Assembly: GCF_900240275.1 (NCBI RefSeq)
Contig: NZ_LT964761.1
Coordinates: 220,780-267,004 of the forward strand
Direction of reading: 5' to 3'
Length of the DNA: 46,225 bases
Source of the DNA: [Lactobacillus] timonensis
GTDB lineage: Bacteria; Bacillota; Bacilli; Lactobacillales; Lactobacillaceae
Both the position numbers and the translations under genes were made by a program. How positions within the stretch are numbered: position 1 is the first letter of the stretch; every line of letters starts with the position of its first letter. This document shows positions 1 through 46,225 of the stretch, in pieces. The notes under the pieces are model-generated. The model was not told the origin of the DNA and ran no database searches. It saw nothing but the letters and a program-made list of their open reading frames with translations.

Positions 1-32
1 ACACGGTTCTGGAATGATAAAATAGTGGTGCT

Positions 33-98
33 CATCAAGGCCCTTCTTTCTAATGGATTGTGTGGTAACACCATTAAAGACCTTGATGGGTTTTTCTG
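33..98 (+). terminator. long imperfect hairpin followed by a T-run
   Basis: CATCAAGG (33-40) pairs with CCTTGATG (81-88). Inside, CTTT and AATGG pair with CCATT and AAAG across a 2-nt bulge, and GGGTTTTTC follows. This looks like a rho-independent terminator of a gene left of the window, though it could also be the end of an insertion element. No product can be assigned to bases 1-32. Confidence 0.45.
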
Positions 99-196
99 TC
101 CACTTAAATGTTCAACTTAAATTTTACAATCTGCCGATACTATAAAAGACGCAATTATTTATTATTCTAAATTATATCAATAGGAGGAGTTAGCAG

Positions 197-1426
197 GTGG
201 ATTTAAAGAATTTATCAGCTAAATGGAAATGGATTATCGGCATCGTTGCCGTCATTGTAGTCCTACTGATTTTCGGTCACGTTCGTCAAAATGGTGGCAC
301 TATCGCCGCGGCGAAGAACGTTTCGTTTGTCAAACAGGCCAAGGGATCAGGAACCCATGTCTGGTTCATGTCAACTGGTAAAGCGAAAAAATCAGATGTT
401 TATTACATCATTGTGTTAAAAAACGGCAAAGCTCGTACTTACCGCACCTATGATGACGATACAAACCTGGGGAAGCTTTCGAAGATGAGCGATCATCAGG
501 CAATCGCCTATGCTAAGCAACAGGATCGAAAATATTTTGATGCTTCATTAAAGGAAGCAAAGTTAAACCATAAGGGAAAAGTTGATCATCAATATCCCGC
601 AGATGACTATACTGGTTTTAATAACGACTTTGCTGGATTATCAGTGACATCCCTACCTGATTTCAAATTCTTAGCATCGGCCAATAACGACAGTCAACAA
701 AAGCTGGTAGGTACAGTGCTTGATACAGGGGATTATGATGACGATGATAACCCTTACATGGTGGCCTTTAATAACGATGGTAAGTTACTCACCAGTATCG
801 ATGGTAGTACTAAGTTACCAAAGGGTACTCAAATTGCTGATCAGACGCCCAAGGCTATCCCAATGTCTACTGATAAAGCAAGCGAAAACAACGTCATTCT
901 GGATCGGTTCTATAAGGCACTATATCGGCGTATTGACAACACCAGTTACGCAGCGCCAAAGCCAATGAAGGTCAAGGTTAAATCAAAGACCGATGATTCT
1001 GGTAATGATATTGTCAGTCAAAAGGCAACTGTCCAATACACCCAAAATTTCGACGAATATCAGCTAAAGTATAACTTTATTGACTTGGCAGGTCACGATC
1101 CAGCTATTATGCGTCAACTTGGCCAGGCTGCTGAAAAGATCGTCAAAGCACAGGAAAATTACAATGACGATGGAAGTGCCCCGGAGGATAAAGCTAGTGC
1201 TGAATATGCTCAAGTTGCATCCAGGATCTTTACGGACAAGGTTTGCTACAAGTTGACGAAAGATATGTTTACCAATGAGCAGATTAAATACACTATGACC
1301 TTAAAGGAACCTGCTTCCTTTGACATTTACAAGAGTCACTTTATTGGTTACAACTGTGGTGCTAAGAATGGCTATCTCGTCACCAAAGCCCAAAATGATA
1401 ACCAAACTGCAGTCTTTGCCAAGTAA
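197..1426 (+). CDS. membrane-anchored extracellular protein of unknown function
   Basis: 409 aa from a GTG start, chosen because TAGGAGGAG (181-189) sits seven bases upstream. One hydrophobic segment at about residues 12-29 follows a lysine-rich N-terminus, which predicts a single N-terminal membrane anchor with the rest outside the cell. The exported part is polar and rich in Asp, Asn and Lys, with an acidic run near residue 180. It holds two cysteines near residues 350 and 387 that could form a disulfide. I do not recognise a family. A hairpin (1430-1447, CTTAACG/CGTTAAG) follows the stop but lacks a T-run, because the IS3 element begins 15 bases further on. The insertion may have separated the gene from its terminator. 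Confidence 0.75.
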   Translation: MDLKNLSAKWKWIIGIVAVIVVLLIFGHVRQNGGTIAAAKNVSFVKQAKGSGTHVWFMSTGKAKKSDVYYIIVLKNGKARTYRTYDDDTNLGKLSKMSDHQAIAYAKQQDRKYFDASLKEAKLNHKGKVDHQYPADDYTGFNNDFAGLSVTSLPDFKFLASANNDSQQKLVGTVLDTGDYDDDDNPYMVAFNNDGKLLTSIDGSTKLPKGTQIADQTPKAIPMSTDKASENNVILDRFYKALYRRIDNTSYAAPKPMKVKVKSKTDDSGNDIVSQKATVQYTQNFDEYQLKYNFIDLAGHDPAIMRQLGQAAEKIVKAQENYNDDGSAPEDKASAEYAQVASRIFTDKVCYKLTKDMFTNEQIKYTMTLKEPASFDIYKSHFIGYNCGAKNGYLVTKAQNDNQTAVFAK

Positions 1427-1461
1427 GATCTTAACGCTCCCGTTAAGGTGGTTAAATACCC

Positions 1462-1489
1462 TGAAGTGCAATAAAAAAGTTAGACAAAA
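1462..1489. repeat. IS3 element left inverted repeat
   Basis: TGAAGTGC, nine variable bases, then GTTAGACAAAA. It matches the reverse complement of 2936-2963 at all 19 of these positions. It marks the OrfB end of the element. Confidence 0.85.
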
Positions 1490-1498
1490 TTCAGATAT

Positions 1499-2398
1499 TT
1501 AGGCTGATAAGGTATGCGTCCGGTATTCAACCGGGCTCATGCCTTTTGTTTTTAATGAGATTCGGTGGTAGTTATAGAAGTGAAGGTAATCTTGAGAGAG
1601 GGTCTTTAGTTCTTGCAATGAGTGGCATGGTGGATAGCCATGCAATAATTTTGTCTTGTAAATATGAAAGAGGCTCTCAATCGGGGCGTTATCCAAGCAG
1701 TTTCCTTGGCGGGACATGCTTTGGACAAACTGGTGATCCTTGAGCTTTTGGACGTAGTAAAGGAGCTGATAATGCCAGCCTTGGTCAGAGTGAATGATGG
1801 GCTTTGCATGAGCCGGTAGTTTGGTTAATAGTTCGTCGAGCGTGGCGGTAATCAACTCCCGGTCCGGATGACAGCTCATCTGGAAAGCCAGGGTCTCTTT
1901 GGTCGCTTCATCGGTAATTGCGGAAATATAGGCCCAGTGTTGGTCTACTAAGCGAACTTGAGTCACGTCAGTTGGAGGACCTGGTACGGTTCTTCCGCGT
2001 TAAAACTTTGGTCGAGACAATTTGGGGCAACCTTGCCAACGGTACCAGCATACGAAGAATAACTGCTATTGTGGCGCCGGTTATATAAGTTAACCTGGAC
2101 TTTCAACTCCTTCATCAGCTTAATGATGGTCGCATCAGCGAGGTGAATCCCTTCAGCTTCCAACAGGGCGCTTATGCGCCGGTAACCATAGGTAAATTGA
2201 TCACGAACCTTTCCTTGATCGGCAAGTTTTTGGATCAATTGCTTAACGTATTCGTCCTTATACTGGTGATTAGCAATTCGTTTACGGTAAGTAGCACGCG
2301 GAAGGTTCAACACCTGCAGAAGCTCATTAATGGAATAACGGTCTCGCTTGGGGATTGCCCTTTGATCAGCCCTGATCTGATCGATTATTTCCGTTTTT
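1499..2398 (-). pseudogene. IS3-family transposase OrfB (DDE integrase core), frameshifted
   Basis: The frame is open from the A6 frameshift site (2394-2399) through an HTH_21-like N-terminal part, with a possible internal GTG start at 2313. It then breaks near 1966-1978. Reading ends at a TGA just after ...YQVL, while the next frame continues with PTDVTQVRL. One missing base explains this. The integrase core downstream keeps the first Asp (TDVTQV), the second Asp (HSDQG) and the Glu (NAPIESLF). As drawn, the protein stops before all catalytic residues. A sequencing error is possible but cannot be judged here. Confidence 0.82.
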
Positions 2399-2909
2399 TG
2401 ACGGGCTTTAAGCGACCGAACAGGGCGATGGATTTTTTTGTGACGTCTCGCTCCAGTTTGAGATCATGGTTCTCTTTCTTGAGTTGACTAACCTCCTCAC
2501 GGAGTCGCTCAAGTTCACTTTGATCCTGAAGATGACGTAGCTGTTTTTTAGTTGATTTAGCGCCCATCTTTTGCCGTCGATGTTGGAGACCAGCCAACCC
2601 CTCCTGGCCAAAAGTCTTGCGCCAGGTGGAGATCTGACACGCATTCACGCCAAACTTAGCCGCAACCTCAATCATCGACATTTCATGAGTATGATAATAG
2701 TCTATCACGGCCAATTTGAATTCAGCGGTAAAGGAGCGTTTAGTCCGTCGTGGTTTAAAGGCACTAACTCCAGATAATTTAAATCCTTGAACCCACTTCC
2801 TAATTTGCGAAGCAGGGATATTGTAGTGGCGACTTAATTCTACGGAAGATTGACCATCGAGATATTTTTGGACAATCTCAGCTTTCAATATTGGTGAATA
2901 TTTAGTCAA
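2385..2909 (-). CDS. IS3-family transposase OrfA
   Basis: 174 aa, typical of IS150-group OrfA. Two helix-turn-helix segments (about residues 20-45 and 75-100, the second with VAAKFGVNACQISTWRK) would bind the element ends. A C-terminal coiled coil at about 125-160 (ELERLREEVSQLKKENHDL) serves multimerisation. The last codons contain an A6 run (2394-2399) from which a -1 slip enters the OrfB frame, giving the OrfAB transposase in intact relatives. OrfA alone usually acts as a regulator. It is transcribed leftward, toward the 197-1426 gene. Confidence 0.85.
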   Translation of the reverse strand: MTKYSPILKAEIVQKYLDGQSSVELSRHYNIPASQIRKWVQGFKLSGVSAFKPRRTKRSFTAEFKLAVIDYYHTHEMSMIEVAAKFGVNACQISTWRKTFGQEGLAGLQHRRQKMGAKSTKKQLRHLQDQSELERLREEVSQLKKENHDLKLERDVTKKSIALFGRLKPVKKRK

Positions 2910-2935
2910 AAAAGTACCTCACAATCGTTAGATCA

Positions 2936-2963
2936 TTTTGTCTAACAATTATGAGGCACTTCA
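2936..2963. repeat. IS3 element right inverted repeat
   Basis: Read on the minus strand it has the same TGAAGTGC-N9-GTTAGACAAAA pattern as the left end. It lies upstream of OrfA and ends in GCACTTCA at 2956-2963. A separate palindrome (AAATGCCC/GGGCATTT) follows at once outside the element. Confidence 0.85.
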
Positions 2964-3000
2964 AATGCCCACGGGCATTTAATGAGTTGATGGAATAAGA

Positions 3001-3032
3001 AGGATTGGATCTTCAGTGACCCAATCCTTTTT
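3001..3032 (+). terminator. rho-independent terminator
   Basis: AGGATTGG (3001-3008) pairs with CCAATCCT (3021-3028), followed by TTTTT. It lies right of the IS3 element and upstream of the next small gene. It could be the terminator that served the 197-1426 gene before the insertion. Confidence 0.65.
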
Positions 3033-3069
3033 AGTATCCAAATTTATTTACCATGAAAGGATGGTATTT

Positions 3070-3458
3070 ATGGAACTATTTACTCAGGATCAGTTTAAAA
3101 AGGTCACAGCCAAGATTATTTGGTACCAGAGTAAACGGCTAACTGCTTTGGCCGAGCGGATAATGCAGGATCATGCTTTAGCTGACTTATCAAGGCACGG
3201 CAATTGTTAACTGACATCCAAGCTCTACTGCATGATACAGCCTTGATTAGCAGCTATAGTGAGCGAGCAACTTTCTACGTGTACTGGGACATTCAACTTT
3301 TGCAACATGAATTACCCTCAATCGAGCTCACTGTACAAGTTATTACACCAGAGGAACATAATCCCTTCTGTCTTTCTCCAGTGTTTCATCGTTATCTTCA
3401 TCTTCGCCAATATTTAATGAATAAACATATAATTCCTGATCCATGGGAAATTAGCTAA
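3070..3458 (+). pseudogene. small hypothetical gene with a frameshift
   Basis: Two overlapping frames read as one protein of about 128 aa. The first starts at ATG 3070 (GAAAGG at 3055-3060; an in-frame ATG at 3061 also exists) and runs through KRLTALAERIMQDHALAD before a stop near 3208. The second is open from about 3186 (LIKARQLLTDIQALL...) to 3458. The switch lies near 3181-3188, so one small indel is enough. The composition looks cytoplasmic. I do not recognise the family. A strong terminator follows directly, so the locus was once a real single-gene unit. Alternatively these could be two short genes, but the second lacks its own ribosome binding site. Confidence 0.55.
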
Positions 3459-3494
3459 TCAGCACTAGCGTTACTGCTAGGAGCTGAGTTTTTA
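3459..3494 (+). terminator. rho-independent terminator of the small gene
   Basis: TCAGC/GCTGA and CTAGC/GCTAG form a two-part stem around GTTACT, followed by GTTTTTATT. It begins at the stop of the frameshifted gene. Confidence 0.75.
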
Positions 3495-3644
3495 TTACCC
3501 TTTAGCAAATCATATTAGTGGTAAAGAATCTGGCTTAAATTGCTTGGTTCTTTTTTGCTATTTACTTCATGAAAAAAACTGTTAACAGATTACCATCTGG
3601 CAACCCATTAACAGGCTATGATGTAAATCATTCAGCTTACCAAC

Positions 3645-4673
3645 TTAGAAGAGCCACTTCGCCATAATAACCATGTAGGTTAACAAGCAGGCGGAACTAA
3701 TCGTTGCTGCCCCGAAAACTGCTCCACCGCGTTGGAAAATAACACGGAAGTTCACGGAAATACCGAGCGCCGCCATCGCCATCCCCAAAAAGATGTAGGC
3801 AGCTTGGACGCAGCTGTCTAAGACGACTGAAGATAATGGGAGGAAAGTTCCCAAGACGCTCGTCAAGATGAAACCAGCCAAAAACCATGGAATCGGCAGT
3901 TTTTTCGGTGCTGATTGGTGTTGAGCGATGCTTTTTTGCACAAACTTGCGCTGGTACCAGTAGCCAATAATCAACGCCACCGGGGCCAACAACAGAACCC
4001 GTGATAACTTCATAATCAACGCATTATCCAGGCTACTTTCGCCAAAGGCACCACCGGCCGCTACCGCGTGAGCAATTTCATGCAAGGAGCCACCGGCCAC
4101 GATCCCAAACTGCGGTGCCGACAAACCTAGTAAAGGCTTCAAGCCAATTTCCAGCAAAGTAAAGACGGTTCCCATCACGCAGACCACAGCGACCGCCAGG
4201 ACTTCGTTTTCCCGCTTGCGTTCTTCATCATTTGTCTCGATTTGTGGTGAGACCCCCATGACCGCAGCGGCTCCGCAAATCCCGCAACCACAAGCAGTCA
4301 AGGTCGCTAATTCGTCCTCGGCACCAAACTTCTTACTTAACCAGTAAGTCAGGCAGATCGTCCCGGCAACACCAACCATCGCGACGAGGATAGTCTTGAC
4401 CCCCGCCCTGGCAAGCGTTACAAGGTTCAACCGGAACCCTAGCAGGATAATCCCTAACCGCAAAAACTTGTTGGAAATAAATGCCATCCCCGGCTGCGCG
4501 GTTTGGCGAAGCTGTTGCGGAAACACCTGCATGGCAATCCCGAGCAATAGGGCCAGCACTAAGGCGCCAATCAGGTTAACGTACGGTAGTTTAGCCAATA
4601 AGACCCCCGCCACTGAACAAGCCAGCGTCATACAGGTGGCCAGCCAAAAGCTCTTCGTTTTAATAATCGACAT
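3645..4673 (-). CDS. YeiH/UPF0324-family putative anion (sulfate-type) exporter
   Basis: 342 aa from ATG 4673, chosen over an upstream in-frame start because AAGGAGGA lies eight bases before it. A polytopic inner-membrane protein of about ten hydrophobic segments. It carries the cysteine/glycine signature CGCGICGAAA near residues 128-137 and the conserved GGSLHEIAHAVAAG segment typical of the Cons_hypoth698 family (E. coli YeiH). Family members are annotated as putative sulfate exporters, but the substrate is not well established. The length is normal. It stands alone between the small pseudogene and the serine hydrolase, which has its own terminator, so it is probably monocistronic. Confidence 0.88.
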   Translation of the reverse strand: MSIIKTKSFWLATCMTLACSVAGVLLAKLPYVNLIGALVLALLLGIAMQVFPQQLRQTAQPGMAFISNKFLRLGIILLGFRLNLVTLARAGVKTILVAMVGVAGTICLTYWLSKKFGAEDELATLTACGCGICGAAAVMGVSPQIETNDEERKRENEVLAVAVVCVMGTVFTLLEIGLKPLLGLSAPQFGIVAGGSLHEIAHAVAAGGAFGESSLDNALIMKLSRVLLLAPVALIIGYWYQRKFVQKSIAQHQSAPKKLPIPWFLAGFILTSVLGTFLPLSSVVLDSCVQAAYIFLGMAMAALGISVNFRVIFQRGGAVFGAATISSACLLTYMVIMAKWLF

Positions 4674-4739
4674 TCTCTCTTCCTCCTTAAAAGACACCCC
4701 TTAAATGTACCAAAAAGGTTGAGAGAAACCAAGATGAGA

Positions 4740-4775
4740 AAAAGAAAAACACCTGCTCAGTTTTTGCTGAACAGG
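4740..4775 (-). terminator. terminator of the serine hydrolase gene
   Basis: On the minus strand CCTGTTCAG pairs with CTGAGCAGG (4752-4775), followed by TGTTTTTCTTTTT. It lies just after the stop at 4786. Confidence 0.8.
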
Positions 4776-4785
4776 TAATTCCTCA

Positions 4786-5865
4786 TTAGCGGTTGTAAAT
4801 CCGGTTAATATTGGCAGCCAGGTCCCGACACTTCTGCAAGCTGATGTTATTACTAAAGACGACAAAGGTGTGGCGGTTGGCCAAGTTGGTATAAACCGTA
4901 CACGTATAGCCATCAGTGAAGCCATTGGCGTGCAGTTCGTCAGGTTTCAGGTAAAAGCCGTTATAGTAAGCTGGCTCTGTCTTAACCTCGTGCGTCGCCT
5001 TACGGTACTGGTTGCGGATGCTCGGCCGGTTCAAGATGGCACGGTGAATAAACTGCCAATAGCCCATCGGCGTCGTCATGATCTGCCCCGCACCATACTC
5101 GGCTGACATTTCCCGTTGTAAATACCGCCAGCTATTGCTTTCGTGGGGGTCGAGGATAAAGTTTTCCTTGACCAGGACCGGCGTTACATCCTTGTTGCTC
5201 TTTAACTGTTCGAAAAACTTCATCCCGCTAATGTGGTTGGCCTTAATAATATGGTCTTCCACGTACTGGTGATAGCTCTGGTGAGTGACCTTGCTAATCA
5301 TGATCGCGATCAAACCATAGTTCACGTTTGCATAAAACCAAACACCAGGATCACGGTTAACGACCCGGTAATTGTGTTCCGTAAAACGGACGTTGCCGGC
5401 AGTGGTCTTAATCGGGGCGGGAGCAATGTTATGCGCATCCGCCAACCCACTAGTGTGCGTCAGTAAGTGGAAAACGGTAATACGGTCACTATTATCAACC
5501 TGGGGAAGGAACTTGGATAACTTCGTCTTTGGTAACAAGGCTCCCTTATTAAATTGCTGCTGGAGGGCCACCCCGGTAATCCCTTTTTCTAAGGAAGCAA
5601 TCGGAAAAAGCCGGTGGACACTGATTGGCTTGGCCTTCCCATCTTTAGTGTCCACATGGTTGCTGATCACCGTCGGGTGATTAGCTGAGTCACCGATAAG
5701 GACGGTCGCATTGGCACTCCGGCCTTTCAGTTCCTGGGCAATCTCATCCCGTTGTTGTCGACTGATCGACTGCTGACTAGCAGCCACTGGCGCAGGTATC
5801 AGGGCAAGTAATAGGGTCATCAGCAAGGCAGCTGCGACCCGTCGGAGAAAATGTTTAACTTTCAC
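4786..5865 (-). CDS. secreted serine hydrolase of the beta-lactamase/PBP4 superfamily
   Basis: 359 aa from a GTG start (5863-5865) preceded by AAAAGAGGGG. A signal peptide is evident: basic start MKVKHFLRR, a hydrophobic core to about residue 25, and an alanine-rich cleavage site near 29. The catalytic SxxK is S91-L-E-K94 (IASLEKG). The YxN motif is Y178-A-N180 (WFYANVNYG), and HTSGL lies at 137-141. The third motif may be replaced by the HANGFTDGY region near residue 315. The fold is that of class C beta-lactamase-like D-Ala-D-Ala carboxypeptidases and esterases. The probable role is in cell-wall processing or hydrolysis of a small ester or amide outside the cell. Resistance to beta-lactams should not be inferred. 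It is monocistronic with its own terminator. Confidence 0.85.
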   Translation of the reverse strand: MKVKHFLRRVAAALLMTLLLALIPAPVAASQQSISRQQRDEIAQELKGRSANATVLIGDSANHPTVISNHVDTKDGKAKPISVHRLFPIASLEKGITGVALQQQFNKGALLPKTKLSKFLPQVDNSDRITVFHLLTHTSGLADAHNIAPAPIKTTAGNVRFTEHNYRVVNRDPGVWFYANVNYGLIAIMISKVTHQSYHQYVEDHIIKANHISGMKFFEQLKSNKDVTPVLVKENFILDPHESNSWRYLQREMSAEYGAGQIMTTPMGYWQFIHRAILNRPSIRNQYRKATHEVKTEPAYYNGFYLKPDELHANGFTDGYTCTVYTNLANRHTFVVFSNNISLQKCRDLAANINRIYNR

Positions 5866-6138
5866 AATAGCCCCTCTTTTCTAATAATAAGCTTAAAATA
5901 ATACCTCTCACTTACCATGGTAATATATTGCAATCGGTTTCTCAAACACAAGTATTAGCTGTCGATAATTAGTTACTTCACTTTCAAAAATAATCACTAG
6001 CTCGTTTCTCTAAAAAAATCACATTTAAAGGTGACAAATTTATCCACGGAAACAAGTGCCAAACAAAAATTATTCAGATCCCTTGTTTATTGACCGGGAA
6101 AAAGTAACAATAATAAAAAAGAAAAGAGGTCAGCTTTA

Positions 6139-6858
6139 ATGGAAATTACTAACGTCCCACTCCATCAACCGTTCTCATCATTAGATATTTACCACAGTAA
6201 CAGCGACCGGCCACTGCCTGGCTTAGTGATTCTCCCAGGTGGTAGTTATAACCGTGTTAGCGAACGTGATTCAGAGCGGGTCGCCATTACCTTTGCCAGT
6301 CATGCCATGCAAACATTTGTTGTTCGTTACCCAGTGGTGGAACATAAAAACTACCAAGACGCTAAACAGGCTGTAAGGCAGGCCTTTGACTATCTTGTTC
6401 AGCACGCTCCAGAATTAGACCTCGCCGTTGATAAATTAGGGATCATTGGTTTTTCTGCGGGTGGACAATTAGCGGCGGCTTACAGCAATTTGCCAACAAC
6501 CCACGCCCGCTTTGCTATTCTCGGTTACCCGGTGATTACTACTGCTCTAGACCAACATATGGGCGTCACGACTGAAGATGTTAGTCAACTTGTCAGCTCT
6601 GCAACCCCGCCGACCTTTATTTGGGGGTCTAATAAGGATCCGCTCACTCCCTTTACGGAACATATTTTGCCGTATGTTCAGGCTCTCGACAATCAGCACG
6701 TTCCTTTTGAATTACACCAATTTTCTACGGGTGGTCACGGCATGGCACTTGCTAACACCTACACTGCCGTCGTTAACCGTCAGCGGAAGGATTCACACAT
6801 GGCACTCTGGTTGCCGTTACTATTGGACTGGCTTCATCAACTAAACATCTTGAAATAA
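6139..6858 (+). CDS. alpha/beta hydrolase, acetyl-esterase-like
   Basis: 239 aa with GAAAAGAGGT upstream of the ATG. It has the oxyanion-hole strand LVILPGGSY (about residues 29-37) and the nucleophile elbow GFSAGG with Ser106. Asp167 (SNKDP) and His200 (GGHG) complete a Ser-Asp-His triad in the right order and spacing. This matches the BD-FAE/Aes-type cytoplasmic carboxylesterases, which deacetylate small esters or sugars. No signal peptide is present. The gene is monocistronic: a 270-base intergenic region precedes it and a strong hairpin follows. The substrate cannot be told from sequence. Confidence 0.85.
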   Translation: MEITNVPLHQPFSSLDIYHSNSDRPLPGLVILPGGSYNRVSERDSERVAITFASHAMQTFVVRYPVVEHKNYQDAKQAVRQAFDYLVQHAPELDLAVDKLGIIGFSAGGQLAAAYSNLPTTHARFAILGYPVITTALDQHMGVTTEDVSQLVSSATPPTFIWGSNKDPLTPFTEHILPYVQALDNQHVPFELHQFSTGGHGMALANTYTAVVNRQRKDSHMALWLPLLLDWLHQLNILK

Positions 6859-6860
6859 GA

Positions 6861-6900
6861 AAAGCTCTGACTAGCAAAATTGCTAATCAGAGCTTTCTTT
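6861..6900. terminator. bidirectional terminator between the esterase and ppsA
   Basis: AAAGCTCTGA (6861-6870) pairs perfectly with TCAGAGCTTT (6888-6897) and has T-rich or A-rich flanks on each side. It can serve both convergent genes. Confidence 0.8.
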
Positions 6901-6914
6901 AACTATTCAGGGTA

Positions 6915-9311
6915 TTACCAGCTGTAGTCTTCAGTATCCTTCAGGCCACGGCCAGTTGCCTTGTCCAAAAGGATCCGTTGTTCAAAGTGCGCAACGTTCC
7001 GCTTCGTTTGTTTAACCATGTCAGGGTTAACGGAGATGGCATCGATCCCGCTTTGAATTAAGAACTGGGCAAATTCTGGGTGAGTCGACGGTGCCTGCCC
7101 ACAAATGGAAACCGTCCGGCCATCCTTATGTGCCGCCTTGATTAAGTGACGGATAGCACGTTTGACTGCCAGGTCCCGTTCATCAAACAGTGAAGCAACC
7201 GTGTCGTTGTTCCGGTCACAACCGAGGATCAGCATTGCCAAGTCATTGCTCCCGATGGAGTAACCGTCAACGAACTGGTTGAACTTGTCGGCGCAAATAA
7301 TATCCGACGGAATTTCCGCCATCATCATAACCTAAAAGTCATCACTGCGGTACAGCCCTTCTTCGTGCATGATCTCGGTAATCCGTTGTGCTTCGCTGCC
7401 CCGCCGTACGAATGGAATCATAACGTTCAGGTTCTTCAAACCAAATTCGTTCCGAACCTTCTTAACCGCCTTTAATTCCAGCTTAAAGGCTTCGATGTAC
7501 TTCGGGTCGTAGTAACGGGAAGCGCCACGCCAGCCTAATAGGTCTGATGGTTCGTGTGGTTCATACTTGTCCCCGCCCTTAAGGTTACGATATTCACTCG
7601 ACTTAAAGTCAGAGAAACGCAGGACAACCGGCCGCGGACTCATCGCCCGGCAAACAGTACTAATCCCGTCAGCCAGCTCGTTAACCACCTTTTCGGGGTG
7701 CCCAGTTTCGATCAGGTAAAGCGGGTGTTCGTGAATATAAGTGGTCCACAAGAATTCTTCCCGCATCAGTCCGATCCCGTCAGCCGGCAAACTAGCGTAC
7801 TTGTCAGCTAATTCAGGGTCACCAAGGTTCATCAATACCTTCGTGCCAGTTGGAGCAAACTGCTCGGCGGCAACCACCGCACCATCAGCCGCAGTAGCCT
7901 GCTTAATTGGTTTAACAATCGACTCAACGTTGCCCTTGTAAACAACCCCGTTCTTGGCGTCAACCGTTACTTCATCGCCGGTCTTGAAGATATCCATGGC
8001 TGCCTTGCCCTTACTCTTGGTGCCGACAATACATGGGATCTGCATTTCCCGGGAAACGATGGCGGCGTGACAGGTCATCCCCCCGTTATTGGTGATGATA
8101 GCGGCCGCCTTCTTCATTGCTGGAACCCAGTCTGGTGACGTCTGGACAGTTACCAGTACTTCGCCCTTCTTAAATTCGTCAATATCCTTCGGGCTGGCAA
8201 TGACGTGAACCTTCCCGGCACCAAAACCTGGACTAGCCGGCAACCCACGAACCATTACTTCTACTTTTGTTGCGTTACCCAATGCTTCTGCCCCTTCTTC
8301 CGATTTGTTCTGCTTGTTTTTCCGTGACCAGACCGTTTCTGGACGAGCCTGAACGATCCATAACTTGTTAGTATTCTTATCCAGAGCAAATTCCATGTCC
8401 ATGTAGCAACCATAGTGTTGTTCGATCTTCTTAGCGTAGCCGGCCAGTTCCCTAACCTGGTCGTCGGTCAAGACTTGCTTGTCAGCCAGATCTGCCGGGA
8501 CTGGTTTTTCGACCGTCCCGCCATCTGGTTGCCGCTCCAACATAATTGGCTTGTTAACAATGTTGCGGTCAACGATCTGGAGGGTCTTCTTATCAATCAC
8601 AAAGTGGTCAGGCGTGACTTTGCCTAAAACAATGTACTCACCTAAACCATAGATTGTATCGAGAACGATCTGCTTATCATTTCCGTTGGCAACGTTAACC
8701 GAGAACATGATCCCGGAAGCCTTGGAAAAGACCATCATTTGAATGGCAGCTGACAGCGCCACCTTATCAGTCGGGAAGTTCTGCTTGTGACGGTAGTAGG
8801 TTGCCCGGTCGGTAAATAAAGAGGCATAGCATTCCTGAACGCGGTTAACCACGTCGTCGGCGCCACGAATATTCAAGTATGATTCCTGCTGACCAGCAAA
8901 TGATGCATCTGGCAAGTCTTCGGCAGTAGCACTAGAACGAATAGCTACAAAGGGGTCCTTCTGCCCCATCTTATCTGCTAGTTGGGCATAGGCCATCTTG
9001 ATGTCGCGTTCGATGTCGTCTGGCATTTCAGCATCGACAATTGTCTGGCGAATCTTGGCGCAGGTAGTGTGCAGTTCATCGGAATCTTCATAATCCTTGA
9101 TCCCGGCGAGCAGTGCTTCAACCTGATCCTTCACCCCGCTCTTGTCCATAAATTCACGATAAGCCCGGGCAGTTGTCGCAAAGCCATAAGGTACCGGAAC
9201 GTCCATTGAGGAAGTCATCTCACCCAGTGACGACGACTTACCCCCAACGAGGTTCACATCCTTGCGGTGAAGCTCGTCAAACCAGAGAACATTTGCTTGT
9301 TGTCTATCCAT
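6915..9311 (-). pseudogene. ppsA: phosphoenolpyruvate synthase interrupted by one in-frame amber codon
   Basis: The gene would encode 798 aa (pyruvate + ATP + water to PEP + AMP + Pi, a gluconeogenic step), the normal length for PpsA. ATG 9311 is chosen because AGAGGAGAAA precedes it. The first 659 codons hold the ATP-grasp domain and the swivelling phosphohistidine domain (GGMTCHAAI, His415). Codon 660 is TAG (7332-7334), where relatives have a lysine in SDDFKVMMM. The frame then continues unbroken for 138 codons to a natural stop. Those codons hold SIGSNDL and the catalytic Cys motif CGQAPS (Cys about 737). A protein stopping at the amber lacks the active-site Cys and should be inactive. 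GSNDL is followed by A rather than the usual T. Readthrough or suppression would restore a full enzyme. Confidence 0.85.
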
Positions 9312-9344
9312 AAATATTTCTCCTCTCACACCTTGTGAAAATGT

Positions 9345-9401
9345 CGAAATCGTTTTCATTGGTATACATTAAGTTTAAGACCATTTAGCGGTAACCGTCA
9401 A
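9345..9401 (-). promoter_or_regulatory. ppsA promoter with overlapping downstream cre-like site
   Basis: On the minus strand, TTGACG (9396-9401) and TAAACT (9372-9377) are 18 bases apart and resemble a sigma-A promoter. Just downstream, ATGAAAACGATTTCG (9345-9359) fits the CcpA cre consensus WTGNAANCGNWNNCW except for the last base. A cre box there would repress by blocking RNA polymerase, as expected for a gluconeogenic gene. Confidence 0.55.
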
Positions 9402-9589
9402 TGAGCAAATTGTTGTTATTATTAAACAAATATATTATGTATTGTTTTAATAGTCAGTAAAAAGTTTTATCACATTTTACTTAATCTAAATATGATAATA
9501 TAATTTCGCAAACCATTTTCATGGACTATATATACCAATTTTCAATGATGTTGGTTTGGTGTATCGATATTATTTGACTAACTCTTTGA

Positions 9590-9604
9590 TGCGAACGCTT
9601 TCAT
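9590..9604 (-). promoter_or_regulatory. cre box (CcpA operator), full consensus match
   Basis: Read on the minus strand, ATGAAAGCGTTCGCA matches WTGNAANCGNWNNCW at every fixed position. It lies 280 bp upstream of ppsA and downstream of the pnuC terminators. The remainder of 9402-9650 is AT-rich with no convincing gene. Confidence 0.5.
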
Positions 9605-9650
9605 TCGGTGGTTGTTTATCATTTTCAAAATGTGCCCACAAAAGAAATGA

Positions 9651-9685
9651 AAACAAAAACACGAGCACTGGATCCGCGCTCGTGT
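9651..9685 (-). terminator. second hairpin terminator downstream of pnuC
   Basis: ACACGAGC/GCTCGTGT stem (9659-9685). On the minus strand TTTTGTTT follows. It backs up the terminator at 9725-9757. Confidence 0.65.
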
Positions 9686-9724
9686 TCATAATCAATGTGT
9701 CCTCTCGATAAGGCATATCACCAT

Positions 9725-9757
9725 AAAAAATGGTCCAAGCCGCTCGCGCTTGGACCA
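9725..9757 (-). terminator. pnuC terminator
   Basis: TGGTCCAAGC (9731-9740) pairs perfectly with GCTTGGACCA (9748-9757). On the minus strand TTTTTT follows. It begins seven bases beyond the pnuC stop. Confidence 0.85.
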
Positions 9758-9763
9758 AATAAC

Positions 9764-10516
9764 TTAAATTTCTTGCAAACCATCATGACGACGCCCGCGG
9801 TTAAACCACGGTGAAACAGTGAAGGCCAGAATGTCGTTAGCCACGTAAATCAGGCTGTTAACCGCCATCGCCAACGTGGCATCTCCCTGGGCGTAGGTAA
9901 CACCCCAAAGGATCAGCTGGAAGATCCCGGAAGCCAGCCACCAGTAAAACTGGTTGTTGTAGCGCATGAAGCACATCACACCAGCCGTTAAACTGATGGA
10001 GAAACTAATCGCGTCAATCCATGGCCGCGGGTCGTTTGTTAAATGACCAATCAGGTAGCCAGAAACAACGTAAACCAGCAGCGTCCCAACGATCGCCACC
10101 AGCCATTCCTTACCACCAAACTTGCGAAGGTGGTTCTTGGTATCATCATTCCAGGAGTTGACCGCCAAAATCACTGGCAGGTCAAGCGTCGCGATGTAGG
10201 CCAGCTGTTCAAAAATTGATAAGTAGTTCTTGGCTGACCAGCCCGCATAGATGAAACAAGCCGCCGAAATCAAACCGAGCCAGCCGTTAATGGCTTTCGT
10301 AGCGTTAATTGCCAACACACAAAGTGTCCCCAGCAACGTCCCGATGAAGGTGATCGCCGTTACGGTCGTGATCTTGTTTTCAATTAGTAAAGCTAGCTGG
10401 AAGCCAAAGGCAAAGAACCAGAGCATGTAATTCTGGATGGGCCACCCCTTCAACTGGTTAAACAGCCACTTAAAATACCCCACTGGCGTGCGAAAATGAA
10501 TCTTTTGGTTTGTCAT
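9764..10516 (-). CDS. pnuC: PnuC-family nicotinamide riboside transporter
   Basis: 250 aa from ATG 10516, selected because AAGGGAGATAG precedes it. The longer upstream frame has no ribosome binding site and covers the leader. It is an integral membrane protein with about seven hydrophobic segments. It shows the PnuC hallmarks: aromatic-rich YMLWFFAFGFQ near the start and the C-terminal NQFYWWLASGIFQLILWG and VNSLIYVANDILAF regions. PnuC carriers move nicotinamide riboside by facilitated diffusion, trapped by phosphorylation inside the cell. Lactobacilli generally depend on such salvage for NAD. Another B-vitamin-like substrate cannot be excluded. The gene is monocistronic with a promoter at about 10614-10619 and a structured 91-nt leader. 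Confidence 0.85.
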   Translation of the reverse strand: MTNQKIHFRTPVGYFKWLFNQLKGWPIQNYMLWFFAFGFQLALLIENKITTVTAITFIGTLLGTLCVLAINATKAINGWLGLISAACFIYAGWSAKNYLSIFEQLAYIATLDLPVILAVNSWNDDTKNHLRKFGGKEWLVAIVGTLLVYVVSGYLIGHLTNDPRPWIDAISFSISLTAGVMCFMRYNNQFYWWLASGIFQLILWGVTYAQGDATLAMAVNSLIYVANDILAFTVSPWFNRGRRHDGLQEI

Positions 10517-10619
10517 ACATCTATCTCCCTTATCTTTTAGGTCGGCCATGTCTCCACGGCCGCCTTGTCCGCCGGTCATCTGTCGACCAGCATCTAAAAA
10601 ACAAACGTTGACTATTATA
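10517..10619 (-). promoter_or_regulatory. pnuC promoter and structured 5' leader (candidate riboswitch)
   Basis: A perfect TATAAT (10614-10619, minus strand) implies a start near 10607 and a 91-nt leader. The leader can form two stems: CTGGTC/GACCGG (10574-10592 region), and GGCCGUG/CAUGGCC enclosing GAGA (10544-10562 region). An AAGGGAG ribosome binding site follows. GC is much higher than in other leaders here. PnuC genes are known targets of ligand-sensing RNAs (NAD+-II class, among others), but I could not match a consensus, so the class is open. Confidence 0.45.
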
Positions 10620-10911
10620 ACAAAAGATTCGTGCACCAAAAGTTTCGACCTGGAGGGCACATCCTTGGTAAGGATTTCATTGTGACAGTTGCGGTTAGTC
10701 CACAACGAGAAATTATTATTTCAAGATGATTTTTAGGTCATATGATCTAATCGGAGAAAACATACTCTCGTTACTTTGATAATCACTCATTGAATATCAA
10801 ATAATAAAACTAGCATTATGGGCTAAAATATTGAAAAATACTTTTCGCACACAATTAAGATATTTAAAAAGTCGTCTAGTATTGATTCGTTCAATATTAA
10901 CACGGGGAGCA
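10620..10911. other. gene-free divergent intergenic region between pnuC and the MFS gene
   Basis: AT-rich. It holds the upstream part of the pnuC promoter. I see no supported gene here and no clear promoter for the rightward MFS gene. Confidence 0.6.
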
Positions 10912-10950
10912 GGGGGTACCTATCGCTAACCAGATAGGTACTCCCTTTTT
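10912..10950 (+). terminator. terminator/attenuator hairpin just upstream of the MFS gene
   Basis: GGGGGTACCTATC (10912-10924) pairs over 13 bp, with one G-T pair, with GATAGGTACTCCC (10933-10945). TTTTT follows at 10946-10950. The next gene's ATG at 10965 is only 14 bases downstream, so transcripts entering from the left should end here unless it is an attenuator. Confidence 0.75.
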
Positions 10951-10964
10951 GTGTCTTCATTTAT

Positions 10965-12389
10965 ATGGAAAAGAGGTTATTTAGTTCATGGATCAGAAAA
11001 TCAAACACCCCCTACTTTGTCATTTCCGGAATGCTGTTAGGGGCATTCGTGGGGATGTTTAGTGAAACTTCACTTAACATTGCCCTACCAACGCTGGTCA
11101 AAAGTTTTGCCACTACTACTGCAACAGTCCAATGGCTTGTTACCGGATATATGCTGGTCATTGGTATTATTTTGCCGTTATCAAGCATTATCTCCAAATG
11201 GTTCACCACGCGGCAAATCATCAGTTTTGCACTCATTGACTTTATGGTCGGTGCTGCCATTTCCGCTCTCGCACCCAATTTTCCACTTCTACTAACCAGG
11301 CGGATGATTCAAGGGATCGGGACGGGACTGATTCTTCCACTAATGTTTGCCGTCACGATGCAAGTCTTCCCACCACAAAAGATTGGGACCGCGATCGGGG
11401 TTAACGGGTTGGTAATTATGTTTGCCCCCGCCATTGGTCCCACTTTGACTGGCTTTATCCTCGGAAAGCTGTCTTGGAATTGGATCTTTTGGTTATTTAT
11501 TCCATTCTTGGCGATTGCCCTTTTCTGCACCCTGAAGTTCTTAGTGAACGTTGAAAAGGTAACTCGCCCCCGAGTAGATAAACTGTCAATTATGGAATCG
11601 GTGATTGGCTGTTCCTGTCTCGTTGTTGGTGTCAGCTTTGCCAGCACGTTTGGCTGGTTATCATGGCAAGTCCTGACCTTTTTGATTATCGGTATCATTA
11701 TTCTGGCTGCATACACTGTTCGGCAGGTCAAATTGCCAGTCCCTATTCTTAAATTACAAACCTTAAAAAATAAAAACTTCGCAATTTGTGTTGTAATCGT
11801 CATGCTGGACTTTGGAATGATGCTTTCCGCAATGTACCTGTTGCCAATGTATATCCAAAATAGCTTAATGCTTCCGGTAGCCTTGACCGGTATCGTCATG
11901 CTGCCCGGAGGGGTTATTAACGCTATCACCTCAGCAATTGCCGGAAGGATATACGATTATGCCGGTTTTAAGAAGCCTGCTATCTGCAGATTTATCATTG
12001 CATTAGTCGGGGCCGTGATGCTTTTCTTCACAACGGTTCATTCATCAATTGCATATGTTATTGCAGCTAACGTTATCTTAATGATTGGTGGTCCGTTAGC
12101 GATGTCCCCGGTTCAAAGTGGCGCACTTAATTCACTGGCACCAACTGATTCGGGGGATGGTTCAACCATTTTAAACACCGTCCCGCAAATCTTTGGTGCT
12201 ATTTGTACCGCCATTGCAACGAGCCTGTTAGGAATGGGCCAACGTTCCGTCACCGGAAGCTCGCCAGTCCAATTTGTTGCTGGGTTTCACTATGGGGTTA
12301 GCTTTACCATTACCGTCATCATTATCGGTATTATTTTAGTTGCTCTCACCAAGGAACAGCGAAAATCGGTAGATGTCCGACACAAATAA
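10965..12389 (+). CDS. MFS multidrug exporter, DHA2 (EmrB/QacA-like) family
   Basis: 474 aa with about 14 hydrophobic segments, typical of drug:H+ antiporters of the DHA2 family. Motif C-like and motif A-like features are visible: SETSLNIALPTL in the first helix, QWLVTGYMLVIGIILPLSS, and the RMIQGIGTGLILPL segment. It exports hydrophobic or cationic compounds from the membrane, substrate unknown. The start is doubtful. ATG 10965 has no ribosome binding site and sits right behind a terminator. A GAGG-preceded ATG at 10988 is one frame off and would read MDQKSNTPYF if one A of the AAAA run were absent. The gene may therefore carry a 5' frameshift. Confidence 0.85.
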   Translation: MEKRLFSSWIRKSNTPYFVISGMLLGAFVGMFSETSLNIALPTLVKSFATTTATVQWLVTGYMLVIGIILPLSSIISKWFTTRQIISFALIDFMVGAAISALAPNFPLLLTRRMIQGIGTGLILPLMFAVTMQVFPPQKIGTAIGVNGLVIMFAPAIGPTLTGFILGKLSWNWIFWLFIPFLAIALFCTLKFLVNVEKVTRPRVDKLSIMESVIGCSCLVVGVSFASTFGWLSWQVLTFLIIGIIILAAYTVRQVKLPVPILKLQTLKNKNFAICVVIVMLDFGMMLSAMYLLPMYIQNSLMLPVALTGIVMLPGGVINAITSAIAGRIYDYAGFKKPAICRFIIALVGAVMLFFTTVHSSIAYVIAANVILMIGGPLAMSPVQSGALNSLAPTDSGDGSTILNTVPQIFGAICTAIATSLLGMGQRSVTGSSPVQFVAGFHYGVSFTITVIIIGIILVALTKEQRKSVDVRHK

Positions 12390-12410
12390 ACCTTGAAATG
12401 ATCATCAATA

Positions 12411-12440
12411 AGAGCCCGCTGGATATCTCCGGTGGGCTTT
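12411..12440 (+). terminator. MFS gene terminator
   Basis: AGCCCGCTGG pairs with CCGGTGGGCT (with G-U pairs) around ATATCT, then TT. It lies just after the stop at 12389. Confidence 0.6.
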
Positions 12441-12574
12441 GATTGTCGTTACGCCATTAATCCTTTGAATTAATTACTACCAAAAATTGTTCCACATAGT
12501 ATAACTATATGCCTTTAATAAGGCTGTCAGCAATACAGATCCACTATAATAATAACGAAGAGAGGCAATTTATA

Positions 12575-12781
12575 ATGAAATTAAAATGGCAAATGTTTTA
12601 CAAAAGCAAGTGTTTTTTCCCAGTATGTACCCTGTTGTTTTTAAGCATGGCAACCTTTGTAATCTATGAAGTTATGAACGTTTTTCATTTATTGGTCGCC
12701 ATATTAGTCGTTGTCCTATTTGCCCTCGTTATTAAATTATTAGCCATAATACTCGGAGCTGTATTGTCTATCTTTAAATGA
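12575..12781 (+). CDS. small two-helix membrane protein
   Basis: 68 aa from ATG 12575, preceded by GAGAGG. The upstream in-frame extension lacks a ribosome binding site. Two hydrophobic segments (about residues 12-32 and 36-64) are joined by a very short loop, with a basic N-terminus (MKLKWQMFYKSK) that would stay inside. No cysteine pair or known motif gives a function. It has its own terminator and lies between the MFS gene and the far end of the CRISPR array. A link to the CRISPR system is not supported, since transcription is convergent with the array. Confidence 0.6.
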   Translation: MKLKWQMFYKSKCFFPVCTLLFLSMATFVIYEVMNVFHLLVAILVVVLFALVIKLLAIILGAVLSIFK

Positions 12782-12790
12782 ATATTGCTT

Positions 12791-12817
12791 AAGCCGATCA
12801 GTTAGACCGGCTTTTTG
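12791..12817 (+). terminator. terminator of the small membrane protein gene
   Basis: AAGCCG pairs with CGGCTT around an 11-base loop, with CTTTTTGC at the end. The array arrives from the other side, so it may also limit leftward array transcripts, though the T-run on that strand is poor. Confidence 0.65.
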
Positions 12818-12884
12818 CATATGCAGGATGAGTTATGATCATCTCTACCTGTCCGTCGCAAAAATAATAGTTAGTTGTGTAAGC

Positions 12885-13035
12885 GGATCGCATCCATCTA
12901 CATGGGGAATACGTTTTCGTCAACGTACGTCAACAATAGCCGGTAGGATCACCCCCCATCTACATGGGGAATACCCGTAGCAGTTATGTTCTTTGTGGCC
13001 ATAAATAGGATCACCCCCATCTACATGGGGAATAC
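12885..13035 (-). repeat. three leader-distal repeats of an older type
   Basis: These repeats share GTATTC and GGTGATCC ends with the main type but have stem CCCCAT/ATGGGG instead of CTCCAC/GTGGAG (plus-strand reading). Two stem pairs change on both sides, so pairing is kept. The last one (12885-12912) has lost pairing on one arm, as terminal repeats often do. Confidence 0.9.
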
Positions 13036-13099
13036 TCATCAGACTTTTCGTTAGTAACTAATTTGTCATTAGCCTTTTCTTCATCAGACTTTTCATTAG
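13036..13099 (-). other. aberrant 64-nt spacer at the repeat-type switch
   Basis: It is nearly twice the usual 33 nt. It holds a near-exact 19-nt direct repeat (13036-13054 and 13081-13099, one mismatch, TCATCAGACTTTTC[G/A]TTAG). On the minus strand one frame is open throughout and reads a Lys/Glu/Asp-rich segment with NEKSD twice. It looks like a piece of a repetitive coding sequence. Confidence 0.75.
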
Positions 13100-15876
13100 G
13101 GATCACCTCCACACCTGTGGAGAATACTCCCAGCTAGGAGCACCGTGGGCCGTCTTTAAAGGATCACCTCCACACCTGTGGAGAATACGATAATAAATAT
13201 GTTTGCCAACTCGCTTAGTCGGGATCACCTCCACACCTGTGGAGAATACCTCCTCTCACATTGGATACTGCTTGGCATAGGAAGGATCACCTCCACACCT
13301 GTGGAGAATACACCCAGACGTTTCTGATGAAGAGCGTGAAGCCAGGATCACCTCCACACCTGTGGAGAATACTGGTAGACACTGTGCAGAATGTCGGAAC
13401 AACTAGGATCACCTCCACACCTGTGGAGAATACGTACGGACGCCAATATGGTACCGCACCGTCACAGGATCACCTCCACACCTGTGGAGAATACTAACAT
13501 CAGGTTCATCGCTACCTGCGGGCCAGAGGATCACCTCCACACCTGTGGAGAATACTCGTTTTAAACAACGTGTTTGGCGGAAAGCAAGGGATCACCTCCA
13601 CACCTGTGGAGAATACTCACTGGCAGTCCAACTGCAAGGGGTCAAGGCAGGATCACCTCCACACCTGTGGAGAATACCTTAATAATCAAGGATTTGTACA
13701 ACAGGAATAGGGATCACCTCCACACCTGTGGAGAATACTCACGATCAAAGATTTTTTCAGCCAGCGAGTTGGGATCACCTCCACACCTGTGGAGAATACT
13801 GTAGCAACTAAAAGAGTCGGCAAACATATTTAGGATCACCTCCACACCTGTGGAGAATACATCACGAAAGTGTCTGCCGCACTCCTAAAGCCGGGATCAC
13901 CTCCACACCTGTGGAGAATACACAGCAGTTTCAAATGTTGTGCCCTTTGGGACAGGATCACCTCCACACCTGTGGAGAATACTACTGGTAGCCAGTCGCT
14001 GGACAATTGTCTGAAAGGATCACCTCCACACCTGTGGAGAATACCATTGCTGCATCGTGACTATGATCGTGAAAAAGGGATCACCTCCACACCTGTGGAG
14101 AATACTTAGCGACATATTCCCGAGTGGCCACGTCTTGAGGATCACCTCCACACCTGTGGAGAATACGATTACATTAATTCCTACCAGTTTCAATTATCGG
14201 GATCACCTCCACACCTGTGGAGAATACAGGACGGAATCGAAATGAGGACAGATCATAGCAGGATCACCTCCACACCTGTGGAGAATACCCGCTTAGTCAG
14301 TTGACCCATCTTCTGCAGCTGGGATCACCTCCACACCTGTGGAGAATACAGAAGGCAGCCCGGACGATTATCAGGGAGCTGAGGATCACCTCCACACCTG
14401 TGGAGAATACAGCCTGAACCAACCTTTCACGAATACAAACATAGGATCACCTCCACACCTGTGGAGAATACCTGACTATGCTACTAAAGAAGACCTTAAG
14501 GCTAGGATCACCTCCACACCTGTGGAGAATACTCACTCCTTTCTTGATTTTTTATCTATACATAGGGATCACCTCCACACCTGTGGAGAATACACATCTT
14601 TCATACCTATAACGATCCAGCCACCGGGATCACCTCCACACCTGTGGAGAATACTCAGCATAGATAATCCAGGCACCACTAGTCGTAGGATCACCTCCAC
14701 ACCTGTGGAGAATACGCAGGCTATCACCAGGTGTTGTGTCATCAATGGGGATCACCTCCACACCTGTGGAGAATACTTGTCACTAACATATTTCTGATCA
14801 AGTCGACCAGGATCACCTCCACACCTGTGGAGAATACACTTGCGCTGGCGTTTGTCCAGCGTTGACACCAGGATCACCTCCACACCTGTGGAGAATACGG
14901 GGTTTCACCAGCGTTGCCGACACCGAAGCCGGGATCACCTCCACACCTGTGGAGAATACATGTATCGACGCTAGGGATCGATCGTAGTCACAGGATCACC
15001 TCCACACCTGTGGAGAATACGTGTCCGTAATACCTTGATGGGACTATGTGATAGGATCACCTCCACACCTGTGGAGAATACTTCAATTGAACGGCCATCT
15101 GAACGATGTCAACAGGATCACCTCCACACCTGTGGAGAATACAAACGCCGTACTGTTAGTTAGTCGGTAAATCCGGGATCACCTCCACACCTGTGGAGAA
15201 TACCCAATTTATTCATGAGGTCAATGACTTGGTCAAGGATCACCTCCACACCTGTGGAGAATACCGTGTACCAAACGGCTCAGCGTACTATTTAATGGGA
15301 TCACCTCCACACCTGTGGAGAATACATACCTGCCATGATACTGACGTTGTGATCACAAGGATCACCTCCACACCTGTGGAGAATACACTCAAGTAGTATA
15401 CCCGAGCGCCAGTCGTTTAGGATCACCTCCACACCTGTGGAGAATACCCATTGACCACCCGGACAACGAAGTGCACGCAAGGATCACCTCCACACCTGTG
15501 GAGAATACCACCTGAAGCTCGGTGATGACCAGTACCCGCAGGGATCACCTCCACACCTGTGGAGAATACTTGAGCCGGTGGCCAGCCCACAGGACAAGGC
15601 TAGGATCACCTCCACACCTGTGGAGAATACGTATCCTTATCCTTTAAGTAGCCAAATGGAATGGGATCACCTCCACACCTGTGGAGAATACCATCTGCTC
15701 TGGAAAACGATACGTAACTTGGCCAGGATCACCTCCACACCTGTGGAGAATACTGGTCCGGTTCGATGTTGCAACAGGATTTAAGTGGGATCACCTCCAC
15801 ACCTGTGGAGAATACATTCTTGAACGTAAATCAAGGGCCAGACGTTGGGGATCACCTCCACACCTGTGGAGAATAC

Positions 15877-15960
15877 ACTAAAAGATCCCTAAGCTGGCGC
15901 GGTTTTCAAAACGACAGAGCCCCTATTTTAATGAGTTTGATCGCCAACTGATACTCGGCT
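15877..15960 (-). promoter_or_regulatory. array leader, overlapping the 3' end of cas2
   Basis: Only 29 bases separate the cas2 stop (15906-15908) from the first repeat (15876). A type I-E leader of 60 bases or more must therefore include cas2 coding sequence, or be unusually short. I see no clear promoter in the 29 bases. The array may be read through from the cas operon or from a promoter within cas2. Confidence 0.5.
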
Positions 15961-16799
15961 CGAGCGTCCGCCAATGCGTTGTGCGGCCGCTTATTTTCTA
16001 TCTTATATTTTTGTAAAACCGTCGGTAATTGGTAGTTATCCAAAAAGAGGTCATGCTGTTTAACAGCCCTCATCAAGTCGATAAAGTCATTATCCAACCG
16101 CAAACACTCAACCTCATCACAAGCTTGTTGCAAGAAGTGCCGATCAAAGCTGGCATTATAGCTAATCACCGCTAGCGACCCGATAAAGTCCTTTAAAGCC
16201 GCCAAAACACTCTTCAATGATTCACCATGTTCGGCTAATAATTCATTACTAATCCCTGTTAACTGGCTAATCTTATCTGGTATTGACTGCTTAATCCGGA
16301 TTAACCGATAGAATTCCTCCTGGTGACCGCCAACATTTTTCACAGCACAAATTGAAATGATTTCGTCTTTTTCGAAGTCCAACCCTGTGGTTTCAACATC
16401 AACTACCACGAACTCCTTTGTTTGTTGGTAGTTTTTTTGTTGGCGATTCCTTTGGCGTCGGCCATACACTGCCGCCTGGTGCCTCTTATAAGCCTTACTA
16501 AATCCTAGTTTTCGTTTTATTGGTGCTTCCGTCAATGTCATCAACAGCGGAATGCCGTCATAGTCAATAACCTTCTTATCCGACCTGGTGGTCCGAAATT
16601 GATAGCCCAATTCGTTATTGGTGTTATATACCATTGTCGCCTCCCCACGACCAATGTTATCCTTCACCCGCTGCCACAGCGCATCACGAACCTTGGCATT
16701 AACATTTCCAACATAAACACCAGTCTGAAGTTCTTGACACCACTTCGTAAGGTCACCACGTAACGAGCGTGGCACCTTAGTCAACGTGATTACTATCAT
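15906..16799 (-). CDS. cas2: Cas2-DEDDh (DnaQ-like) exonuclease fusion, type I-E adaptation protein
   Basis: 297 aa. Residues 1-95 are a type I-E Cas2 (MIVITLTKVPRSLRGDLTKW at the start). A basic linker (about 100-126, rich in Arg/Lys/Gln) leads to a DEDDh 3'-5' exonuclease at 128-292. Its motifs are D134 and E136 (VVDVETTG), D219 (YNASFDRHF), and H273 and D278 (HNALADA). All catalytic residues are present. Cas2 forms the core of the Cas1-Cas2 spacer integrase. In fused systems the exonuclease domain trims prespacer ends, including the PAM side, before integration. The start lies one base past the cas1 stop. It is the last gene of the operon and ends 29 bases before the array. Confidence 0.97.
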   Translation of the reverse strand: MIVITLTKVPRSLRGDLTKWCQELQTGVYVGNVNAKVRDALWQRVKDNIGRGEATMVYNTNNELGYQFRTTRSDKKVIDYDGIPLLMTLTEAPIKRKLGFSKAYKRHQAAVYGRRQRNRQQKNYQQTKEFVVVDVETTGLDFEKDEIISICAVKNVGGHQEEFYRLIRIKQSIPDKISQLTGISNELLAEHGESLKSVLAALKDFIGSLAVISYNASFDRHFLQQACDEVECLRLDNDFIDLMRAVKQHDLFLDNYQLPTVLQKYKIENKRPHNALADARAEYQLAIKLIKIGALSF

Positions 16800-16800
16800 G

Positions 16801-18383
<1,583 letters not shown>

Positions 18384-18385
18384 TG

Positions 18386-19114
18386 TCAGTCCTCCTTTCC
18401 AAGAAAGTCGTAGATATTATGGCCAGTATCCTTCGCCTCGACATACTTTGGATTTGTTAATTCAACGCGAACTTTAACCACTGCCCGATACTTACTAAAA
18501 CGGTGTTCTTGGCTAAAACTACCAATTGCGTCTTTAACCAGCGTATTTGGTTTGTTAGGCAATAGTGTTGCGTCTGCAAATAATTCCACTGAATATTCGT
18601 TTTCCCATCGGTGCTGACGCTGGTACCATTGGGACGCCTGCCAGCTCAAACGTTTTAACACTTCAACTGGCGTTTGCTGATCAAATAATTGCGTATTCAG
18701 TACACCTGCCGGCGGATTAGCGCGGCGACCAAGATAAAGTTGAAACTTCGGATGGTGCAACGCCCATTCAATCCGGTCAATTTCATCATCGTCTCCCCCA
18801 AGGGCAACCATGAAAACTGCATCCTGTAAATAGTCACGGTAAGTTAGTTTCCGTGCAAACTTCGTCTTACTCTTCTGGTACTCAACAATTTGAAAATCGG
18901 TGAGTGGTTGTCCTGGTTGGTCGACCCGTACAGCAAAAGCCAGCTGGTTTAGCTCTGGAATTCGTGGATCATCGCGACGATAACCTAACGCTGCAGCGAT
19001 CATCCCCAGAACGGCGCTTTTGGACGGACAGTGATAGCTGGTACGCCGATCAAACGTCGCTTCATTACCATATGACTGCAGCGGTGCTGTCAGTTTAAGC
19101 GTTAGTGTTTTCAT
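18386..19114 (-). CDS. cas5e: Cas5e (CasD) Cascade subunit
   Basis: 242 aa. Cas5e caps the 5' handle of the crRNA and joins Cas8e to the Cas7 backbone. The family start MKTLTLKLTAPLQSYG is clear, followed by the RRTSYHCPSKSAVLGMIAAALG region (shown here only in part: the PSKSAVLGM loop at about 30-40). The ATG overlaps the last 20 bases of cas7e, with GAGGG upstream, and the end carries the cas6e ribosome binding site. The length is normal. Confidence 0.95.
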   Translation of the reverse strand: MKTLTLKLTAPLQSYGNEATFDRRTSYHCPSKSAVLGMIAAALGYRRDDPRIPELNQLAFAVRVDQPGQPLTDFQIVEYQKSKTKFARKLTYRDYLQDAVFMVALGGDDDEIDRIEWALHHPKFQLYLGRRANPPAGVLNTQLFDQQTPVEVLKRLSWQASQWYQRQHRWENEYSVELFADATLLPNKPNTLVKDAIGSFSQEHRFSKYRAVVKVRVELTNPKYVEAKDTGHNIYDFLGKED

Positions 19115-20210
19115 TTTCGACCCTCTTTTGAATAACGACGGCTACCTTGTCCACCAGGTCGTGACGATTATCTTGTTGTTCACCAATTTTCGCTTTTCCA
19201 GTTGTAACAACAAACGTTGCCAATGGCTGGTCAACAAACTTTAATGTCTTGGAGTATTCTTCTTCTAAACGACAAATTGATGCTTGTAGATAACCATCGT
19301 TAGAGATGACCGGTTTTTCAAAGGCAGAAACGAGGTTTACCGGTGTATCGTCACGGAGAGTGACCATTACGTACTGTGGGACTGTCTTGTTAGCAAAAGT
19401 ATTTTGCTTCCCCGTTGGCATAGACATCATGAAGTCCTTGATGAACAATTTGATCCCCTCAATGGCCGCATCAGCTGACCCCAGGTTGTGAACCAAGTCT
19501 TCAACATTCACATTAGCGTAACGGAAAAGTGTTGACGAGTTGTAATCAATCGTACCCAGCATTGCTGCTCCCGCCGTATCGTCTGCCTGCTCATCATCAA
19601 CTGCTGTGTAGTAGTCAAATTCGGGAGTGACTTCGTGGGTCGAAATTGCGTGAGCTACCTGGCAAGCAGCATCGACGTTCAGCGACGGATCGTCGGCGAC
19701 CATCCGGCCAAACAGCGCCATGTCCAACGAGTTGTCTTGTCCGAGTATATCCTTAATGGCTGACTGAATTAGCTTTTTATTTTTTTCGTTATTCTCATCA
19801 CTTATGGCAAATTGGGCAAGTTTTTCTAATTCCCCCCGACTGATCATAAAGAGCGTCTTAGTTCGATGTTCTTTTGTAATTCCCTTGGCACCGAAAATAT
19901 TCTTAAGTAATTTATCAGCGATTTTTTGTGCTTGGTCAATTGACAAAGAATCGTCTTGCTTGACAATTTCTTGAGCAAGCATAATTGGAATATCCTTTGT
20001 CCGAATACCAGCTAACCAATCATTTCCCATCTCATTCTCATACTGTTCGTTATCATGGGCAAATGCCTTCCGGACAGCTCGTTTCCAAGCTTGAGATGAA
20101 ACACGTGAACGCAACACCCCACCATAAATAGCGGTCTTCGGTGCCCCAGTGTCATCCCGGTTAATATTTGATGAAGGAACTGATTGTAAGACATTAATAT
20201 CTAAAAACAT
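19095..20210 (-). CDS. cas7e: Cas7e (CasC) Cascade backbone subunit
   Basis: 371 aa. Six copies form the helical backbone on the crRNA guide. The start MFLDINVLQSVPSSNINRDD and VLRSRVSSQAWKRAVRKAF (about 32-50) are diagnostic. The thumb/finger region with STHEVTPEFDYYTAVDD and AAMLGTIDYNSSTLFRYA follows. GGAGAAATAACT precedes the ATG two bases beyond the cse2 stop. The length is normal. Confidence 0.96.
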   Translation of the reverse strand: MFLDINVLQSVPSSNINRDDTGAPKTAIYGGVLRSRVSSQAWKRAVRKAFAHDNEQYENEMGNDWLAGIRTKDIPIMLAQEIVKQDDSLSIDQAQKIADKLLKNIFGAKGITKEHRTKTLFMISRGELEKLAQFAISDENNEKNKKLIQSAIKDILGQDNSLDMALFGRMVADDPSLNVDAACQVAHAISTHEVTPEFDYYTAVDDEQADDTAGAAMLGTIDYNSSTLFRYANVNVEDLVHNLGSADAAIEGIKLFIKDFMMSMPTGKQNTFANKTVPQYVMVTLRDDTPVNLVSAFEKPVISNDGYLQASICRLEEEYSKTLKFVDQPLATFVVTTGKAKIGEQQDNRHDLVDKVAVVIQKRVENENTNA

Positions 20211-20212
20211 AG

Positions 20213-20806
20213 TTATTTCTCCTTTGATTCATTATGCTTTGTGTTATTCCAATAATATTGTCGTCCCCAGCGTAAGGCAATTCGTCGGGCACCGCTCATG
20301 GTGCCGTATCGGAACTGGAAATCATATAAATCCTGAGCCAGTTTTGCAAAGTCAACTGGTGTTCCATTTCCTTTTGCCTTCAAAATGGATACTAAGCGGG
20401 TTAGTGAATTGATTACAGAATCAATGTTGCTAGTAATAAGGACCGTCTGAATCCGCCGGTCAAGTGCTGACTGAAGTTGTTCATCCTGCCGTAAATGAGA
20501 CAGGACATTCATGAGCTCACTGTCATATGATGAAGAGACCAATAAACGATTGTCTATCCCTCGCTGGTAAATAGCAAAACAGCGCAAAGCGGTAAAAATT
20601 GCAATTTCTTCTGGATTTGGTTTCCCATCATTGCTTAAATCATGGCGATCCATTTCTTCCAATAGCAATGGCCAAACTACTACCGCCTGGCGACTATTGA
20701 TTGACTGTGAACTCCGCAACCCCGCTAAGGCCGCCTTGTTAGGCTTACCATAATTCCATAGCTTGTTAATAATATTAGTTGTTTTGTTTTTAACTTCATT
20801 GCTCAT
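20213..20806 (-). CDS. cse2: Cse2 (Cas11e, CasB) Cascade small subunit
   Basis: 197 aa, mostly alpha-helical. It forms a dimer on the Cascade belly that stabilises the R-loop. Typical features are WPLLLEEMD, EIAIFTALRCFAIYQRG and the C-terminal LAQDLYDFQFR...ARRIALRWGRQYYW. The ATG lies inside the last codons of cas8e (11-base overlap), which implies coupled translation. The length is normal. Confidence 0.94.
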   Translation of the reverse strand: MSNEVKNKTTNIINKLWNYGKPNKAALAGLRSSQSINSRQAVVVWPLLLEEMDRHDLSNDGKPNPEEIAIFTALRCFAIYQRGIDNRLLVSSSYDSELMNVLSHLRQDEQLQSALDRRIQTVLITSNIDSVINSLTRLVSILKAKGNGTPVDFAKLAQDLYDFQFRYGTMSGARRIALRWGRQYYWNNTKHNESKEK

Positions 20807-22535
20807 TTGCTACCCCACTCTCGTTCTTCTTTCCTAGCACCGAGGATAACTGAACCGTATAGCGATTATAGTAACTAAAAATTGTTTCTAGCTTATTATC
20901 AAACGCTTTGCCACGAAATTCCTGCGGAGAAGCCTGATCAAGTAATCGTCGGCCGGCCTCATGGGCCAAGCGTCGGAGAGTATTTCGCCACTCATCACAC
21001 TTCTGATCCCGGTCGTCCTGGCTAGTTAAACTTGCTAACCAACGATAAAACGGCTCGTTCAAACTTTCATAGAATTGATCAGCTAACTTCTTAGCATAAT
21101 CATTCGGATTATCTAATCCTCGCAGCTCACCAGCACTTTTAACCAACTGTTGGTAATAATTACCAACCCTGTTCGATTCTTTAATTATCCCCTCAATCCG
21201 CATTGGCCAGAATGACCGAGCTTCCGGATCTTTATCAAAGAGCACATCTACATTTAATTCCATCTGGTCATATACTTCTACTGCAGGCATTTGTGAATTG
21301 GCATTACCATCCTTAATTAGTCCAACAGTTGTCAATCGAATTGGAAAATCGTTAGCAATCAATCCCTGATTTTTCAACAATTGTAACCAGTTCACTATGC
21401 CTGGTTCATGTTCGTCGTCCTTATGTGTTGAAACGTACTCGCCAAAGTTTCGCCACATTGTTCGACTCAGCGAACCAATCCAAAAGGTAGCTGGTTTCCA
21501 TACTTTGTCCTTTTTGTCATATTTCCACGTCGTCATCGGTTCAATAAAAGAACCTTCACTGTCAGCTTTTGGTAATCCTGCCGTGAAAATTGTTGGCTGA
21601 TCACCATCCCATTCAATATGAAGAATTCGAGACCAGAGAGTATATAGCTCAGCTAAATTATCGGGCATGATTCGAGCTGCCCGCTGATCAACGTATTCCT
21701 GCGGGGCCCATTCCCATACTGGTCGTTGGATCAAGCTAAGCGTATTGGATACATTCAGATCTAGGTTAAGCATCAGAGTTTCAAATAGATTTCTTCCTTC
21801 AATGAAAACTGGACGTACACTATAAAGCCATCCCCCAGAAACTGGAAGAGTACTTGCTTTTTTAAGCTTGATTTTATCAGTTACACCTGTAAAATTCTGA
21901 TACATAATTAACCAACGAGTTAGTGATGCCAGATCCAGTTTATTCTTATTGAGCTCTGTCCGTGGCGAAAAAACAAAACGGCTATTATTACTTTCTGAAA
22001 TAGTTCTATTTATTTGTTTAATTGCCAGCTTTCCCTTATCATGACCAACTTTCTTGCCTCTTAGGATTAATTTTAAAGCATCATAATTACCCTTCGAGAA
22101 TTGGTAGAACGGATACCGATCGTCCAGTAAGTCAAAGCGATTACGATAGTGCTTGAGATAGTCCACCACGATCGATGAAAAGTGTCCTTGTTGATAAAGT
22201 GACGACCAGGTGTGCAGCAAAGTAACCTTATTTCGTTTATACATTGAAAGGACTAACTTTTTATTTGGCTTCCCCGCCAGCTGCATCGTTTTTAAATCAA
22301 TTTTAATCCAAGGATAAGATTGACCTTTTGCGTCAAAGCGCGAATAAACTGTTGTTAAAATTGCGATTAAAAAACGAAGAATAGTCAAATCTTGAGAACG
22401 CATATCGCCAGCTAATTGACGATACTCTTGAGCATGTTCAAACAGGTCTTTTAACGACACAGTCTGTTGGTATCCATGTCGATCTATTACCTGGATCCAC
22501 GGTTGAGTAATCAAGTTAAAAGTCTTATTAGTCAT
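20796..22535 (-). CDS. cas8e: Cas8e (Cse1, CasA) Cascade large subunit
   Basis: 579 aa from ATG 22535, preferred over an upstream in-frame start because GAGGAGGAG lies just before it. Cas8e recognises the PAM and recruits Cas3. The N-terminus FNLITQPWIQVIDRHG is typical of Cse1. The middle holds a zinc-free N-terminal lobe, and the C-terminal four-helix bundle spans roughly residues 400-570. The first codons overlap the end of cas3 by eight bases. The length is slightly above the E. coli form (about 500). Confidence 0.94.
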   Translation of the reverse strand: MTNKTFNLITQPWIQVIDRHGYQQTVSLKDLFEHAQEYRQLAGDMRSQDLTILRFLIAILTTVYSRFDAKGQSYPWIKIDLKTMQLAGKPNKKLVLSMYKRNKVTLLHTWSSLYQQGHFSSIVVDYLKHYRNRFDLLDDRYPFYQFSKGNYDALKLILRGKKVGHDKGKLAIKQINRTISESNNSRFVFSPRTELNKNKLDLASLTRWLIMYQNFTGVTDKIKLKKASTLPVSGGWLYSVRPVFIEGRNLFETLMLNLDLNVSNTLSLIQRPVWEWAPQEYVDQRAARIMPDNLAELYTLWSRILHIEWDGDQPTIFTAGLPKADSEGSFIEPMTTWKYDKKDKVWKPATFWIGSLSRTMWRNFGEYVSTHKDDEHEPGIVNWLQLLKNQGLIANDFPIRLTTVGLIKDGNANSQMPAVEVYDQMELNVDVLFDKDPEARSFWPMRIEGIIKESNRVGNYYQQLVKSAGELRGLDNPNDYAKKLADQFYESLNEPFYRWLASLTSQDDRDQKCDEWRNTLRRLAHEAGRRLLDQASPQEFRGKAFDNKLETIFSYYNRYTVQLSSVLGKKNESGVANEQ

Positions 22536-25278
22536 GACACTCCTCCTCTTCATAAGTTAAGCCTAAATCGTGTGAATAATGAATAGTGTAGTTATTAGAT
22601 CCCACTGTCCACCTAGTAGACTTTTGTTCATCCAATGGTAACGCAATTGCATCATGGAGCCACACGCTATCTTGCCAATAAGGAAATTTTTTTGCTGTTC
22701 TTTTCTCTAATTCATCAATAGCTTTAGCAATATTGGGGGTTAACTTGTATGGTAATCGAATAGTTTCTTCGCTTACCTTCTTGGCTACTCTTTCATCTTG
22801 AAGATCATCAATTCTTATTCTCTCGTTCTTGTTTAACATGAAAGCTCCTTCATCAGTTTGCTGAACGAGAATAACTTCTACTGTTTCTTTAATATCTCGA
22901 ACTGACGCCTGAGCTATTGCTTCATTTGTATCAGCTCCATCACGATCATTGTCCAACCACCCATGTAATGAATCGTTAGGCATAGGTTCTTCAATCTGGT
23001 AACGTTGGGCCTTAACTTCCTCTTGTTCCATATGACTCTTCAACAACCGTTTTGCGGCACTCAATCCTTTAACTTCCGCGTCCGTATTCTCGCTATAAAC
23101 TCTTTGGACTAGGGGAGATACATCATCCGGAATTACCAGTTGTTGTCCCAAAAAATAATCAGTCTTCATTAAGTAGTATTTTTCGTAAATAGCTTCATTA
23201 GCTCCACCATAATCAGCAAAATGGGATGCCCCCATAAGATAGACCTGGGGTGCCATTAGATTAGCTGGCCGCGGAATCTTGTGACGATGAAGGCGACCAA
23301 TCCTTTGGATCAATAGATCAACCGGTGCAATATCAGTAAAAAGCACATCAAAATCTATGTCCAACGACTGACTCAACACTTGGGTGCCAACCACAATCAG
23401 TTGTTTAGGGCGTTTGCCGCCTTTACCAATCATCTTGATCAGCTTATCTTCACGCTCTGCCCTATCTGAAGTCAGAAACTCTGAATGAAGCAGTAAAACT
23501 GGTATACCATCAAATTCTTTTGAGATTTGTTGGGCACGGCGAACAGTATTAACAATGATCCCAGCAATTCCTCCACCAGCAATTGTCTTTTTAACTCGAA
23601 CTACTAGCTGGTCATCATCACCAAGTCTAATAACTTGAAACCTTTGTGAACTTTGTTTCGGAAAATCACTTAATCGATGAATTGCTGGTCCATCTGTATA
23701 CGTCATTAATGGATATGCAGCATCAGACTCATCCATCTCTTCTGGATATATTCCGTAACGACCAATTATATAACTACCAAGCAACTCCGCCCGTTTTTCT
23801 GCAGGTAGCGTGGCTGATAGCGCAATTACCGGAACCTTGTATATTCCTAACCATTCCAACGTCCTGCTCAAATATGAAGACATATAAACATCGTAAGAAT
23901 GTACTTCATCAATTACAACTACCTTGCCACTCATTGCCAGGTGACGTAAGAAAAGGTGCTTCTGTTTAAGACTCATCATAAGTAAGTGGTCAATTGTAGC
24001 AACAGTAAACTCTGTTAAAATTGCTTTCTTTCCCGAAAACCAACTGTTCACTACGACCGCACTACGCTCTTCAACATTCTCTGCGCGCGGCATCTTTTGC
24101 TCAGCATTGCTATACATAACGTTAAGCCCTAGTTTAACCTTTTGCTCGTCAGCAATTGAGTTCAACCAATCGGCTACCCGCTTATACATTGCCTTGGTAG
24201 TTGCCTGTGTAGGAAGTCCCATAAAAAAACCATTATGGTCAGTTTTCTCAGCTATTACCTCTGTTGCAGCCAAGGCAATTTCCGTCTTGCCAGTACCACA
24301 ACCACTTTCGATAATAATCATCCCAGGATTATGAATATCATTCATTGCACCTACCATCCGTTTCTGGACAGTATGCGGCAAAAATCTCCAACGTTTTTCA
24401 AAAAGTTTTTTTACATCTGAGACTGGTTGCGGTGTCCACTCATCTTCCTTTAACCAAATTAACAACGCAGAATGAAAACGTCGTTTTTCATCAATATCAG
24501 TGAAGTTGTGCTCAATTGAAATAAGCGGAAAAAGTGGTTGAGTTTCATCATCATTCCAATACTCACTTGAAGCTAGCCAATCAGACATAATCAACAAACC
24601 TTCTAGAATGATAGCCTGTTGTTGATTAATCGATGGAACATCCCTAAGATCGTTCCACTTGGCAGAATCATTATTAATTAAGGAGAATCCCATAGCAATA
24701 AGTTCATTATAAACATCATTCCATTGGTTTATGATTTGTACATCACCATTTTTATCTACTTGATAATAGTTACTGAAGTAACTTGCTTGCTCCTCATATG
24801 AAAACAATTCGTGACACGGTTTACCATGGTGCCCACCAATAATTGCACCGACAGTAGCGCTCAATCCTTGTTGTTCCAGCAAGGCTTCTCCAGCCATTGC
24901 ATGGGGTGATTTATGACGATCCGGAGATGCAACATCAAAGTCTTGCAAGCCGGTAAAACCATCCCTTAGCAAGCGTTCCATGATGTTATTATCCAGGTCA
25001 TCATCATGAAGATACGATTTTTTGGTCTGAAACGCAGGTGTGGCTTTGCCAAAATCGTGAAAAAAGCCGACAAATTTGACTAACCGTTCAACATCATCTT
25101 CCGATAAATCTTGACGAATCAACTGTCGCTGTGCTTTATTAAGCCAATGTTGATACAACCAATTAATCACATTCATCGTATCGGTCAAGTGGGTGACTAA
25201 TGGTAACCATAGTTCCTGACCATCACGAACATCTTTCTTAGCCCACAGGTCTTCTACTTTTCGAGAAAAGATTGTCAC
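22528..25278 (-). CDS. cas3: Cas3 HD nuclease-helicase, type I-E
   Basis: 916 aa from a GTG start with AAGGAG nine bases upstream. Cas3 is recruited to the Cascade R-loop and degrades the displaced strand. The N-terminal HD domain keeps His30, H74-D75 (FFHDFGK) and the HH of GGHHGKP near 150. The superfamily 2 helicase has Walker A GCGTGKT (326-332), DEVH (457-460), SAT (488-490) and a motif VI region QRIGRLHRH. The C-terminal domain is present. All catalytic motifs are intact. It is the first gene of the cas operon, 175 bases downstream of the predicted promoter. Confidence 0.97.
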   Translation of the reverse strand: MTIFSRKVEDLWAKKDVRDGQELWLPLVTHLTDTMNVINWLYQHWLNKAQRQLIRQDLSEDDVERLVKFVGFFHDFGKATPAFQTKKSYLHDDDLDNNIMERLLRDGFTGLQDFDVASPDRHKSPHAMAGEALLEQQGLSATVGAIIGGHHGKPCHELFSYEEQASYFSNYYQVDKNGDVQIINQWNDVYNELIAMGFSLINNDSAKWNDLRDVPSINQQQAIILEGLLIMSDWLASSEYWNDDETQPLFPLISIEHNFTDIDEKRRFHSALLIWLKEDEWTPQPVSDVKKLFEKRWRFLPHTVQKRMVGAMNDIHNPGMIIIESGCGTGKTEIALAATEVIAEKTDHNGFFMGLPTQATTKAMYKRVADWLNSIADEQKVKLGLNVMYSNAEQKMPRAENVEERSAVVVNSWFSGKKAILTEFTVATIDHLLMMSLKQKHLFLRHLAMSGKVVVIDEVHSYDVYMSSYLSRTLEWLGIYKVPVIALSATLPAEKRAELLGSYIIGRYGIYPEEMDESDAAYPLMTYTDGPAIHRLSDFPKQSSQRFQVIRLGDDDQLVVRVKKTIAGGGIAGIIVNTVRRAQQISKEFDGIPVLLLHSEFLTSDRAEREDKLIKMIGKGGKRPKQLIVVGTQVLSQSLDIDFDVLFTDIAPVDLLIQRIGRLHRHKIPRPANLMAPQVYLMGASHFADYGGANEAIYEKYYLMKTDYFLGQQLVIPDDVSPLVQRVYSENTDAEVKGLSAAKRLLKSHMEQEEVKAQRYQIEEPMPNDSLHGWLDNDRDGADTNEAIAQASVRDIKETVEVILVQQTDEGAFMLNKNERIRIDDLQDERVAKKVSEETIRLPYKLTPNIAKAIDELEKRTAKKFPYWQDSVWLHDAIALPLDEQKSTRWTVGSNNYTIHYSHDLGLTYEEEECHD

Positions 25279-25386
25279 TTAACTTAACTCCTTATCATGT
25301 TTCTCTACTAATTACTTTCGTTCATTCTGGATAAAAAACGCTTAGAAGCTAATTGCTGATATTTATTATTGTTATTGTTTATTTTT

Positions 25387-25446
25387 AGTTGAAATATCAA
25401 CTAATTAAAATTATAAGCAGCATTTATCTACAACAAAATTTGTTGT
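25387..25446. promoter_or_regulatory. two inverted repeats in the cas3 leader
   Basis: ACAACAAA-A-TTTGTTGT (25430-25446) lies about 8-24 bases after the predicted start site. TAGTTGA-AATA-TCAACTA (25386-25403) lies further down. Both are perfect and could be repressor operators or RNA hairpins. Confidence 0.5.
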
Positions 25447-25460
25447 CCTTATTAATATAG

Positions 25461-25490
25461 ATTATATTAGACGCTAGTTAATTTTAGCAA
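25461..25490 (-). promoter_or_regulatory. predicted cas operon promoter
   Basis: On the minus strand the -35 TTGCTA (25485-25490) and a perfect -10 TATAAT (25461-25466) are separated by 18 bases. Transcription would start near 25454, giving a leader of about 175 bases before the cas3 GTG. The plus-strand sequence from 25477 to 25490 resembles the putative guide after the orphan repeat. Confidence 0.65.
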
Positions 25491-25519
25491 ACTTAATACA
25501 TTTTAGTGATGGTTATCGA

Positions 25520-25546
25520 ATTAGCTAGTCGCAAAAAAGCTAATAT
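25520..25546 (+). promoter_or_regulatory. possible promoter/operator of the orphan repeat RNA
   Basis: ATTAGCT (25520-25526) and AGCTAAT (25538-25544) form a perfect 7-bp inverted repeat that overlaps a -10-like TAATAT (25541-25546). A start seven bases downstream would fall at the orphan repeat. No good -35 is seen. Confidence 0.35.
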
Positions 25547-25553
25547 CTAAACA

Positions 25554-25614
25554 GTATTCCTCATAATAATGAGGGTGACAGCGTTAATTTTGCAAGCAGC
25601 CATTTGTTAGCGCT
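25554..25614 (+). ncRNA. orphan degenerate CRISPR repeat with putative guide (crRNA-like RNA)
   Basis: 25554-25580 reads GTATTC, stem CTCAT, loop AATA, stem ATGAG, then GGTGACA. GTATTC and GGTGA are identical to the array repeats and have the same 14-base spacing. The six-pair hairpin, including the outer C-G, is fully kept. Against the older repeat type one inner pair changed from C-G to T-A on both sides, so pairing was preserved. It is oriented opposite to the array and to cas3. The following bases (from about 25581) would be the guide. They include GTTAATTTT (25583-25591), also found at 25477-25485 in the cas promoter. The guide part can fold on itself (AGCGTTAA 25580-25587 with TTAGCGCT 25607-25614). 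No second repeat follows at spacer distance. Transcription is not shown. Confidence 0.6.
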
Positions 25615-25751
25615 TACATAAAAGTATACAAACAATGTTCTCACTGCGCAACTGCATAAGTTTTCAGCTCATTACATTCACACTATTCGATTACGCAGAT
25701 TAATCAAGTAGGTAACATTACAGCTAACAATAGTAAAATGAAGACATTGAA

Positions 25752-25774
25752 GAGCGATAGATGCCTATTACGAG
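25752..25774 (+). repeat. hairpin element, copy 1
   Basis: GAGCGATAGATGCC followed by TATTACGAG. A short hairpin ATAG/CTAT is possible. A longer version lies at 26201-26234. The two copies are 198 and 197 bases after the two repeat-like sites. Confidence 0.5.
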
Positions 25775-25839
25775 AAAAAAGTATTTAATCCATTGAACAG
25801 CAATTAGCATTTTTACAAATGATTAAGGAGCTGTACATT

Positions 25840-25929
25840 ATGGATTTATACGAATTTCCAATGTTTAACGAGTTTCCGGCACAGAATTACTACTATACCT
25901 TGTGTAACACAGCTGGTACGATGCTTTAG
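25840..25929 (+). CDS. 29-aa small ORF with a good ribosome binding site
   Basis: AAGGAG (25825-25830) lies nine bases before the ATG. The peptide begins MDLYEFPMFNEFPAQNYYYT and ends CNTAGTML. It is rich in aromatic residues, with one cysteine and no membrane helix. I do not recognise it. It could be a genuine micropeptide, a regulatory uORF, or the 5' stump of a lost gene. It lies within the crRNA-like region, downstream of the orphan repeat on the same strand. Confidence 0.4.
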   Translation: MDLYEFPMFNEFPAQNYYYTLCNTAGTML

Positions 25930-26003
25930 ATTAAAACAATTAATGTCTATAGGACCATCTATTATGGCAAACGAACCAGAGTTCAAAAGAGTAGATATAA
26001 TTT

Positions 26004-26031
26004 GTATTCTCGAATATACAGTTGGTGCTAA
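26004..26031 (+). repeat. second, more decayed CRISPR-repeat-like site
   Basis: GTATTCTC (identical to the first eight bases of the main array repeat) and GGTG are again separated so that GTATTC-N14-GGTG holds exactly. The inner 14 bases no longer form a stem. It lies 450 bases after the first orphan repeat, in the same orientation. Confidence 0.35.
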
Positions 26032-26056
26032 TAGATTCTAAATCGCAAGATCTTTT

Positions 26057-26090
26057 CTATTTGCAAAAAATCGCTGTTTTTTGCAAATAG
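26057..26090. promoter_or_regulatory. perfect 14-bp inverted repeat
   Basis: CTATTTGCAAAAAA and TTTTTTGCAAATAG flank TCGCTG. It may be an operator or an RNA hairpin. A six-codon ORF with AAGGTG upstream (ATG 26107, MTNIKP) follows at once but is too short to call. Confidence 0.55.
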
Positions 26091-26200
26091 CAACAAGGTG
26101 TATAGTATGACAAACATAAAACCCTAAAAGTAATTTATTCTTTTGCACCCCTCAGACGTTAGCATTAAATCCAAAACAGTAGTAGAATTTGATTATACGA

Positions 26201-26234
26201 GAGCAATAGATGCCCTACGGGACCTATTACGGGG
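26201..26234 (+). repeat. hairpin element, copy 2
   Basis: Same GAGC-ATAGATGCC core as copy 1 but with an extra CCCTACGGGAC. It forms AATAG/CTATT (26205-26209, 26224-26228) with an inner CCC/GGG stem. The flanks upstream (AGTAGAAT versus AGTAAAAT) also agree. Confidence 0.5.
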
Positions 26235-26272
26235 AATAACCTTCATTCTGTGTTTGCGGAATGGAGGTTATT
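26235..26272 (+). terminator. long hairpin, possible terminator
   Basis: AATAACCTTCATTC (26235-26248) pairs over 14 positions with GAATGGAGGTTATT (26259-26272), with one wobble. Only a weak T-stretch (ACTTT) follows. Confidence 0.45.
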
Positions 26273-26364
26273 ACTTTAAAACGTAAATTTTTCCCAATCA
26301 AAGACACGCTTTGAACTATATAGCATCTTGACACTTCCATTAAATACATAAGTTATGTAGTTTG

Positions 26365-26463
26365 TTGACATCCCCACCATTACCTGTAACAATAAAAACA
26401 ATCAAGTGAAATGGTCAGCTGAAGACCGACTAGGCAGGCGCGAAAACGCCTGCCTTTTGTGTT
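26365..26463 (+). ncRNA. candidate small RNA with promoter and terminator
   Basis: TTGACA (26365-26370) and AACAAT (26388-26393) at 17-base spacing predict a start near 26400. A short GGTC/GACC hairpin follows. A strong terminator AGGCAGGCG/CGCCTGCCT (26432-26440, 26447-26455) with TTTGTGTTT ends a transcript of about 60 nt. There is no ORF inside. The function is unknown. Confidence 0.45.
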
Positions 26464-26592
26464 TATGAAGACCCATTTAATAATTTGCGTGCTTGGATAA
26501 GTGTGAGGATAGATGAACACTTAAAAAACTATCCTGAAGATGAAAGCTACTTATTCAAAACAATGGAACTCAATCACAAGATTATTAGCTAA
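26459..26592 (+). pseudogene. 3' remnant of an unidentified gene
   Basis: One frame reads YEDPFNNLRAWISVRIDEHL and on through KNYPEDESYLF to a TAA at 26590-26592. The composition is protein-like and charged. There is no start codon with a ribosome binding site, and the frame enters from the terminator hairpin, so this looks like the tail of a deleted gene. The family is not recognised. Confidence 0.3.
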
Positions 26593-26681
26593 ACAAAAAT
26601 TATACTAGCTTAAATTCATTTAATAGCTCACTGCCGATTGATACTAGCCAACTAACACTAACATATAATTCAACACAATTA

Positions 26682-26722
26682 AGACCGCCAACGTTCTGAA
26701 AGAAAACGCTGACGGCCTTATT
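26682..26722. terminator. hairpin downstream of the RpiR regulator gene
   Basis: AAGACCGCCAACGTT pairs imperfectly with AACGCTGACGGCCTT around CTGAAAGAA. T-rich sequence lies on both sides, so it could end the leftward rpiR transcript. Confidence 0.55.
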
Positions 26723-26759
26723 GTTTTATGACAAAGCCCAATAATAACTATCTATTCAG

Positions 26760-27611
26760 CTATTGTCCCTGGTGTTTTGCCAATAAGTTGTTGTCCATCC
26801 TTTGACTAATCTCATTTATCTCGTCTTCAAAACTTTGCGTTGTCATCATATATAGTGTATCGGCAATCGCAATTTGTGACGTAACCGATAGCAATGCTTC
26901 AGTTCGGTAACGCTTATCCGCTGAAATCGAATAAAAGCCCACAGTCCCGAAAGCATCAAGGGGCGAGTTAGCAAAGCTGGTAATGGTGATCATCGGAACA
27001 TGATTCTGCTGGAGAATCTTTGCAATATACAAAATGTCATTATCATTACCCGTGTGTGAAATTAAAATAGCCAAGTCGTCTTTAGTCATCCGAGAAGCCT
27101 TCATGATGTTGATGTGATAATCACTGGCATATGTGACTTCTTTTGGTGTCCGCAAAAACATGTGATAACACTCTTGCGCAACAATATTGGAACTCCCTAA
27201 ACCAAAAAAGCTCAGACGTCGACAATTCTTTAACAATTTCTTGGCTTCATTGAGTTGCTCATTAGTCATTAAAGCAAAGGTTTCATTAAGAGTTTCCAAG
27301 TTAGAGCTCAGTAGTTTCTGGGCAATCATTTTGGGACTATCATCTTTACTGATCTGCCGCTCTTTTTGCAAGGGAGTCCGGCCTGAATTATTAGCCAGAT
27401 CCCATCGGAATTGGGAAAAATTTTGATAACCTAGCTGACTAGCAAAGCGTGATAATGTCGCAGTAGACACTCCTGCAGCCTTTGAAAACTCTTGAATTGT
27501 CATTGCAGAACAGTTTACACCATTTTGTAAGATAAAATCAGCCAGTTTTTTCGAACTAGATCCGAAATTTTCATACATTGTTTTAATTCTGGCGATCACG
27601 GACGCGTACAT
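26760..27611 (-). CDS. RpiR/MurR-family transcriptional regulator
   Basis: 283 aa with AAGGAG before the ATG. Residues 1-77 form the RpiR helix-turn-helix domain (SKAAGVSTATLSRFASQLGY). Residues 105-245 form a SIS sugar-phosphate-binding domain (FFGLGSSNIVAQ..., ILISHTGNDND). Such regulators sense a phosphosugar. It is divergent from ulaC-A-B-G, so control of the ascorbate PTS operon by a phosphorylated pathway intermediate is the natural inference. The intergenic region holds inverted ATGTAAATCATTT boxes. Confidence 0.88.
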   Translation of the reverse strand: MYASVIARIKTMYENFGSSSKKLADFILQNGVNCSAMTIQEFSKAAGVSTATLSRFASQLGYQNFSQFRWDLANNSGRTPLQKERQISKDDSPKMIAQKLLSSNLETLNETFALMTNEQLNEAKKLLKNCRRLSFFGLGSSNIVAQECYHMFLRTPKEVTYASDYHINIMKASRMTKDDLAILISHTGNDNDILYIAKILQQNHVPMITITSFANSPLDAFGTVGFYSISADKRYRTEALLSVTSQIAIADTLYMMTTQSFEDEINEISQRMDNNLLAKHQGQ

Positions 27612-27652
27612 AACACTTACTCCTTGTGTTTATATTATTTTCATAATCATGA

Positions 27653-27816
27653 AAATGATTTACATCTTACTATAGCATATTTGTTTGCTTCGAAAGTAAT
27701 TCATTTACATATAAAAACGAAATTAACGTAAAAAACACTTGAAAATGGAACCGCTTAATTGTATAGTGATGATGTAAAATTTAATCAGGCCAAACTAAAT
27801 TTTATGTAAATCATTT
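27653..27816. promoter_or_regulatory. ula promoter with inverted operator-like boxes
   Basis: The plus-strand promoter has TTGAAA (27739-27744), 17 bases, then TATAGT (27762-27767). AAATGATTTACAT (27653-27665) and its exact inverse ATGTAAATCATTT (27804-27816) bracket the region, with a half-like copy TTCATTTACAT near 27704. These are candidates for RpiR binding. Confidence 0.55.
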
Positions 27817-27831
27817 ACGGGAGGTATACAT

Positions 27832-28284
27832 ATGGGGGTTAAGAATATCGCTCCATCTGATATTCAGATGAATGTTCACGCCAATAATTGGCAGGAAGCT
27901 TTAACAGTTGCTGCTCAACCACTATTAGACGCAGATAAAATCACAACCGATTACATCACCAATATGATTGAATCGGTTAAAAAATTAGGACCATATATTG
28001 TTATTGCACCAGGGTTAGCACTTGGCCATGCTCGTCCATCTGCTGCTGTTAAGCAATCGAGCATTGCCATAGCAACTTTAGACCAACCGGTCAAGTTTGG
28101 TAATAAAGATAACGATCCCGTCGATTTAGTGATCATTTTAGCTTCAATTAATGACCATGATCATTTGGGATTAATGAAAAAGATTGTTACCTTCTTGAAC
28201 AATAAAAAGAATCTGCAATGGTTACGTTCTGCATCACAGAATGAAGCTGAACAAATTGCAGATGCAATCAATAAGGGGAAGTGA
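27832..28284 (+). CDS. ulaC: ascorbate-type PTS EIIA
   Basis: 150 aa, PTS_EIIA_2 fold. The phosphorylated histidine is H66 in LALGHARPS. It passes phosphate from HPr to the EIIB component. GGGAGG sits upstream of the ATG. It is first in the operon with ulaA, ulaB and ulaG. Identity as the ascorbate form rests on the neighbours (UlaA-type EIIC and UlaG). Confidence 0.88.
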   Translation: MGVKNIAPSDIQMNVHANNWQEALTVAAQPLLDADKITTDYITNMIESVKKLGPYIVIAPGLALGHARPSAAVKQSSIAIATLDQPVKFGNKDNDPVDLVIILASINDHDHLGLMKKIVTFLNNKKNLQWLRSASQNEAEQIADAINKGK

Positions 28285-28292
28285 AATAACTC

Positions 28293-29621
28293 ATGTTCAT
28301 GAAAGCACTGAACTTCATTGTCTACCAGGTTTTAAGTAATGAAACTATCTTTCTCGGTTTGGTTGCTCTAATTGGGTTACTCCTTCAAAGAAAGAAGTTT
28401 CCACAAGTTATTGACGGAACCGTTAAAACTATCATTGGTTTAACAGTTTTGACTGCTGGTGCAGGAGTATTAATTAATGCTCTTTCTCCCGTCGTCAACA
28501 AGTTAAATACTACGTTACACGTCCGTGGTGTTTTACCAACTAACGATGCTGTCTTTGGCGTTGTTGCTAAGTTTAATACTATTGCCAAAAACACCGTTAT
28601 TACGTTCTTGCTGGCATTTTTACTTCACTTAGTTCTGGTTCGTTTAACTCATAAAGAAATTTTTAAGAACACATACTTAACGGCCCACTTGGCGCTGTAC
28701 CATGCCGCATTTATGAACGTTACCATTCCAACCGTTTTACATACAAATGGATTCTGGACGATTATCATCGCTACTATCCTCAACGCAATTTATTACACTT
28801 ATTCACCAGCTATCCCAAGAAAGCTATCCCACGATTGGATGCACGACGTCTCAACACTAGGCTTTATGGACCAAGTTGGTTCATTGCTCGCAACTGGAAT
28901 CGGGAAAGTCTTTGGTAGTAAAGATCCATCACAAGATGCGGACCACTTGAAGTTGCCAAAATGGGCCACGATGTTCCGTGATAACACCATCATGCTATTC
29001 TTCTTGATGCCAATCATTTTTATTGGTATTGGTTTAGCAGTTGGCCGCTCAGGAATTGAAAACCTAATCGGCGGCGGCGCTGATGCGACTAATTGGATTC
29101 TATGGTTAATTCTCGAAGGGTTCCAATTCACTGCCGGGATCGTCATCCTGCTTCAGGGTGTTCGGATGTTCATCGGCTCCATTGTGCCAGCCTTTAAAGG
29201 GATTTCTGATAAGTTCCTGCCTGGCGCTATTCCAGCTCTGGATGCCCCAACAATCTTCCCTTACTCACCAATGGGTGGGATGTTCGGATTCCTTGGATCC
29301 ACAGTTGGTTGCATTCTCGTTACATTCCTAACCATCATTTTCCACTCACCTGTTATTGTTTTCCCATCACCAATCATTATGTATTTTGACGGTAACGTCA
29401 TGGGAATCTTCGGTAACAAAGCAGGTGGCTGGCGTGGTGCCGTTGCTGCCGGATTTATTACCGGGATGATTTCATCAGCAGCCGTCATTCTCTTCTACCC
29501 ATTGACAGGTGTCTGCTACGGAAGTGGATTAACGTGGTCAAACATTGACTATGCCCTTGTCTGGATGCCATTGATGTACCTGTTGAAGTGGATTCGTCTT
29601 GGTATCTTAGCATTGCTGTAA
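28293..29621 (+). CDS. ulaA: ascorbate-specific PTS EIIC permease
   Basis: 442 aa, about ten or eleven membrane helices, EIIC-GAT/UlaA family. Typical segments are the start FIVYQVLSNETIFLGLVALIG, LTAHLALYHAAFMNVTIPT and the middle FPYSPMGGMFGFLGSTVG. It carries L-ascorbate across the membrane while EIIB phosphorylates it to L-ascorbate 6-phosphate. It starts nine bases after ulaC. A second ATG lies three codons in (29 bases short of certainty on which is used). The length is normal. Confidence 0.92.
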   Translation: MFMKALNFIVYQVLSNETIFLGLVALIGLLLQRKKFPQVIDGTVKTIIGLTVLTAGAGVLINALSPVVNKLNTTLHVRGVLPTNDAVFGVVAKFNTIAKNTVITFLLAFLLHLVLVRLTHKEIFKNTYLTAHLALYHAAFMNVTIPTVLHTNGFWTIIIATILNAIYYTYSPAIPRKLSHDWMHDVSTLGFMDQVGSLLATGIGKVFGSKDPSQDADHLKLPKWATMFRDNTIMLFFLMPIIFIGIGLAVGRSGIENLIGGGADATNWILWLILEGFQFTAGIVILLQGVRMFIGSIVPAFKGISDKFLPGAIPALDAPTIFPYSPMGGMFGFLGSTVGCILVTFLTIIFHSPVIVFPSPIIMYFDGNVMGIFGNKAGGWRGAVAAGFITGMISSAAVILFYPLTGVCYGSGLTWSNIDYALVWMPLMYLLKWIRLGILALL

Positions 29622-29651
29622 TTTGTTTTTTCGAAGAAAGAAAGATTTATC

Positions 29652-29939
29652 ATGAAAATTGTTGCAATTTGTGGTTTAGGTGTTGGTTCAAGTGTTATCG
29701 GTAAGATGAACATTGACAGTATTGTTAGTGACAACGGATTTGATGACGTCGACGTTGATACTGTTGACCTTGGTTCTGTCAGTGGCAAAACGGCCGAGAT
29801 CTACGTGACGACTCGTGAGCTGTTTGATAATCTGCCAGAGGACATCAAACCAAAGACCATTGTTTTAACTAACTTTGTGGATAAGGCTGATATCGAAAAG
29901 CACCTGGTTCCCAAAATTAAGGAAATTCAAGGACAATAA
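29652..29939 (+). CDS. ulaB: ascorbate-specific PTS EIIB
   Basis: 95 aa, PTS_IIB lactose/ascorbate fold. The phosphorylated cysteine is C7 in ICGLGVGSS at the N-terminus. It transfers phosphate from UlaC to the incoming sugar on UlaA. AAGAAAGA lies upstream. It sits between ulaA and ulaG in one operon. The length is normal. Confidence 0.92.
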   Translation: MKIVAICGLGVGSSVIGKMNIDSIVSDNGFDDVDVDTVDLGSVSGKTAEIYVTTRELFDNLPEDIKPKTIVLTNFVDKADIEKHLVPKIKEIQGQ

Positions 29940-29955
29940 TCAGGAGGTTTGAGTT

Positions 29956-31032
29956 ATGTCAGATAAAAAAGTCCAAGACATTACAGAACAAACCTGGAAA
30001 GATGAAGTGTTTCCAGAATGGGGAACCTGGTTAAACGAAGAAATTGATCGCTCTACCATCCCCCAAGGGAAATTCCGTCTCTGGTGGTTAGTTAACATGG
30101 GACTTTGGCTGAAAACAGACCACCAAACTAATATCGTTATGGATCTCTGGTGTGGGACTGGCAAGCAGACTCATGACAAGCCAGATATGTCACCACGTCA
30201 CCAATGGTCACGTTTAACTGGTGGACGAACTATCCAACCAAATTTACGTGCCCAACCAATGGTCATTGATCCATTTAAGATCCACTACCTCGACGCATAC
30301 CTTTGCACCCACTTCCACCACGATCACATTGACGAAAATGTTGCGGCAGCACTATTAAAGGGAGTCAAAGAACCAATTCCCTTTATTGGTCCACAATACG
30401 TCGTCGATCAGTGGATTGCATGGGGAGTTCCGGCAGAACGGTGCAAAGTAGTTAAACCGGGAGATTCTATTCAAATTAAAGATGTCGAAATTGACGTTAC
30501 AGATTCTTTTGATCGGTCTGCTCTCATCAGTGATCCAAATAAGAATGTCCAGCCGCCAATGGACGAATTTCCTGATGACATGGACAAACGAGCTGTCAAC
30601 TACGTTATGAAGACTGATACTGGTACAGTTTATGATGCCGCCGATTCACACTACTCCGCTTACTTCGCTAAGCATGGTCAAGACTTTGACGTCGATGTTG
30701 CTATTTGTGCATATGGTGATAACCCAGTTGGTATTCAGGACAAAATGACATCTATTGATGTGTTACGAACTGCGGAGGATCTTAATGCTAAAGTAGTCAT
30801 CCCCATGCACTGGGACGTTTGGACAAACATGCTTGGTGATCCTGAAGAAATTGAGATGTTATGGCGTTACCGTCGTGAACGCTTTGGTTACAAATTCTAT
30901 CCATTCTCATGGTTGCCAGGTGGTCACTTCACCTACCCAGATGATAGGGAAAAGATGAAGTACTATCATCAACGTGGTTTTGAAGACCGTTACACTCACC
31001 CAATTGAACTACCATATAAATCATTCCTGTAA
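29956..31032 (+). CDS. ulaG: L-ascorbate-6-phosphate lactonase
   Basis: 358 aa metallo-beta-lactamase-fold enzyme. It opens the lactone of L-ascorbate 6-phosphate to 3-keto-L-gulonate 6-phosphate in the cytoplasm. The metal-binding motif is HFHHDHID (H119-H124). A further His lies in MHWDVW and Asp in YDAADSHYS. AGGAGG precedes the ATG 16 bases after ulaB. The length matches E. coli UlaG (about 354). Products would feed UlaD, UlaE and UlaF encoded at the right end of the window. Confidence 0.94.
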   Translation: MSDKKVQDITEQTWKDEVFPEWGTWLNEEIDRSTIPQGKFRLWWLVNMGLWLKTDHQTNIVMDLWCGTGKQTHDKPDMSPRHQWSRLTGGRTIQPNLRAQPMVIDPFKIHYLDAYLCTHFHHDHIDENVAAALLKGVKEPIPFIGPQYVVDQWIAWGVPAERCKVVKPGDSIQIKDVEIDVTDSFDRSALISDPNKNVQPPMDEFPDDMDKRAVNYVMKTDTGTVYDAADSHYSAYFAKHGQDFDVDVAICAYGDNPVGIQDKMTSIDVLRTAEDLNAKVVIPMHWDVWTNMLGDPEEIEMLWRYRRERFGYKFYPFSWLPGGHFTYPDDREKMKYYHQRGFEDRYTHPIELPYKSFL

Positions 31033-31044
31033 TATCAGTTAAAG

Positions 31045-31089
31045 AAAAAGCAGCACTAACGAGTAATTTTCGTTGGCGCTGCTTTTTTA
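31045..31089 (+). terminator. ula operon terminator
   Basis: AAGCAGCACTAACGA folds onto TCGTTGGCGCTGCTT, followed by TTTTTT. It lies 15 bases after the ulaG stop. Confidence 0.85.
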
Positions 31090-31118
31090 TTGGATCCACA
31101 ATCGTTAGTTTTATGGGA

Positions 31119-31862
31119 TTACTTTCCATGTTTGACATACTGCTCAATCCTAGCCAAATGATCTTCTAGTTGTTGATTTTGTCGTTTCAAATCAGCGATT
31201 TCTTGTTGAAGGTCTTCATCAGCTGACGTATTAAAGAAACCCGTTAAGCTGCTAGTCAGCATGCCGATAAATCCAATCCCCAATAACATTAGGAGTAAGG
31301 CCGCAACTTTTCCTAACCTCGTCGTCGGTGAAACATCCCCATAGCCAACCGTAGTCGCTGTAGTAATCGACCACCACAAGGCAGTGCTGAAAGTGACTTT
31401 TTCTGAAATACAATAAAGTGAAGAAGCAATCAGAATAACTGTCAGACTGATGTAGAGATAATAGATCAGCCCGTTGGTTTTAAGGAACTTATTCAGCTTG
31501 CCAGTAAGACCAACCAGCCGGAAAATTCTTAATAACTTGAGGAGTCTAAAGACCCTGCCAATACGGGCAAGCCGGAAAAAGTAAAACAGATTATTAACTG
31601 GAATAATTGCTAGTAAATCAAAAATGTTGGCCTTGAAGAATGTTTTTTTGTCCTTTGCTAGAAAGAAACGGCCAAAATAATCTACTGCCAACAAAGCTAA
31701 TATGACATTGTCTAAAATACTATAAGGAGCCATGGCAATATTTATTTGATGCGCATAGTCCAGCACCAACAGGATAATTGAAACCACTGCTAGAAAAGCA
31801 ATCCAAATATTATATGTAATTAACCAATGGGATTTTTTCACGATAAACGATCCTAATTTCAT
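31119..31862 (-). CDS. voltage-gated-type potassium channel subunit
   Basis: 247 aa, six membrane segments. An S4-like helix with regularly spaced Arg (RLARIGRVFRLLKLLRIFRL, about residues 94-113) precedes the pore with the K+ selectivity filter TVGYGD. The C-terminus ends in a coiled coil (LQQEIADLKRQNQQLEDHL) that can join the tetramer. It likely conducts K+ across the cell membrane. There is no clear ribosome binding site before the ATG. It is convergent with ulaG. Confidence 0.88.
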   Translation of the reverse strand: MKLGSFIVKKSHWLITYNIWIAFLAVVSIILLVLDYAHQINIAMAPYSILDNVILALLAVDYFGRFFLAKDKKTFFKANIFDLLAIIPVNNLFYFFRLARIGRVFRLLKLLRIFRLVGLTGKLNKFLKTNGLIYYLYISLTVILIASSLYCISEKVTFSTALWWSITTATTVGYGDVSPTTRLGKVAALLLMLLGIGFIGMLTSSLTGFFNTSADEDLQQEIADLKRQNQQLEDHLARIEQYVKHGK

Positions 31863-31906
31863 ATCATTAATTCTGATTATATGACATGCTCATGTGTACT
31901 GACTAC

Positions 31907-32191
31907 TTAGGGCTTAAAATTTGACCCGCCCTTTTTGGCACATTTCATAATCAGCTCTGCATTGTTCTTTAATATTTTTTCGTTTCTCTTTTGTTCATCG
32001 GGTAAAAAGCCCTCGTTGTATATCAGTTTATGATCGGGAAGATAGTACCTCGCCTCTTTGAATACCATCTCATCATCTGGCTGTTCCAAATGAACGAATA
32101 CCTTTTCCCCACCTTTCTGATTAGAATCCTTCAGAACTTGAGAAAAAGTAATAATTAAATGGCCCAGAAAGGTTGCATATGGATACAGCAT
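31907..32191 (-). CDS. small hypothetical protein
   Basis: 94 aa with GAGGAAA upstream of the ATG. The N-terminus has a modest hydrophobic stretch (MLYPYATFLGHLIITFSQVL). The rest is charged and lysine-rich. FVHLEQPDDEMVFKEARYYL suggests an alpha/beta fold. I do not recognise a family. It stands alone between the potassium channel and the terminator of the GntR gene. Confidence 0.5.
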   Translation of the reverse strand: MLYPYATFLGHLIITFSQVLKDSNQKGGEKVFVHLEQPDDEMVFKEARYYLPDHKLIYNEGFLPDEQKRNEKILKNNAELIMKCAKKGGSNFKP

Positions 32192-32265
32192 CTGATTTCC
32201 TCACTTTTTTACTATCATGGTTCCACATCCGGATTTTTGTATGGATTCTTATCTACTCTTCCACA

Positions 32266-32299
32266 TAAAAAGCAGCACTAATGTGATTCCATCAGTGCT
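32266..32299 (-). terminator. terminator of the GntR/nucleoside unit
   Basis: On the minus strand AGCACTGATG pairs with CATTAGTGCT, followed by GCTTTTTATG. It lies 21 bases past the GntR stop. Confidence 0.75.
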
Positions 32300-32320
32300 A
32301 CCAGTTTACCTATTATATAT

Positions 32321-33025
32321 CTACTTTGTCCAATACTTGTTAAGTCTAACATTCAGAAACTTAAGAGGTAAATAATATTTATTTTGTGCGAATGTCTGAC
32401 CATTCTTGTCATTCAAGTTTTCTTCAATCATAATCATGGGTTCATTATCAGTGAAAAATTCTTGATGAAAAGTATTAGCCTTTCTCTGCGATTGCTGCAT
32501 ATTAATTTGAATATGGGCCGCCTGCTTATAAATGTCGTGGTTAATAAACCTCTTGACTTCCTTTTGGTCATGGATATCTACGTTATGATTTATAGCTGAC
32601 ATCGTTACCATCGAAAATTCATTACCAACAATTTGATGATTCGACTCAAACCAAATATTAAATGATCTGTAGTCATCAGTATTATCAAAAAGTTTCTGTG
32701 AGTATGCAGTTGCCTTACTATGACTTATTTCAAACACCATGTCATCAATAGATACGTTACAACTACTTTGAAAAAGTGAACAATTAACTTCTACCCCGGT
32801 AGAATCAAGCGAATTCGCATGCTTAATAAAGTTTCCTTCACCTTTAATGCTATAGATAACTTGGTCTTCCTTGAGTAACGCCAAAGCAGAACGAATAGTT
32901 ACCCGACTGCAGTTGAAATCTTGAGCTAATTGCTTTTCCGACGGAATTTTATGACTGTACTCAGCGTGTTCAATTCTATTTAAGATTTGATTATAGATTT
33001 GAACATATTTTGGAGCAATAGACAT
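32321..33025 (-). CDS. GntR/HutC-family transcriptional regulator
   Basis: 234 aa from ATG 33025 (a GTG three codons upstream at 33034 is also possible). The N-terminal winged helix-turn-helix (KIPSEKQLAQDFNCSRVTIRSALALL, about 27-52, in part) is typical of GntR. The C-terminal half fits the UTRA ligand-binding fold. It lies downstream of the carrier and nucleoside hydrolase on the same strand, so it probably regulates them. The ligand may be a nucleoside or sugar. Confidence 0.85.
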   Translation of the reverse strand: MSIAPKYVQIYNQILNRIEHAEYSHKIPSEKQLAQDFNCSRVTIRSALALLKEDQVIYSIKGEGNFIKHANSLDSTGVEVNCSLFQSSCNVSIDDMVFEISHSKATAYSQKLFDNTDDYRSFNIWFESNHQIVGNEFSMVTMSAINHNVDIHDQKEVKRFINHDIYKQAAHIQINMQQSQRKANTFHQEFFTDNEPMIMIEENLNDKNGQTFAQNKYYLPLKFLNVRLNKYWTK

Positions 33026-33064
33026 CGATGCCACCGATCTTTCTGTTATGATTATTACTTTATT

Positions 33065-34470
33065 TTAGAGCAACCAGAAAGATAAAATCAACATAATGAT
33101 TAAACCACCAATCATTGGAACTGAAGTCCGCTTTATTATCTGAACGGGTTCCAAATGAGTTGACCCAGAAACAATCAGAACAACCGCTGCAACTGGTGAT
33201 ACAGCACGTAAGAGGTTACCAGCCAATTGAATTGGGACGGATAATTGTTGTGGTGCAATACCAGCAGACTTTGCTAATGGCACAATCAACGGAATTAACG
33301 CAAACGTCAATGCAACCCCACTACCACTTAACAGAACAATAATGACAGTAAAAATAACCATAATCAACGGCAGTAAGATCCCTGCACCTTTAATATGCAT
33401 CATAGTGGTCTGAATCATACGCATAATTCCAATTGCATTCAGACCTTGAACAAAAGTTTGAGCAGCAACCAGCAGGACAACAATCCCCATCGCACTACCC
33501 ATTCCTTTGATGAAAATGTTCGTATCTTTTAATGTCTGTTTAGCTTGGTGCTTATGGAACAATTCAACAAAAATTGCAATAATCCAACTAATAATAGTAA
33601 CAGCTTGCACACTCATTGTTGCCGGCTTACCATGACTAATCCCGACAATGAAGTCAATAATCAAGATAATAATCGGTAATAATGGAAGAATCCCATAAAT
33701 AAAGCGTAAACCTTTGCTCCCACTAATAGTATTTGTTTCATCATTTGCTTCTTTGAGGCCATATTGTTGCAATTCTTCTTCATAGCTTAATTCGTGCTGA
33801 TTGATCTTATCTTCATGTTTCTGCCAAAAATATTGAATTACTGCCATCAGCAAAAGAGTGGGAATTGATATAATCGCATGATACTTAAAAACATATTCTG
33901 TAGTTGACATGTGTAACGCCGCAGCGATAGCAACATTATCGGATCCCAATGGAGTCGGGACAATAGTAGCCGAAGTCGCAATTAAAGCCGCCGAGGTCAG
34001 TCGACTCATCCCTGTCGAGCGAAGAACTGGATAAAGCGTCGCTAATAAGATAATAGCTAAGTTTGAAGCACTCGGAACAACTAGAGACAAAATATTGCCC
34101 ATTAAAAAGACAACTGGAACTAAGATATAAACTGACTTAATGTTCTTCATAGATGAAGTAAGGCCACTAACCGTTACATCATTGGCACCAATATAACTCA
34201 TATAGGCACTATATCCAGCTAGCAACAGAATAACAAAACCCGGACCCGCTAATGTCGTAGTAAACTGGTCAACCATAACCTGGATAGGTTTCAAAATAGG
34301 GCATCCACTGGTTGTAAGACCTTAATTTTATTACCCATGAAGACACCACAGTATAGTAAAACTAAGCCTAGCGCAAATAAAATAATCTTGATATCTAGTT
34401 TCTTGGAGAGCATGTAACACAATATCGCTACTGAAGCTATCGTAAGAATAATAGCAATTACTTGACTCAT
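33065..34470 (-). pseudogene. DcuC-family carrier with a frameshift
   Basis: Read as one gene from ATG 34470 (AAAGGA upstream) it encodes about 468 aa, the usual DcuC length, with about twelve membrane helices. The first 60 codons (MSQVIAIILTIASVAIL...) end in VDALF-TGA. The next frame resumes directly with KPIQVMVDQ and runs to 33065. One lost T in a T4 run (plus strand AAAA, 34293-34296) explains it. DcuC proteins carry C4-dicarboxylates. Next to a nucleoside hydrolase a different substrate is possible. The downstream frame could start at TTG 34294, giving a 409-aa protein lacking the first two helices. It is probably inactive unless the run slips. Confidence 0.82.
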
Positions 34471-34485
34471 GATATCTAATCCTTT

Positions 34486-35403
34486 CTAACAGGCTTGCTT
34501 AATAGCCTCCACAAACCACTTAACAAATTGATCAACATCAACTGACTTACCAATCAAAGCATTCTCAGATAAGTGAAGTCGGTTTTTAAAGTCCATTAAA
34601 GAAGCTCCGTATGTAAAGCCTTCCTGGTTAACAATCTCAACATGAGTCTTTTCAAACGTGAACATGTCTGGATTTAATAAAATGCCGGCTGCTAAGGCGT
34701 CATAAATTTTTAACCCAGTCTTGAAACTCCCGCCACGATATTTGGAAAACAAACTATAAAACATGTCCCCAACGCGGCCATATGTCTTGATCTTCTTACT
34801 AATATTAGGCTTAATTCGTGCTTGCATCCCTAACTCCAGCGGAGCTACCCGGATTTTTAAGCCACTTTCAAAAACAATTTTTGCTGCTTCTGGATCACCA
34901 GCGATATTAAATTCAGACAGAACACCGTAATTACCTCGACCAATACAGCCACCCATCATTACCAACTCTTCCACATTTTGAAGGTCTTCAGGATAAAGAC
35001 GGATAAACATCGCATAATCCGTCAATGGTGCAATCCCCACCAGCGTTACCTTTTCGTTAGAATGAGAAACAACTTCATGAATTGCTTCTGGAGCAGTTTG
35101 GTTAATTACCAGTGAATGATCTGGTTCTGGAAATTCATAGCCATCCAGCCCACTCTTTCCATGAACATTGTACGCATGGACTGGTTCTTTAATAATTGCT
35201 CGACTGACACCCTTCACAACTGGGATACTTTGACCTAAGAACTGTTCCAACTTCAAAACATTAATTAAGGTCTGATCTATCCCCACATTTCCAGCGGCAG
35301 CTGCGATTAATTTCACGTCTACCTTTTTACTAAAAAGTAAAATTGAAATAGCAACTGCATCGTCAATTCCGGGATCAGTACTAATAATTACTGGTCTAGC
35401 CAA
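34486..35403 (-). CDS. inosine/uridine-preferring nucleoside hydrolase
   Basis: 305 aa from a TTG start with AGGGGG nine bases upstream. The Ca2+-binding motif DPGIDDA (residues 10-16) is present. VMMGGCIGRGN (about 148-158) and FNIAGDPEAA (about 165-174) complete the active-site loops of the IU-nucleoside hydrolase family. It cleaves ribonucleosides to base and ribose in the cytoplasm. It is first in a unit with the DcuC-type carrier (15 bases downstream) and the GntR regulator. Confidence 0.9.
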   Translation of the reverse strand: MARPVIISTDPGIDDAVAISILLFSKKVDVKLIAAAAGNVGIDQTLINVLKLEQFLGQSIPVVKGVSRAIIKEPVHAYNVHGKSGLDGYEFPEPDHSLVINQTAPEAIHEVVSHSNEKVTLVGIAPLTDYAMFIRLYPEDLQNVEELVMMGGCIGRGNYGVLSEFNIAGDPEAAKIVFESGLKIRVAPLELGMQARIKPNISKKIKTYGRVGDMFYSLFSKYRGGSFKTGLKIYDALAAGILLNPDMFTFEKTHVEIVNQEGFTYGASLMDFKNRLHLSENALIGKSVDVDQFVKWFVEAIKQAC

Positions 35404-35430
35404 TTGAAATACCCCCTGTAAATATCATTT

Positions 35431-35447
35431 GTTGAAATCGCTTCAAC
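35431..35447. promoter_or_regulatory. palindromic operator upstream of the nucleoside hydrolase
   Basis: GTTGAA and TTCAAC arms flank ATCGC. It resembles a cre box with one mismatch, or a GntR/LacI-type operator. It lies 28 bases before the TTG start. Confidence 0.45.
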
Positions 35448-35484
35448 TTCCACAACTCGATAATACACTCCTGTATTAAATAAA

Positions 35485-35521
35485 ACAAGCCTGTATGCGA
35501 AATGATACAGGCTTGTTTGTT
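35485..35521 (-). terminator. adhE terminator
   Basis: A perfect 12-bp stem ACAAGCCTGTAT/ATACAGGCTTGT (35485-35496, 35505-35516). On the minus strand TTTATTTAA follows. It lies about 80 bases after the adhE stop and could work both ways. Confidence 0.85.
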
Positions 35522-35599
35522 TAATGATATTTAGATAGACTTGTTTACTCCTTAAACTTAGGAAAACTTATCATCCGGATTTTTAGTGCGGATACTTAT

Positions 35600-38215
35600 T
35601 TACTTTTTTACATTTTTGCCAGTGTAGCAATCTTGAAGAATGGTCTTTAACTGACTAACCAGCGGCTCAACGGGGTTGGTAGTTGTACATTGGTCTTCGT
35701 AGGCCAAAACAGCCAATTCATCTACTTGGCGATCAAAATCATCCTTATCGACCCCATTGGCCTTCAAGCTCAATGTCACACCACAATCGTGAGCTAACTT
35801 GATAATCCGTTGAACTAGTGCTTCAACTAGTTCATCGTCATTATTGCCATGGAGTCCCATGAACTTGGCAATCGTTGCGTAATCATGCTTTGCCCGATAA
35901 GTAGTGTAGTGCGGCCACATAGCTAGTTTCTCTGGCAACTGAGCATTGAAGCGAATAATATGCGACATGGCAATTGCAATACACAAGCCGTGTGGCAAGT
36001 TAAAAGCCCCACCGATTTTGTGAGCAACGGAGTGGTTAATTCCAAGGAATGCCTGGCCAAATGCCATCCCCGCAATTGTTGCGTAGTTATGCATTTGTCG
36101 GCGTGCTTCACGGTCGCCATGCACAGATGCCACTAAGTTATCAACAACACCCTTAGCCGCAGTAATCGACCATCCCCGCGTATATTCCGTAGCCATCACC
36201 GAAACATATGATTCAAGGGCATGACATAACACATCGAGCCCAGTGTAAGCAGTGGTCTTTGCTGGAATCGTTTCGACAAACTGCGAATCAACAATGGCAA
36301 CAGTTGGCGTCAATGCATAATCGGCTAATGGATACTTGACGTGAGTCTTTGAATCGGCAATCACTGCAAAACAGGTTGTCTCAGAACCGGTCCCTGAAGT
36401 AGTAGGAATTCCGATGTACTGTACCTTTGTCGGTCGGGCAATCTTATAAGCACGCTTCCGAATATCTAGGTACTTCTGCTTGACACCATCCCAAGTTGTA
36501 TCTGGGTGTTCATAAAACATCCACATCCCCTTGGCCGCGTCCATTGGTGATCCACCACCGAGTGCGATGATGGTATCTGGCTTAAACTCACGCATCTGTT
36601 TGACACCCTCATCAACAATATCTGTTGTTGGCTCACGCTGTACTTGGTCAAACAGCTGGAATTTCACTTCGTTACGCCGTAAGTGTAGCTGGTCTAGAAC
36701 CCGTTGAGCATAGCCAAACTTCACCATATCCTCATCTGTCACAATGAACACACGGTTAATATTTGGTAAATCTTGCAGCTCTTTCAGCGAGTTCCGCTGA
36801 AAGTATACTTTTGGGGGAATCTTTACCCACTGACGATTTTCTCGCCGTTGTGCAATAACCTTGTAGTTCAATAAGTCCCAGTCACTAATGTTGTGTGAAA
36901 CGGAGTTCTTACCATAAGAACCAGTCCCCAAGGTTAATGATGGCGTCATGTTGTTGTAGATATTTCCAATTCCACCAAGACTTGATGGTGAATTAGCAAT
37001 AATCCGGGAGGCTGGCATCTCATCACCATACTTACGAATCAGTTCTTGATTAGACGTATGAATAGCTGCAGTGTGTCCCTCACCACCATAATGAAGTAAG
37101 TCGTCACAGATCTTAAAGGCTTCTTCATGTGAATGTGCACGGTACATTGTCAATACTGGCGATAGCTTTTCCGCTGACAATGGGTACTTAGGACCAACAC
37201 CATCAATTTCAGCAATAATGACTTTAGTATTAGCAGCAACACCTTTCAGACCACATAGTGTAGCAATCTCACTAGCTGATTTACCGGCAATTGGACCTGC
37301 TACGGTTCCCCGTTTAGGATCAATAAAACCCTTGGTGAAGGTCTTAATCTCAGATGGACTCAGGAAATAGCAGTTCCATTTCTTCAGCTCAGCCTTGACT
37401 TGGTCATAGATTTGGTCATCAACGACAATCGAATTTTCTGACGCACAGATCAGCCCATTATCAAAGGTCTTAGATAAAACAATATCGTAAATAGATCGTG
37501 GAATATTTGCCGTCTTTTCAATATAAGCAGGACCATTGCCAGGGCCAACACCTAACGCCGGATTACCTGAACTGTAAGCAGCCTTTACCATTCCTGGACC
37601 GCCAGTCGCAAGAATCGTAGCAGTCTTTTCATGTTTCATCAGTGCAGTTGTCGCTTCTAGGGAAACTTTTGGAATCCATTGGATAACGTTCTTCGGAGCA
37701 CCAGCTTTTTCAGCAGCTTCCTCTAGAATGGCAGCTGTGTGAGCAGAAACTTTTTGTGCCTGGGGGTGCATCGAGAAAACAATCGTATTGCGAGTCTTCA
37801 AGGCGATAATCGATTTAAAAATCACCGTCGCGGTCGGGTTCGTTACCGGAACAATCCCGGCAATAATGCCAAGTGGTTCTGCCATTGTGACCGTTTGGTT
37901 TTCATCATCATCTTTAATGACTCCGACCGTCTTATCGTGACGAATATTATTCCAAATATACTCACTTGCATAAATGTTTTTAATTGCCTTATCTTCGGCA
38001 ACACCACGACCTGTCTCTTCAACAGCTTCCATTGCCAGATCCATGTGGTGTTCTTCACCAGCTAACGCTAATGCCTGACAAATCTTGTCAATCTGCTTTT
38101 GGTCGTAACTATGAAGCTTTTGTAACGCCACTTCACTCTTGTCCATTAATTCATCCACCATCTTTTGGGCGGCCTGAACTTTGTCTGTGGCTTCCTTTTT
38201 AGCATGCTGTGCCAT
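35600..38215 (-). CDS. adhE: bifunctional acetaldehyde-CoA/alcohol dehydrogenase
   Basis: 871 aa from ATG 38215 (GGAGG before it). The N-terminal half is a CoA-acylating aldehyde dehydrogenase with the catalytic cysteine in GLICASENS (about residue 250). The C-terminal half is an iron alcohol dehydrogenase with GGGSPMD and the metal-binding HALESYVS and later His. It reduces acetyl-CoA to ethanol via acetaldehyde, regenerating NAD+ in heterolactic fermentation. It works as cytoplasmic filaments (spirosomes). The length is normal. It lies 28 bases after the HAD gene and may be read from the PTS operon as well. Confidence 0.96.
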   Translation of the reverse strand: MAQHAKKEATDKVQAAQKMVDELMDKSEVALQKLHSYDQKQIDKICQALALAGEEHHMDLAMEAVEETGRGVAEDKAIKNIYASEYIWNNIRHDKTVGVIKDDDENQTVTMAEPLGIIAGIVPVTNPTATVIFKSIIALKTRNTIVFSMHPQAQKVSAHTAAILEEAAEKAGAPKNVIQWIPKVSLEATTALMKHEKTATILATGGPGMVKAAYSSGNPALGVGPGNGPAYIEKTANIPRSIYDIVLSKTFDNGLICASENSIVVDDQIYDQVKAELKKWNCYFLSPSEIKTFTKGFIDPKRGTVAGPIAGKSASEIATLCGLKGVAANTKVIIAEIDGVGPKYPLSAEKLSPVLTMYRAHSHEEAFKICDDLLHYGGEGHTAAIHTSNQELIRKYGDEMPASRIIANSPSSLGGIGNIYNNMTPSLTLGTGSYGKNSVSHNISDWDLLNYKVIAQRRENRQWVKIPPKVYFQRNSLKELQDLPNINRVFIVTDEDMVKFGYAQRVLDQLHLRRNEVKFQLFDQVQREPTTDIVDEGVKQMREFKPDTIIALGGGSPMDAAKGMWMFYEHPDTTWDGVKQKYLDIRKRAYKIARPTKVQYIGIPTTSGTGSETTCFAVIADSKTHVKYPLADYALTPTVAIVDSQFVETIPAKTTAYTGLDVLCHALESYVSVMATEYTRGWSITAAKGVVDNLVASVHGDREARRQMHNYATIAGMAFGQAFLGINHSVAHKIGGAFNLPHGLCIAIAMSHIIRFNAQLPEKLAMWPHYTTYRAKHDYATIAKFMGLHGNNDDELVEALVQRIIKLAHDCGVTLSLKANGVDKDDFDRQVDELAVLAYEDQCTTTNPVEPLVSQLKTILQDCYTGKNVKK

Positions 38216-38243
38216 TGTCAATCCTCCATCTTTCTTTTCGAAC

Positions 38244-39071
38244 TTACTTATTTAATACAAATCTCTCAATTGCCTTAGCAACACCGTCATGATCATTGTC
38301 AGCGGTTTGATACTTTGCCACCGCCTTAATTTCATTACTAGCATTGCCCATTGCAACACTATACTTAACGTATTGCATCATGGTTTTATCGTTCCCCTGG
38401 TCGCCAATACACATCATTTCATCACTAGAAATGCCTAGTTGCTGACTAAGAGTAGCTAAGCCAAAACCTTTAGAGATTCCTGCTCGACTTACTTCAACAA
38501 AGCGTTCACCAGTGAAAGTATAGTAAAGACCATCAGCAAAGAAGCTTGAAAGCCCACCACCATTTAAGTTAATCATCATTTTTTGCAATGTTTGGTGTGA
38601 ACCAATCAAACTATATTTCATCACTGGAACGTCTTTCATCGCATCTACTGGTTGGTAGTAAATTGGTTGATGAACCCGGTGTGCAATTTGAACGACTTCT
38701 GGAATGATAAGTGAATGTGTTGTGTATATCTTGTCTAGACTTTCAACTTGTGAATCCAAGTGATAAAACCGACTTAAAAATTCCAACTTTAAGTAATCTT
38801 CATATGGGATTTCTGTTGTCGAAATAACCGTTTCATTAGTAGTCATAATCAGACCACCAGCATAGCAAATAGCATATTGTTCATCGGAATGGTCCAATCC
38901 CAGCTGCTCTTCCAAAAACTCAATTCCCGAGTACGGCCGGCCAGTGGTTAGCACCACTTTAATGCCACGTGAACTAGCTTCTTTTACTGTCTTGGCAACA
39001 CGAATTGTTAATTCTTCATCTGAGTTAATAAGTGTTCCGTCAATATCAATTGCTATTAACTTAATAGCCAT
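38244..39071 (-). CDS. Cof-type HAD sugar phosphatase
   Basis: 275 aa. HAD motif I is DIDGTL (residues 9-14, catalytic Asp). Motif II is TTGRP. The lysine and motif IV (GDQGNDKTMM) follow near residues 200-220. The class IIB cap lies between. Family members dephosphorylate sugar phosphates or related metabolites. It has AAGGAAGAAAG upstream and follows the PTS EIIC gene by 63 bases. It may dephosphorylate a PTS product or relieve sugar-phosphate stress. Confidence 0.9.
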   Translation of the reverse strand: MAIKLIAIDIDGTLINSDEELTIRVAKTVKEASSRGIKVVLTTGRPYSGIEFLEEQLGLDHSDEQYAICYAGGLIMTTNETVISTTEIPYEDYLKLEFLSRFYHLDSQVESLDKIYTTHSLIIPEVVQIAHRVHQPIYYQPVDAMKDVPVMKYSLIGSHQTLQKMMINLNGGGLSSFFADGLYYTFTGERFVEVSRAGISKGFGLATLSQQLGISSDEMMCIGDQGNDKTMMQYVKYSVAMGNASNEIKAVAKYQTADNDHDGVAKAIERFVLNK

Positions 39072-39134
39072 CTTTCTTCCTTTTCTACAATCAAGGGCCT
39101 GCCAAAATGACAGACCCTGATAATTGTTTACCTT

Positions 39135-40199
39135 TTACATATCAATATTGATATCCAGGTCGTCATTTACTTCTTCTTCCTGGTTAGCGTTCTTCTTAAG
39201 TTTTGGCTTAATAATTGACAACGTAATCGCAGTGATTAGCGCCCCAATTAACAACCCTCCTAAGTACAATAACGGCTTATTAGCAACCGGAATCGTGAAG
39301 ATACCACCAGACAGCAATGGAACGGTTACGCCCCAGGAAAGCATTAATCCATCGGCTGTCCCGGAGCCTAAAACTACACACGGAACCACCCGCAAGGGAT
39401 CCTTAAAGGCGAAAGGCAACGTCCCTTCAGTAACCTGACACATCGACATGACAATAGCAGCCCATGCATTTTGCCGATCCGCTTCATCGTACTTATTTCG
39501 ACCAAATACCAGAACGGAGAGCGCTACACCGAGTGGTGGACACATAGCAGCAACGTTTTTCCCTGCTGCAGGTCCCCAAACACCTGATGTCGCGAATGCA
39601 GTAACAATGGCAAAGGAGATCTTATTAACTGGACCACCCATATCGAACCCGGTCATACCCCCAAGCATGAAACCGAGTAAGAACTTCGAAGCGTGGTTCA
39701 TCCCCATGAAGAACTTCACAGCGGACGCCGTAATAGCTGCCAGAGGCGGGCCCACAATATACTCAATCATTAATACTTCCAGGATCCCACCAACCAATGG
39801 AACAATAACCAGTGGAACGATAGACTTAACAGTCTTTGGTAGTGGCAAATGAACCAACCACAGAGTGACAATCCCTGCCAACAAACCGGCAAAAATACCA
39901 CCAAGGAATGATGCATTGACTTGAACAGACAACCAACCACCCATAATTCCGGGTGCAATTGCAGCCTTACCTGCGATAGAATAACCAATCCCGGCAGCCA
40001 AAATGGCAATCATAATCGAAAAACCACCATTACCGGCATTTAACAAGTAGTACCCAATAGTTCCCTTCACAGTGGTATGACCAATGATTCGGCCGATCGC
40101 CGTACAGAACCCAGACATAATAATGACTGGAATCATGAAGGAAAGACCACTGAGAAAGTGCTTTTTCAGATTTTTGATCCGAAAAATATCTCGATACAT
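39135..40199 (-). CDS. fructose-family PTS EIIC permease
   Basis: 354 aa, about nine membrane helices of the fructose/mannitol EIIC superfamily. Diagnostic stretches are FMIPVIIMSG near the start, GFMLGGMTGFDMGGPVNKIS (about 192-211) and EGTLPFAFKDP (about 259-269). It transports the sugar while EIIB phosphorylates it. The C-terminal tail is acidic (NQEEEVNDDLDINIDM). It follows EIIB and precedes the HAD gene. The substrate is unknown. A sugar other than fructose is likely, because the operon has no 1-phosphofructokinase. Confidence 0.9.
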   Translation of the reverse strand: MYRDIFRIKNLKKHFLSGLSFMIPVIIMSGFCTAIGRIIGHTTVKGTIGYYLLNAGNGGFSIMIAILAAGIGYSIAGKAAIAPGIMGGWLSVQVNASFLGGIFAGLLAGIVTLWLVHLPLPKTVKSIVPLVIVPLVGGILEVLMIEYIVGPPLAAITASAVKFFMGMNHASKFLLGFMLGGMTGFDMGGPVNKISFAIVTAFATSGVWGPAAGKNVAAMCPPLGVALSVLVFGRNKYDEADRQNAWAAIVMSMCQVTEGTLPFAFKDPLRVVPCVVLGSGTADGLMLSWGVTVPLLSGGIFTIPVANKPLLYLGGLLIGALITAITLSIIKPKLKKNANQEEEVNDDLDINIDM

Positions 40200-40232
40200 A
40201 ATTTCACTTCCCTATAATTGCAAATAACCAAA

Positions 40233-40556
40233 TTACAGCTTATTAGCGGCTTGCAGCTTCTTTTCCACCGTCTTCAGTAGACTCTTCGGCTTCTGAATAG
40301 CCAAGTCAGTCCCAACGTTAATTACTGGTTTACCGGCAAAACGTTCCTGACCGGCGATGGCAACGTCTGAAGCGATAATTACTGCATCGGCATTCTTGAT
40401 TTGATCATCGGTCAACGTATTTTCTGTCCCAGCACTACCCTGAGTTTCAACATGTCCTTCCATCCCTAACTCCTTGGCAGCAGAAACAAGCTTTTCTCTC
40501 GCCATATAAGTATGTGCAATCCCAACAGTACAAGAAGTTACTCCAACAAATTTCAT
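40233..40556 (-). CDS. fructose-family PTS EIIB
   Basis: 107 aa from ATG 40556, with GGGGGT upstream, one base after the EIIA stop. The phosphorylated cysteine is C9 in VTSCTVGIAHTYMA, the hallmark of fructose EIIB. It takes phosphate from the EIIA next to it. The longer upstream frame has no ribosome binding site. The length is normal. Confidence 0.92.
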   Translation of the reverse strand: MKFVGVTSCTVGIAHTYMAREKLVSAAKELGMEGHVETQGSAGTENTLTDDQIKNADAVIIASDVAIAGQERFAGKPVINVGTDLAIQKPKSLLKTVEKKLQAANKL

Positions 40557-40557
40557 T

Positions 40558-41025
40558 TTAAATACCCCCAGCTTCAGCAAGAATCCTCTTAAATTTTTGC
40601 GGATCATTTTCATCTAAGAGTTTCTGCTGTATATCCTTATGTGTCAAAGCCGCAGATAAGTGCGACAACATCTTTAAGTGTTCAACATCACGGTTTTCCG
40701 TTGGAACCACCATCAAAAAGATAAGGTGAATCGGTTTGTGGTCTAAACTTTCCCACTCAAGCGGGTTCTTCGTTTTCAACACAGCAATCGTCGCATGTTT
40801 GGCTGCTGACGACTCCCCGTGCGGAATTGCGATACCATTTTCCATCCCGGTCGGGCCAATTTTTTCCCGAGCAAGAACGTCCTGATAAAACTGTTGCCGA
40901 TCACTAACATACCCATTTGTTTCCAACATCATACACATTGTCTGTAAAGCTTCTTTTTTAGTAGAAGCCGTTGAATCAAGGATGATGTTTTGATCAATAA
41001 TGTCAGTTACATTCTCAATATCCAT
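40558..41025 (-). CDS. fructose-family PTS EIIA
   Basis: 155 aa from ATG 41025. The active histidine is H69 in IAIPHGES. The PTS_EIIA_2 fold extends from residue 8 to 150. GTGGTGG precedes the start. It lies between the small membrane protein gene and EIIB in the PTS operon. Confidence 0.92.
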   Translation of the reverse strand: MDIENVTDIIDQNIILDSTASTKKEALQTMCMMLETNGYVSDRQQFYQDVLAREKIGPTGMENGIAIPHGESSAAKHATIAVLKTKNPLEWESLDHKPIHLIFLMVVPTENRDVEHLKMLSHLSAALTHKDIQQKLLDENDPQKFKRILAEAGGI

Positions 41026-41038
41026 TACCACCACTCAC

Positions 41039-41338
41039 CTACTTTCTTACATAAATTGTCATTGGGTTGGTAAACGAGTACTTATGACCCGTTACCCGTA
41101 CTAAGTTATTTTTATTACTCATCTTGAGAATCAGGTCATGGTTAACCTTAATATAGGTGAAGTACAATGCAGCAAAAAGTAAGAAGTCAATGATCGCCGC
41201 AATAATTTGGTTTTCCACACAGAGAACCACTCCAGCAATAATGAACAGCAGTCGTAAATAACTAACTATTGGGTTCCACTGATAAACCGTCATTCTTTTT
41301 TGCTGTTTTTGTTGGTACCAGTATAAAAATTTAGGCAT
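41039..41338 (-). CDS. small hypothetical membrane protein
   Basis: 99 aa. One hydrophobic hairpin (about residues 27-62, LLFIIAGVVL and IIDFLLFAALYF) follows a basic, aromatic-rich N-terminus. The C-terminal 35 residues are polar. It overlaps the end of the 6-phosphogluconate dehydrogenase gene by eight bases, so it is coupled to the PTS operon. The function is unknown. Confidence 0.65.
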   Translation of the reverse strand: MPKFLYWYQQKQQKRMTVYQWNPIVSYLRLLFIIAGVVLCVENQIIAAIIDFLLFAALYFTYIKVNHDLILKMSNKNNLVRVTGHKYSFTNPMTIYVRK

Positions 41339-42224
41339 TCTTTGGGCGATAACCGCCGACCTCCTTACGAAGTGAATTGATAACCCGGGCAGTGAACGTA
41401 TCTTGCCCTTGAGTCCGTTGACGCATAGTCAATGTGATATCAAACATTGGTACCGGAACGTTCAAGTCACAGGCTGACTTAATAGCGTCAATGGCTGCCG
41501 AACTAGAGTGAATTGAAGTTTCAACATCTGATAAAGCAATATTCTTGCTAAATGCTTGGTACATCAGCTCCATCAACCAACCGCGAATAACTGCTGACTT
41601 ATTCCAGTTATAAGCGACATCCTTCAGATTGTAGTCAAATGGACTAGCGTGTAGAAGTTCAAACCCTTCACCAAGTACTTCCATTTCAGAATGGAGAATG
41701 GCATTGTGAATAACCTTCAAGTAGTGCCCAGATCCTGACTTGCCGCAGTAAATTAAACCATCTTGAGCAGCAATTGATTCCAGCATGTCGCATATCACAA
41801 CATAGCCTTCCTTGTCGCCACCGACCATAAAGCTAGCACCATGACGTGCACCGTAAGTACCACCAGAAGTACCAATATCCATAAAGTGAATGCCTAATTC
41901 ACTAAATTCCTTGGCACGATCAAGTGAGTCGTGATAATCAGAGTTACCACCATCAATAACTACATCGCCCTTGTCGGCAATACCTTCTAATTGTTTAAGA
42001 ACACTATTGGTAATCTTGCCAGCAGGCAGCATCACCCAAATGGTTTTTTGTGAATTATCCTTTTCTAAATCCTCAAGATTATCAATTAACTGTAATCCTG
42101 CTTCCTGAGCCTTTTGCCGTGCAGCATCACTGACGTCATAACCGATAACGGTATGACCATTGTCAGTCATATTTTCCGCAAGATTAAAACCCATTTTGCC
42201 TAAACCGATCATATAAACCTTCAT
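41331..42224 (-). CDS. 6-phosphogluconate dehydrogenase, short (GntZ-like) form
   Basis: 297 aa from ATG 42224, chosen because AAGGAGAGAA precedes it. The NAD(P)-binding GLGKMG lies at 8-13. DGGNSDYHDS and GTSGG follow, and the catalytic Lys lies in GHYLKVIHNAI. It oxidatively decarboxylates 6-phosphogluconate to ribulose 5-phosphate. Its place inside a PTS operon suggests the transported sugar or sugar acid yields a 6-phospho-hexonate. The short form differs from the roughly 470-aa housekeeping enzyme. Confidence 0.88.
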   Translation of the reverse strand: MKVYMIGLGKMGFNLAENMTDNGHTVIGYDVSDAARQKAQEAGLQLIDNLEDLEKDNSQKTIWVMLPAGKITNSVLKQLEGIADKGDVVIDGGNSDYHDSLDRAKEFSELGIHFMDIGTSGGTYGARHGASFMVGGDKEGYVVICDMLESIAAQDGLIYCGKSGSGHYLKVIHNAILHSEMEVLGEGFELLHASPFDYNLKDVAYNWNKSAVIRGWLMELMYQAFSKNIALSDVETSIHSSSAAIDAIKSACDLNVPVPMFDITLTMRQRTQGQDTFTARVINSLRKEVGGYRPKNA

Positions 42225-42240
42225 CTTTATTCTCTCCTTA

Positions 42241-44160
42241 TTATGCGAATAACTTTTGAATCGCATTAACGACTTCTTCACCTGAAGAGGCGTTAATGAT
42301 CTCATCTTTGGTAGTTGACGATGAAATAATTAAGTTAAATTCATGGTAAATTTCGTCGAACGGTAATTGTTTGATATCTGCTTCGCTGTATGCAAACAGG
42401 AAGACTAAGTTAACCGCCGATTTACCCCAGCGAATTGACCTGGGTGACGAATAAATAGAAATTGACGAGTGCTTAATATACTTTGGTTGCGGGTGTGGTA
42501 TAGCAATGGATAAGCCACTCAAGGCAGTTGACGATATTTTTTCACGCTTCTTAATAGATTGAACTACTCCAGGAACTGCTTTTTGCAAGTGGACCAAGTT
42601 CTTACCAAGAAGCTCAATAACACCATCCATTGTTTCGTTAATACCAGCAAAACTTGTTTGTGGAGATATCAGTTGAAGGAACATTTTTCGTGACTTTTTC
42701 TGCTGGAAAGAGTTCACTTCCTTTTTTAGTAAACTAAGGTCGTTCTTACTGCTAATAGGACTCATTTGAATCACGTTTTTTCCGGGATACTTTATTGGAA
42801 TCGTTGAAACAATGATGTCTTCATCAACAGCTGATTTGAACAATTCATTAACTGAAATCACCCTGCTGATCTTAATTCGTTGGCCAAACATACTTCTAAT
42901 CCGTTGTGTCAAAATACTTGCCGTGCCCACACCAGTACTACAAACAACGACAATACGAGGACGTTTATTCTCACTATTATTTTGGCTCCGCTCAATGTAG
43001 GCTTGAAAATGCAATGCTACGTATGCGAGCTCATGATCATTAAAGGTCACATGGTAATGCTGAAATAGCTGTTCTCCCAGCTCAGCTGCTCTACTAAATG
43101 CCACCGGATATAGTTTTTTTATTTGTTCCGTATATGGGTTATATATACCCAAATGCATCTTCGAGCGATGAATTGCTGGGCCTAAGTGCAGAGCTAATTC
43201 TTCCAATAGTTTGTCGTCGTACTCAATTAGGTTTAATTTCAGAAAATCAAACAATTCACTCGTTTCACTTTTGGAATTCTTGGAAAACGTATCTTTAGAA
43301 ATCATTCCTTTTTGTGCCGCCAGGATATGAATGTTTAGATAGTTTTTCTCAGATGCTGGTATATCTATCTGAAACTTATCTTGTAATAGCCGACAAAGAA
43401 TTTTTGTTGATTCCTGGATACGATGTTTTTGGGTAGTAGTAACAAGAATCTTATTTTGACGAATGCGATCAACCATAATTGCAATATGAATCAAGATCGA
43501 TTGATACTGAAATTCCGTAAATGAAATTTTCGTTTTCTGGTGAAAGTCTTTAAGCACGCTCTGAATATCTTCAATAGTTTGTTTGTTAACAATTTGCCGC
43601 AACTCGGGGGGAATCGAAATAACTCGCGATTTACCTTTGATTTCCTCTTTCCAATACTTGGAAATAATCTTGCTGGCAAAATTGCGCTTGTCTGCCTCCT
43701 TACCACTAATTTGGATGCCACGTCGATCGCCAACAAAAGCAAGTCGAGTGTCCAGTAACTCTTCTTTAATGGTGATGATGTCCCGGTCCAAAGTACTCCG
43801 ACTAATAAAGAATTTTTCGGCTAGGTACTGTAAAGTTACCGGTTTGTCATTCATCAATAGTTCAAGAAGCAGCATATTCTCTCTGCTAACCTGATTTGGC
43901 ATAATGGCGTTATCACCATCTATTTTTGCGAAAAGTGCATCCAAATCTCCTTCAAAGTAAATACCAACATTACGTTTTCTAACTAACCTAATCTTCTTAT
44001 CTTCTAATAATCTCTCAATCTCATCTAGATACCGAACGGTGGCTCGACGAGATATATTCAAGAACTTCATTAATTCTGGATAATGAACCGTTTTGTGTGT
44101 TGCGATGTAGATAACCATTTGTTTGATTATTTTGTCATCACCGACGTCGCTCCTTGACAT
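42241..44160 (-). CDS. PRD-containing PTS transcriptional regulator (ManR/MtlR type)
   Basis: 639 aa from ATG 44160 (AGGGGAG upstream). Two N-terminal helix-turn-helix domains (about 1-130) indicate a DNA-binding activator rather than an RNA antiterminator. Two PRDs follow (about 180-390), then an EIIB-like domain (VVVCSTGVGTAS, Cys near 410) and an EIIA-like domain (IAIPHPQP, His near 575). Phosphorylation by HPr and the operon's own EII proteins would tune activity. It is first in the PTS operon. A perfect cre box lies 35 bases upstream. Confidence 0.92.
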   Translation of the reverse strand: MSRSDVGDDKIIKQMVIYIATHKTVHYPELMKFLNISRRATVRYLDEIERLLEDKKIRLVRKRNVGIYFEGDLDALFAKIDGDNAIMPNQVSRENMLLLELLMNDKPVTLQYLAEKFFISRSTLDRDIITIKEELLDTRLAFVGDRRGIQISGKEADKRNFASKIISKYWKEEIKGKSRVISIPPELRQIVNKQTIEDIQSVLKDFHQKTKISFTEFQYQSILIHIAIMVDRIRQNKILVTTTQKHRIQESTKILCRLLQDKFQIDIPASEKNYLNIHILAAQKGMISKDTFSKNSKSETSELFDFLKLNLIEYDDKLLEELALHLGPAIHRSKMHLGIYNPYTEQIKKLYPVAFSRAAELGEQLFQHYHVTFNDHELAYVALHFQAYIERSQNNSENKRPRIVVVCSTGVGTASILTQRIRSMFGQRIKISRVISVNELFKSAVDEDIIVSTIPIKYPGKNVIQMSPISSKNDLSLLKKEVNSFQQKKSRKMFLQLISPQTSFAGINETMDGVIELLGKNLVHLQKAVPGVVQSIKKREKISSTALSGLSIAIPHPQPKYIKHSSISIYSSPRSIRWGKSAVNLVFLFAYSEADIKQLPFDEIYHEFNLIISSSTTKDEIINASSGEEVVNAIQKLFA

Positions 44161-44194
44161 TGGTATCACTCCCCTAATACATTTTCAGTATATT

Positions 44195-44209
44195 ATGTAA
44201 GCGCTTGCT
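44195..44209. promoter_or_regulatory. cre box upstream of the PTS operon
   Basis: ATGTAAGCGCTTGCT (plus strand) fits WTGNAANCGNWNNCW completely. It sits in the regulator's promoter region, implying CcpA control of the whole operon. Confidence 0.65.
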
Positions 44210-44344
44210 TTCATACTTCATAAAGGTGACTATTCATTAGTTTCGTCACTTTTGTAAATTGGTATACCCAAAGTGCAATTGTCTTCCACTCATGGCTTCT
44301 TCTTTTTTACTGATATTTTGGTAATGTTTAGTTATTCATATAAA

Positions 44345-44371
44345 TGAAAAAAGACTGGAAAACCCAGTCTC
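44345..44371 (-). terminator. ulaF terminator
   Basis: On the minus strand AGACTGG pairs with CCAGTCT, followed by TTTTTTC. It lies about 20 bases after the ulaF stop. Confidence 0.85.
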
Positions 44372-44391
44372 TGATATCGTGAATATGTTAT

Positions 44392-45123
44392 TTAGTTTTC
44401 CCGCTTAGCGTGGTCCTTGCTGTGGGCGTTGTTCTGCCCGTAGTAAGCGTTCTTCCCGTGCTTGCGGTAGTAGTGCTTATCAAGCAGGTACTGTGGCAGG
44501 TGAATGTTAGAGCGGTTAAGCATCATGGAGTGGTAGTCTTCTTCAGCGACGACTTCCAGCACCTTCGCGTTGTACACCGCCTTGGCTGGCGTCGGACCCC
44601 AGGTGAATGGGCCGTGTTGCATCACTAATGCTGCCGGAGTGGCTTCGTAGTCCAGATGGCGTTCCTTAAACGACCGAATGATGACCTTCCCGGTGTTGCC
44701 TTCGTAGTCTTCCTCGATTTCTTCCTTGGTCAACGCGTCGGCGGCTGGTACGTCGGTGTAGAAGGTGTCGGCATGCGTCGTGTTCAAAGCCGGGATGTCC
44801 ATCCGGGCAGCGGCAAAGGACACCGCCCACGGTGAGTGGGTGTGGACGATCCCGCCGATCTTGGGGAAGTGGTTGTACAAGTAAGTGTGGGTTGGCGTGT
44901 CAGATGACGGGTTGAGGTCGCCTTCCACCACTTCCCCCTGCAGGTTAACGACCACCATGTCGTCAGGCGTCAGTTCGTCGTACGGGACCCCGGACGGCTT
45001 GATTACGTAAAGCCCTTTTTCGCGATCAATCCCGGAGACATTCCCCCAGGTAAAGGTTACCAGGCCGAGTTTTGGCAACTGCATATTGGCATCGTATACT
45101 TCTTTTTTCAGTTCTTCTAACAT
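44392..45123 (-). CDS. ulaF: L-ribulose-5-phosphate 4-epimerase
   Basis: 243 aa from ATG 45123 (AAGGAG upstream). Class II aldolase/epimerase fold. TWGNVSG (about 27-33), the substrate loop [10 protein letters not shown], zinc ligands in HTHSPWA (about 97-103) and the later His in MQHGPFTWG are present. It converts L-ribulose 5-phosphate to D-xylulose 5-phosphate, which enters the phosphoketolase pathway. In an arabinose context it would be called AraD. Here UlaE and UlaD upstream support the ascorbate role. It lies 13 bases after ulaE. Confidence 0.9.
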
Positions 45124-45136
45124 CGTTCTCTTCTCC

Positions 45137-46021
45137 TTACTTTTCGATTGGTTCCTGGTGAATGCCGACGCGGGCAAAGATATCGTCAAAATAGGCTTTG
45201 GCCGCCTTTACTTCGCGAGTTGGATCCGCGTCTCCGTTGGCGCCAGCCCACATTTCAATCGTGTAACTACCGTTGTAGTTCAGCCGGACTAACTCCTTGA
45301 GCAGGCCGTCAAAGTCAACACAGCCCTCACCGAACGGAACGTTCTTGAACTGCCCCTTAAAGGTTGGCGTGACAGCCTTGGTATCCTTCAAGTGAATGGC
45401 GGCGATGTTACCAGTGAACTTTTCCAGCTGGGCTGGCACATCGTTATCCGGCCAGGCCGACAGGTTCCCCAGGTCTGGGTAAGCCTGAAGCCATGGGCTA
45501 TGAATCTGGGTCTTGTAGTGGGCAATCTTAGTCATCGAGTTAATGAAGGGGTCGTCCATCGTTTCGATTGACAACATAACCATCTTTTCGGCAGCCATGT
45601 GGACACACTTGGCCAGGTTTTCCACGTATAGTTCCCGGGACAGGTCCGACTTCGTCTCATAAAAGACGTCGTAGCCAGCCATTTGGATATTATGGATTCC
45701 AAGGTCCACGGCCAAGTCAATCGCTTTTTGCATCATTTCCAGCGACTTTTGACGGATCTGCGGATCCTTAGAACCCAACGGGTAGCGGCGGTGACCCGAG
45801 AGCATCATTGTGTTAATCCGGCTGTGAGTCGCCCACATGGCCTGGCGGAAACTCTCCCGTTCTTCTGCCGTCCAGTCCAGCCGCGCCAAGCGTTCATCAC
45901 TTTCATCGATCGAAAATTCCAGGAAGTTAAACCCGAGGTCGTGGACCAGCTGGAACTTTTCTTGCCACGACAGGTCCTGCGGCAGGGCCTTTTCGTAAAT
46001 TCCCAATGCGTTTGTTGTCAT
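45137..46021 (-). CDS. ulaE: L-ribulose-5-phosphate 3-epimerase (L-xylulose-5-phosphate 3-epimerase)
   Basis: 294 aa from ATG 46021, preceded by AGGAAAGG. Xylose-isomerase-like TIM barrel. The start [26 protein letters not shown] near residue 40 and IETMDDPF (metal-ligand Glu) in the middle match UlaE/SgbU. It turns L-xylulose 5-phosphate into L-ribulose 5-phosphate for UlaF. A terminator-like hairpin separates it from ulaD upstream, so part of the transcript may stop there. The length is normal. Confidence 0.92.
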
Positions 46022-46044
46022 AAATACGTCCTTTCCTGTGCATG

Positions 46045-46090
46045 AAAAAAGCAATGGTCAGCGAGGGCTAAACACCTCGTCAACCATTGC
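46045..46090 (-). terminator. hairpin between ulaD and ulaE
   Basis: On the minus strand GCAATGGT/ACCATTGC and CGAGG/CCTCG pair, then TTTTTT. It lies 30 bases after the ulaD stop and 24 before the ulaE ATG, so ulaE expression needs readthrough or a closer promoter. Confidence 0.8.
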
Positions 46091-46119
46091 TGTAAGAGAG
46101 ATTGTCGAATTGGATCTAA

Positions 46120-46225
46120 TTAGCCCCAAATCCGGTTGATTTCGTCCTTGAATGACTGAGCGGCCTGGCGTGGGTCATCGGCACCGTGGATAGCACGGCC
46201 GGCGATGAAGCAGTATACCGGGACG
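46120..46225 (-). CDS. ulaD: 3-keto-L-gulonate-6-phosphate decarboxylase, 3' end only
   Basis: The last 35 codons are inside the window. They read PVYCFIAGRAIHGADDP, then RQAAQSFKDEINRIWG and a TAA. GRAI near the phosphate-binding loop and the DPRQAAQSF pattern are typical of the orotidine-5'-decarboxylase-superfamily enzymes KGPDC and HPS. With UlaE and UlaF next to it, UlaD is the best call. It would decarboxylate the product of UlaG to L-xylulose 5-phosphate. The 5' part lies outside the window. Confidence 0.8.
   Translation of the reverse strand, partial: VPVYCFIAGRAIHGADDPRQAAQSFKDEINRIWG

Follow-up and report, generated by a model that had tools for sequence, protein, structure and literature searches.

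CreR and CreTA, the described systems closest to the element considered here, are already published. The CreR work of Liu et al., which appeared in Cell Host Microbe in 2023, is said to cover types I-B, I-E, and V-A. In the summary given in PMC12737573, CreR are Cas-regulating RNAs that come from mini-CRISPRs, and the toxin of the published CrePA is of KilA-N type. For haloarchaeal CreTA, PMC9458426 describes a first repeat that keeps eight Cas5-binding bases and a second repeat that largely loses them, and gives creA "one or two" repeats.

Here, a single degenerate CRISPR repeat upstream of the type I-E cas genes of [Lactobacillus] timonensis is compared with these systems and with a benchmark of cas3 upstream regions from other Lactobacillaceae. 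The repeat lies in a stretch of 46,225 nucleotides, the whole of the DNA that was analysed and referred to below as the window. The benchmark matters more than the window element, which is itself probably a remnant. A rule that can be checked, namely a GTGATCC handle, an AAY flank, a seed match at bases 1-5 and from base 7 onward, and a second repeat whose handle has decayed, singles out likely CreR autorepressors at 19 of 73 Lactobacillaceae type I-E loci. The benchmark also yields a co-change at three positions between two loci (L044 and L047) and one locus where a mini-CRISPR and cas3 are separated by a PemK/MazF-like gene. For editing with the type I-E systems native to lactobacilli, it would help to know in which strains such a brake is present.

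The type I-E locus and its PAM

The cas genes of the window run in the order cas3, cse1, cse2, cas7, cas5, cas6e, cas1, and cas2 (Table 1). Cas2 is fused to a DEDDh/RNase T exonuclease domain (15906-16799, minus strand). The trailer end of the array (12885-13035, minus strand) holds three variant repeats with a different stem, CCCCAT/ATGGGG in two of them and with a changed right arm in the third, and these variants are closer to the orphan repeat than the main repeat is. The T or C found at base 29 throughout the window array implies a PAM that ends in Y, and in relatives 1619 of 1658 repeat copies likewise carry T or C there (63 of the 73 loci had a recognised array). The PAM was inferred from this base together with the targets of relatives because protospacer searches gave none: the window array had no match among phages, 22-base pieces of three array spacers had none among viral contigs, and 10 plasmid records matched the array at 68.6-89.5% identity.

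Table 1. Principal features of the window; positions are counted from its first nucleotide.
Feature	Position	Strand	Details
CRISPR array	13100..15876	-	46 exact repeats GTATTCTCCACAGGTGTGGAGGTGATCC; all 46 have T or C at base 29
Variant trailer repeat GTATTCCCCATGTAGATGGGGGTGATCC	13035	-	trailer end of the array
cas3 (type I-E)	22528..25278	-	first of eight cas genes, all open frames
Predicted sigma-70-type cas3 promoter	25461..25490	-	TTGCTA-18-TATAAT; region has 8 promoter-like sites, against a chance expectation of 7.6
Supposed target GTTAATTTT-A-GCAA	25477..25490	+	CTA directly before it (25474..25476)
Orphan degenerate CRISPR repeat, psiR2-like	25554..25581	+	GTATT, stem CCTCAT-ATGAGG, loop AATA, GTGACAG
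Would-be 5' handle GTGACAGC	25575..25582	+	GTGA kept, TCC gone
Supposed guide GTTAATTTTGCAAGC...	25583..25614	+	directly 3' of the repeat

An orphan repeat upstream of cas3

The orphan repeat, GTATTCCTCATAATAATGAGGGTGACAG, keeps GTATTC, a complete stem of six pairs, and GTGA. On a score made by hand from the 5' flank, the stem, and GTGATCC, and built after this repeat was known, it reaches 23.7, a value that no shuffle attained when the 1000-bp upstream region was Markov-shuffled 3000 times (best shuffle 21.4). It should be noted that all shuffle nulls used for the repeat score, the seed and gapped matches, and the second-repeat search are first-order Markov samples. The orphan repeat is the top-scoring match in the window outside 13000-15900, and the next one (20.5) lies inside cas3. 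When 30 of the distinct array repeats are used to build a covariance model, the orphan repeat again ranks first, but a runner-up at 13.1 bits comes close to its 13.4 bits (E = 0.23 over 30 kb); E is 0.011 when the scope is the 1.48-kb intergenic region. The same model gives only 10 bits to its one reported match in the L008 mini-CRISPR, which lies in the genome of locus L037, and is thus a harsh judge of diverged repeats. A search of Rfam matched no family.

The original prediction of a degenerate repeat upstream of cas3, in the orientation opposite to that of the array and with GTATTC and GGTGA at array spacing, is therefore borne out by its rank outside the array and by the shuffles: the repeat is genuine, ectopic, and far from chance. 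The prediction had further described a stem of six intact pairs with one pair changed on both sides. The six pairs stand, and by eye the single change (C-G to T-A) holds when the comparison is with the variant trailer repeat; the main array repeat shares 16 of its 28 bases with the element and differs in three pairs on both sides, likewise by eye. The CCTCAT/ATGAGG stem recurs identically in the first repeat of L095 and in the second repeat of L037, a locus whose genome encodes the best-scoring Cas3 (53% identity).

A chance likeness to a repeat, in what is really an ordinary regulatory or terminator-like stem, would agree with a palindrome that scored terminator-like on the minus strand, with a following hairpin arm that overlaps a perfect CcpA cre match, and with the E of only 0.23 over 30 kb. 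This reading is very improbable, however, given that GTATTC and GGTGA flank the six-pair stem at exact repeat spacing, that no shuffle equalled the score, and that relatives carry ectopic repeats at this same position upstream of cas3.

Guide-target pairs upstream of cas3 in Lactobacillaceae

Cas3 is present in 73 of 396 genomes of the family, the window's own counted, and the benchmark comprises 73 cas3 loci from the 72 others, with upstream spans of up to 1000 bp that are shorter at contig ends (133 bp in L050). A scan of genome contigs for Cas3 gave only two loci. The guide was defined as the sequence after a GTGATCC-like handle with at most one mismatch, and the seed (k) was counted with position 6 ignored. 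An AAY-flanked guide-target pair lies upstream of cas3 at 19 of the 73 loci at k ≥ 9 and at 22 at k ≥ 8, the latter including the similar pairs L044/L047 and L054/L057, versus none and one, respectively, for control guides shifted by 20 nt. Flanks other than AAY gave 0 to 4 loci at k ≥ 9 and 0 to 6 at k ≥ 8. With up to two handle mismatches the AAY contrast is weaker, at 28 versus 12 (k ≥ 8) and 21 versus 9 (k ≥ 9). This systematic count supersedes a hand-picked list of 19 relatives, 15 of which had an AAY-flanked pair at k ≥ 8.

The 22 guides are all on the strand of cas3, and a second repeat follows 18-33 nt after the guide start in every case (stem score 10 to 15.5; scripted count). GTGATCC is present in the first repeat at 19 of these loci and has one change at the other three, in a set selected on that handle with at most one mismatch; none of the second repeats keeps it, and eight of them have GTGA with other letters after it, the same kind of asymmetry as PMC9458426 describes for haloarchaeal CreTA. 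Besides L037, L044, and L047, the pairs at k ≥ 9, each with its second repeat, are those of L063, L072, L104, L085, L087, L092, L056, L061, L081, L043, L054, L057, L090, L095, L101, and L108. Fourteen of the 19 pairs have a mismatch at position 6. Type I-E Cascade leaves the sixth seed base unread, and such mismatches are as expected if that base goes unread. The pairs of L044 and L047, which come from related species within the window's genus, lie 200-290 bp from cas3 on its upstream side. Between these two loci guide positions 1, 7, and 10 vary, and the targets vary in the same way at those three positions, a co-change that is good evidence for guide-target pairing. By eye, a -10-like box precedes the mini-array of L044, L047, and L037, with the target just past it in each case. 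The first repeats of these three loci are strongly diverged in their 5' half.

Taken as they read, the AAY-flanked pairs upstream of cas3 at Lactobacillaceae type I-E loci are likely CreR autorepressors. The general idea of the original prediction, that degenerate repeats near cas genes can be crRNA-like autoregulators, thus fits the family because of the 19 pairs and the L044/L047 co-change, in line with what PMC12737573 summarises.

At L037 (positions 1657-2452; genome G012, of the window's genus), a mini-CRISPR is followed by a 219-codon PemK/MazF-like gene (PF02452, E = 4e-9) and then by cas3. The repeats of this mini-CRISPR lie at -931 and -882 from cas3, and its guide matches GTACT-A-TAAGAA, preceded by AAT, just ahead of the mini-CRISPR. 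Relatives of the PemK/MazF-like protein occur in 17 other genomes of the 396; among the cas3 loci fetched, L037 alone has one. The pair is possibly CrePA-like with a toxin other than the published KilA-N type, or merely a shared autoregulated transcript. A decayed PemK in the window was also considered and rejected, with no match to the L037 protein at E ≤ 1.

Comparison of the window element with relatives and with described systems

Relative to cas3, the orphan repeat is oriented opposite to every one of the 22 guides paired at k ≥ 8 in relatives, and its handle, GTGACAG, differs from GTGATCC at 3 of 7 positions. No second repeat was found 10-45 nt after the supposed guide start, where the best stem score is 5.0 (null median 6.0). 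The mini-CRISPRs of relatives (for example L063, L090, L104, L044/L047, and L037) occupy the same place as the orphan element and share its stem in the L037 second repeat and the L095 first repeat, but in them a first repeat with GTGATCC or a close variant is joined by a second repeat and by a seed target flanked by AAY; the window lacks all three.

Like CreR, the element is a degenerate, CRISPR-like repeat outside the array, near the cas genes and upstream of a type I cas operon, with no toxin gene seen beside it. It differs from CreR in having one repeat instead of a two-repeat mini-array, no PAM-flanked match to the cas promoter, the opposite strand, and no handle of the GTGATCC type carried by first repeats. 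The likeness to CreA of CreTA resides in the degenerate repeats, the hairpins of which are kept in Acinetobacter in the account that PMC10097628 gives of them, and of which haloarchaeal psiR2 largely loses the handle, as PMC9458426 describes; the orphan repeat similarly keeps its stem and 5' flank and has a degenerate handle. Unlike CreTA, it has no second repeat, PAM-flanked target, or identified toxin gene. Over the 1500 bp upstream of cas3, the strand of cas3 has no open frame of at least 50 codons, nor does either strand of 25279-26759 have one of at least 80. When the upstream region was compared with the other 49 genomes of the genus, among which there is no close strain, the only match was a 28-base stretch in one genome (G030).

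The supposed guide and the cas3 promoter

After the orphan repeat comes one C and then GTTAATTTTGCAAGC; the supposed guide would start at G25583 because base 29 after the array repeats is T or C. Its match to the cas3 promoter is exact over nine contiguous bases (GTTAATTTT, 25477-25485), continues with GCAA after one extra A, and runs across the predicted -35. The resemblance that had been predicted is hence present but marginal, with p = 0.045 for the contiguous seed (600 bp, 200 shuffles) and p = 0.0365 for the gapped match (275 bp, 2000 shuffles), and 11 of 225 neighbouring intergenic 20-mers align as well to the cas3 promoter region. It is most likely an AT-rich coincidence. AAY-flanked matches of the supposed guide reach k = 4 at best in the 600 bp upstream of cas3, and no AAY target at k ≥ 8 exists for the guide at 25583 within 25100-26760. 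Two weak points that the original prediction had itself named were confirmed: no AA-type PAM adjoins the match, and the guide folds on itself, with 25580-25588 paired to 25606-25614 over nine pairs (z = -3.24). The fold of the orphan repeat with the bases that follow was equalled by only 1 of 200 shuffles.

The proposal that Cascade, loaded with RNA from the orphan repeat, represses the cas operon would require an RNA that starts with GUGACAGC-GUUAAUUUU to guide Cascade to 25477 and block the cas3 -35, perhaps together with the RNA's own plus-strand promoter. In its favour are nine contiguous seed bases at the right place, the occurrence of such autoregulators in relatives, and, by eye, the similar position of the L044, L047, and L037 targets just past a -10-like box. 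Nevertheless, an active single-repeat CreR is quite improbable, since the flank is CTA whereas relatives use AAY (19 versus 0 controls at k ≥ 9), the handle has three mismatches to GTGATCC, the strand is opposite to the guides and the second repeat missing relative to 22 of 22 relatives, the guide seed is paired in its own hairpin, and the match has p of about 0.04. CTA and NTA are hardly enriched in the benchmark: with at most one handle mismatch, guides versus controls gave 0 versus 0 (k ≥ 9) and 1 versus 0 (k ≥ 8) for CTA, and 2 versus 2 (k ≥ 9) and 4 versus 2 (k ≥ 8) for NTA. Repression of the cas operon by this RNA is thus unsupported, and targeting of the cas3 promoter by the element was rejected on the PAM, the strand, the handle, and the absent second repeat. 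In a more elaborate and very improbable form, a single-repeat CreR divergent from cas3 would have a guide that binds between two overlapping divergent promoters, no AA-type PAM, and a looser target recognition than in relatives, with a guide hairpin that overlaps the CcpA site so that sugar status could act on it.

An active crRNA-like RNA with another genomic target, or a decoy for Cas6e or Cascade that consists of the repeat alone, would be in keeping with the intact stem. For such an RNA, candidate targets are AAT followed by 10 guide bases at L148:1501-1530 (G000:C1:1556639), near a possible -10 and ahead of a ppaC-like gene (named by eye), and AAC followed by GTTAA-A-TTTGCA inside a coding frame (L134). 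Sites within one mismatch in the window's own genome number 15, one of which is the element itself, versus 8 for a reversed control pattern; the matches, the L148 site included, are therefore not clearly above chance, and a trans target in this genome was rejected on that comparison. The degenerate handle also speaks against either version, and the reading as a whole is unlikely.

A proposed remnant of a mini-CRISPR

Since the other pieces of a switch were not found, the orphan element is probably a remnant, and we give about even chances to its being the leftover repeat of a former mini-CRISPR and not a working switch. A mini-CRISPR of the CreR or CreA kind would once have lain upstream of cas3, with the orphan repeat as its psiR2-like second repeat. 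Judged from the repeats themselves, the stem is shown to have been kept through two-sided changes and the handle to have decayed as in the second repeats of relatives. Because GTGA-CAG resembles the handles of those second repeats, the guide is to be expected on the 5' side of the orphan repeat. The partner repeat and guide would have been lost or have decayed there, so that the orphan repeat would now guide nothing, although its transcript, if one is made, might still be bound or cleaved by Cas6e.

On that 5' side there is no clear first repeat, and the best candidates score low. A two-mismatch handle, GTGATGGT, lies at 25506-25513. This handle, and the strong divergence in the 5' half of the first repeats of L044, L047, and L037, leave some room for a mini-CRISPR that is still active, with a first repeat too diverged to see and a guide in the 20-40 nt before 25554. 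Guide starts at 25514-25541 give at most k = 6 with AAY, however, and if GTGATGG is read as the handle, the spacer is 40 nt long and k is 4, which together with the low-scoring first-repeat candidates makes a hidden active unit decidedly unlikely.

A former mini-CRISPR is not the only possible source of a relic. The repeat may, less likely, derive from a small array written away from cas3, which by strand is equally possible because repeats of that orientation occur upstream of cas3 in L045, L049, L052, and L107, the last three of which look like ordinary arrays. Against a remnant of any origin, it can be argued that the stem, GTATTC, and GTGA, all intact here, would have been lost in a relic of long standing, that a fold matched by only 1 of 200 shuffles could mean a kept structure, and that a single-repeat creA can exist, given the "one or two" repeats in the abstract of PMC9458426.

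Other features of the intergenic region

A predicted CcpA cre site, TGTAAGCGCTAACA (25605-25618, minus strand), is a perfect match to the consensus and one of two in the window. One arm of the supposed-guide hairpin overlaps it, and it lies directly downstream of a possible minus-strand promoter found by eye, TTGCGC-17-TATACT (25651-25623). A perfect cre match is present in only one other (L072) of 74 upstream regions of up to 700 bp. Additionally, a 29-codon frame preceded by AAGGAG lies at 25840-25929 on the plus strand in an otherwise empty intergenic region. Between cas3 and an rpiR-like gene, diverged repeated pieces occur at 25716-25780 and 26200-26394 (AGAGC-ATAGATGCC, CCTATTACG..., and CATTAC...AACAATA), which are perhaps the remains of a duplicated small gene.
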